Shown here piece after piece: positions 1-43,950 of a stretch of 43,950 nt of DNA. Position 1 is the stretch's first letter; the number at the start of each line of letters is the position of its first letter. Source of the DNA: Candidatus Kaiserbacteria bacterium (lineage in GTDB: Bacteria > Patescibacteriota > Minisyncoccia > Phycocordibacterales > Phycocordibacteraceae). The notes beneath the pieces were generated by a model. It did not search any database and was not told the DNA's origin. It saw nothing but the letters and a program-made list of their open reading frames with translations. Both the position numbers and the translations under genes were made by a program. The stretch lies in assembly GCA_023264445.1 (NCBI GenBank), contig JAHFMN010000001.1, forward strand, positions 133,928 through 177,877, written 5' to 3'.

Positions 1-51
1 TGCATGCGCGCGCCCCACGCCCTTTACGTCCTTGGTCAAAATAACCTTCAT
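1..51 (-). CDS. rplI: 50S ribosomal protein bL9, N-terminal fragment (runs off window start)
   Basis: Reverse complement of 51..1 reads MKVILTKDVKGVGRAHA, the canonical L9 N-terminus; not in the ORF track because truncated. Confidence 0.75.
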   Translation of the reverse strand, partial: MKVILTKDVKGVGRAHA

Positions 52-102
52 ATAGCTTGATATTACTGCAAAGTGAGCCGGACCGCAAATTGACCGAAAT
101 AC

Positions 103-1401
103 TTAATTTCCTTCCGTCAAAAACCGTACCGCACGCGCCATTTGAGAGTCATGTTCTCCCGCAGCTTTTGCCGGTGCGTACGAGATGGAGATATCGGGTA
201 CAACACCGTTGCCCATGATCCAATGGCCGGCAGGTGTAATCCAGCGCGCCACCGTTATTTTGAGCGACCCGCCAGCCAGATCAAGCAATGTCTGTACTGA
301 CCCTTTGCCGAAGGAGCCTGAACCGATAATCGTCGCCACCTTATGATCCTGTAGCGCTCCAGCAAAGATTTCGGAAGCGGAGGCGGACCCGCCGTCAATA
401 AGCACGACAATCTTCGTACCTTTCGGCAGGTCGGCATAGCCGAAACTGGTATGCACGTTGTTCGGCTCCTTCTCATCGAAGTCTTCCGTTACGATCGGTG
501 CGCCCTTTGGCAGGAAGTGGCTTGCGATGTCGACTGCCGCATCAAGATAGCCGCCCGGATTGCCACGCAGGTCGATGACGAGCTTGCGCGAACCCGATGC
601 TTGGAACTGTGCGAATGCCTGATTGAACAAGACGGCTGAATTGGCAGTGAACTCATACAGCGCAATATGGTACACGCCACTTGCTTCATCAATGCCATAG
701 TCGGTTTCGGGTACTTGTATCGTTTCGCGAACTACTTTTATACTAAGCGGTTTCCCACCTCGGACGATGGTAAGGTCCACTGTCGTTCCGACAGGACCGC
801 GGATCTTAGTTACGGCCTTATCGATGGCAACGCCATCAGTTGATTCTCCATCGATAGCGACAATCTGGTCGCCTGCGATGATGCCCGCCGCTTCCGCCGG
901 TGAACCCTTGAGCGGTGAGATGACCGTTAGAATGCCGTTCTTTATATCGATTTCCATGCCGACACCTGCAAAGCTTCCTGAAATCGATTCGGCAAAGGCC
1001 TGCGCCTCTTTCGGTGGGAAGAAAACGGTATACGGGTCTCCGTAGGAAGTGGCAAGACCCGAAATAGCACCGAGCACCCGCTCTTTTGCCGTTGGAAGAG
1101 TTGAGGATGCATGGGTGACGACGTAATTCGTTTCGAGTGTGTTCCATGCTTTCCAGAAATCGGTGAGGTCGGCGTTCTGGTCCGGAGTTGCATCAAGGCC
1201 GTCGCCGATGAGCGGGATATGCGAGATGACCGCAGCAGTGGAGCCATTACCGCTTGCGACAAATCCGGCGCAAAAGGCGACCGCCGCTACAAGTGCAAAA
1301 GAGATGCCGCGCGCCGCGACCGTGCGACCGCGGCGATGTGCTTCCGGCGAGTCCATAATCACGGATTGTATCACACGAGTGGAACGGCGTAGAAAACGCA
1401 T
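103..1401 (-). CDS. S41 family C-terminal processing peptidase with PDZ domain
   Basis: N-terminal TM, PDZ-like GSPAEAAGIIAGDQIVAIDG, catalytic GGSASASEIFAGALQD...GSFGKGSVQ. Confidence 0.93.
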   Translation of the reverse strand: MRFLRRSTRVIQSVIMDSPEAHRRGRTVAARGISFALVAAVAFCAGFVASGNGSTAAVISHIPLIGDGLDATPDQNADLTDFWKAWNTLETNYVVTHASSTLPTAKERVLGAISGLATSYGDPYTVFFPPKEAQAFAESISGSFAGVGMEIDIKNGILTVISPLKGSPAEAAGIIAGDQIVAIDGESTDGVAIDKAVTKIRGPVGTTVDLTIVRGGKPLSIKVVRETIQVPETDYGIDEASGVYHIALYEFTANSAVLFNQAFAQFQASGSRKLVIDLRGNPGGYLDAAVDIASHFLPKGAPIVTEDFDEKEPNNVHTSFGYADLPKGTKIVVLIDGGSASASEIFAGALQDHKVATIIGSGSFGKGSVQTLLDLAGGSLKITVARWITPAGHWIMGNGVVPDISISYAPAKAAGEHDSQMARAVRFLTEGN

Positions 1402-1416
1402 GCTATCCTAGAGAAT

Positions 1417-2337
1417 ATGGTATTCCGATATGAGTACTCCGGTGGTATATGGATTGACCTTGAGCAACCGAACGTGGAAGAGGTCCGAGATATTGCACGC
1501 GAATTCTCTATTAGTGAGCGTCTTGAGACTGAACTCCTCTCCCCTACCCCATCGCCGCTTGTCGCCGAGGATGAAGGTGCTGCGCTCTTGGTTCTGCATT
1601 TCCCTGTTCATGAAGCCGAGGGCAGTGACACGAAAGTCCAAGAAATCGACTTCATCATCGGTAGTAATTTCATCGTGACGGTGCGCTATGAAGTCATCGT
1701 TCCGTTGCATCATTTGAAAAAACTACTTGAAGCGCAGAAACTCGTCAGCAATCATTCTGCAATTACCACCGATGTCCTGCTCGAGATCTTATTTGCGCAC
1801 CTCTATACGTCGGTGCGCGATCATACTGACCATGCCGCCGAGAGTCTCTCCCGTGTCGAGCACACTATGTTCGATGAACGCGAGCGTGATACCGTGCAAT
1901 CGATTTCAAAAATCGGCCGTGAATTCTTGCACCTGGAGGCCGCGCTCGCGAATCAGGAAGAATCTCTCATCCGTTTCCTTGCAACGCTTGGGCAGCGCGA
2001 TTTTTTCGGTCCTTCTTTTGGGCAACGCAGTCAGCGCATTCTTGCTGAACGCACCCAGGTCGCTCAACTAGTCACTACCTACCGCGCGATTGCAGCCGAG
2101 CTGCGCGAAACCAATGCCGCGCTCCTCGGCGCGCGCCAGAACGAAATCATAAAGACGCTGACTGTCATCACGGTCGTCATACTGCCGCTCGAGCTCATCG
2201 CGGTTACCTTCGGCATACATGCACCGGGTGCGCCGCTTGAACAAAATCCGAACGCTTTCTGGATTATCATCGGCCTCATGTTCAGTACCGTCGTGCTCAT
2301 GTTGGTATACTTTAGCCGCAAGCGCTGGATCTTTTAG
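1417..2337 (+). CDS. corA: CorA-family Mg2+/divalent cation transporter
   Basis: C-terminal two TM helices; TFGIHAP-like variant of the GMN region. Confidence 0.85.
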   Translation: MVFRYEYSGGIWIDLEQPNVEEVRDIAREFSISERLETELLSPTPSPLVAEDEGAALLVLHFPVHEAEGSDTKVQEIDFIIGSNFIVTVRYEVIVPLHHLKKLLEAQKLVSNHSAITTDVLLEILFAHLYTSVRDHTDHAAESLSRVEHTMFDERERDTVQSISKIGREFLHLEAALANQEESLIRFLATLGQRDFFGPSFGQRSQRILAERTQVAQLVTTYRAIAAELRETNAALLGARQNEIIKTLTVITVVILPLELIAVTFGIHAPGAPLEQNPNAFWIIIGLMFSTVVLMLVYFSRKRWIF

Positions 2338-2340
2338 TGC

Positions 2341-3801
2341 ATGAGCTGGATTGCGCGCATCTTCGGAAAACGAAATGACACGGTGCGCCGTGCGCACACA
2401 CAGGTGTTTCTTACCAACACGCTCTCAAACGCAAAGGAGCTTTTCATATCCCAGAAGCCGGGCGTTGCAACGATGTATTCCTGCGGACCGACGGTCTACG
2501 GACGCGCTCACATTGGCAATCTCCGTGCCTATGTCTTTGCCGACACGCTTGCGCGCGTCCTTACCGCTGCTGGATACCGCGTGCACCGCGTCATCAATAT
2601 CACCGATGTCGGGCATATGGTTGGAGATGGGGACGAAGGCGAGGACAAGATGCAAGTGGGCGCGCGCCGGGAAAAGAAATCGCCAGAGGAAATCGCTGAT
2701 CAATACACGAAGCTCTTTATTGAAGATATCGACGAACTCGGCATCAATACTCGAGACATCAATTTCCCACGGGCCACCGAATACATACGCGAGCAGATTG
2801 CGCTCGCTAAAACTCTTGAAGAAAAGGGTTTCGCATATCGCACACCTGACGGCCTATATTTCGACACCAGCAGATTCCCCGCCTATGGCAAACTTGGCAA
2901 TCGGCAAGGCGTTGAACTGAAAGAGGGCGCGCGCGTGCCGCTTGTGAAAGACAAGCGTCATCCAAACGATTTTGCACTCTGGCGCATGGCAAAGCCGGAT
3001 GATCTTCAGCAATGGGACAGCCCATGGGGGCGCGGTAATCCAGGCTGGCATATTGAGTGCTCCGCTATGTCGCGCTCGTTACTCGGGCAAGAGATCGACA
3101 TCCACACGGGCGGCGAGGACCATATCTCAACTCACCACAACAACGAGATCGCACAATCCGAAGCCGCAAACGGGCGTACCTTCGTGCATTACTGGCTTCA
3201 CAATGCCTTCCTAACAGTATTCGGGGAAAAGGTCGCGAAGTCACTCAAGAATGACGTTTCTCTCCCCGACGTCAGTGCAAAAGGATTTCACCCGCTCGCG
3301 CTGCGTTACTTCTTTCTTCAGGCGCATTACCGCACTCCCCTTTCCTTCTCATGGGATGCACTCGCTGGCGCATCCGAAGCGCTGAACCGGCTTTGGAGAA
3401 TCGCCCGCGAGCTTGCAGAAGAATCAAGAGGGAAGAACGCACCATCCGAAGCGCGTGTACGCTTCCTTGCTGCCATGCGCGACGACCTTGCGACACCGCA
3501 AGCGCTCGGTATCCTGTGGGACACGCTCAGAAGCGAGGAATACACGCCTGAGGAGAAATGGGGTCTTCTGGAGGATGCCGAAGCACATTTCGGCCTTTCA
3601 CTCATCCACCCACCCGCCAGTCGCACGGTAAAGGAAGCAGAAGTACCTGGAGAGATCCAGAATCTGCTCATTCGCCGTGAAGCGGCTCGTGCCGCGAAAG
3701 ACTTCGCCGAGGCCGACCGCATCCGGGGCGATATCGAGCACAGTGGATATCGTGTGGATGACGGGCCGAAAGGACCAGTGTTGACTCGGACAACTCTTTG
3801 A
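2341..3801 (+). CDS. cysS: cysteinyl-tRNA synthetase
   Basis: [54 protein letters not shown]. Confidence 0.97.
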
Positions 3802-3815
3802 TACAATTGGTCGTA

Positions 3816-5243
3816 ATGGCCACCGACTCAAACCAGAAAGGAACCGCTACGCGGAAAAGTAATCCAAGTCCTATTCCGCTTTCTGAATTCGTTACAGGGC
3901 GTGTTCCTCCGCAATCTCTTGATTCAGAACGTGCACTCCTCGGCGCACTTCTCTTGAAGCCGGATGCGATTCACGACGTTTCAGATCTCATCCGTCCGGA
4001 TTCTTTCTATGCGGAAAAACATCGACTCATATTCGGCGCGATGCGCGAGCTTGCCGAGCGCGGCGAGCCCATTGACCAGCTCTCTCTCACGCAGCGTCTA
4101 CAGGACCAAGGACTCTTGGAACGTTCCGGCGGCCGGAGCTATCTTGCCGAGCTTGCGGGCTCGGCACCAGCGCCCGGGAATTTCTCGCATTATGCCGATC
4201 TCGTCTCGCGGAAATATCTGATGCGTGCGCTCATCGACGCTGCCTACGGCATCACCGAATCGGCCTACGACGAAGCACGCGAAACGATGGAGGTGCTCGA
4301 TGAAGCCGAAAAGAGCATCTATGCCATCGGAAATGCTTCGGCCGCACACAAGTTCACCGCCATCGGAGACAAAGTGCATGAAGCATGGGACCGCATCGAG
4401 GCGCTTTCTAAGAAAGAGAGTGGTATTCGCGGCGTGCCTTCAGGCTTCCCTGCTCTCGATAATCTCCTTTCAGGATTCCATCCCTCCGACCTCGTCATCC
4501 TTGCCGCGCGTCCTTCAATGGGAAAGACGTCGCTTGCGCTTGATATCGCCCGAAATGCCGCCTTGCGCCACAACGTCCCGGTCGGCATCTTTTCGCTTGA
4601 AATGAGTTCGGAGCAGCTGATTGACCGCATGCTCGCGGCAGAATCTTTCGTCAACTCATGGAAATTGCGCACCGGCCAGGTGAAGGAGGAAGAGGATTTC
4701 GGTCGTATACGCGATGCACTTGAATCTCTTTCCAAGGCCCCAATTTATATTGATGACAAGCCGGGTAACAACATCCTCGCCATGCGTGCGGTCGCGCGCC
4801 GGCTGAAGCGTGAGCGCGGCATCGGGCTCATCGTCGTGGATTATCTTCAGCTCATGTCGCCCACCTCCACCAAGGCCTCTGATTCACTCGTCCAACAAGT
4901 CACCGAGATATCGCGCTCACTCAAGTCGCTTGCGCGCGAGCTTGAAGTACCGGTCATCGCGCTCTCACAGCTTTCGCGCGCCGTGGAGCAGCGCGGCGGC
5001 AGACCGCGCCTCTCCGACCTGCGCGACTCGGGCTCTATCGAACAGGACGCAGACGTCGTGATGTTCATCCACCGCGAAGACAAGCGCAACCCCGAAAGCG
5101 ACCGGCCGAATATCGCTGAGATTCTTATCGAGAAGCACCGCAACGGTCCAACCGGCAAGACCGAACTCTACTTTGACGAGAAGCGCGCGACCTTCCAGCC
5201 GATGGATACCACGGACTTTGGCGAGCTTGCAGCTGAATTTTGA
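3816..5243 (+). CDS. dnaB: replicative DNA helicase DnaB
   Basis: Walker A ARPSMGKTSLALDIA, DYLQLM, RDSGSIEQDADVVMFIHRE; internal ATG at 3816 preferred over 3798. Confidence 0.96.
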   Translation: MATDSNQKGTATRKSNPSPIPLSEFVTGRVPPQSLDSERALLGALLLKPDAIHDVSDLIRPDSFYAEKHRLIFGAMRELAERGEPIDQLSLTQRLQDQGLLERSGGRSYLAELAGSAPAPGNFSHYADLVSRKYLMRALIDAAYGITESAYDEARETMEVLDEAEKSIYAIGNASAAHKFTAIGDKVHEAWDRIEALSKKESGIRGVPSGFPALDNLLSGFHPSDLVILAARPSMGKTSLALDIARNAALRHNVPVGIFSLEMSSEQLIDRMLAAESFVNSWKLRTGQVKEEEDFGRIRDALESLSKAPIYIDDKPGNNILAMRAVARRLKRERGIGLIVVDYLQLMSPTSTKASDSLVQQVTEISRSLKSLARELEVPVIALSQLSRAVEQRGGRPRLSDLRDSGSIEQDADVVMFIHREDKRNPESDRPNIAEILIEKHRNGPTGKTELYFDEKRATFQPMDTTDFGELAAEF

Positions 5244-5296
5244 AAATGGACTGGACAAGCGATGCATACCTCAAAATCCCGCTACCCGCGTAATCT

Positions 5297-5899
5297 ATGG
5301 ACCACATCGACGAACTTGCGAAAGCGCTTGCACGCTTCCCCGGCATCGGGCCGCGCCAGGGTAAGCGTTTCGTTTTCTATCTTCTCGCCGCTCCTGCCGC
5401 CGAGCGCGCGAAGCTCGCCGAACTTATCGCATCGCTCGGGAAAGATGTCCGGCAATGCTCCGAGTGCATGCGCTTCTATAACGGCAGTACCGCCTCTGTG
5501 TGTAATTATTGTTCCGACAAGACACGCGACGACGCGCAGCTCATGCTCGTGGAGAAAGACCAAGATCTCGCGGCCGTGGAGCGCGCCGGCACCTATCGCG
5601 GCCGTTATCTCGTCCTCGGCGGCGTGCTCACCCTCACCGGCAAGGGAGCGATTCGCAAAAAAGAATTACTGAAAACAGTAGAGAAAAGATTGAAAAGTGG
5701 GCTGAAAGAAATCGTCCTCGCGCTCTCCGCGACGAGCGAGGGCGAGCACACGAGCGACCGCGTGCGCGAACTGCTCGCGCCCTGGCGCGAGCAAGTGCGA
5801 ATTTCAGAACTTGGTCGCGGTCTCGCGACCGGTAGCGAGCTTGAATACTCCGACGCCGAGACCCTCCGCGCCGCTCTCACGAACCGTAAAGAAGCCTAG
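5297..5899 (+). CDS. recR: recombination mediator RecR
   Basis: FPGIGPRQGKRFVFYLL, Cys-rich zinc motif, Toprim-like VEKDQDLAAVERAGTYRGRYLVLGG. Confidence 0.93.
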   Translation: MDHIDELAKALARFPGIGPRQGKRFVFYLLAAPAAERAKLAELIASLGKDVRQCSECMRFYNGSTASVCNYCSDKTRDDAQLMLVEKDQDLAAVERAGTYRGRYLVLGGVLTLTGKGAIRKKELLKTVEKRLKSGLKEIVLALSATSEGEHTSDRVRELLAPWREQVRISELGRGLATGSELEYSDAETLRAALTNRKEA

Positions 5900-5936
5900 A
5901 GCTTCATCAAATCCGACACCAGATCCGCACGCTTTC

Positions 5937-5982
5937 GCAATGTATCAATTTTGAACCTATAGGTTCAAAATTGATACATTGC
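5937..5982. repeat. 46-nt perfect palindrome, core ACCTATAGGT (copy 1 of 3)
   Basis: gcaatgtatcaattttgaaccta|taggttcaaaattgatacattgc, 23 bp each side with no mismatch. Confidence 0.95.
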
Positions 5983-5997
5983 CGTATCGATACGGGC

Positions 5998-7338
5998 TTA
6001 GTAGCGCTCCTGGACGAAGGTGAGGGCCTTGCCCTTCAGCGTGGCGCGGCCGGTACGGCCGATGCGGTGCACATAGTCCTCATACGTAGACGGGAGGTCG
6101 TAGTTAATGACGTGCGAGACAGCTGGGATGTCGAGGCCGCGCGCGGCGACGTCGGTCGCCACGAGCACCGTCACCTTCCCCGCCTTGAAGGCCTCCAGAG
6201 CCCTCTGGCGCGCACCTTGGGTTTTATTGCCGTGGATGCTCTCCGCGTGGACATGCAGGCGGGAGAGTGCCTTAGCAAGTTTCTCCACACCGAACTTCGT
6301 TCGTCCGAAGACGAGGACGCGGCTAAACTCGCGGTCCTTGAGAAGTTCGGCGAGCACCTCAAATTTGTCTTTACCGCGCGGGATGCGCACGACGTCTTGA
6401 TCGACGTTTTTTGATGTGTCGCGTGTTTTAACTGAAATGATGACCGGACTCGAAAGGAAGTCGCCGATGAGCTTCTCGATATCCTTTCCCATCGTTGCAG
6501 AGAAGAAGAGCGTATGGCGCTCCTTACGCATCTTGGAGAGGATGAGGCGCATGTCGTCGATGAAGCCCATGTCGAGCATGCGGTCTGCCTCGTCGAGGAC
6601 AACCGTGCCGAAGTCAGTGAGCACGAGCGCCCGGCGCTCGAGCAAGTCCTTCAGACGGCCAGGGGTGCCGATGACGAATGCCGGGTTGTGCTTAAGCTGG
6701 GTTATCTGCGGGCCAATATTTGCACCACCGACGGCCACCATGCCGCGGAAGCCGAGGCCTTTGGCAAAACCAGCGAGTTCCTTCTCTATTTGCACCGCAA
6801 GCTCGCGCGTCGGCGCCATGACGAGTACGCGCTCACCCTTCTGCTTCATCACCTTATCGATAAGCGGGATGAGGAAGGCCGCAGTCTTGCCCGTACCAGT
6901 CTCTGCGAGACCGACGACGTCCTGGCCGAGAAGCGCATGCGGAATCGCCTTGTCCTGAATCGGCGTCGGGTTCTCGTACTTGCGTGCGAGCACGTTCGCC
7001 TTCAGGTGCGGATTGATATCGAAATCGGAGAACGTGTGTTCAGGGACGAATACCGGCTCCTCGGTCGTGACGACCGTCTTGTTCATAAACTTTGCGATCT
7101 CGCTTTCGGTCTCGCCGAAGACACCGAAACCGCCGCGCTTCCCTCCCCCGCGTCCGCCAGAACCGAAACCGCCACGTGCACCATACCCGCCACGAGACGG
7201 AAAGCGGCTTCCGCTTCGACTACCGAAGCGACTCGGGCCTGCACCGCCGCGTCCGGACGGACGCGGCGAATACGGTCGGTTTGAACTACCGCCATGAGAA
7301 CTGCCTCCCGTTTGATGATTCCAACGTCCTACTTGCAT
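5998..7338 (-). CDS. DEAD-box ATP-dependent RNA helicase with Gly/Arg-rich N-terminal extension
   Basis: AETGTGKTAAF, PTRELAVQ, VLDEADRMLDMGF, SATM, HRIGRTGRA; N-terminus SGRGGAGPSRFGSRSGSRFPSRGGYGARGGFGSGGRGGGKRGG. Confidence 0.95.
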   Translation of the reverse strand: MQVGRWNHQTGGSSHGGSSNRPYSPRPSGRGGAGPSRFGSRSGSRFPSRGGYGARGGFGSGGRGGGKRGGFGVFGETESEIAKFMNKTVVTTEEPVFVPEHTFSDFDINPHLKANVLARKYENPTPIQDKAIPHALLGQDVVGLAETGTGKTAAFLIPLIDKVMKQKGERVLVMAPTRELAVQIEKELAGFAKGLGFRGMVAVGGANIGPQITQLKHNPAFVIGTPGRLKDLLERRALVLTDFGTVVLDEADRMLDMGFIDDMRLILSKMRKERHTLFFSATMGKDIEKLIGDFLSSPVIISVKTRDTSKNVDQDVVRIPRGKDKFEVLAELLKDREFSRVLVFGRTKFGVEKLAKALSRLHVHAESIHGNKTQGARQRALEAFKAGKVTVLVATDVAARGLDIPAVSHVINYDLPSTYEDYVHRIGRTGRATLKGKALTFVQERY

Positions 7339-7419
7339 ATTGTTATAAAGCTAGAGAAATAAATTAAATACAGAAAGGCAAAAGCCTCCTCAAATGAAGT
7401 CTGCTCTCGTGTTGAAAAG

Positions 7420-7737
7420 TTAGGAGATCGAATCGATCTTTACTTTCAGGATCGGCTGGCGGTGGCCTTTGCGCTTATAGTAGCGGCTCTTCGGCTTATA
7501 TTTCACCACCTCAATTTTCTTATCCAATCCGGCGAGAACAACGGTGCCCTTGACCTCCGCGCCCTTGATAACAGGCGCGCCGATGGTCGTGTCCGAGCCG
7601 TTGTCGACGAGGAGCACCTCGTCAAAGACAACTGTGTCACCTTTCTTCAAATCCCCCGGGAGCTTCTCTATAGCGATAGTGTCGCCCTTAGAGACGACAT
7701 ACTGCTTCCCGCCGGTCTTGATTACGGCCACTTCCAT
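7420..7737 (-). CDS. rplU: 50S ribosomal protein bL21
   Basis: MEVAVIKTGGKQYVVSKGDTIAIEKL...YKPKSRYYKRKGHRQP. Confidence 0.95.
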   Translation of the reverse strand: MEVAVIKTGGKQYVVSKGDTIAIEKLPGDLKKGDTVVFDEVLLVDNGSDTTIGAPVIKGAEVKGTVVLAGLDKKIEVVKYKPKSRYYKRKGHRQPILKVKIDSIS

Positions 7738-7763
7738 AGTGGGAGAACTATAGCATTCAAGCG

Positions 7764-7781
7764 GTAAAAAAACAAGGCGGA
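7764..7781 (-). terminator. hairpin downstream of the 7813-8145 gene
   Basis: GGCGGACcggaGTCCGCC; T-rich tract on the minus strand. Confidence 0.7.
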
Positions 7782-7812
7782 CCGGAGTCCGCCAATGAAA
7801 GTCTGCCGCAAG

Positions 7813-8145
7813 TCATACTGCGTTGGCCGCGCGCATTCCTCGGCCTTTTTTGACCACCTTTTTCTCTACCGCCTCCGCGAGACCCATTCGCTTCCTCCTC
7901 AAGAAGGGCCACGGCTTGATGGGACCGTACATGCCTTCCCTGAAGAAGACCTTGAACTCGAGCTGGCCCGACGCCTCGTTCTTGAGGAGTTTCGGGATGA
8001 GGGAATAGTCGCACGCCCAGAGATCGCGCACCTTTCCATCTTGGCACAGAACGTCCTTATGGGCATTTTCTGCTCCCAACTCCGTGGCGATCACCTCGTT
8101 CGTGTGACCCGTTGCTTCTATGAACCACTTCTTGGTTGCGGGCAT
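7813..8145 (-). CDS. hypothetical protein (110 aa)
   Basis: Strong SD (CAGGAGGCAGAG-ATG), promoter-like TTGACG(8205-8200)/TATAGT(8183-8178) with 16-bp spacer, own terminator. Confidence 0.8.
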   Translation of the reverse strand: MPATKKWFIEATGHTNEVIATELGAENAHKDVLCQDGKVRDLWACDYSLIPKLLKNEASGQLEFKVFFREGMYGPIKPWPFLRRKRMGLAEAVEKKVVKKGRGMRAANAV

Positions 8146-8224
8146 CTCTGCCTCCTGTATCCAATGGACCAGACTCCACTATACGAGAAAATTACTGTTC
8201 GTCAAAATGTTCATATCTTGTGCA

Positions 8225-8406
8225 TGTGTGCTACGCTGCCGGAGCGCAGACCGTACTCTATTCCGCTCGAAAGAGATGAGCCGGGATCAGATCACAGCGC
8301 AATTCCGGGTGACAACGCCCGGATTCATCGCCGCAGAGAAGATGGTTGGCTCGGAGTCCAAACCCGCAGCTCCCCCCTCGAATCTTCTTCTGTGGCGGTT
8401 TTTTTA
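8225..8406 (+). ncRNA. candidate intergenic structured RNA ending in hairpin plus U-run
   Basis: TCCGGGtgacaacgCCCGGA stem; imperfect long stem CGCCGCAGAGAAGAT (8329-8343)/ATCTTCTTCTGTGGCG (8382-8397) followed by ttttttta on the + strand; no + strand gene feeds it. 5' end not determined. Confidence 0.3.
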
Positions 8407-9450
8407 TTCTTCTGTCGCGAGCGGTTTATCGAGGAGTTCTGGCTCAATGCCTATCTTTACTTCGGCGATGCGGTAGACGTCTTTGTCTATCTTGCCAAGC
8501 TCTTTATAGCCGGCATTGTAGTGGCTCACCGTCGTTCCAAGCGAGGTACCGAGCTTTCGATAGAACTCTTCATAGGTGCCGATATGCTTCCCGAGCTCCC
8601 CTACCCGCTTCTGGATATCTACGGCTTTCTCTTCGATCTGCATGGCTTTGAGTCCCTGCATGACCGTCTGGAGGTACGCGAGGAAGGAGGTGGGTGAGAC
8701 GATGATGACCTTATATCTGCTCGCGGCTCTCTGGATAAGATTCTCTTCCTCCCCAGCGCCGACCTGATTGGTGAGGAGGTCGTAATAGATACCCTCGGAA
8801 GGGATAAACATGAAGGCGAAATCCATCGTGTCTTCCTCGGGGCGGATATATTTTGCCGTCTCGGTGATGCGCATCTTGAGGTCATTTACAAAAGCTTTTT
8901 CAGCCACCACGCGCTCGGGACTTCCGACCTGGGTGCTTACAAACCGATTGTAATTATCGAGCGAAAACTTTGAGTCCACGGGCACCAGCTTTTTATTGAT
9001 GACGATGACGGCGTCTACCACCTCGCCATTCTTAAACGGATATTGAATCCGATAATCCTGCGGCGACATGACGTTCTTCAGCACCGTCTCGAGATAGTAT
9101 TCGCCGAGGATACCGCGCTGTTTCGGATTCTTCAGCAGGTCTTGGAGCGATTGGAGTTGCTCTGCATAGGTCTGGGTCTGGCGGCCGATCTCCTTTACCG
9201 AGGTCAGCTCGGTCGTGATTTCCTTGATAAGCCGATTAGACTCCGTGAATTGCCGGTGCGCGTTGTCCTGCATCGCCTTGGAGGACTCCGAGACGCGCGT
9301 ATCGAGCGTGCGCGCGAGCTCCTGCATCTGCTGTTGGAGGAGCACCATTCCGCCCGACTCTCCGGGCTTTGTCATACTGTTGCGTAGCCAGATAAAGCCG
9401 ACAACAAGCACTATGAGAATAAGGGCGGCAAGTAGTGTGAGAACATCCAT
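8404..9450 (-). CDS. rmuC: RmuC family DNA recombination protein
   Basis: N-terminal TM, coiled coil, GILGEYYLETVLKNV, VDAVIVINKKLVPVDSKFSLDNY. Confidence 0.9.
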   Translation of the reverse strand: MDVLTLLAALILIVLVVGFIWLRNSMTKPGESGGMVLLQQQMQELARTLDTRVSESSKAMQDNAHRQFTESNRLIKEITTELTSVKEIGRQTQTYAEQLQSLQDLLKNPKQRGILGEYYLETVLKNVMSPQDYRIQYPFKNGEVVDAVIVINKKLVPVDSKFSLDNYNRFVSTQVGSPERVVAEKAFVNDLKMRITETAKYIRPEEDTMDFAFMFIPSEGIYYDLLTNQVGAGEEENLIQRAASRYKVIIVSPTSFLAYLQTVMQGLKAMQIEEKAVDIQKRVGELGKHIGTYEEFYRKLGTSLGTTVSHYNAGYKELGKIDKDVYRIAEVKIGIEPELLDKPLATEE

Positions 9451-9470
9451 GCGTGTATAATACCAACACT

Positions 9471-9926
9471 ATGGCCATCCACGAAACATTGAAGAAATCC
9501 ATTCCCGAGGCACTCCGCGCCCACGACGAAGTACGGCTCCGAACGCTCCGCTCGCTCGTCGCTGCGATGACGAATGAAGTCGTCGCCAAGAAGCGAAAAC
9601 CAGACGAATTCCTGACCGACGATGAAGCGCTCGCGGTCTTGAAGCGTGCGGCAAGCCAGCGCAAGGACTCCATTGAGCAGTTTGAGAAAGGCGGCCGCCC
9701 CGAACTCACGGAGCCCGAGAAAGCCGAGCTTGCCATCATTGATTCCTACCTCCCCCAGATGATGAGCCGCGAGGAAATCATGCCCATTGCAAAAGCGAAG
9801 ATGGCCGAGCTTGGCGTTTCGAGTAAAGCAGATGCCGGCAAATTTACCGGTGCCCTGATGAAGGAACTTAAAGGCAGGGCCGACGGCGGCGACGTCAAAG
9901 CTATCGTAGATTCTCTGCTCTCGTAG
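9471..9926 (+). CDS. GatB/YqeY domain-containing protein
   Basis: MAIHETLKKSIPEALRAHDEVRLRTLRSLVAAMTNEVVAKKRK...GRADGGDVKAIVDSLL. Confidence 0.9.
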   Translation: MAIHETLKKSIPEALRAHDEVRLRTLRSLVAAMTNEVVAKKRKPDEFLTDDEALAVLKRAASQRKDSIEQFEKGGRPELTEPEKAELAIIDSYLPQMMSREEIMPIAKAKMAELGVSSKADAGKFTGALMKELKGRADGGDVKAIVDSLLS

Positions 9927-10038
9927 TCTAGCTTTCTCAGCATTTTGTGATATAGTATCAGTGGCTGTGTTCATTGAGTGCGCGACTGCGTGCCTACCGG
10001 CTACGTCCCATCTACAACTAAATGAAAGGGGTTTAAAA

Positions 10039-10398
10039 ATGACGAAGAAACAGATCGAGATCGGCGGAGTGGCGGTATATCCGGACTTCATCCCACCAAG
10101 CGGGAAAGTGCATGTCGGGGTCTGGGTGGAGCGTCCAATGTCGCGCACGCAATGCGCTGAGTTGATGCGTCTCAACGATACTGCGGGACTCGGGCATGTC
10201 GGCGTATGTCGTGTCGGCTTCGGGAATTCCAAGGTTTCCTACATCGGTCCAGCGGCCCGCAGGGAAACCGACCGAGATACCACTCCGAAGAAAATCGCCG
10301 CGCGGCTCGCTCAAGCTGTCCAGTCGGTGACCGGCACGAGAATCATCGTCCGGAGGTTGCCGAACAACCAGGCAGTAAGTCGCGCACTTCCTAGCTAG
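10039..10398 (+). CDS. hypothetical protein
   Basis: MTKKQIEIGGVAVYPDFI...; SD-like AAAGGGG; followed by hairpin AATCGGCGCCtaccatacaaGGCGCCGATT. Confidence 0.7.
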   Translation: MTKKQIEIGGVAVYPDFIPPSGKVHVGVWVERPMSRTQCAELMRLNDTAGLGHVGVCRVGFGNSKVSYIGPAARRETDRDTTPKKIAARLAQAVQSVTGTRIIVRRLPNNQAVSRALPS

Positions 10399-10488
10399 TC
10401 CCTGCCCTATCCCAGAAGGGGAAAAATCGGCGCCTACCATACAAGGCGCCGATTCCATTTACGGCTAGGCTGTGGATAATGTGCTTGC

Positions 10489-10517
10489 TTGACAAATATA
10501 TCAATACCTGCTATTCT
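10489..10517 (+). promoter_or_regulatory. sigma70-type promoter
   Basis: TTGACA(10489-10494)-17 bp-TATTCT(10512-10517). Confidence 0.7.
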
Positions 10518-10549
10518 ACGGAGCAGGATAACTTCATAGGAGGGCTTAA

Positions 10550-10798
10550 ATGCTCACCCCAGCAGAAAAAATCTTGCTCGCCAAGGTTCTTGAAGTGGCG
10601 GGCACCGATGAGGGAAAGGTAAAGAGCGGTGTCAGCGCGGCAATATATTCCGAAGAGGATTGCCGCGGAGACACCGGCAAGGCGCGCCGAACGCACCTTT
10701 GGGCCGTACTGCCGAATGCCGCAAGGCGCAAGATTCGGGAGTTGAAACGGAAAGAGGAAGCGGAGCGTACGCGCCAGCGAGAGCTCTCGCTGGTATGA
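10550..10798 (+). CDS. hypothetical protein (82 aa)
   Basis: AGGAGGGCTTAAATG start context, upstream promoter, downstream hairpin ACCGACACAgcaaTGTGTCGGT. Confidence 0.75.
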   Translation: MLTPAEKILLAKVLEVAGTDEGKVKSGVSAAIYSEEDCRGDTGKARRTHLWAVLPNAARRKIRELKRKEEAERTRQRELSLV

Positions 10799-10895
10799 AA
10801 TTCTGCGGGCCATTGGCCACGCTTACCGACACAGCAATGTGTCGGTCATCTTTTATACTTCCCTCCCCGCATTTTTTTTGGTATACAACACACGA

Positions 10896-10970
10896 GGCCC
10901 TATCGTCTAACGGTTAGGACACATCCTTCTCAAGGATGGAATCAGAGTTCGATTCTCTGTAGGGTCACCA
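10896..10970 (+). tRNA. tRNA-Glu (CTC anticodon)
   Basis: GGCCCTA/TAGGGTC acceptor, anticodon stem CATCC-TTCTCAA-GGATG, T-arm CAGAGTTCGATTCTCTG, encoded ACCA. Confidence 0.93.
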
Positions 10971-12477
10971 AACGATTTGAACCACCATCAGATGGAGTTT
11001 TTACCTTGTAGATAGGTGATAATTCAGCGGTTTTAAATCCAGGATACTGGTACTCAAGGTTTTGAGGAAAGAAGAGTGGCAACAAAACTCTCAGCTCACC
11101 AGGCTCCAATTCTTTCCATTGATTCTGGAAATCTCGCACCACCCCCACAGCGAACTCCAGCATTGAATCTACCGAAGACTCTGGATTGCCAAGTTCCCGA
11201 TATCTCTCCTCCATCTCACGGATGTTGTTTTTACGCTTTGCTGCTTGCGTCATGTAATCAACATTATCAATAACACCATCCATACGCAGTTCCAATAAAT
11301 TCTCCAGTCCTTTTTCTAACTTCTTCAATGTGCGCTTAATCTTGAGTGCTTCTGTGACATTTTCTTTCTGTGTCCTCTCATGAACTACCAGCAATGTTTC
11401 TACAAGAGCGTTGAGAACAGCATCATTTGGGGTAATGTTTCTTACATACTCAGTAAAGTCTCTCTCAAATATTTCCTTTGCCACACTTCCTTTCTTTGGG
11501 CACTCTGGATTTATACAACTGTAATAGGCGTACTTCTTAGTCCTTCCTTTTACAAAACCTCCTGTCATGTGTCTCCAGCAATAGCCGCACTTCAATCCTC
11601 TTAAAGGAAAGTCAGGATTATTCCGATTGCGAGGGGCTTTTCTGCTCTTGTCTCCTCCCCTCATGATCCACTGCGTCTGCTCATACAGCTCTTCTGAAAT
11701 TATTGGCGTGTGCTTGCCTAACACATCTACACCAAGTTTTGGAATCACAACTCTGCCGTAATAGGCAGGATTTCTCAGAATTCTATAAACAAGCTGCTTG
11801 CTTATTTGAAGGTCGTGTTTGCTACGAGCGTTTGTAGTTTTCCTTATCTTGCGAGCTAGTTCTCTGAAAGTAATGGTTCCTCTTGAATATTCCTCATAAA
11901 TGAATTTCACGATTGGTGCCCGTTCTGGGTGTGGAATTATAATTTTCCTTTCGTTCACTATGATGTTTTTGTAGCCCCAAGGAGCCCCAGTAGGCCAATA
12001 ACCCTCAGAGGCTCTCATTCGCATGCCCGCCGTGGTTCTTTCAGAGCGCACAGCATTATCATATTCAGCTTGTGCTGCGAGGATACTTTCAGAGAATTTC
12101 CCCTGTGGTGTGTTCTCAATATTTTCCGTTGCTGATTTCAACTCCACACCATAATCTTTGAAGAACTTGCGAATGGTGTGGTAGTCCAGTGAATTGCGAG
12201 CGAATCTATCTACTTTGTAGATGATGAGATAGCCGACCTTGTCTCTGTTGCTGAGGCAATACCTCTGCATGCGAGCAAGTGCTGGACGCCCAAGAGTTTT
12301 TGCAGAAACCCCTTCTTCTCTAAAGATCTCCAATATCTTCAACCCCTCACGGTTAGCAAGTTCTCTGCAGGATTTCTCTTGACCTGCTAGGGAAAAATTA
12401 TAAGTCTGTTCCTCAGACGATACACGCACATAGATTATTGCTGTTCTTGGTCGTTTATCTGATGTTAAGTTTTCCAT
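10942..12477 (-). CDS. large serine recombinase (resolvase + recombinase + zinc ribbon + coiled coil)
   Basis: IIYVRVSSEEQ, YKVDRFARN, GYWPTGAPWGY, zinc ribbon CGYCWRHM...YYSCINPEC, coiled coil; C-terminus VTLQRIEL* is antisense to tRNA-Glu. Confidence 0.96.
   Translation of the reverse strand: MENLTSDKRPRTAIIYVRVSSEEQTYNFSLAGQEKSCRELANREGLKILEIFREEGVSAKTLGRPALARMQRYCLSNRDKVGYLIIYKVDRFARNSLDYHTIRKFFKDYGVELKSATENIENTPQGKFSESILAAQAEYDNAVRSERTTAGMRMRASEGYWPTGAPWGYKNIIVNERKIIIPHPERAPIVKFIYEEYSRGTITFRELARKIRKTTNARSKHDLQISKQLVYRILRNPAYYGRVVIPKLGVDVLGKHTPIISEELYEQTQWIMRGGDKSRKAPRNRNNPDFPLRGLKCGYCWRHMTGGFVKGRTKKYAYYSCINPECPKKGSVAKEIFERDFTEYVRNITPNDAVLNALVETLLVVHERTQKENVTEALKIKRTLKKLEKGLENLLELRMDGVIDNVDYMTQAAKRKNNIREMEERYRELGNPESSVDSMLEFAVGVVRDFQNQWKELEPGELRVLLPLFFPQNLEYQYPGFKTAELSPIYKVKTPSDGGSNRLVTLQRIEL
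10960..10968. repeat. putative attL core TAGGGTCAC (tRNA-Glu 3' end)
   Basis: Same 9-mer occurs at 18506-18514; lies within the tRNA 3' end and the recombinase 3' coding end. Confidence 0.7.
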
Positions 12478-12497
12478 AGCGATATAGTCCTTATCAC

Positions 12498-12544
12498 GCC
12501 TCCCTTAATTTCCGCTCGTTTTTGCGAAAGAATCAAGGGGAGGC
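12498..12544. promoter_or_regulatory. leader hairpin upstream of recombinase
   Basis: GCCTCCCTT (12498-12506) / AAGGGGAGGC (12535-12544) plus inner TTTC.GC/GC.GAAA pairing, just upstream of the start at 12477. Confidence 0.5.
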
Positions 12545-12578
12545 AAGATGTGGGAAGTTTGATTAGTGGGTGGAAATT

Positions 12579-12592
12579 GGTTTATAAACCCA
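12579..12592. repeat. GGTTTATAAACCCA palindromic repeat, copy 1 in element
   Basis: Identical 14-mer at 15633-15646, with similar flanks (AAGTTTGA...GAAATT..GGTTTATAAACCCAA). Confidence 0.75.
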
Positions 12593-12597
12593 AAAAC

Positions 12598-12810
12598 CTA
12601 ATCCGGTGGGCTCCGTCCCTCTCCACACTCTGTTTCTTGTTTAGGAGCCAGTTTTGGGTGTTTAGGTGTGTGGCGTACCCAAGTTCTATGAAGTTCTTCA
12701 GCTACAGCGAAGAACTTATCAACTAGGTCGCCATCTTCTATCTGTTTTCCCGATAATCCAGCCTGAAGAAGCGCATTTTTAATACGCTCCCTCTCATGAG
12801 GGAGAAGCAT
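12598..12810 (-). CDS. hypothetical small protein (70 aa)
   Basis: MLLPHERERIKNALLQ...; N-terminus resembles the adjacent 45-aa ORF. Confidence 0.55.
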   Translation of the reverse strand: MLLPHERERIKNALLQAGLSGKQIEDGDLVDKFFAVAEELHRTWVRHTPKHPKLAPKQETECGEGRSPPD

Positions 12811-12819
12811 GGCTCTGAA

Positions 12820-12957
12820 TTAACGGCTGTATGAGCGAGCCACCACGCAATTGATAATGCCGTCAATAAGTGCCTCCTTCTCTTCGTTGGAGTAGCGGCG
12901 TTTTGTTCTGTCTAGGAGAATATCCTTCAATCTCTTTCGTTCAAATGGATTAAACAT
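12820..12957 (-). CDS. hypothetical small protein (45 aa), not in supplied ORF track
   Basis: Own translation: MFNPFERKRLKDILLDRTKRRYSNEEKEALIDGIINCVVARSYSR*; N-terminus parallels MLLPHERERIKNALLQ of the next ORF. Confidence 0.55.
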   Translation of the reverse strand: MFNPFERKRLKDILLDRTKRRYSNEEKEALIDGIINCVVARSYSR

Positions 12958-12982
12958 AATGAACTTATTGCCCCGAACATAT

Positions 12983-13130
12983 GCTGTTTCAAAAATGAAA
13001 ACAGCCTAATGTCCGAAAGCGATTACCAGCCCCATGGATGGAGCTAACGAGGTAATCACTTCAAGGCATTAAGCTGTCTCCGATCAGTCCTGGCTCCCGT
13101 GAGGGCTCACCAAGCTGCATGGACTTTTTT
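12983..13130 (+). ncRNA. candidate structured RNA
   Basis: Nested helices: CAGCCTAATGTC/GGCATTAAGCTG (13002-13013/13065-13076, one mismatch, one G-T), GATTACC/GGTAATC (13021-13027/13051-13057), AGCCCCAT/ATGGAGCT (13028-13035/13038-13045); AGTCC...GGACT + TTTTT at 13086-13130. Confidence 0.45.
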
Positions 13131-13271
13131 CCTGACCCCGGAAGTTATAGCAACTCAGCCGGTCTAGGAGCTCATGCGTCGGGTTGTCCCGATGGTGTCA
13201 ATAAAAGTGTTTTCCATTTACCAGAACGAATCTGGCACTTCTACTTTAACAAATCAATATTTTGGTGCAAG

Positions 13272-13294
13272 TTCTACAGATATCTTTTGTAGAA
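13272..13294. promoter_or_regulatory. inverted repeat (possible operator) upstream of the 13307 ORF
   Basis: TTCTACA-gatatcttt-TGTAGAA. Confidence 0.4.
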
Positions 13295-13306
13295 AATTAG
13301 GATAAA

Positions 13307-13504
13307 ATGGGGGTGTTACCAGCTAAGAAATCCAATATGGCAAGCGGCAAGCACTCAAAGTCATTCAAGCTTGGACGAGATGCTCTTACTGGGGAATTTG
13401 TTCCCGTTGCACAAGCAAAGAGAAGCCCGGGACGATATGTCATTGAGCATGTTCCCAAAGCAGGTCACGGAGATGTTCCGAGGTTGCATAAAAAGCACAA
13501 GTAA
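13307..13504 (+). CDS. small basic hypothetical protein (start may be 13337)
   Basis: MASGKHSKSFKLGRDALTGEFVPVAQAKRSPGRYVIEHVPKAG... Confidence 0.6.
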   Translation: MGVLPAKKSNMASGKHSKSFKLGRDALTGEFVPVAQAKRSPGRYVIEHVPKAGHGDVPRLHKKHK

Positions 13505-13526
13505 GAGAACTCTGTGTTTATTTTAG

Positions 13527-14252
13527 TTGCGCGTTTCATTTAATCAGTTCTGCATGACCGAGGAGGAACAAATCGCACTAATTAAGAAACGAGAGGAGTG
13601 TGTAGAGAAGTATTTCAAGCACCATCGTGCAATCCAGACACTTAAGAAATTATCTGGAGATAAGCCCTTGACTCGCAAACAGGAGGTTTTAAGCGAATAT
13701 GGACGCTGGTTAGCACAGGTTGAATCCGCCCACTCCAGACTTGAGAGATATCCTATTTGGCTATCTTCCACAAATTCTGCTGTTGAAAGAAGAGGAATTT
13801 CACGAGTAGATCAATTCACATATCATATAGAGAACTACCTAGCCGCTGTCTATATTTTAAATGAGAGAGTCAGAAGACTGGTTAGTTATCTAGAGAAGCG
13901 AGGTGGCAGAAAACGCTGCAATACAACAACAATAGAATCTTTGCGAAAGGCTAGAAGAACATTCATGCTGTCACTAGATCCTCTTATGGAAATTAGGAGA
14001 AGACACACCCACGAAAAACACTTCAACGACAAAGAGCTCACAACGATGGAAATGGCCGATAAAGCAGGAGAATTTTCAAAAGACCCATCTGAAAAGAAAC
14101 AATTTAAGGGCTGGGCGATAATCCTACTACGCTTTCAACGCCACAGATGGAAGAAGATGTTGAAAAATAACAATCGGAATTTCTCTGTTTTACTTGGCAT
14201 GATTTACGAGCCGGCTGACAAGCTCGTATGGGAAATCTACCAAAAGACCTGA
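13527..14252 (+). CDS. hypothetical protein, helical, possible HEPN-like motif
   Basis: 241 aa, predicted helical; PLMEIRRRHTHEKHFND has Arg/His spacing reminiscent of Rx4-6H. Confidence 0.65.
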   Translation: MRVSFNQFCMTEEEQIALIKKREECVEKYFKHHRAIQTLKKLSGDKPLTRKQEVLSEYGRWLAQVESAHSRLERYPIWLSSTNSAVERRGISRVDQFTYHIENYLAAVYILNERVRRLVSYLEKRGGRKRCNTTTIESLRKARRTFMLSLDPLMEIRRRHTHEKHFNDKELTTMEMADKAGEFSKDPSEKKQFKGWAIILLRFQRHRWKKMLKNNNRNFSVLLGMIYEPADKLVWEIYQKT

Positions 14253-14299
14253 GCTGTTGCTTTGCTCTACCGTCTTTATGGGGGTAAACTTCTATATGA

Positions 14300-14430
14300 C
14301 CTAAACCAGTGGCTTGCCGCTGGCATGGTCTCAAAATCATAGGACATGGAAAACCCGTCATCACGGCATGTCCTATGTTGCAGGGGGAAACTCCTGTAGA
14401 CCCGCAAGGGTTCGTGGTGGCGGGTTTTGT
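14300..14430 (+). ncRNA. candidate structured RNA or leader
   Basis: GACC..CCAGTGGCttGCCGCTGG..GGTC; CATAGGACATG/CATGTCCTATG (14338-14348/14367-14377) with inner CCGT-CATC-ACGG; CAGGGG-GAAA-CTCCTG; ACCCGC/GCGGGT (14400-14405/14420-14425) then TTTTGTGTTGCTTTT. Confidence 0.45.
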
Positions 14431-14463
14431 GTTGCTTTTATTAGAAAAACATAGGACATAGTT

Positions 14464-14967
14464 ATGGACGCAAAAATCACATACGGAGTAGTTGGTACTC
14501 TGGTAGTTCTTTTGGCGGTTTCCGCATACTTCAATTTTCAATCAAAATCAGATGCCTCAACGACTGAAAATGCACAACAAGTAGAACAAACTGACACCTT
14601 GACTAGAGTAACCAGTTTATACAATCGGATGCTACCGAGTTTACCTCCGCATGACTTGTACTGTGTACCCAGCACGAAATCTTATTGCAATGTAGACGGG
14701 TGTAAGAATGTGGAGGCAAATGTCTTCGTGCTTCTAGGAAGAAAACAGAGTGGAGATAGTCTATTTATGGCTCGGTGTGATAATCAGCCCTGTGATATTT
14801 ATGACGTGAATCTCTCACAGTCTGGTGAATTTACGACCTTTGAGACAAAAGAACCTCATGGGATCTTGTTTAGGACATCTAACTTAGACCAGAGCTACAT
14901 TGAGGCTGTAACGCTAGGGACAGAATCTTTTGTTTCAAACGGTTTCTGTGCTCAGAGTAAAAAATAA
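14464..14967 (+). CDS. hypothetical membrane-anchored extracytoplasmic protein
   Basis: N-terminal TM (VVGTLVVLLAVSAYF), several Cys in the exported part. Confidence 0.75.
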   Translation: MDAKITYGVVGTLVVLLAVSAYFNFQSKSDASTTENAQQVEQTDTLTRVTSLYNRMLPSLPPHDLYCVPSTKSYCNVDGCKNVEANVFVLLGRKQSGDSLFMARCDNQPCDIYDVNLSQSGEFTTFETKEPHGILFRTSNLDQSYIEAVTLGTESFVSNGFCAQSKK

Positions 14968-14971
14968 TGCT

Positions 14972-15517
14972 ATGAAATATCTTGCACCATTCATTCTATC
15001 GGTTCTGATGATATTCCCAGTCTCTGTATCAGCAGCAACTCTTACGCAGAATCAAATCAATGCAATTATCAGCGTTCTCATGGCATTCGGCGTTGACCAA
15101 GCAACCATAAATGCCGTGTCTCTGGCTCTTGCTCCCGTAGCACCAGAAACTAGCATAGCTCCTCTATATCAGCCACCACAGCCTGTGCTTGATACCCAAG
15201 CACCAGTTATAAATCTTAATAAACTTGCAAACTACTTCAAGACAAACAAGTTCTTCAGTAATGGTATCTATGGCACTGCAGGTATACAAGAATCAAATTA
15301 CATCAGTGATACTGGTTCTGGTGTGGCTACTGTCCAGTGGTTTGTAGATGGAGTTTCTGTTGCTCCTGCTCATGATTGGAATTATGGAAATGGAAAGTTT
15401 GCTCTTGATGTGACCAAGTATTCTAATGGCGAACACACCCTTAGAGTTACAGCAGTAGATAAAGCCGGAAATAGCAGCAGTGCATCAATCACAATAACAG
15501 TGAAGAACCCGAACTAA
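14972..15517 (+). CDS. secreted protein with Ig-like (Big-type) C-terminal domain
   Basis: Signal peptide MKYLAPFILSVLMIFPVSVSAA; LTQNQINAIISVLMAFGVDQATINAVSLAL; Ig-like VQWFVDGVSV...GEHTLRVTAVDKAGNSSSASITITV. Confidence 0.8.
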   Translation: MKYLAPFILSVLMIFPVSVSAATLTQNQINAIISVLMAFGVDQATINAVSLALAPVAPETSIAPLYQPPQPVLDTQAPVINLNKLANYFKTNKFFSNGIYGTAGIQESNYISDTGSGVATVQWFVDGVSVAPAHDWNYGNGKFALDVTKYSNGEHTLRVTAVDKAGNSSSASITITVKNPN

Positions 15518-15632
15518 TGTTTAAAAAACAATAAAACATAGACTTCAAAATCAATTTATCTAATCCATAAATCAAAGAGAGTCGTGTTTTGAAAAACTGA
15601 TTAATAAATCAAGATATCAAGTTTGAAATTTT

Positions 15633-15646
15633 GGTTTATAAACCCA
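15633..15646. repeat. GGTTTATAAACCCA palindromic repeat, copy 2 in element
   Basis: Identical to 12579-12592. Confidence 0.75.
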
Positions 15647-15694
15647 ATAATCCAATCTACAAAGCAGACGATAATCAATTACATCTCTAAACAA

Positions 15695-16744
15695 TTACCC
15701 CTGGTTCTTTATTCCCATTAAATCATTAACTATTTGCAATACTGGCGTACTGCTTTCTTTCTCGGTTTTAGATACGAAACCTATTGGCGCATGCTTGAAC
15801 ATTGATTCCGTTGCATTTTGTAACATTTCCGATAAACGAGGTTTTTCCTGTTGCTCTTCAACAGCAATGAAATCTTCCAAGGTACGAGCAACTGCTGCTC
15901 TATGGCGATTCACAGCGGCAAGATGTGAATTAACATTGTAGTTCTTCACTATAAATGAAAGTCCATACCAGAGGGAAGCAATTATCACTAGTTTAGCGAT
16001 TCCTATACTCCAAATAGCACCAGCATCTATTGCTGTCCCTGGAACAGCCGAAACCTGACTAAAGTATGAGACGGCAAGAAAGCCAAGATACCAAAGAATG
16101 CCCAACAGGATAGCGTAGCTAGCAATCACAGCCCAAAACCATTTGTCAGCCGCTTGCTTGTAGTTCCTTGTTTCTAGGTCAAAGTGTGATGCAAGACGAA
16201 CAGCGGCACGCTCTCCTTTTGCAGAGCCAACTTCTTTCCCAGCGATTCTAAGTTTCTCTGTTTCCTCACGCACCTTTTTGAGTTCATTTTCAAGATCTGT
16301 ACGAATCTGGATAACCTTTTTTACTTCCTCATCGGTCTGTTGCTGGTTTGGGTTTTCTCTGCGTCTTTCTTCACGGAGAAAAGTAAGAATCACCATTACG
16401 ATCTGTCTGTAAACAGTATCGTAAAAACCATCTACTCTTGCTTCAAAAGCATCATGCTCTTGTTTAGCATTTTGGACAGCTCCAATATCAAATTTACGCA
16501 ACCATTGAAGATGCTCTACCAGTTGATTTATCAAAGACTCCACCTGACCAGCCTCACTCCGAAGCAATAAATCTTTATATCCCAAATCATATGCCTCTTT
16601 AAGCCAGCTTTGTGCTTTGGACAGTTTCTCGTTTGCTCTATCAAATACCAAACTCCCAAAGCGACTATTATCCATGGCGAGTTTTGCCACCTTCACATCA
16701 AATACATTCTCAGCCGTTATATCTTTTTGTTCTTCAGAAGCCAT
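15695..16744 (-). CDS. hypothetical membrane protein: cytosolic coiled-coil region, 2 TM, conserved-looking C-terminal module
   Basis: Long helical region, two TM (FWAVIASYAILLGILWYLGFLAV; IGIAKLVIIASLWYGLSFI), KNYNVNSHLAAVNRHRAAVARTLEDFI. Confidence 0.75.
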   Translation of the reverse strand: MASEEQKDITAENVFDVKVAKLAMDNSRFGSLVFDRANEKLSKAQSWLKEAYDLGYKDLLLRSEAGQVESLINQLVEHLQWLRKFDIGAVQNAKQEHDAFEARVDGFYDTVYRQIVMVILTFLREERRRENPNQQQTDEEVKKVIQIRTDLENELKKVREETEKLRIAGKEVGSAKGERAAVRLASHFDLETRNYKQAADKWFWAVIASYAILLGILWYLGFLAVSYFSQVSAVPGTAIDAGAIWSIGIAKLVIIASLWYGLSFIVKNYNVNSHLAAVNRHRAAVARTLEDFIAVEEQQEKPRLSEMLQNATESMFKHAPIGFVSKTEKESSTPVLQIVNDLMGIKNQG

Positions 16745-16832
16745 GGATTTTCATTGGAAATATTATACACTCTTACCATGTTTTACCGCATTTTTCAAGC
16801 AATAGAGCACTCTTTTGTGGTATGATTTTCGT

Positions 16833-17030
16833 ATGAAATGGATCTGGGAGAGAATCAAATTGAGCTGGGTAAATATCCTGTTGATTATCGCTATATTCTC
16901 ACTCTACATTTTCCTGTTCAATGACTATTTTGAGGTTGACCCTTATGGAGATGGTACTGCTTTCTACTATGCTTTGTGTGCTACTTTCCTTACAGTTTAT
17001 CTATGGAACAGGCAACAAATTACAAAATAA
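16833..17030 (+). CDS. small membrane protein (2 TM)
   Basis: MKWIWERIKLSWVNILLIIAIFSLYIFLFNDYF...; -10-like TATGAT just upstream. Confidence 0.55.
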   Translation: MKWIWERIKLSWVNILLIIAIFSLYIFLFNDYFEVDPYGDGTAFYYALCATFLTVYLWNRQQITK

Positions 17031-17278
17031 TTGCTGGGTTTTTATTGCTTGTTCTTTTTCTATTGAATTTTCAACTGCATGATTCAAGAAAAGAGAACGC
17101 TATTTTGCAGGATCGGTTAGATGAATATCAATCAGCATTAAGCGAAGCTAACGACAATATTGATTCAGCAAATTCTATGATTGAAGACGCCCAGAGCTAT
17201 GCTTGGTCAAGCTATGAAGATATGGGATACGCTCTAGAGAATCTAAGCACAGTGGATACTGTGTGGGATCCCTACTAA
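17003..17278 (+). CDS. small membrane-anchored coiled-coil protein
   Basis: MEQATNYKIIAGFLLLVLFLLNFQLHDSRKENAILQDRLDEYQSALSEANDNIDSANSM; overlaps the upstream ORF. Confidence 0.55.
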   Translation: MEQATNYKIIAGFLLLVLFLLNFQLHDSRKENAILQDRLDEYQSALSEANDNIDSANSMIEDAQSYAWSSYEDMGYALENLSTVDTVWDPY

Positions 17279-17280
17279 AT

Positions 17281-17820
17281 ATGGACATTATTTACACAAT
17301 ATTAATAATTGGAGCAATCTGGTATGTTGGTAAATTGCTTTTACAACAAGCACCAACTAAACGAATTGAAAAATATGAGGAATTTGCAGAGGTGATGTTT
17401 AGGTCATATCAAACCACAAACAAAGTTTCCTTTGGCGAGGAGAAAGATCCACCAGAAGTATCCAGGATGAGGGATTGGTATATACGGCTAAAGGAAAAAT
17501 ACAAACACGACCAGACAAAACTTGTCCAGTTAGCGGAGGACTGGAAAGATTATGCTTTTAATTTAAGTAGCAAGAATATCAATCATTATCTTTGGCTAGA
17601 GGATGAGGATAAAGAAAGTAGCGATGAGCGTTATGGAAAGACACGAGAAGCACACATGAAAATAGAAGAGATTGAAAATAGATTCGCTAACATGCTTGAC
17701 CCCCAATATTATCTAGATTTGGTGGCTGAAAGAAAGAAGAAACAAGAAGAAGTTGAAGCATTTTGGGAATCTCCAGAAGACAGGCGTTATTTAAAAGAAA
17801 CACCGGCTACAGAGCCATAA
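17281..17820 (+). CDS. hypothetical protein, N-terminal TM + helical cytosolic region
   Basis: MDIIYTILIIGAIWYVGKLLLQQ... Confidence 0.65.
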   Translation: MDIIYTILIIGAIWYVGKLLLQQAPTKRIEKYEEFAEVMFRSYQTTNKVSFGEEKDPPEVSRMRDWYIRLKEKYKHDQTKLVQLAEDWKDYAFNLSSKNINHYLWLEDEDKESSDERYGKTREAHMKIEEIENRFANMLDPQYYLDLVAERKKKQEEVEAFWESPEDRRYLKETPATEP

Positions 17821-17840
17821 AAACAGAGTATGATGATTCT

Positions 17841-18362
17841 ATGAATACTGAAAAACCAAATGTTGGACTCGTTATACTAATCACAGCTGTCATAGTAGGG
17901 GGTGGTGTGTATTATTTTACCACTGGTGCAAAAAATCTTGATACTAATAATGCGGTTCAGACAACTTCCACACCGAATCAAACATCTAAAGAATATGCTG
18001 TAATGGGACGTCAACTTTGGAGTGCATTTCAGTGTGCGTCATGGGCTTCTGTAACGGGAGACAGCGAAGAACAAGAAAGACTTTTCTTATTTGGCTATGC
18101 GCAAGGAAAGACATTCCTTGAAGCGTTGAATTCTGAGAAGATTCAGCGAGATGACATATCTGAGAATGTCCCTATTGTAGTCACGATGCTTCTTCAAGGA
18201 CCAACGGAAGAATTTATACTGGGTAGACTTTTTGAAAATGCACAAGACAGTGCACTAAAAGATGTCTTTCAGACCGGGAATGAATATAATTCAGAGAGTT
18301 TACGAGAAATCATTGCTGGAAATAAGTACAGGGAGAGTAATTGCCAACTGATTGGAGAATAG
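17841..18362 (+). CDS. hypothetical membrane-anchored protein
   Basis: N-terminal TM; WSAFQCASWAS...FLFGYAQGKTFLEAL...VPIVVTMLLQGPTEEFILGRLFENAQ. Confidence 0.7.
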   Translation: MNTEKPNVGLVILITAVIVGGGVYYFTTGAKNLDTNNAVQTTSTPNQTSKEYAVMGRQLWSAFQCASWASVTGDSEEQERLFLFGYAQGKTFLEALNSEKIQRDDISENVPIVVTMLLQGPTEEFILGRLFENAQDSALKDVFQTGNEYNSESLREIIAGNKYRESNCQLIGE

Positions 18363-18405
18363 CAGGAGTTTTAACTCTATTAGGGGAGTATTTCTAACTC
18401 CTGCT
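18361..18405. terminator. long-stem hairpin at the element right end
   Basis: AGCAGGAGTT (18361-18370) / AACTCCTGCT (18396-18405), perfect 10-bp stem. Confidence 0.5.
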
Positions 18406-18514
18406 TGACTGGCATAAATCCACGCTTTTGGAGAGAAGCGAACTTAACGGCTGCCTTGCTGATTGCCTCCAATTGCTCCACTAAGGGTTTTGAATCTGGT
18501 ATCGTTAGGGTCAC
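18380..18514 (-). other. Detached, in-frame C-terminal exchange segment of the serine recombinase (predicted to be rejoined in the circular form)
   Basis: Own translation from the att core: GTG ACC CTA ACG ATA CCA ... = VTLTIPDSKPLVEQLEAISKAAVKFASLQKRGFMPVKQELEILP*; same frame as recombinase ...RL-VTL-. Confidence 0.6.
18506..18514. repeat. putative attR core TAGGGTCAC (overlaps murF stop codon)
   Basis: Direct repeat of 10960-10968; TCA at 18511-18513 is the murF TGA stop. Confidence 0.7.
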
Positions 18515-19785
18515 ACTTTCTGTTTCCACTTTTTTTCTTGGCGAGCAAGTTGCACCCCATCGGCGGAGTTAGCAAGCAAGGCCTCTACGATGCGCTCGGT
18601 GCGGATAGATTGCGAACCTTTCACCAGAACGACATCGCCCGCGCGAAGCTGTTCGGGGAGGATACGCGCAGCATCATATGAGTTATTACACTGTATGACT
18701 TCGGTGCCGTTCGCCGGCACAGCAAAAGCTCGAGCGCGAATTCCCACCGTAACAACGAGATCAGCTGAAGCGCTTGCGAGCGCACCAACACGTTCATGCT
18801 CCATGACCGAGTAGCGCCCGAGTTCGAGCATGTCGCCCAGGACTGCAATACGCCGCTTCGCTCGCGGGAATGCCTTCAGGGTTGCAAGTGCTTCCTCAAC
18901 CGCCGCTGGTGAAGCATTGTATGAATCGTCAATGATGACTGAACCGTTTTTTCCGGCGAGGAGACGGCCGCGGCCAGGCGGGGATTCGTAGCTCTCGAGC
19001 GCTTTGAGTGCCTCCGAAAGCGGTATTTCAAAGTCCTGCGCCGCTGCGACTGCGGCCGCAACTGGAAGAAGCTGTGTCTTCCCAACCGAACCTCGTACGA
19101 TGCAGAAACCCTCTTCTCCCCCTGCACTTACCTTTGCTTGCATGCCAGCGACCTTCCCTTCGCTCTCATAAAAATCAACATCGCTTATGCGCGTGTTTAC
19201 ATCCTCTCCGATGCCGTAAGAAATGACCCGGGCAGGCGTGCGCACTGCATTATCGAATGCATATGCATCATCGGCTAGGACGATGAGCGGTGCATTTGCC
19301 GGGAGCGCATACGCCGGGGAAAATTCTTCTTCTCGTACTGCTTCGGGTGAAGCATATGCCTCGACATGGACCGGTATCTCTGGCAAGCGAGTGACGACCA
19401 CCATGTCCGGTGTTGCGATGCGCAGTATGCCTGCGAGGTCGCCCGGCTTGTCCGCACTGACCTCCAGTACGAGCATATTTGGATAATGATTCGGTAACAC
19501 CAGGAGTGCCACCGCCCTTTTCATAAGGGAGAACCATGCAAAAGGATTCTTCCAAGGATTCTCCACCCCCAAAATAGTGAACGGCACGCCAAACTCACTA
19601 TTGAAACTCTTCTCGCTCTTCCGGACATACAGGCGCGTCCCGAGTACTGCCGCTACCGCATCTTTCGTCGATGTCTTCCCCACTGATCCGGTGATCATCA
19701 CGATGCGCGGGTGGTATCGGCGTATGACGGCGTGCGCAAAAAACGCAAGAATCAAAACGACAATTGGCTTGAGGATGCTTTTCAT
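18511..19785 (-). CDS. murF: UDP-N-acetylmuramoyl-tripeptide--D-alanyl-D-alanine ligase (MurF)
   Basis: MITGSVGKTSTKDAVAAVLG, DDSYNASPAAVEEALATL, VAVLGDMLELG-like motif; ORF can start at 19845. Confidence 0.9.
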   Translation of the reverse strand: MKSILKPIVVLILAFFAHAVIRRYHPRIVMITGSVGKTSTKDAVAAVLGTRLYVRKSEKSFNSEFGVPFTILGVENPWKNPFAWFSLMKRAVALLVLPNHYPNMLVLEVSADKPGDLAGILRIATPDMVVVTRLPEIPVHVEAYASPEAVREEEFSPAYALPANAPLIVLADDAYAFDNAVRTPARVISYGIGEDVNTRISDVDFYESEGKVAGMQAKVSAGGEEGFCIVRGSVGKTQLLPVAAAVAAAQDFEIPLSEALKALESYESPPGRGRLLAGKNGSVIIDDSYNASPAAVEEALATLKAFPRAKRRIAVLGDMLELGRYSVMEHERVGALASASADLVVTVGIRARAFAVPANGTEVIQCNNSYDAARILPEQLRAGDVVLVKGSQSIRTERIVEALLANSADGVQLARQEKKWKQKV

Positions 19786-19798
19786 GATTGATGTTCGC

Positions 19799-21553
19799 TT
19801 ATCCCGAATGTGTCGAGACGACGCCTGCTTGTACCGGCAGGCCACGGTCAGGAGGTACAGCGTAATAGTCTATGAGGAAATGCACAAGGTCGAGAAAAGT
19901 TGAGTTCAGGGTTTCTGAAGCGTAGGTAACGCCCTTCGGGTCATTCGTGTAGAGCAAGATAATGAAGCGCGGGTTATAGGAAGGGAAGAACCCGACAAAC
20001 GAATGGAAGAACCGATCCGTGTAGTATCCACCGCCCGGCATCGTAAGCTGGGCAGTACCCGTCTTCGCCGCCACCGACATAGTGGGGATCTTTGCCTTGC
20101 CGTCGTTGAGTTTCTCATCAACGACTGCATCCATCATGCTCGTTATCTCGCGAACGGCTGTCGATGAGAAAACTTGCGTCGTCTTCCCCCAGTCAAGCGT
20201 GCGCTCTATGCCCGAATTAAGACGTACGGCGCGTACCAAATGCGGCGTCACCATCGTGCCTCTGTTTGCGAGCGCACCGAGCGCGCGCATCATCTGTATC
20301 GGCGTTACGGCAATACCCTGTCCGAAAGCCGCCGTATCGTAGCCGATCTGCTGGGGCTTCGAGAGATTGCTCAAGAGCGCATGTCCCTCGTTTGGCACGT
20401 CAATGCCTGTCTTCGTTCCAAACAGCTTCGTAAAGTATGCTCGGAAGGAATCCTGTCCGAGCTCGGTCGCTACCCATGCCGCGCCGAGGTTCAAAGACTG
20501 CACAATGACCTGCTTCATCGGGACGACGCCGCGCGCCTTTAAATCCCAGTTGCAGATGCTTGCGGTATTCACGGTGATACAACCCGTATCGGTATAGGTC
20601 GTCTCCGGCGTGATGACGCCTGCATCAAGCGCCGAGGTCAGCGTCAGAGGCTTCATGATGGAGCCAAACTCATGCACGTGCTCCACAAGTGGGTTGCCGA
20701 GCAGAGTCGGATCTACTTCTTGCAGATTATTGCCGTCGTAGGTCGGATAGCTTGCAAACGCAAGGATCGCACCAGTCGTGGGATCCATGATGATTCCCCC
20801 CGATTCTTTACTCGAATAGCGCTGTGTAACTTTCGTGAGGTCGTCCTGAAGGCGCGTTTGCACCTCCGGCTCGATAGTGGTTATGACGTCGCCCTCGCGC
20901 GCATCCTGCGCCAAGACAAGCAGATTACCGACATTTGAAAAAAGTTCCGCAAAGAAATTCTTATACAGCGAGTCCCCCGAGCGTTCGAGTGAATCATTGT
21001 ATGTCGCCTCAAGGCCAGTCTGGCCGGAGAGTGTATCGCTCGAGCCGTACGACACGATGCCAATTGCCTGTGCAGCGAGCGCACCTCCGGGATACAACCG
21101 CCATCGCTCGCGCAGTACCTGTACACCTGGGATGTGTTTCGCATCGAGCGCCTTTCCCTCTTCGTCAGAGAGACGATGCGCGATTTCGATATGGACTTGC
21201 GATTTCTTCGAAGCGGCCGCGAGGAACGCGTCATGCGAGAGTAGGCCGGGAACGACGGCTGTTATCGAAGCATACGCGCCTTCAGGGTCGCTAAGAATCT
21301 GTGGGTTTATCGCTACAAGAAAGCCGGTTGCAAGCGTCGCTGCGGAGATAAGCGTGCCGTCCTTGCGAGTGAAATAAATGGATCCGCGATCAAAGAGTCC
21401 ACTTCCACCTGAAGCAAATTGCCGATCAGCCTTTTGCGCATAGTCCTGTCCACGGACGATTTGTATGAAATACAGCCGAACGATGATGCTTAGCGCAACG
21501 AGGAAGACGAAAACGAGGACGAGGCGCAGGCGGAAACGGAACTGCGCGCGCAT
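19799..21553 (-). CDS. ftsI: penicillin-binding protein, FtsI/SpoVD type
   Basis: EHVHEFGSIMKPLT active-site region, AAKTGTAQ; dcw position. Confidence 0.92.
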   Translation of the reverse strand: MRAQFRFRLRLVLVFVFLVALSIIVRLYFIQIVRGQDYAQKADRQFASGGSGLFDRGSIYFTRKDGTLISAATLATGFLVAINPQILSDPEGAYASITAVVPGLLSHDAFLAAASKKSQVHIEIAHRLSDEEGKALDAKHIPGVQVLRERWRLYPGGALAAQAIGIVSYGSSDTLSGQTGLEATYNDSLERSGDSLYKNFFAELFSNVGNLLVLAQDAREGDVITTIEPEVQTRLQDDLTKVTQRYSSKESGGIIMDPTTGAILAFASYPTYDGNNLQEVDPTLLGNPLVEHVHEFGSIMKPLTLTSALDAGVITPETTYTDTGCITVNTASICNWDLKARGVVPMKQVIVQSLNLGAAWVATELGQDSFRAYFTKLFGTKTGIDVPNEGHALLSNLSKPQQIGYDTAAFGQGIAVTPIQMMRALGALANRGTMVTPHLVRAVRLNSGIERTLDWGKTTQVFSSTAVREITSMMDAVVDEKLNDGKAKIPTMSVAAKTGTAQLTMPGGGYYTDRFFHSFVGFFPSYNPRFIILLYTNDPKGVTYASETLNSTFLDLVHFLIDYYAVPPDRGLPVQAGVVSTHSG

Positions 21554-21562
21554 AATGATCTC

Positions 21563-21859
21563 CTACCGCAGGGCGGTCACGCTCTCCGCTCGCACGAATG
21601 CCGTCGCGATGGGCTTTGCATAGCCCTCGGCCGCGTAATTCGTACCGGTAATGAGCGCCACGTTCTCGAGATACTGCTTTTCAAGAGTTGCGACTGCCGA
21701 TTCGTCGTTTCGCACCGATTGGGAGAATTCAACCGTGAGCGCCGCATAGCTCATCACGACGGCGATGAGACCGATGTAGAGGACTGCGAGGAGGCCGACA
21801 ATTCCCACGCAGAGCGGGACAGGCGGATATGGGAGGTGTACTCGCATCGTATTAAGCAT
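21563..21859 (-). CDS. FtsL-like small single-TM protein
   Basis: Position between rsmH and ftsI, one TM then helix. Confidence 0.6.
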   Translation of the reverse strand: MLNTMRVHLPYPPVPLCVGIVGLLAVLYIGLIAVVMSYAALTVEFSQSVRNDESAVATLEKQYLENVALITGTNYAAEGYAKPIATAFVRAESVTALR

Positions 21860-22805
21860 AGGAATGGAGGGGGAGGATTGAATCTGCCTGTTCCATCCCC
21901 GCAGAAGCGGCAGCTCGTTCGAATACGCGCAGTTTTGCGCTGCGTGCGCGACGATTCGTAAGGATTTCCTCGCGTGAAGGAGTGATCGGTTTTTTCGGCG
22001 TCACTGCCCCCAATCCCGCGTATGCCGCATCGCGAAGCACATTCTTCACGATGCGGTCCTCGATGCTATGGAAGGAGATGATGGCGAGACGCCCGCCCGA
22101 AGCAAGCGCCGTGAGCGCGGCAGCAAGACCATCACGAAGCGCTCCGATTTCATCATTTACTGCGATGCGCAGCGCCTGGAATGTTTTCGTGGCCGGATGA
22201 ATCTTTCGATCGTGATACGAGCGCGGCGTGCCAGCAAGAACGGCTTCCACGAGAGCGCCGGTGGTGAGTATCCGATTCTTTGCGCGCGCAGCGACGATCG
22301 CGCGCGCAATGCTTCGCGAGTAGCGTTCTTCTCCATAAGAAAAAATAATATCGGCAAGCACTTCTTCGGAAGAGGAGTTCACGATGTCGGCCGCCGTCTC
22401 ACCTCCCTCGCCGTACGTCATGAGAAGCGGTTCATCATTCTGAAATGAAAAGCCGCGCGGCGCGGCGATCTGATACCCGCTCCACCCGAGATCAAAAAGG
22501 ATGGCATCAACGCTGCCGATGCCGAGCCGTTCAAGAATGCGCGAGAGGTTGCGAAAATTATCGTTTACCAGATGCGCAACCGGGCGCTCGGGCCGGCGAT
22601 CGCGCGCGTACGCTTCACGCGCCCGCTCCACCGCCGCCGGATCGGCATCAATGCCGATGATGACGCCATCTCCTCCTAGGAGAGTGATCAGCGATGCGAA
22701 GTGTCCTGCTCCACCCAAAGTCGCATCCACAACCGTATCGCCCGGCGCAACGGAGAGTGCATCAAGCACTTCCTTCATGAGTACAGACTCGTGTCGGGCC
22801 TCCAT
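21852..22805 (-). CDS. rsmH: 16S rRNA (cytosine1402-N4)-methyltransferase RsmH
   Basis: MEARHESVLMKEVLDALSVAPGDTVVDATLGGAGH; FHSIEDRIVK; start chosen to abut mraZ. Confidence 0.95.
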   Translation of the reverse strand: MEARHESVLMKEVLDALSVAPGDTVVDATLGGAGHFASLITLLGGDGVIIGIDADPAAVERAREAYARDRRPERPVAHLVNDNFRNLSRILERLGIGSVDAILFDLGWSGYQIAAPRGFSFQNDEPLLMTYGEGGETAADIVNSSSEEVLADIIFSYGEERYSRSIARAIVAARAKNRILTTGALVEAVLAGTPRSYHDRKIHPATKTFQALRIAVNDEIGALRDGLAAALTALASGGRLAIISFHSIEDRIVKNVLRDAAYAGLGAVTPKKPITPSREEILTNRRARSAKLRVFERAAASAGMEQADSILPLHSYA

Positions 22806-22806
22806 A

Positions 22807-23235
22807 TCAGTTTGTACTGCCGACTTTCTCGGCAAATGTATCGGCATCGCGCTCGATACCGGTCGTGTATCGCTTCCACGCGCCCTCCTCCCATATCTCC
22901 ACGCGGTCAGCGACACCAGCAATAATCGCTTTCTCTCTAATCGACGCAAATGATTTCAAATTTTCAGGAATGAGCACCCGGCCCGAGCGATCGACTTCAG
23001 CTTCAAAAGAACCTGCAAGAAAAAGGCGTGCGAGACCGCGCTGTGCCGCATTGCCATTTGCTTCCCTCGCATATGCCTGAGCTTGCTTCTCCCACGCCTT
23101 TCGAGAATAGACATATAGACAATGATCGAGGCCGCGCGTCACGACGACGACACGGCCCAGATCTTTCCGAAACCGAGAGGGCACGGAAATCCGGTTTTTG
23201 GAATCAAAAATGTGTAGGTATTCTCCGAGGAACAT
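22807..23235 (-). CDS. mraZ: transcriptional regulator MraZ
   Basis: MFLGEYLHIFDSKNRISVPSRFRKDLG; downstream rsmH. Confidence 0.95.
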   Translation of the reverse strand: MFLGEYLHIFDSKNRISVPSRFRKDLGRVVVVTRGLDHCLYVYSRKAWEKQAQAYAREANGNAAQRGLARLFLAGSFEAEVDRSGRVLIPENLKSFASIREKAIIAGVADRVEIWEEGAWKRYTTGIERDADTFAEKVGSTN

Positions 23236-23353
23236 TGTGGAAGATGGCTTCGCGGCGCGGGAGGAGGCCACCACTCCCCTCTCCCACTTCACTTACCACT
23301 AGTGGATTATATCCCACTCCTCCCCACCACCCTATTTTAGTTATCCACAAGCA

Positions 23354-23383
23354 AAAGGCACCCTTGGAGGGTGCCTTTGCGAC
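23354..23383 (-). terminator. terminator after lysS
   Basis: GCAAAAGGCACCCttggAGGGTGCCTTTGC. Confidence 0.7.
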
Positions 23384-23394
23384 GATAGCAGGTT

Positions 23395-24963
23395 CTATTT
23401 TATTGCTTCACCAAGACGCTCCACGACAAAATCATGCGGGAGGCCGGCGAGGAACCATCCGGCCTTGGGGCCAGAATCGCGATTAAGGAAGACACGGTAC
23501 ATGGTCTGGAAGAGCTCTTTCGGCTGTATGGGAATTTCGGTCTTTAACTCATGTAAGCGCAGGTGGAGCTCTTCGCCGGTGCGCTTTCCTGCTTGTAGAT
23601 AATCAGCGAGCGCTCCAAGCGCTTTCTTCTGAACATCAGAGAGCGCCACCTGCGGCATCTCCTTTTGTAATTCATATTTAAATTCTTCGGGTGCATAGGT
23701 AGCGAGCCAGAACTTCGCGTACCGCGCGCGCTCTTCAAGCGCGCGTTTTTCGTCTTCGGTCAGCGGGCTTCCCTTTGCTCGCACGGCTTCTTCAGCGAGT
23801 GCGAGATGCGGCATCTGGAGGACAAACGCGACCTCGCGAAAGCGCATCTGCCACGGTGCCATAAGCGCGGCGCGTTTCTCCGGAAGCTCGCAGAGTGCAA
23901 AGAGTCGTGAGTAGTCATCTGCCTTTCCTTCGCGCACGCCTTCCGCAAGTTCGTCATACCAGTCGTAGAGGCGCGGCACTGATTCTCCTGAAGGGTCGAT
24001 GTCTATCTGCTCGCGAATGTCCTTACCGATGAGCGCAAGACGGAAGAGCTCTGGCGGGAACAGGTCTGCCATATCTTTCGCGCTTGTGCCACGACCTTTT
24101 GAGGAAGACATCTTCCGGCCACCGACGAGGAAGAATTCATACGGCATATCAAATGGCGGTTCTGCGCCGAATATTTCGCGGGAGATATGATTCGCGACGT
24201 CGCGCGAACCGCCGCGCGTCGAATGGTCCTTCCCACCGCCCTCGATGTCGACGCCGACCGCGCTCCACTTCGCCGCCCAGTCGGCTTTCCAGAAAAGTTT
24301 TACCGCGCCCTTCCATGGCGCGACGCGGCCCGTGTGCCCGCACGGCACCGTCTCGTCCGGACTACGATCGCAGGTATAGCCGACCGTCTCGCCATCATAG
24401 TCGTGCGCGCGTGTCGTCATCATCTTTCCGCAGTTCTCGCAGACAACCGATACCGGGAGCCATGACTCGTCCTTATCAGAGCCCGATGTCTCCTTCAGGA
24501 TGCGGCGGATATCCTTCGCACGTTCGAGCGCAGTCTTAACATAAGTGTCCATCTTTCCGGAGCGGTAAAACTCGGTGGCGCGATAGTATGCCGGAGCGAA
24601 GCCGGCCTTCTTGTGTACACCCGTGAATTCAGCCCCAAAATATTCTGCGTAGTTTGCAAATCCTGACTCAGGGCTCGGCACGGCATAGAGCGGCTTGCCC
24701 AGGTGCTCTATAAACTTTTCCTGGTCGAGATAGCTCGGGATGGAATCAAACGGATCGAAATCATTGAGTTCATAGCGATATTCGTTTGCAATGCCGTATT
24801 CGGAAAGGACCTCGCTGATGAGGCCATGGATGGCGACGCCGCGCATTGAGCCCACGTGCACACGCCCTGAAAGCGTCTTTTCGTCGCGAATCAGGAACGT
24901 TTTCCCATCACGAGGTTTGCGTGTATCCCGTATCTCACCCGCTATGCGATCAGCCCAAAGCAT
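23395..24963 (-). CDS. lysS: lysine--tRNA ligase, class I (archaeal-type)
   Basis: GRVHVGSMRGVAIHGLISEVL (HIGH-like), KMSSSKGRGTS (KMSKS-like), class I fold rather than class II motifs. Confidence 0.93.
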   Translation of the reverse strand: MLWADRIAGEIRDTRKPRDGKTFLIRDEKTLSGRVHVGSMRGVAIHGLISEVLSEYGIANEYRYELNDFDPFDSIPSYLDQEKFIEHLGKPLYAVPSPESGFANYAEYFGAEFTGVHKKAGFAPAYYRATEFYRSGKMDTYVKTALERAKDIRRILKETSGSDKDESWLPVSVVCENCGKMMTTRAHDYDGETVGYTCDRSPDETVPCGHTGRVAPWKGAVKLFWKADWAAKWSAVGVDIEGGGKDHSTRGGSRDVANHISREIFGAEPPFDMPYEFFLVGGRKMSSSKGRGTSAKDMADLFPPELFRLALIGKDIREQIDIDPSGESVPRLYDWYDELAEGVREGKADDYSRLFALCELPEKRAALMAPWQMRFREVAFVLQMPHLALAEEAVRAKGSPLTEDEKRALEERARYAKFWLATYAPEEFKYELQKEMPQVALSDVQKKALGALADYLQAGKRTGEELHLRLHELKTEIPIQPKELFQTMYRVFLNRDSGPKAGWFLAGLPHDFVVERLGEAIK

Positions 24964-25021
24964 TTTGAAATCCTAGCATATAAAGCGCATCGGCAGGTCA
25001 GAAAAAGATACGTTGCCTACT

Positions 25022-25059
25022 TGTCGCAATTTTGGACCTATAGGTCAAAAATTGCGACA
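25022..25059. repeat. 38-nt near-perfect palindrome, core ACCTATAGGT (copy 2 of 3)
   Basis: tgtcgcaattttggaccta|taggtcaaaaattgcgaca, one mismatched pair (25034/25047). Confidence 0.93.
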
Positions 25060-25068
25060 TTGAATCTC

Positions 25069-25542
25069 TCACGCTACTTTCTCAATAGTGTAGGTCTGCT
25101 TCCCTCCCGGAGTCTCAAATGTGAAGACATCTCCCTTCTTCTTCCCCATCAAGGCGGCACCGAGCGGAGAGACGTGCGAGAGTTTCTTCACGCGCATGTC
25201 GGCCTCTTCGCTGCCGACGATGGTGTACTCATGTACATTTTCATCTCCCTCTTTTTTAATAGAAACCTTTGAATTGAAGGAAACCTCACTCTTCTTCTTT
25301 CCGTCGGTGATAATCTTAGTGTTCTTCACCAACTCCTCCAGCTTCTTGATCCGCTCTTCGGTCGCGGCCTGTAGATCGCGCGCCTCCTGGTACTCGGCAT
25401 TTTCGGATAGGTCGCCCAGCGATCTAGCGTATTCGAGATTCTTTGCAATCTCGGTACGGCGCACGGTCTTCAGGTGCTCGAGCTCTTTTATCATCTCGTC
25501 GAACTTTTCCTGCGAAACGATGATTTCTTGCGGATCAGTCAT
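25069..25542 (-). CDS. greA: transcription elongation factor GreA
   Basis: AKNLEYARSLGDLSENAEYQEARDLQ...ISPLGAALMGKKKGDV-like C-terminus. Confidence 0.94.
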   Translation of the reverse strand: MTDPQEIIVSQEKFDEMIKELEHLKTVRRTEIAKNLEYARSLGDLSENAEYQEARDLQAATEERIKKLEELVKNTKIITDGKKKSEVSFNSKVSIKKEGDENVHEYTIVGSEEADMRVKKLSHVSPLGAALMGKKKGDVFTFETPGGKQTYTIEKVA

Positions 25543-25677
25543 AGGTCGTGAGCGCATTGTACCCAAGCAACGCAAGAGTGCAATAGGGATTGCAGAATCC
25601 TAGGGAAGGCGCATGATAAGCCACGGGAGAGCTATAGGCGCAACATCCAATCAGCGGTGCACAGTCAAGGAGGTCTC

Positions 25678-25899
25678 ATGAAGCCCGGAACAGAAATCAG
25701 AACTACGGACCGTGTGTTCAGCGCCGAAGGATTCATCCCAGCCGGCACACATGGGAAGGTGCTCCTTGCGGTAAGTGAAAATGGATACCGCATCGAGTTC
25801 ACCAACGTCGAGATACAGACCGGCGTCGGGACGAAGATGATCAATACGGTGACGACGGTGCTGACTTCGCACCTGACCGAAGCGGCGAAGTGCTCATGA
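25678..25899 (+). CDS. hypothetical protein
   Basis: AAGGAGGTCTC-ATG; downstream hairpin GAAGCCACCtccgGGTGGCTTC. Confidence 0.7.
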   Translation: MKPGTEIRTTDRVFSAEGFIPAGTHGKVLLAVSENGYRIEFTNVEIQTGVGTKMINTVTTVLTSHLTEAAKCS

Positions 25900-25942
25900 T
25901 TACCAAAGAAGCCACCTCCGGGTGGCTTCGCTCTTTTCTTAG

Positions 25943-27637
25943 TTACCTAGACATGTCTGCCGCAGACGTGCCGCCAACGTACGGGGAGTTTTCGGCGTAG
26001 AGCAAATCAAAGAGGTCGCGCATGACATTCACCGCCTGTTCGCCCGTGCCCTCTGGACCGCGTTCAAGCACCACGGCGAACGCATATTGTGGATGGTCGT
26101 ACGGGAAAAACCCGACAACCCATGAATTGTCATATTGATTACGAACGCCGGTCTGCGCCGTACCGGTCTTTGCAGCAACATGCACATAGGAAAGATTGAT
26201 AGCACCTGCGAGCGCAGTTGTGACGGCCTGCCGCATACCCTCTCGCACGACCTGGAGCGCAGCAGCACTTGCAGGCACCGTAGTATAGGAAGGTGTCTGA
26301 TTTGCAAGCAATGTCGGCGTAAATAATTTCCCGCCGTTTGCTACTGCGGCTATCGCACGCGCCATCTGTATGGGCGTCACCTGCACTGAGTACTGGCCGA
26401 TTGCCGTAAAATACGTATCGCCGAGATACCACGGTTCATCAAATGTTTCTTTTTTCCAATCGGGTGTCGGAATAAGACCGTTTGCTTCTCCCGAGAGGTC
26501 AATACCCGTCGCACTGCCGAGGCCGAATTGCTTGTACCAATAATCCAAGCGATCAATGCCGAGTCCTTTCTGGCCCTCAAAACCACCGCCGACCGTATAG
26601 AAAAAGATATCCGAAGACCATGCGATTGCTTTACGCACGTCAACCAGACCGAGCGGTCGCCACCCCTTATAAATAAATGATTTACCAGGATGATACGGAT
26701 CCGGAATGGAAATAGAGCCGGGATCATTGATGATGGTGTCGGGCGTGATGAGACCGTCGGTGAGCGCACCGGAGGCAACAAGCGGCTTCACGACAGACCC
26801 GGGCGCATACACGCCCTGTATGGCGTGGTCGAGGAACGGACGTCCTGGATTGCTGTTGTAGCTCGCAATGGTGTCGGCGGGTCCGCCGGTCGACATGACA
26901 TTTGGATCATAACTCGGGTACGAAACGATTGCGCGCACCGCGCCAGTATGCACATCGAGGATGATGCCGGCACCGGCGATGAATCCTTTTGCACTCGCCA
27001 CATCTGCAACCGCACGTGCAACAAGTCTCTGCAACGCAGCGTCTATCGACAACTGCAACGTGCTGCCATTTTCCGGCTTGACGACCGTCCCTGCAGAGCG
27101 GATGGCGCCACGTACATCCTTCTCAGTCAGGAGCTGCCCGTTCTTCCCAGCGAGAAGTTCATCGTATTCAGCTTCAAGACCAGCAATACCGGTCTCGCTC
27201 GTATCATAATAGATTCCTTTTGCATCTTTCTTCGGATACGAGACATATCCGATGATCTGACTCAAAGAGGGGAATGGGTAGTGGCGCACGACACTCCCGT
27301 CTTCCCTCTCCGTATTCTCGGCAATCACCGTACCGTGTACATCCGTGATGACACCGCGTGGCGCAAACAGTGTCGTGACCTCGAGACTATTGTGCGCGCT
27401 CGCTTCCGCAAATGCGGCGCCGTTTACTATTTCAAGATGCCATGCACGCACAGCAAGAACGAGAAACAGGAGCGAGAGGACCGCTCCAAGCGAGACGAAG
27501 ATCCCGCGCGAGAGCGGTTTTTCGAGCCGGCCCTCGAAGCGGGCGCGCTCGTATGCGGGAGCATTCGATGCGTCAAGAAATATCTCGTCGGGTGCAATTT
27601 CCAAATTCAGCCTCTTTTTCCGCCGCCAGAGCATCAC
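25943..27637 (-). CDS. mrdA: penicillin-binding protein 2 (MrdA)
   Basis: GVYAPGSVVKPLVASGAL, AAKTGTAQ; adjacent to mreDCB. Confidence 0.92.
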   Translation of the reverse strand: MMLWRRKKRLNLEIAPDEIFLDASNAPAYERARFEGRLEKPLSRGIFVSLGAVLSLLFLVLAVRAWHLEIVNGAAFAEASAHNSLEVTTLFAPRGVITDVHGTVIAENTEREDGSVVRHYPFPSLSQIIGYVSYPKKDAKGIYYDTSETGIAGLEAEYDELLAGKNGQLLTEKDVRGAIRSAGTVVKPENGSTLQLSIDAALQRLVARAVADVASAKGFIAGAGIILDVHTGAVRAIVSYPSYDPNVMSTGGPADTIASYNSNPGRPFLDHAIQGVYAPGSVVKPLVASGALTDGLITPDTIINDPGSISIPDPYHPGKSFIYKGWRPLGLVDVRKAIAWSSDIFFYTVGGGFEGQKGLGIDRLDYWYKQFGLGSATGIDLSGEANGLIPTPDWKKETFDEPWYLGDTYFTAIGQYSVQVTPIQMARAIAAVANGGKLFTPTLLANQTPSYTTVPASAAALQVVREGMRQAVTTALAGAINLSYVHVAAKTGTAQTGVRNQYDNSWVVGFFPYDHPQYAFAVVLERGPEGTGEQAVNVMRDLFDLLYAENSPYVGGTSAADMSR

Positions 27638-27649
27638 CCCATCATACTC

Positions 27650-27746
27650 GCCCCGTTAGATAACCGAAAGTTATGTGTTTTTCGTCAAAAAGACCTTTCA
27701 GTTCAAGAAATAAACGTGAATTATAAAAGGGATTATCTAACGGGGC
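27650..27746. repeat. 97-bp segment bounded by 14-bp terminal inverted repeats
   Basis: GCCCCGTTAGATAA (27650-27663) and TTATCTAACGGGGC (27733-27746); AT-rich interior. Confidence 0.8.
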
Positions 27747-27987
27747 TCGCCCTAAGCTGACGGCGCACGAAGACGGCCATGACGGATGTGAGGAACCCAA
27801 GAAGCGTGCATATCGGAAATCGTCCCGCCTGCGGCACATAGAAAAGCGTATCGGCGAAAAGTCCTACGGCAAGCGGTACTAGAGGCTCATACAACGAAGT
27901 GATAAGAGCGAGGAGGACGGTCAAAGGCCACGGGAACAGTATGACTGAAATAAACGTGGTGATGGTAAGTATGCCGTTTCGTATCAT
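27733..27987 (-). CDS. mreD: MreD-like protein, short (84 aa)
   Basis: Hydrophobic, located between mreC and mrdA; last codons AGC CCC GTT AGA TAA lie in the inverted repeat. Confidence 0.6.
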   Translation of the reverse strand: MIRNGILTITTFISVILFPWPLTVLLALITSLYEPLVPLAVGLFADTLFYVPQAGRFPICTLLGFLTSVMAVFVRRQLRASPVR

Positions 27988-28817
27988 GGTGTTGAAGTTG
28001 CCGCTGTGAAGGCATCACGTACTGCTGCACCCGTATCACGAAGCAGAACCCACGTAATGGAAAAAGGATTTACTGCCGACTTAATGTGGAGCGTGATGCC
28101 GGGAGACGATGGATTGCTCTCAATGCGCGCGATACTGCCGATAGGAAGCATCCCCGGGCCGGGAACAAATACTACGTCAGACGCTGCAACCCTCGCAGAA
28201 CGCGTAAGTGAAGCCGTCATTGCTCCGGCACCTGCGCCAAGCAAAGTGAGGGGAAGCGCATTATGTCCGACCCACCCATGCGTCTCGGCTCCCGGCGCCG
28301 AGAAAAGCGTAATGCGGGAGAAGCCGGAGGTAACGGAAGAGACGACGCCAAGTGGAACGCCTCCCTCGCCGAATGCCTCGTAGCCGGGAGCGATGCCGTC
28401 CTGCGACCCTGCGGCGACGACGAGCGTATCGTACGGGCTCTCGGGCGGGCGGGCGACGACGCCGGCGAGAACATCAGAAGCAGCGTGGGAGGTGGGGAGA
28501 AGTGCTTTGAGCTGGGCTTCTTTTTCTATAAGTGCTTGGTTCTCGCTCGCGAGCGCGGCATTTTCGCTTTGCAGTTGTTCATTCTTTGCGGCAAGCGCGG
28601 CGATATCATTAAAGCCGTTGAGGAATGTACGGCTCGCAAGAGCGATGGAATCTCCCACGCGAAACGCCGGGGTAAACAGTTGCCAGAATATATTTGGCGC
28701 AAGCAACCGCAAAAGAAGCGCGAGGATAGCGCAGGCAAGCGCGAGAGTCCCCCACGAGACGTTTCCAGGCGAGAGGAGCGCATTACGCTTCGCTAAGTAT
28801 GTCTTCTTCATCGACAA
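27984..28817 (-). CDS. mreC: rod shape-determining protein MreC
   Basis: N-terminal TM, coiled coil, VVARPPESPYDTLVVAAGSQDGIAPG. Confidence 0.88.
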   Translation of the reverse strand: MSMKKTYLAKRNALLSPGNVSWGTLALACAILALLLRLLAPNIFWQLFTPAFRVGDSIALASRTFLNGFNDIAALAAKNEQLQSENAALASENQALIEKEAQLKALLPTSHAASDVLAGVVARPPESPYDTLVVAAGSQDGIAPGYEAFGEGGVPLGVVSSVTSGFSRITLFSAPGAETHGWVGHNALPLTLLGAGAGAMTASLTRSARVAASDVVFVPGPGMLPIGSIARIESNPSSPGITLHIKSAVNPFSITWVLLRDTGAAVRDAFTAATSTP

Positions 28818-29835
28818 AAAAATCAGCGTAGGTTGCGGGATCTTCGGTCACGATGCCCACCCCGCGTACGACCGCCGTGAGCGGATCGGCTGCGACCCGT
28901 ACTGGCACGCCGAGCATTTTCGCTAGTATCTGCGGCAGGCCGCGCAGAAGCGCGCCACCACCAAAGACCGTCACTCCGTGCTGTAGCACGTCTGAAAGGA
29001 GTTCGGGCGGCGTCGCCTCTATCACTTCCTTCATGGCATCCATGAGTGCATCGAGCGAAGGGGCAATTGCTTCGCGGACGTGCGCGTCATTCAATATCAC
29101 TTCGCGCGGGAGCCCGGTCGCAAAATCGCGCCCACGGACGCTCCGCGAAAGTATTTCCGAAAGTGGCATCACTGCCCCGATGGCTATCTTGACGTCCTCG
29201 GCCGTGCACTCGCCGATGCCGAGCTTGAATTCGCTGCGAACGAAGTCAATGATGTTTTCATTGAAGCGGTCGCCTGCTACATGCGAGCTCTTTGCGGCAA
29301 CGACGCCTGAAAGCGCGATGACGGCGATGTCGGTCGTGCCGCCGCCGATATCGAGTACCATCGTGCCAACCGCCTCTGAGACCGGCAGCTTCGCGCCGAT
29401 AGCTCCTGCAACCGGCTCTTCAAGAATGATCGCTTCGCGCGCGCCGGCGTTTCTCGCGGCATCTCGGACCGCGCGGCTCTGCACGTTGGTCACCCCTGTC
29501 GGCACGCCGATGACGACCCGTGGGCCAAACAGCCGGAACCGGCTTTGCTGCGCTTTGTTGATGAGATAGGCGAGCAGCTCTTCAGTCACTTCAAAGTCAG
29601 AGATGACGCCGTGAGAGAGCGGCCGCACGACGCGGATGTGCGCGGGCGTCTTGCCGAGCATCGTCTTCGCCTCCTTCCCCACTGCGACCACCTGATGTGT
29701 CTTATCGTTGACCGCAACGACTGATGGCTCGTTGATGACGACGCCGCGGCCGCGCACATAGACGAGCGTATTCGTCGTCCCGAGGTCTATCGCTATATCG
29801 TTGCTGAAAAGCAGATTTCTAGAAAACTTCGCCAT
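28783..29835 (-). CDS. mreB: rod shape-determining protein MreB (copy 1)
   Basis: IAIDLGTTNTLVYVRGRGVVINEPSVVAVN; IGGGTTDIAVI. Confidence 0.96.
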   Translation of the reverse strand: MAKFSRNLLFSNDIAIDLGTTNTLVYVRGRGVVINEPSVVAVNDKTHQVVAVGKEAKTMLGKTPAHIRVVRPLSHGVISDFEVTEELLAYLINKAQQSRFRLFGPRVVIGVPTGVTNVQSRAVRDAARNAGAREAIILEEPVAGAIGAKLPVSEAVGTMVLDIGGGTTDIAVIALSGVVAAKSSHVAGDRFNENIIDFVRSEFKLGIGECTAEDVKIAIGAVMPLSEILSRSVRGRDFATGLPREVILNDAHVREAIAPSLDALMDAMKEVIEATPPELLSDVLQHGVTVFGGGALLRGLPQILAKMLGVPVRVAADPLTAVVRGVGIVTEDPATYADFFVDEEDILSEA

Positions 29836-29838
29836 ACC

Positions 29839-31080
29839 CTAGCCGACCAGCTTCGCGTGCGGCATCTTCTCCACTGCTCCGGTCGCGCGATTCACGACTT
29901 CAAACTCTCCGGTGGCAACCGCGTCCTTGCCGACCACGATGCGATGCGGGATACCGAGCAGATCGCTCTCCGCAAATTTCTCTCCTGCGCGGAGGTCGCG
30001 ATCGTCGTAGAGCACCGAGATGCCTTTCTGTGCCAGGTCGGTATACAGCGCGTCTGCTGTTTTGGAAATCTCATCGCCATCATGCCCAAGTGAGACAAGG
30101 TGATATACAAACGGCGCAACGCCTTCGGGCCAGACAAGCCCCTTCTCGTCCGCAAGTATTTCCACGATGATGCCCATGAGGCGCGTCGGCCCAATGCCGT
30201 AACTGCCCATGACGACCGACTTCTCCGCGCCGGCTTCGTCCTTGTAGGAAAGGCCAAGCGGTTCGGAAAAGCGTGTGCCCAGACTGAATATATTCCCGGC
30301 TTCAATGGCTTTCTTCTCTACGAGATTATTTCTTTCAAGTCCGAGCTTCGCAAGCGTTTCGTCGGTACATACCTCTTTATTGACCGCAATGCGCTTCCCC
30401 TCATCTATATAAATGGTGTCCTCACCTGCCTCGGAGACCGTCTGGAATTCTTCCGAGAATTCGCTGAAGATGCCGCCCGAAGCAAACGTGACGTACGTCT
30501 GTGCGCCAATGCCTACTCGACTGAATACCCTCATATACGCTTCGCGCGCTTTGTCATAAAACGCTTTATGCTCCGCCTCATCTTTTGAAAATGAATAGAG
30601 GTCCTTCATCAGGAACTCTTTGCCGCGCATGATGCCGGACTTCGCGCGAAGCTCATTTCGGAACTTGTTCTGAAATTGATACGCATACACCGGAAGATCG
30701 CGGTATGAGGAGATGTGTTCGGTCATGATGCGGGTCAGGGGCTCCTCGTGAGTAATTGCGAGTCCCGTCTCGCCGCCGCTCTTGAAAGATGTCTTGAACC
30801 AGTTATCAACTTTCTCATCGTCCCAGCGGTCGGTGCGGCTCCAGAGCTCTTTATCCTGAAGCGCGGTCATGATGAGCTCTTGCCCGCCGATAGCGTTCAT
30901 CTCCTCACGGATGATCTGGACGATGTTGTTGAGAACCCGCAAGCCAAGCGGAAGGTACGAGTAGACGCCCGACATCTCCTTGTGGATGTATCCGGCGCGC
31001 ACGAGGAGCTGAGCATTCTTCGCAACCTCGTCGGAGGGCGCCTCGCGCCGAGTTTTCGTAAAAAGCTTCGACTGTCTCAT
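29839..31080 (-). CDS. proS: proline--tRNA ligase (short form)
   Basis: MRQSKLFTKTRREAPSDEVAKNAQLLVRAGYIHKEMSGVYSYLPLGLRVL. Confidence 0.94.
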   Translation of the reverse strand: MRQSKLFTKTRREAPSDEVAKNAQLLVRAGYIHKEMSGVYSYLPLGLRVLNNIVQIIREEMNAIGGQELIMTALQDKELWSRTDRWDDEKVDNWFKTSFKSGGETGLAITHEEPLTRIMTEHISSYRDLPVYAYQFQNKFRNELRAKSGIMRGKEFLMKDLYSFSKDEAEHKAFYDKAREAYMRVFSRVGIGAQTYVTFASGGIFSEFSEEFQTVSEAGEDTIYIDEGKRIAVNKEVCTDETLAKLGLERNNLVEKKAIEAGNIFSLGTRFSEPLGLSYKDEAGAEKSVVMGSYGIGPTRLMGIIVEILADEKGLVWPEGVAPFVYHLVSLGHDGDEISKTADALYTDLAQKGISVLYDDRDLRAGEKFAESDLLGIPHRIVVGKDAVATGEFEVVNRATGAVEKMPHAKLVG

Positions 31081-31095
31081 GGGAATGAGTATAAA

Positions 31096-31125
31096 GCAAA
31101 AGCCCGCGAGAAGCACGGGCTTTTT
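31096..31125 (-). terminator. terminator for the 31150-31629 gene
   Basis: AGCCCGcgagaagCACGGGCT region, with flanking A/T runs. Confidence 0.6.
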
Positions 31126-31149
31126 TGTGGGACTTTGAAGACTTCTCCT

Positions 31150-31629
31150 CTAGGAAGCTAGTCTCTGTATCTCCTCTTGTGCGCTCCTGCGTGCGCTCCT
31201 GCGCTCAGCCGCTTTTTCTTGTTCAGCTTGCTGAAGCAGTCCTTCTATCGTCCCGCCCTTGGGGCTTTTATAAACGACGCACCCCAATGGATCAATCGTA
31301 ACGATGTAGCTAACGGCATGTGCTTGCGTCTGAAGCTTAATGAGCATTTCACGCACCGTTGTTTTCCTAAATCTCGTCCAGAAGAAGAGCAAGGGGTGAT
31401 ACCACCTTCCCTCGTGTTTCGCGACGAGATCCCCTCCCTGACTGAACAGGAATATCTGGCTGCACCATAAGAGAATGTACACATTCCCCTCCGAACAACC
31501 AGCGCTGAAATCAAGGATCTTGGTGTCAGCACGCGAGACAGTTGCGTTACGGAGCCCTTCATAGTCTTTCAGGTGTTCTTTAAGCCACGGAAACTGCTCG
31601 AACACTGCTTGCACATGATACTTGGACAT
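31150..31629 (-). CDS. hypothetical protein
   Basis: MSKYHVQAVFEQFPWLKEHLKDYEGLRNATVS...; SD AAAGGAG; upstream promoter and leader hairpins. Confidence 0.75.
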   Translation of the reverse strand: MSKYHVQAVFEQFPWLKEHLKDYEGLRNATVSRADTKILDFSAGCSEGNVYILLWCSQIFLFSQGGDLVAKHEGRWYHPLLFFWTRFRKTTVREMLIKLQTQAHAVSYIVTIDPLGCVVYKSPKGGTIEGLLQQAEQEKAAERRSARRSAQEEIQRLAS

Positions 31630-31676
31630 AGCAAACTCCTTTTGAGGAGAAGGCATCCCGCCTTCTTAGTACATTT

Positions 31677-31701
31677 CCGACCGTTCATCCCGAACGGTCG
31701 G
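31677..31701 (-). promoter_or_regulatory. 5' leader hairpin of the 31629 gene
   Basis: CCGACCGTT (31677-31685) / AACGGTCGG (31693-31701). Confidence 0.5.
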
Positions 31702-31730
31702 GCCTCGGTTTCAAACAGCAAACCAGAAAA

Positions 31731-31759
31731 ATAGTACTTTATTTTATATATAAAGTCAA
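31731..31759 (-). promoter_or_regulatory. sigma70-type promoter
   Basis: Minus strand TTGACT(31759-31754)-17 bp-TACTAT(31736-31731). Confidence 0.7.
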
Positions 31760-31766
31760 TACCTCA

Positions 31767-32861
31767 TTAGCCTACAATCTTGAAAATGTCGTGGGCAGTG
31801 ACCACGACCATGAGCAGGATGAGGAAGACGAAGCCGATGGCATTAATAGAGTGAGCGACGCTCGTTTTGATAGGACGGCGGATGATGCTTTCAATGATGA
31901 CGAAGAGGAGCCGACCCCCATCGAGCGCAGGGACGGGGATGAGATTGATGAGTGCGAGATTGATGGAAATGATGGCCATGATGGAGAAGAGATCGCCGAA
32001 GCCTTGTCCCGATGCCGCGCCGACGACGCCCGCGATGCCGACGGGACCTGCGACCTGCGAGAGGTCGGCCGAAAGCGTAAAGATGCCGTAGAAGAAATGT
32101 CCGAGTCCGACTGCGGTCATCTTGGTCATCTCCCAAGTGAGAATTGCACCTTCTGTAATTGCCGCTCCAAATGGAAGCGGCACGACGCCGATAGTGGCGA
32201 CTTCAACACCAAGCACCGCCCGCGTTAAGTCGGATGGAATGAGTCCCGTCTCAGGTCGAGCAGATAGCGTTTCTTCTTTCCCGCTTGCGTGCCGGACGGT
32301 AAGCATAATGGTGGCATTTCCCTTCCCCTTTGCGACGAATTCGGTAAATGCAGCCGGGTCCACGCCCGAGAACGCATAATGCCCATCCTCCGCAGAGAGG
32401 ATGGCGTCGCCTGGGACAAGTCCTGCATGAGCGGCTGGACTCCCAGGAAGTACATCCGCCACGGCGAGTGCGGCACTCTGCGCTACTGGGATCTCCTCTG
32501 GAGCAAGTGCGCGCGGCGTGCCAGCGATAAGCGCGCCGGTCACGAGCACATAGGCAAAGAGAAGATTCATCGCGACGCCGGCGACAAGCACGAATGCTTG
32601 CGCGAATCGGTTCTTGCTACTGAATGCACGGGAACCCTGTCCTTCCCCGTCTTCTCCATAAATCTTCACGAATCCGCCGAAGGGCAGCCAGTTGAGGGTG
32701 TAGGAAGTCTCACCCACTTTTGCGATGGTGAGCGCGCGAGGTGGATACCCGAGCCCGAATTCGTCTACGCGCATGCCAGTAAGCTTCGCGGCGACGAAAT
32801 GCCCGAACTCATGCACTACGATGAGCGCGACGATGACGACAATGAAAATCAGGACACTCAT
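31767..32861 (-). CDS. rseP: site-2 protease / RseP-type zinc metalloprotease
   Basis: VVHEFGHFVAAKL (HExxH), PDZ region, NLIPVPALDGGR. Confidence 0.95.
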   Translation of the reverse strand: MSVLIFIVVIVALIVVHEFGHFVAAKLTGMRVDEFGLGYPPRALTIAKVGETSYTLNWLPFGGFVKIYGEDGEGQGSRAFSSKNRFAQAFVLVAGVAMNLLFAYVLVTGALIAGTPRALAPEEIPVAQSAALAVADVLPGSPAAHAGLVPGDAILSAEDGHYAFSGVDPAAFTEFVAKGKGNATIMLTVRHASGKEETLSARPETGLIPSDLTRAVLGVEVATIGVVPLPFGAAITEGAILTWEMTKMTAVGLGHFFYGIFTLSADLSQVAGPVGIAGVVGAASGQGFGDLFSIMAIISINLALINLIPVPALDGGRLLFVIIESIIRRPIKTSVAHSINAIGFVFLILLMVVVTAHDIFKIVG

Positions 32862-32863
32862 TC

Positions 32864-33415
32864 CTATTGAGCTATCTCCTTCTCTTTTTTCTCGAGGACT
32901 GCCGCGAGCGCTTCATTGCCCGCGTCAATGAGCTTCTGCAATTCGACTTTCAAACGTGCGAACTCATCCTTTCCCATACCGCCGGCCTTTTCTGCGACCT
33001 CGAGCACCTTTAGAGCTTCGGTACGATGCGAACGCAATGTCACCTTCGCTTGTTCGGTCTTATCGCCAGCGATTTTTGAGAGCTGGATGCGCCGTTCGCT
33101 CGTAAGCTCGGGAAAGGATACACGCAGTCCCTGATCATCAGTTGCGACGCCCACACCGAGATCCGCTTCGGTGACACCTTTTTCAAGTGCCTTTAGAATA
33201 CTCATGTCCCACGGGATGATACGGAGGGTGCGTGCATCCTCAACCGAGATGGAAGCGAGCTCTCGTAGCGGCGTGCGTGCGCCGTATGCCTCGGGCTTCA
33301 CGCCATCAAGCAGAGAAGGCGTCGCACGTCCGGTACGGACTCCGGAGAGCTCACGAGCGAGCCACTCTTCAGTCTCTTTGATATCAGCCTTTAATTTTGA
33401 GAAATCGTACGCCAT
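32864..33415 (-). CDS. frr: ribosome recycling factor
   Basis: GRATPSLLDGVKPEAYG...IIPWDMSILKALEKGV... Confidence 0.95.
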   Translation of the reverse strand: MAYDFSKLKADIKETEEWLARELSGVRTGRATPSLLDGVKPEAYGARTPLRELASISVEDARTLRIIPWDMSILKALEKGVTEADLGVGVATDDQGLRVSFPELTSERRIQLSKIAGDKTEQAKVTLRSHRTEALKVLEVAEKAGGMGKDEFARLKVELQKLIDAGNEALAAVLEKKEKEIAQ

Positions 33416-33433
33416 CAGCTGATTATACCAAAC

Positions 33434-34120
33434 TCAGACTAAACCTTTGGGGGTGACGAGAGACAGATGCTCCAAGATCATCCGCAAGGGCGCGCTTCGG
33501 TCGTACAGGTAGCCCCGCAGGGTTGCGATGTCTGAAAGCAATTCAGCGGCAGCTTTATTTTTATCCTTTTTCATCGCGGCATACGCCGTCGCCTCGATGC
33601 CATTTACGATGGCGACCGCCTCATCGCGGAGCTCCCGCCGCTCTTCTTCGTCTTTCCCGCTCGTGAGCTTCTTGATGAGTGCACTGCGCTTCTCTTTGCT
33701 CGCTTTTAGAAATGCTTCTGCTGGATTGAGTTCCTGCTTGCTGCTTCTGCCTTCTTGTTCCAATACCTGCACTCGAGAACGCAGTGTGGGCAGGAGCCCA
33801 CCAAGCGACGGTAATACTAAAAATAAGTAGGCACCCTTTGGCGGCTCTTCAAAAACCTTGAGCAATGCATTCTGCGCTTCGTGATACGCGCGACTCGCCG
33901 CGATGATGACCACCTTATGCTCGCCCACAAACGGCGCACCGGCGGCAAGGTCTGCGACCTGCCGCGCGTCTTCCACTGACAGAAGTCCGTATCGCCGTGT
34001 CACGATATCTGGATTTGCTTTCACATCCATCCCGAGATTTTCCTTCACCCACGCGAGCACAGTCGCGATTCCCTTTTCTTCCTCCGCTTCTATAACAAAC
34101 GCGTGGTGCTGTCTTTTCAT
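33434..34120 (-). CDS. DNA polymerase III delta'-like subunit
   Basis: VEDARQVADLAAGAPFVGEHKVVIIAASRAYHEAQNALLKVFEEPPKGAYLFLV. Confidence 0.8.
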   Translation of the reverse strand: MKRQHHAFVIEAEEEKGIATVLAWVKENLGMDVKANPDIVTRRYGLLSVEDARQVADLAAGAPFVGEHKVVIIAASRAYHEAQNALLKVFEEPPKGAYLFLVLPSLGGLLPTLRSRVQVLEQEGRSSKQELNPAEAFLKASKEKRSALIKKLTSGKDEEERRELRDEAVAIVNGIEATAYAAMKKDKNKAAAELLSDIATLRGYLYDRSAPLRMILEHLSLVTPKGLV

Positions 34121-35142
34121 TGCTTCGCAATGATGCTCTTCTGATAGGTATCCAAATGCTTCAGTGCGATGCCGGTACCGCGCGCGACGCAGTAGTACGG
34201 GTCGTTCGCGAGCTTAGCAGTAACACCGGTGCGACGGTAGACGAGCTCAGGCATCTGTCGGAGTTGGGAAGAGCCGCCAGTGAGGATGATGCCGTTGTCG
34301 ATGATGTCGGCAGCAAGCTCGGGCGGAGTGTCCTGGAGCACTTTGCGGATCGCCTGCGTCATCTCGCGTAGCTCACGCGCCATCGCGGTGACGAGATCGT
34401 TCGTTGAGAGATCAACCGTGCGCGGGAGCCCGCTCATAAGATCACGCCCCTTGACTGGGAGTGTGAGCTCTTCATTAATCGGGACCGCGGCACCGATCTT
34501 TATTTTTATTTCTTCCGCAGTCTTGTCGCCGACAGCGAGATTGTGCTGCTTCTTGATGTAGTCCACGATGGCACGATCGAGGCGGTCGCCCGCGCACTTC
34601 ACACTCGTTGAGGCGACGATACCGCCAAGAGAAATCACGGCAACGTCTATGGTGCCGCCGCCGATATCCGCAATCATGCACCCCATCGGCTCGTGAATGG
34701 GAATGCCGGCACCGATGGCTGCGAGTATCGGCTCTTTGACCACGTACGCATTCTTTGCACCGGCCTTAAGTGCGGCCTCGATGACGGCACGCTTCTCGGT
34801 GGAGGACACCCCCGCAGGGACGGAGACGAGCACGGTCGGCTTGAAAGGATTTCGACCGAGCGCTTTTTTCATAAAATAACGAAGCATCGCCTCGGTGATG
34901 CGGTAGTCCGCGATGACGCCGTCCTTCATCGGGCGATACGCCCGGATGTCGTCCGGCGTACGACCGATCATCTTCTTCGCCTCCGCACCAATGGCGAGAA
35001 TCTTATTACCGCCCTTTTTGCCGTGCTCCTTGCCGACCGCGACGACCGATGGCTCATTGATGACAACCCCCTTGCCGGGCACGAAGACCAGCACATTGGT
35101 CGTTCCGAGGTCAATGCCGAGCTTGGGAGAAAAGAAGGACAT
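34117..35142 (-). CDS. MreB/Mbl-type actin homologue (copy 2)
   Basis: MSFFSPKLGIDLGTTNVLVFVPGKGVVINEPSVVAVG; IGGGTIDVAVISLGG. Confidence 0.95.
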   Translation of the reverse strand: MSFFSPKLGIDLGTTNVLVFVPGKGVVINEPSVVAVGKEHGKKGGNKILAIGAEAKKMIGRTPDDIRAYRPMKDGVIADYRITEAMLRYFMKKALGRNPFKPTVLVSVPAGVSSTEKRAVIEAALKAGAKNAYVVKEPILAAIGAGIPIHEPMGCMIADIGGGTIDVAVISLGGIVASTSVKCAGDRLDRAIVDYIKKQHNLAVGDKTAEEIKIKIGAAVPINEELTLPVKGRDLMSGLPRTVDLSTNDLVTAMARELREMTQAIRKVLQDTPPELAADIIDNGIILTGGSSQLRQMPELVYRRTGVTAKLANDPYYCVARGTGIALKHLDTYQKSIIAKQ

Positions 35143-35207
35143 TGCCACCATAGTAGCGCGTCGTCGTACACAGGGCAAAAGCCCGCGGCTGGTGGTACGA
35201 TGACGCT

Positions 35208-36512
35208 ATGCAAGGAGAGATGAATTTCATCATCGAGGGCGATCGGCGCCTCTCCGGAACGGTCGAGACGAGCCGTTCCAAAAACGGCGCCGTTGCCCTT
35301 CTCGCCGCTTCCCTTCTGAACGCGGGGAAAACGACGCTCGAACGCGTGCCAAAAATAGAGGAAGTCAATCGTCTTATTGAAGTGCTGCGTTCTATCGGCG
35401 TATCGGTAGACTGGCAGGGGTCGAATGTCGTCCTGCAGCCGCCCAAACATCTCTCGCTTGAAAAAATCGATCGCATCGCGGCGACAAAAACGCGCAGCAT
35501 CCTCATGTTCATCGGCCCTCTGCTCCATCTCTTCAAGGAATTTGAGCTGCCGCAATCAGGCGGATGCACGCTTGGATTGCGCTCCGTGCGCCCGCATCTG
35601 ATGGCGCTTGAGAAATTCGGCGTCATGATAGAGGCGCGCTCCGAAAGCTACCACATTTCTCATACCGCGCTCGCACCGGCCGAGGTCGTCTTGTATGAGT
35701 CGAGCGATACTGCGACCATCAATGCGCTTCTTGCGGCCGCGCGCGCTCCCGGAACCTCGGTCATCAAATACGCATCAGCAAACTATCAGGTGCAGGAAGT
35801 CTGCGGCTTCTTGCGCGCGCTCGGCGTCTCCGTGGATGGCATCGGTTCGACGACGCTCACCATCACCGGCATCGCGCAGATCGATACGACCGTTTCTTAT
35901 AGCGTGGCGCAGGATCCCACTGACGCCATGTTCTTCATTTCGGCCGCCGTGACAACCAACTCATCCATCACGATTACCGCTGCGCCTATAGAATTCCTTG
36001 AAGTGGAACTTCTGCTTCTTGGAAAGATGGGACTTATGTTCTCGCTTTCTAAATCCCGCACGTCCGAAAATGGCATCACGAAGCTCGTCGATATAGAACT
36101 TCATGCATCGGAACTCACTGCCTTCCCTGAAAAGATTCATGCACGCCCCTACCCTGGCCTCAATATAGATAATCTTCCCTTCTTCGCCGTTATCGCGACG
36201 CAGGCGAAAGGTACGACGCTCATTCACGACTGGGTCTATGAAAAACGCGCCATCTATTACACCGAGCTTGACCGTCTGGGAGCGCGGACGACGCTCCACG
36301 ACCCACACCGCATTTCGATAGAAGGGCCGACGCACCTCAAGGCCGCTGAAGTCATCTGCCCGCCTGCGCTTCGCCCCGCAACTATCATCCTCGTCGCCAT
36401 GCTCGGTGCGAAAGGCCGCTCCACGCTCCGGAATGTCTACAGTATCAACCGCGGATATGAAGATCTCGTCGCTCGCCTACGAGCGCTTGGTGCATCCATT
36501 GAAGCGACATGA
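35208..36512 (+). CDS. murA: UDP-N-acetylglucosamine 1-carboxyvinyltransferase
   Basis: RLSGTVETSRSKNGAVALLAASLL..., EPT synthase repeats, LRATAIILVAMLG-like end. Confidence 0.92.
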   Translation: MQGEMNFIIEGDRRLSGTVETSRSKNGAVALLAASLLNAGKTTLERVPKIEEVNRLIEVLRSIGVSVDWQGSNVVLQPPKHLSLEKIDRIAATKTRSILMFIGPLLHLFKEFELPQSGGCTLGLRSVRPHLMALEKFGVMIEARSESYHISHTALAPAEVVLYESSDTATINALLAAARAPGTSVIKYASANYQVQEVCGFLRALGVSVDGIGSTTLTITGIAQIDTTVSYSVAQDPTDAMFFISAAVTTNSSITITAAPIEFLEVELLLLGKMGLMFSLSKSRTSENGITKLVDIELHASELTAFPEKIHARPYPGLNIDNLPFFAVIATQAKGTTLIHDWVYEKRAIYYTELDRLGARTTLHDPHRISIEGPTHLKAAEVICPPALRPATIILVAMLGAKGRSTLRNVYSINRGYEDLVARLRALGASIEAT

Positions 36513-36802
36513 AATCCATCGGCGACATTCTCCCTGATATCAAGAAAAAAGCGGCAGAAGCGCCGAAAGGGAGAAAGCGTCAGACCGAACGCGGCGAATT
36601 GATGCGCTTTTTCCAGCGGCACCTGAACTATTCGCGCAAACAAGACGGGCTCGCGCCCATGACGATGGCACATCTCGGGACAGTCCTGGAAAAAATACCC
36701 ACGCAGGATTTGTATTACCTCAAGAGCGTCTGCAGCCAAGCAAAAAACTTCGGTAAAAAATTCTGGTGGGAGCTCGATCCGACCAAGCATCCTCAGCGCT
36801 AA
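36509..36802 (+). CDS. conserved hypothetical protein (97 aa)
   Basis: 4-nt overlap with murA; lysine-rich. Confidence 0.7.
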   Translation: MKSIGDILPDIKKKAAEAPKGRKRQTERGELMRFFQRHLNYSRKQDGLAPMTMAHLGTVLEKIPTQDLYYLKSVCSQAKNFGKKFWWELDPTKHPQR

Positions 36803-36822
36803 AACGTGCTATACTAGAGCAC

Positions 36823-37359
36823 ATGAAAGAAATCGTGCAAGATGGCGCGCTGGTGTTGCGCGAGATTGCAGAGCCGGTGCCAGAGAAGCTTTTCGGTTCT
36901 GCCGAGCTCTTGCAGCTCATTAAGAATATGGAGAAAGCCCTCGACAAGGAAATCGAGGGCGTCGCGCTTGCTGCGCCGCAAATCGGCGTGTCCTATCGCC
37001 TATTCATCGTCCGGAAGGACCGCACCCTACCGCCAGTGAGCGTTCCGGAAGGTGCACCACTTCCCCCACCGCCTCCTACTGAAATCGAGCTGTACATCAA
37101 TCCTGAAATCATAAAGACCTCCCGCAAGCGCGCAAAGGTGGACGAAGGATGCCTCTCGGTGCGCGGTGTCTACGGCACGACGAACCGGCATGAGCGCGTG
37201 ACGATCCGCGCGAAGCGCATGGATGGCACGACATTTGAGCGCGGCGGCGGGGGCATCATGGCGCAGATATTCGAGCATGAAATGGACCACCTGAATGGTA
37301 TCCTCTTTATCGACCACGCGGAGCATCTCATCCACATTCAGCATGCACCAACCGCATAA
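36823..37359 (+). CDS. def: peptide deformylase
   Basis: GVALAAPQIGVSYR, DEGCLSVRGVYG, HEMDHLNGILFIDH. Confidence 0.95.
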   Translation: MKEIVQDGALVLREIAEPVPEKLFGSAELLQLIKNMEKALDKEIEGVALAAPQIGVSYRLFIVRKDRTLPPVSVPEGAPLPPPPPTEIELYINPEIIKTSRKRAKVDEGCLSVRGVYGTTNRHERVTIRAKRMDGTTFERGGGGIMAQIFEHEMDHLNGILFIDHAEHLIHIQHAPTA

Positions 37360-38167
37360 ATTCGCATTTTTCGGTACGCCGAAGGTCGCGAGCGATACGC
37401 TCGAGATACTCATCGAGCGTGGCTTCACTCCCTCGCTCGTCGTGACATCTCCGGATGCGCCGCAAGGCCGCGGCCTTGCGCTCACTCCCTCGCCGACGAA
37501 ATCACTCGCACTTGCGCACAATCTCCCTCTACTGACGCCCCCGGCGCTTGACGCCGATGCTATCGCCGCCATTCGTGCATGCGGATGCGATTACGCCATC
37601 GTCGTCGCCTACGGCAAGATATTTCCTGAAGAACTCATCACTGCATTCCCACTCGGCGTATTAAATGTGCATTATTCCCTTCTGCCGAAATATCGGGGCG
37701 CAACACCGCTTGAGGCGGCGCTCCTTGCAGGCGAACGAGAGACAGGGGTAACCGTCCAGAAGATGGTAAAAGAGCTCGATGCAGGCGACATCATCGCGCA
37801 GGCCGCACTAGATATCACTCCAGAAGAGACTGCGCGCGAGCTACGCCCGCGCCTTATTTTGCTCGGAGCAAATCTGCTTGCTGACACGCTCCCCGCCTAT
37901 CTCTCAGGCACCATTACACCGGCACCTCAGAACCCCGCTAATGTTTCGCATGCGAGGAAATTAAAGAAAGAAGACGGACTTCTCTCACTTGGTGCTCCCG
38001 CCGAAGAAAACTGGAATAAATATCGCGCCTATGCCGACTCTATCGGCACCTACTTTTTTGAAAACGGAAAACGTATGAAGATAACCGAGGCATCGTTTGC
38101 AAACGGAAAGTTCATCATCGAGCGCGTCATTCCCGAAGGCAAACGCGAGATGGCGTATAGCGCTTAG
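37343..38167 (+). CDS. fmt: methionyl-tRNA formyltransferase
   Basis: FAFFGTPKVASDTLEILIERG, NVHYSLLPKYRGATPLEAALLAGERETGVTVQKM. Confidence 0.95.
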   Translation: MHQPHKFAFFGTPKVASDTLEILIERGFTPSLVVTSPDAPQGRGLALTPSPTKSLALAHNLPLLTPPALDADAIAAIRACGCDYAIVVAYGKIFPEELITAFPLGVLNVHYSLLPKYRGATPLEAALLAGERETGVTVQKMVKELDAGDIIAQAALDITPEETARELRPRLILLGANLLADTLPAYLSGTITPAPQNPANVSHARKLKKEDGLLSLGAPAEENWNKYRAYADSIGTYFFENGKRMKITEASFANGKFIIERVIPEGKREMAYSA

Positions 38168-38535
38168 CGCCCGAAGCGCAGCATATTCTTCAGAGCGCGG
38201 CCGCCGCGCTTGAAAAGATGTTCTGATTTGCCGCGGGCACGGCGTATTTCTTTCTCCAATTCACTGCGCACGCGGTCTGCGGCGCTCTCCGGCGTCGGCT
38301 TCACTGCTTCGGCATGGAACACCTCTCCGAGCACCGAGAGATTTGCTACCATCCGGCACGGCTCGGATGAGCGCCCCTCCGCCGGAGCGTGTTCTACATC
38401 CACCAAAAGAAGGGCGGAGGTGGCATCATCCCCCAGAAGGCGTTCTATCGGCGCGAGCTTCTCTTCCACTGCTTGTGCCGAAGCCGGCGCGAGGTCTTCA
38501 TAATGAGTTGTTTGTAGAGTAATGCGCATATGCAT
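38164..38535 (-). CDS. ribosome hibernation factor (HPF/RaiA family)
   Basis: MRITLQTTHYEDLAPASAQAVEEKLAPIERLL...; C-terminal KSEHLFKRGGRALKNMLRFGR. Confidence 0.8.
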   Translation of the reverse strand: MHMRITLQTTHYEDLAPASAQAVEEKLAPIERLLGDDATSALLLVDVEHAPAEGRSSEPCRMVANLSVLGEVFHAEAVKPTPESAADRVRSELEKEIRRARGKSEHLFKRGGRALKNMLRFGR

Positions 38536-38539
38536 GAAG

Positions 38540-38761
38540 CTAGTTGCTAATACTTACCATTTTAGCGCGGGAATGGTGCCCTGTCAGTATGCGCACCTTC
38601 CCAAGCGGCACGTTGAATCGTCCTGCGATAATCTCGCGCACACGCTGATTCGCTCGATTCCCGCTCGCGGGCTCTTTGACCGAAATCATGAGCGTCTCCT
38701 CTCCCTTCTCTTCCACCTTCTCGCGCTTGGCGCTCGGCGCAACAATTACCTTTATATACAT
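38540..38761 (-). CDS. DUF167 (YggU-like) protein
   Basis: MYIKVIVAPSAKREKVEEKG...KEPASGNRANQRVREIIAGRFNVPLGKVRILTGHHSRAKMV. Confidence 0.85.
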   Translation of the reverse strand: MYIKVIVAPSAKREKVEEKGEETLMISVKEPASGNRANQRVREIIAGRFNVPLGKVRILTGHHSRAKMVSISN

Positions 38762-38802
38762 GTTTTGCTTGTCAGATTTTCGCTCGTCGTTCTTTATCGT
38801 CG

Positions 38803-38848
38803 CAACTGTATCAATTTTGAACCTATAGGTTCAAAATTGATACAGTTG
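38803..38848. repeat. 46-nt perfect palindrome, core ACCTATAGGT (copy 3 of 3)
   Basis: caactgtatcaattttgaaccta|taggttcaaaattgatacagttg. Confidence 0.95.
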
Positions 38849-38856
38849 ATTTTTGC

Positions 38857-39102
38857 TTATGGTGAAGAGTGGACATAGTGCTCGCGTAGGTATGCGGCTA
38901 TATCTTCTGACTCATACATCTCAGTATTCCGATCAGCATCGACGAGATAGGGCACTTGGCGCTTCCCTCCTCGTGCAACAAGCTCCGCTGCAACCGTTGA
39001 ATCAGCAATATTCTTTTCTTCAAACGAGATGCTGAGCTCTTTTGCCGTATCGAGTACTTTGCGACAATGAAAGCATCCAGTCTTTACATACAAAATGAGC
39101 AT
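38857..39102 (-). CDS. glutaredoxin-like protein
   Basis: MLILYVKTGCFHCRKVLDTAKEL...RQVPYLVDADRNTEMYESEDIAAYL. Confidence 0.88.
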   Translation of the reverse strand: MLILYVKTGCFHCRKVLDTAKELSISFEEKNIADSTVAAELVARGGKRQVPYLVDADRNTEMYESEDIAAYLREHYVHSSP

Positions 39103-39132
39103 TGGAAAAGTATAGCAAATCGGCTAGAATAC

Positions 39133-39158
39133 CCACACGCGCCGCTCCGCGGCGCGTG
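39133..39158. other. strong GC hairpin upstream of the tRNA region
   Basis: ACACGCGCCGC-tcc-GCGGCGCGTGT. Confidence 0.6.
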
Positions 39159-39169
39159 TTTGAGAACAT

Positions 39170-39207
39170 TCCGGGATAGCTCAATAGAACGCATTTGTAA
39201 GTCTCAT
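39170..39207 (+). pseudogene. probable truncated tRNA-Thr-like remnant
   Basis: tCCGGGATAGCTCAAT-AGAACGCATTTGTAAGTCTCA resembles the 5' half and TGT anticodon loop of a tRNA-Thr, missing much of D and T arms. Confidence 0.45.
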
Positions 39208-39279
39208 TCCGCGGTAGCTCAGTGGTAGAGCGGCTCGCTGTTAACGAGTTGGTCGTAGGTTCGAATCCTACCCGCGGAG
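39208..39279 (+). tRNA. tRNA-Asn (GTT anticodon)
   Basis: TCCGCGG/CCGCGGA acceptor, anticodon stem GCTCG-CTGTTAA-CGAGT, T-arm GTAGGTTCGAATCCTAC; CCA not encoded. Confidence 0.95.
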
Positions 39280-39335
39280 CAAATCTTTCGTAACCAACGC
39301 AATGGATTTAGCGTTGTATATACTGTAATTGTCTT

Positions 39336-39680
39336 ATGAATATCTCAAGAACGAACTTCGTTATTCTCTTCATCATTTCTGGGTTTGCCTTTCTTTTTAT
39401 TACTACCTCGCTTTTGGGAACAACAGGCCCACGAGGATTTCCTAATGCCCCCGACTCTGTCATTAGAACTGGTGGTGACTCACCAGTGGCTTGGAAGCGT
39501 ACTGCGTCCACAATTATTTTACCCATCAAGGTAATTTTGATAGGTCCTTTGGCTCTGCCACAGATTAATTTTTTGAAAGAAGACCCGCCGCCTCCATTTA
39601 TCGGTATCTATCTCGTTTTCTACTGGACTATCCTTGCATCAGTCATTCACTATCTCCTCGGTACACTACGACGTTTTTAG
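39336..39680 (+). CDS. hypothetical membrane protein
   Basis: Two TM segments. Confidence 0.55.
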   Translation: MNISRTNFVILFIISGFAFLFITTSLLGTTGPRGFPNAPDSVIRTGGDSPVAWKRTASTIILPIKVILIGPLALPQINFLKEDPPPPFIGIYLVFYWTILASVIHYLLGTLRRF

Positions 39681-39696
39681 TTGCTATACTTTTAGT

Positions 39697-40437
39697 ATGC
39701 CTCGTGTGGTGAATTCCTCGATCGTTACCACCATCGACCCAGTCGAGCCTCACACCCCTGGTGGCGTTGGGGCTAAGCTCAATCGCCTGCGCGCGGCGGT
39801 CCTTGGAGCCAACGACGGCATTGTCTCTATTGCGGCGCTCGTGGTGGGCATCGAGGGAGCGACTGACTCAACAAGCGCCATCCTCACCGCGGGAATCGCC
39901 GGCGTGCTCGCAGGCGCTCTGTCCATGGCAGCTGGCGAATATGTCTCCGTCAGCAGCCAACGCGACAGCGAGAGAGCGCTGATAGAAAAAGAGCGGGGCG
40001 AGTTGGCTACGCGCAAAGTCCGTGAGCTTGAAGAGCTCACCACGCTATACGAAGCAAAAGGGCTTTCACCAGCTACGGCGGCGACAGTAGCGCGCGAACT
40101 TACGGCGCACAATGCGTTTGCAGCGCACGTGGAGGCCGAGCTCCACCTTGACCCGAAAAAACTGGCAAGACCATGGCAATCCGCGCTCGCATCGGCGGGA
40201 TCTTTTTTTGCCGGAGCAGTGCTTCCGATGCTCGCCATAATTTTCCCTCCGCCTGAGTGGCGCATCCCAGTTACTTTTGCTCTGGTGGTGGTCGCGCTCG
40301 CAATAACCGGCTCGGTCAGTGCTTATGCCGGCGGCGCCAATAAAACCCGGGCGGTAATCCGCGTTGTCCTCGGGGGCCTTATTGCCATGAGCATCACCTT
40401 TGCCGTCGGCAAAGCATTTAACGTTACGGGGATATAA
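39697..40437 (+). CDS. VIT1/CCC1-type transporter family protein
   Basis: LRAAVLGANDGIVSIAALVVGIEGA, AGALSMAAGEYVSVSSQRDSE. Confidence 0.93.
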   Translation: MPRVVNSSIVTTIDPVEPHTPGGVGAKLNRLRAAVLGANDGIVSIAALVVGIEGATDSTSAILTAGIAGVLAGALSMAAGEYVSVSSQRDSERALIEKERGELATRKVRELEELTTLYEAKGLSPATAATVARELTAHNAFAAHVEAELHLDPKKLARPWQSALASAGSFFAGAVLPMLAIIFPPPEWRIPVTFALVVVALAITGSVSAYAGGANKTRAVIRVVLGGLIAMSITFAVGKAFNVTGI

Positions 40438-40546
40438 AGAGGTGCCAGAGTTGTGCTCTATTCTGTAAATCCAGCGCACGCGAGATATGCGCCAAGCAGG
40501 ATAAGACGTTCGAACTAATTCACCCACTTTGATATACTCGGCATAT

Positions 40547-40909
40547 ATGAACCCAACTGTAATTGCAACGATTGTCGCTCTTATTATCGGCTTTGGAGGC
40601 GGGTACTTGATTGCTGTCAACAAAGCACCTACAGCAACCCACGTAATGCCTGACGGCTCCTCAATGTCGAATGCGATGGCTAGTATGACCTCTCAGCTTG
40701 AGGGTAAAACGGATGACGAATTCGATAGGGCATTTATTCAGGAAATGATTGTCCACCACGAAGGTGCTGTTGCTATGGCGCAGCAGGCACTTCAACAGGC
40801 AAAGCACTCTGAAATCAAGGGGATGGCGCAGAACATTATTGGTGCACAAACGCAAGAAATAACCACTATGCGCGATTGGCTACAGTCGTGGTACGACATT
40901 CAACCATAA
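40547..40909 (+). CDS. DUF305 family protein
   Basis: N-terminal TM; FIQEMIVHHEGAVAMAQQALQQAKHSEIKGMAQNII. Confidence 0.9.
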   Translation: MNPTVIATIVALIIGFGGGYLIAVNKAPTATHVMPDGSSMSNAMASMTSQLEGKTDDEFDRAFIQEMIVHHEGAVAMAQQALQQAKHSEIKGMAQNIIGAQTQEITTMRDWLQSWYDIQP

Positions 40910-41035
40910 AGTCAGGGATACGTACCTAGGAATTGACAAAGTCAATTATTCATAGTTATATAACGTTGGAGAGTGTTCTGTGATAACTCAACCCTCTGAT
41001 CTGCCTTATAAGTCGTGCAGAACTGGAGAAACGAA

Positions 41036-41998
41036 ATGAAAGTCACGTTGTTTGGAACGCGCGGTTCGACACCTATTTCCGACGCAAGATCGATACGCTA
41101 CGGGGGCAACACGACCTGTCTGCGTGTCGAGTCTGAGTGCCTGCCTTCCGGGTGGGCGCTTGCGGTGGACACAGGCAGTGGGTTCGTACCGCTTTCGAGG
41201 GCACTCCTGGTTGAAAAAATCATGAAGGTGGGGGTTATCTATACCCACTGGCACCATGATCACACCCAGGGTCTGTTCCTGGCTCCGCATACCTTCATTC
41301 CCATGACCGATGTCAGGATCTGGGGACCGAAGGAGCACGGGGTCGGGCCGCTCGAAGTGTTTAGGGATCTCATGAAGCCGCCATTGTTTCCGGTGAGCTT
41401 CGTAAAGGTCCAGCATCATATCAAGACAACGCCGCTATACCATGTCGGTACGCAGGTGATGGTGGTGCATCCGAAGGCGGGATTTCACCTTTTGGATATC
41501 CACCGCTACCGCCAGCGCGTCGCCGAGCACAAGCAGCTCAAGCTTGGCGATGGACACTACCCTGTTGAAGAGTGCTTGGTCATCCTGATGTACAAGACCG
41601 AGCATCCCGAATACACGGTGTCGTACCGATTCGAAGAGAAGCCGACTGGCCGTACATTCGTGTTCCTCACAGACCACGAAAATACGGCGAGCCTGCCCAG
41701 GGATTTGCTCGAGCATGTTCGTGGTGCAGATCTCCTGATCCAGGATGGCCAGTACGCCAATGAGGTCTACATGACTCAGACAGCGGGCTTTGGCCACGGC
41801 ACCCCCGAGTATTGCGCGGAAGTCATGAAGGAGTCCGGAGCAGTAAGGCTCGGCATTACGCATCACGATCCTTCGGCCACGGACGCCGACGTTGACAGTC
41901 GCGTGAGAGAGGCACAGCAGCGTGCGATGGAACTTGGCGTATCCGATGCGGAGCACTGCATCTTCGGGTGCGCCGACTACCTCGCCATCGAAGTTTGA
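41036..41998 (+). CDS. MBL-fold metallo-hydrolase
   Basis: MKVTLFGTRGSTPISDARSIRYGGNTTCLRVES; THWHHDHTQG; LTDHEN. Confidence 0.88.
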   Translation: MKVTLFGTRGSTPISDARSIRYGGNTTCLRVESECLPSGWALAVDTGSGFVPLSRALLVEKIMKVGVIYTHWHHDHTQGLFLAPHTFIPMTDVRIWGPKEHGVGPLEVFRDLMKPPLFPVSFVKVQHHIKTTPLYHVGTQVMVVHPKAGFHLLDIHRYRQRVAEHKQLKLGDGHYPVEECLVILMYKTEHPEYTVSYRFEEKPTGRTFVFLTDHENTASLPRDLLEHVRGADLLIQDGQYANEVYMTQTAGFGHGTPEYCAEVMKESGAVRLGITHHDPSATDADVDSRVREAQQRAMELGVSDAEHCIFGCADYLAIEV

Positions 41999-42057
41999 TC
42001 TAACCTAAACGTGCACGCAAAGCGCATCATGGTTGGATCCTCACATCTGCATTCTCC

Positions 42058-42084
42058 AGCCGCCCAATACATCGGGCGGCTTTC
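42058..42084 (+). terminator. terminator hairpin
   Basis: AGCCGCCCaatacatcGGGCGGCTTTC. Confidence 0.7.
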
Positions 42085-42174
42085 ACTTCTTAATCTAAGA
42101 GAATCACAGCGGGTTCAAATATTCTCAAGCTACACGAGCTGACAATCCATAGAATCTATGGTATATTAGGGGTA

Positions 42175-42402
42175 ATGAAAACCAGGGATTTGGATAGGGA
42201 GCGGAGTGAGCAGGCACGTTCGCTTGCTGATTTTTTACATGTCTACAACGAAAACCTTTCTCCTGCATTTCCCCGAGCATCACTGGTGCTGCTTAAACAA
42301 TTTAAAAACACTCACGAAAATCTCTTCAAGCCAGATGGAGTATGGTCGCTGAATGTCCACCGTAAAAAGGTCATGGACTGGCTACGCCCCTCCTCATTTT
42401 AA
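42175..42402 (+). CDS. hypothetical protein (75 aa)
   Basis: Single ORF, TATATTAGGGGTAATG start region. Confidence 0.5.
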   Translation: MKTRDLDRERSEQARSLADFLHVYNENLSPAFPRASLVLLKQFKNTHENLFKPDGVWSLNVHRKKVMDWLRPSSF

Positions 42403-42977
42403 GAAAGGCCGCCGAGAATAAAGTACGAGAAGACGATAGAGACGGCCGCAAGCGCGATGCCGGCGACAAGGTCGCTTATGTGGTGCTGTTTGACGAAGAG
42501 CGTCGAGCTCACGATGGTCACTCCGCACGTCCATATGAGCGTCTCGTGGAGCGGAAAGGCAAAAGTGAGATAGTAACTGCATAGCACGGCCGTAAACACG
42601 TGTGCACTCGGGAAGACATTGTCGCTCGGATCGAGGCGATACATCCACGCGATGGTCTTAGTAAGAGGTCCTTTCGGGACAAGCAGCGGGCGTTCGATGG
42701 TGGTCGGCATAAAATACCAGATAAGCGCGGCGACAATGCCGCTAAATATGAGACTCACATACAGCCGTGCCGCGACGGGGGTGAAAAATAGGAGTGCAAG
42801 CATTGAGAACGCCACATACGGAAACAATCCAAGGTATGGCACGATAAAGGCCGGAATGAAGGGAATATGCTTCACGAATGGACTGGTCTGCAGACGCCCT
42901 TCCCGACCATTGAGCGGAAAGTAAAGAAACAGACTTATGGCCGCAAGCAGCGCAAGCGCGATGAGTTGCACCAACAT
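42399..42977 (-). CDS. PAP2-like membrane phosphatase
   Basis: Multi-TM; FPSAHVFTAVLCSYY and TLFVKQHHISDLVAGIAL. Confidence 0.82.
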   Translation of the reverse strand: MLVQLIALALLAAISLFLYFPLNGREGRLQTSPFVKHIPFIPAFIVPYLGLFPYVAFSMLALLFFTPVAARLYVSLIFSGIVAALIWYFMPTTIERPLLVPKGPLTKTIAWMYRLDPSDNVFPSAHVFTAVLCSYYLTFAFPLHETLIWTCGVTIVSSTLFVKQHHISDLVAGIALAAVSIVFSYFILGGLS

Positions 42978-43052
42978 ACTTTCGTATCAGTGTACTACAT
43001 TTTTAGTATTCTTCTTTCCTACAGAATTCCCCGATTTGTGATGCAGAGAGCA

Positions 43053-43081
43053 TTGTCAAAGGTAGGAAAACAAGCTATTGT
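43053..43081 (+). promoter_or_regulatory. sigma70-type promoter
   Basis: TTGTCA(43053-43058)-17 bp-TATTGT(43076-43081). Confidence 0.6.
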
Positions 43082-43129
43082 CGCGTCTGGAATCCCATTT
43101 CGCAGTCAAACAGTGCATAGGAGGGGTTT

Positions 43130-43342
43130 ATGGCACCGGAACGCATGGCCGAGATCAGTAGTTTGGTCGATCGCTACAATCGCGACGACAGTAAGGGGAT
43201 CCCCATATCCCCCTTCATCGCCCGAGAAAGAGGTCACCTCGAGGCAGTCGCCGCGGTGATCGAAGGGGTCACCGTTCAAGAACTCGATGAGTTCCTGATC
43301 TTGATGGACCGCGAGCTTCCGCAAGACCATCTGATCGGATGA
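43130..43342 (+). CDS. hypothetical protein (70 aa)
   Basis: ATAGGAGGGGTTT-ATG; terminator AGCCGCTCaatccaagGAGCGGCTTT downstream. Confidence 0.75.
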   Translation: MAPERMAEISSLVDRYNRDDSKGIPISPFIARERGHLEAVAAVIEGVTVQELDEFLILMDRELPQDHLIG

Positions 43343-43541
43343 ACCCTGTGGAGCCGGGAAGCCGCTCAATCCAAGGAGCGGCTTTCTATTTTTATGCGCA
43401 CATGAGCACCATATTGACGGAAAGAGGATGGGATGCTACGATACGTCCATCAACCAGCGCTGGATCCAAAGAAGTGGGATCGAGCTTCTCTCTTCGGCTA
43501 CTGATTTGATACCTTAGTCACACACAATCTATCACTGCAGT

Positions 43542-43751
43542 ATGCAAAACGGTACAGTAATCAAGAAGAACGAGAAGGGCTTCGGCTTCATCAAAGTCGA
43601 CGGAGCACCTGAAGGTTCGAAAGACCTTTTCTTCCATTCCAACGAGCTCCAGAACATTTCGTTCGATGAGCTCCAGGAAGGAGACAAGCTCTCGTTCGAA
43701 ATCGGCGACAGCCCAAAAGGCCCGAACGCCACGAACGTCAGCAAGATCTAA
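43542..43751 (+). CDS. cold-shock domain protein
   Basis: NGTVIKKNEKGFGFIKVDGAPEGSKDLFFHSNEL. Confidence 0.93.
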   Translation: MQNGTVIKKNEKGFGFIKVDGAPEGSKDLFFHSNELQNISFDELQEGDKLSFEIGDSPKGPNATNVSKI

Positions 43752-43770
43752 TATCTTGCTCTTGAAGAAA

Positions 43771-43794
43771 ACGCCCCGCTTTTAGCGGGGCGTT
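43771..43794. terminator. bidirectional terminator shared with the SET gene stop
   Basis: AACGCCCCGCttttaGCGGGGCGTT. Confidence 0.8.
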
Positions 43795-43950
43795 TTCTTT
43801 TCCTGACATTTTGCGCAGCGGCAACCGAAGGGCTTGATATGCTCGTCGACGTATTCTTCGCCATAATCATAGGAGAGTTCCTCTCCCGCCCTAATAGGTT
43901 TGATTGCATCGATGAAGATTCGCCCGCGTTCTATCTCCGGCTCGCAGTTA
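43782..43950 (-). CDS. SET-domain protein, C-terminal fragment (runs off window end)
   Basis: Own translation: NCEPEIERGRIFIDAIKPIRAGEELSYDYGEEYVDEHIKPFGCRCAKCQEKKTPR*; SET GEELxYDYG plus post-SET Cys cluster; not in ORF track. Confidence 0.82.
   Translation of the reverse strand, partial: NCEPEIERGRIFIDAIKPIRAGEELSYDYGEEYVDEHIKPFGCRCAKCQEKKTPR

Follow-up and report, generated by a model that had tools for sequence, protein, structure and literature searches.

The stretch of DNA analyzed here, hereafter the window, covers 43,950 bases of a Patescibacteria genome in which an element is inserted in the last bases of a tRNA-Glu(CTC) gene. ARAGORN places this target gene at 10896–10970 on the plus strand; its 5' part belongs to the host, and its final bases, including CCA, come from the element. 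The 9-mer TAGGGTCAC has two copies on the plus strand (starting at 10960 and 18506) and none on the minus strand in all 43,950 bases. These two copies flank a low-GC element of 7546 bp (10960–18505), and the GC content changes from about 0.55 outside to 0.37–0.45 between the repeats. The attL core (10960–10968, plus strand) reads as the codons VTL on the minus strand. In the attR core (18506–18514, plus strand), TCA at 18511–18513 doubles as the stop codon (TGA) of a host murF-like Mur ligase gene (18511–19845, minus strand), which is intact despite the insertion. The cargo region (12598–18362) contains about eight small open reading frames (ORFs) of no known family, several of them apparently secreted or membrane-bound. 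An earlier note on this DNA had given the positions of the two 9-mer copies, the second at the far edge of the AT-rich island; all coordinates that it stated were correct against ARAGORN, the ORF list and the repeat count.

A large serine integrase gene of 511 codons in its integrated form is located at 10942–12477 on the minus strand. The protein has the Resolvase domain (PF00239, 2.8e-32), the Recombinase domain (PF07508, 8.2e-12), a zinc ribbon (6.2e-5, just under the curated cut-off) and a coiled coil, in the N- to C-terminal order of large serine integrases, and it matches the integrase family phrog_95 at 1e-86. The AlphaFold model has a low pTM of 0.33 and was used for domain order only. 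It shows long helices at residues 352–428, and its ordered core stops at about residue 470; the crossover, at residue 505, is inside the low-confidence end. The longest structure match of the integrase is SPbeta YokA (9dxd/9dxh). The C-terminus was described earlier as SDGGSNRL-VTL-QRIEL, with the last five residues read antisense from the tRNA gene. This description can be refined: VTL is the shared core, and only QRIEL and the stop codon (10942–10959, minus strand), antisense to tRNA-Glu, are host-derived.

When position 18505 is joined to position 10960, a single open frame of 547 codons is obtained, ending in VTLTIPDSKPLVEQLEAISKAAVKFASLQKRGFMPVKQELEILP and a stop codon, so that attP is inside a coding sequence whose frame is open on both sides. 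The predicted circular junction is GGTATCGT-TAGGGTCAC-CAAACG. The detached tail is found at 18380–18514 on the minus strand and consists of VTL (the core), TIPDSKPLVEQLEAISKAAVKFASLQKRGFMPVKQELEILP and the stop codon TAA. We thus reproduced the proposal that joining the ends at the shared 9-mer gives an uninterrupted protein of about 547 residues against 511 when integrated. The predicted empty site, GATTCTCTG-TAGGGTCAC-ACTTTCTG, was compared with a sister genome (G009) in which the site is unoccupied; the joined flanks align without a gap across the junction, and the boundary matches the predicted one exactly. In G009 the murF stop codon overlaps the 3' end of the tRNA gene, which reads GTCACAG and has no CCA. 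The intact tRNA-Glu at attL and this empty site indicate that the element restores the 3' end of its target. The tRNA-Glu/murF site often holds relics.

Tails homologous to that of the window integrase are present in the integrases most similar to it, L034/G097 (49% identity) and L124/G372 (44%), and in a relic, L205/G105. All three tails are in frame at the distal end, start from the same VT codons, have 44 codons without indels and end in [IL]P and a stop codon. The earlier note had named the lack of such homologues, and different boundaries at an empty site in sister genomes, as grounds for refutation; the closest relatives do carry the tail, and the exchange of 41 residues for five tRNA-derived ones is well supported as anatomy by these tails together with the G009 site. 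Among 106 genomes of the family, the tail motif was found only in G000, G097 and G105, and a reversed-pattern control gave 0 hits. Within this subgroup, dN was only moderately below dS over the 44 codons (0.42 vs 0.67, G097), and the window tail has no WN motif; both points count against the explanation favored below.

A wider family was found across the order, with about 25 elements of 3–14 kb at tRNA-Glu, Ala or Lys that have an in-frame family tail at the distal end. Its motif is V[TD]xxxxNWNQLxxEL. Eight training elements and further independent ones have an in-frame NWNQ-type tail at the distal end, and the tails of the Ala-tRNA clade are homologous (blastp to 1e-11). Integrase ORFs running antisense into a tRNA gene numbered 23/32, 9/11 and 21/27 (3 duplicates) in separate sets. 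Because of this attP-in-gene design, many predicted integrases in these bacteria, which are seen in truncated form only, end in nonsense-looking antisense-tRNA peptides. As for the methods, one alignment (A1) was too diverse to scan with, and a close pair (A3) was substituted, which gave 11 named relatives. Exact-match distal repeats of 9–12 bp are often due to chance, and distal ends were fixed by tail homology. The tails assigned to L038 and L093 are weak, possibly in error. A more distant group of integrases (L040) has a frame that ends within the tRNA-like core, and no tail swap occurs there. One relative, L088, has ATG at the core position where the window core begins with GTG.

We then consider selection on the tails. 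For the NWNQ type, pS exceeded pN in 28/28 pairs (0.63 vs 0.30), and in the Ala clade in 13/15 pairs; the L086/L087 tails had a dN of 0.04 and a dS of 1.34. In the LI integrase, each att half-site takes 25 bp (PMC3783163). NWNQ tail codons 10–24, beyond such a half-site, had a pS of 0.87 and a pN of 0.36. By these substitution patterns, purifying selection acts on the family tail also outside the 25-bp att half-site. Dyad symmetry at the core of 16 reconstructed attPs was 9.5/24, compared with 8.2 for the 99th percentile of shuffles over the scanned offsets. A short shared core of 9 bp and a quasi-palindromic attP, as for large serine integrases, are both present, and the dyad center predicts GA as the central dinucleotide. 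By their sequences, many related Patescibacteria elements share one design, with attP within the integrase gene.

Neither a circular junction nor an unintegrated copy turned up in viral contigs or in phage and plasmid records. The viral contigs gave only one distant relative or chance matches and no circular form, nothing in the phage and plasmid records matched the joined C-terminus plus tail, and a single-sequence scan of GTDB contigs with the window integrase gave no relative. Three unbroken ORFs of integrase plus tail were found (L189/L039, L142 and L150). We rejected them as free full-length genes; they resemble internal junctions of tandem arrays and look like the integrase of one element joined to the tail of another. 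They demonstrate frame compatibility, not a free element. A 4.7-kb contig (L125) with an integrase ending in EWNTIQNMVIKW was also rejected as an unsplit gene; its end does not match the tail profile and resembles a degenerate antisense tRNA end.

Judged from sequence alone, it is almost certain that this small integrative element has its attP within the 3' part of the reading frame that encodes its large serine integrase. The crossover lies in the 3' end of tRNA-Glu, with the core GTGACC in the integrase sense. The predicted circular form must encode a 547-residue integrase whose C-terminal tail is conserved. Integration carries the tail codons to the opposite end of the element and gives the integrase a short antisense-tRNA peptide as its new end, and tRNA-Glu and the adjoining murF both remain intact. 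A regulatory role of the tail swap seems probable, no more; it is inferred without activity data, and no circular molecule or junction read has been seen. In the mechanism that we propose, the tail would assist the integration reaction (attP × attB). Its loss would leave a complete but altered chromosomal enzyme that keeps its catalytic, recombinase, zinc-ribbon and coiled-coil parts and may recombine less well or differently. Integration would thereby fix the direction of recombination by itself, with no need for a separate signal, and excision or superinfection could restore the tailed gene. The function of the tail, whether in directionality or in lowered activity, is inferred and has not been shown, and the tail may have no effect on direction.

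Other explanations were weighed against this one. That the distal opening of 41 codons is a random ORF, and the changed C-terminus incidental, is hardly credible. An open run of at least 44 codons has a probability of about 0.19 in these elements; however, the tails of relatives are equal in length, frame and position, which already refutes chance, and the family-wide tail profile and selection also speak against it. Nor can we give any real weight to an independent small gene starting at the core. The core opens with GTG, a possible start codon, and L088 offers ATG, but the homology begins exactly at the crossover, and once the element is integrated, the DNA upstream belongs to the host and differs for each element, so no conserved ribosome-binding site is possible. 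A passive overlap is rather improbable. Here attP would be in the gene for compactness, the tail would serve the protein (stability, or binding of the attP half-site), and the swap would have no regulatory effect. In its favor are the dyad symmetry, the position of the first eight or so tail codons in the attP half-site (25 bp in the LI integrase, PMC3783163) and the L040-type group, where the swap is trivial; codons 10–24, however, are beyond the half-site and conserved as protein, yet they are lost at every integration.

The more serious alternative, still unlikely in our view, is a bacterial "suicidal" integrase, in which the tail is essential, the integrated enzyme is dead, and excision needs a complete integrase from an arriving or tandem element. 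The tail is conserved under selection, tandem arrays exist where a second integrase regains a tail, the tRNA-Glu/murF relics are common, as if stranded, and archaea provide a precedent in the SSV/pTN3-type integrases (PMC8371274). However, the integrated enzyme differs from that of SSV in keeping every one of its catalytic, recombinase, zinc-ribbon and coiled-coil regions, and the altered integrase of phage Mx8 is less active, not dead (PMC4701971). The attP-in-integrase anatomy combined with a direction set by loss of the tail is on balance the explanation that we favor. The recurrence of the design in relatives suggests a DNA-level, built-in change of enzyme form after insertion. A phylum-wide directionality device encoded in the DNA, with a tailed circle enzyme that integrates and a tailless chromosomal one that is locked or favors excision without a separate directionality factor, is possible and is offered only tentatively; if true, it would be a bacterial serine counterpart of the archaeal suicidal integrases. 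If the tail controls direction, single-protein, self-limiting integrases would be on offer, and the choice of direction by serine integrases could be tested with natural paired enzyme forms.

In 2014, it was stated that no serine integrase was known to use a tRNA gene as its target (Islander, PMC4383910), and recombinases that disrupt their own gene were called exclusive to archaea in 2021 (PMC8371274). Small Patescibacteria elements repeatedly combine tRNA targeting with own-gene disruption, and selection keeps the tail. The combination of a serine integrase with a tRNA target is new, as are a detachable tail that is conserved and a design that recurs throughout the phylum; the swap of an integrase C-terminus (Mx8, tyrosine; streptococcal rumA ICEs, serine) and the archaeal split integrases are already known.

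The Myxococcus phage Mx8 integrates at a tRNA-Asp region. The attP of Mx8 is within the coding sequence of its integrase (Int/IntX), and integration replaces 112 C-terminal residues by 13, giving a less active enzyme (PMC4701971, PMC6070905, PMC4383910). The window element is like Mx8 in both the position of attP and the replaced C-terminus. However, Mx8 Int is a phage tyrosine recombinase, whereas the Patescibacteria elements of 3–14 kb have a large serine integrase and a conserved detachable tail spread through the phylum. In streptococcal rumA ICEs, att is inside a serine integrase gene, and the exchange of 3' ends alters the integrase C-terminus (PMC4701971), as in the window element. There, the target is a protein gene that likewise has its 3' end exchanged, and the frame changes; here, a tRNA target is restored, and tails of one family are found at Glu, Ala and Lys targets alike. 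The earlier note regarded its precedents as analogous, not identical. Precedents do exist, but Mx8 and the rumA ICEs, with the same kind of C-terminal exchange (PMC4701971), are closer than it claimed.

Archaeal SSV-type integrases also have att inside the gene; integration divides the gene and leaves the detached part at the opposite end of the element (PMC8371274), and the window element shares this arrangement. However, they are tyrosine recombinases split into N- and C-terminal parts, and the integrated gene is thought to be inactive. The window integrase has serine recombinase domains, all recognized domains remain together when it is integrated, and it loses only a tail that follows the folded core. 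Engineered fusions of an integrase with its recombination directionality factor (RDF) indicate that a C-terminal addition can set direction (PMC5737554). Serine integrases that work with an RDF belong to the same large serine integrase family as the window integrase; the RDF is a protein of its own that is there for excision, whereas the extra C-terminal part described here exists only in the circular form.

The recombinase ORF of the window (10942-12477, minus strand; C-terminus ...SDGGSNRL-VTL-QRIEL*) overlaps tRNA-Glu(CTC) (10896-10970). The core TAGGGTCAC was found in the window only at positions 10960 and 18506, and G+C content between the two copies was 10-18 points below that of the flanking DNA. 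Joining the element ends in silico gave a single 547-aa frame. The ORF end, repeat positions and joined frame described in the earlier note were thus all reproduced. The cargo includes three proteins of unknown function: a membrane-anchored protein (14464-14967, plus strand) also present in element L144, a secreted Ig-like protein (14930-15517, plus strand), and a coiled-coil-like protein with membrane segments (15695-16744, minus strand). The window genome, G000, encodes two further large serine recombinases, one running antisense straight through tRNA-Ser(GGA) (C3:223550-224725, L002) and another at C2:6294-6968 (L003).

The closest integrases, from genomes G097 (49% identity) and G372 (44%), also terminate in tRNA-Glu. 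In the window and in both relatives, a frame of 44 codons begins from the same core at the element's distal end (window, VTLTIPDSKPLVEQLEAISKAAVKFASLQKRGFMPVKQELEILP; G097, VTLTIQNSKPLVEHLKAISNIAGKFKTLQNKPIWSMAQSKELIP; G372, VTLMLPNLKLYVNTFRELDKIISNFEKPLVLNTLHADALQRSIP), and a 44-codon relic tail adjoins tRNA-Glu in G105 (VTLTIRNSKPIVQHLQEVARIAGKFRTLENNAYFTEVESKELIP). These homologous tails bear out the earlier claim of an in-frame distal tail and show that the window tail is real. The window-type pattern was matched in 3 of 106 family genomes (the window's own, G097 and G105), and the reversed pattern gave 0 matches. In G105, next to tRNA-Glu(TTC), two window-type tails (L205, C9: 1757-1891 and 2784-2891) are separated by about 1.03 kb without a window-type integrase between them; we read them as integrase-less mini-elements or relics.

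We found an integrase end antisense in a tRNA in 9 of 11 named relatives (Kaiserbacteria, Paceibacterota, Parcubacteria, Magasanikbacteria, Gracilibacteria), 23 of the 32 best family members, 21 of 27 order-level relatives (3 duplicates included) and 14 of 37 more distant relatives (0 of the short ~420-aa class among these). C-terminal peptides of integrases in L033-L051 and L124-L150, RGIEPR, GFEPATPSLQ and GGIRTLE among them, are antisense tRNA and will appear in protein databases as if genuine integrase sequence. Distal element ends carry in-frame tails matching V[TAS]xxxxNWNQLxxELxxW, or the related VDxGxxFWNxxxREL in the Ala-tRNA clade. A profile built from eight tails recovered others outside the training set, including that of a tRNA-Lys element at 2e-12. 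The 25 cases tabulated (two of them, L038 and L093, weak) have tails of 19-46 codons and elements of 3.4-14 kb; a pattern scan recovered three orphan tails. When the joined C-terminus and tail were searched against 287 phylum genomes, 6/6 matches ended at the crossover, as expected if all genomic copies are integrated.

Among individual elements, a Kaiserbacteria one with an NWNQ-type tail (L089, 5064-9752) lies, judged by eye, apparently at a phosphofructokinase-like gene, not a tRNA. L128 (G123) has two differing tails 592 bp apart at its distal end (4753 and 5345, integrase-sense coordinates), which suggests nested or tandem insertion. L127, L128 and L130 encode a protein resembling, by eye, rolling-circle replication initiators, so plasmid replication of the circular form is possible for some elements. 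In L086 and L094, an HTH regulator is encoded together with an ImmA/IrrE-like protein.

Between the L086 and L087 tails, dN was 0.04 and dS 1.34 (24 codons). pS exceeded pN in 28/28 NWNQ-type and 13/15 Ala-clade pairs; because pairs are non-independent, these counts are descriptive only. Over NWNQ-type codons 10-24, which lie outside the 25-bp att half-site (the length for LI integrase; PMC3783163), mean pS was 0.87 and pN 0.36. The signal was weaker in the window group (dS 0.67, dN 0.42 with G097) and stronger over its first 25 codons (dS 0.68, dN 0.15).

In sister genomes, tRNA-Glu(CTC) adjoins a convergent murF-like gene, with a gap of 0-40 bases in G024, G037, G063, G065, G091 and G021; in G009 (L057) the stop codon of murF and the 3' end of the tRNA overlap. 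The empty site predicted for the window aligned gap-free with G009 over the junction (TGTAGGGTCACACTTTCTGTTTCCACTT vs TGTGGGGTCACAGTTTCTGTTTCCACTT), which supports its boundary. Given this match and these neighbours, both tRNA and murF are preserved upon insertion. The encoded CCA comes from the element; the empty tRNA gene has none. The tRNA-Glu/murF locus is a hotspot where remnants of 0.2-1.2 kb occur, in L055/L206 (G036), L056 (G054), L060, L061, L062, L071 and L075; in G036 a frameshifted NWNQ-type tail adjoins murF. Across 16 reconstructed attPs, the dyad centre fell between core bases three and four, GTG|ACC (9.5 of 24 matches; shuffle 99th percentile 8.2, offsets scanned), and therefore GA (TC in tRNA sense) is the predicted central dinucleotide. 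Smaller peaks at offsets 8-9 are unexplained.

The main rival explanation is a suicidal integrase, modelled on archaeal integrases (PMC8371274). In the predicted model of the integrated form (pTM only 0.33), the catalytic domain, recombinase domain, zinc ribbon, long coiled-coil helices and closing helices are ordered to about residue 470. The crossover, residue 505, lies in the low-confidence end beyond; on this model, the integrated enzyme therefore retains all known domains and sheds an appendage only. We think that the tail would favour integration and that its loss would reduce or redirect integrase activity. Both are inferences, drawn from the analogy of Mx8, where the exchanged form of the integrase has reduced activity (PMC4701971), and of engineered integrase-RDF fusions, in which a C-terminal addition sets direction (PMC5737554). 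In tandem arrays, a second integrase is fused in frame to the preceding element's tail; such arrays show one natural route by which the tail would be recovered.

tRNA genes have been stated not to be known as serine integrase targets (PMC4383910). A search of the open literature yielded no publication that describes this arrangement for Patescibacteria (subscription papers and preprints were outside the search). C-terminus exchange through an in-gene att site is already known for Mx8, a tyrosine integrase, and for the serine integrase of rumA ICEs.
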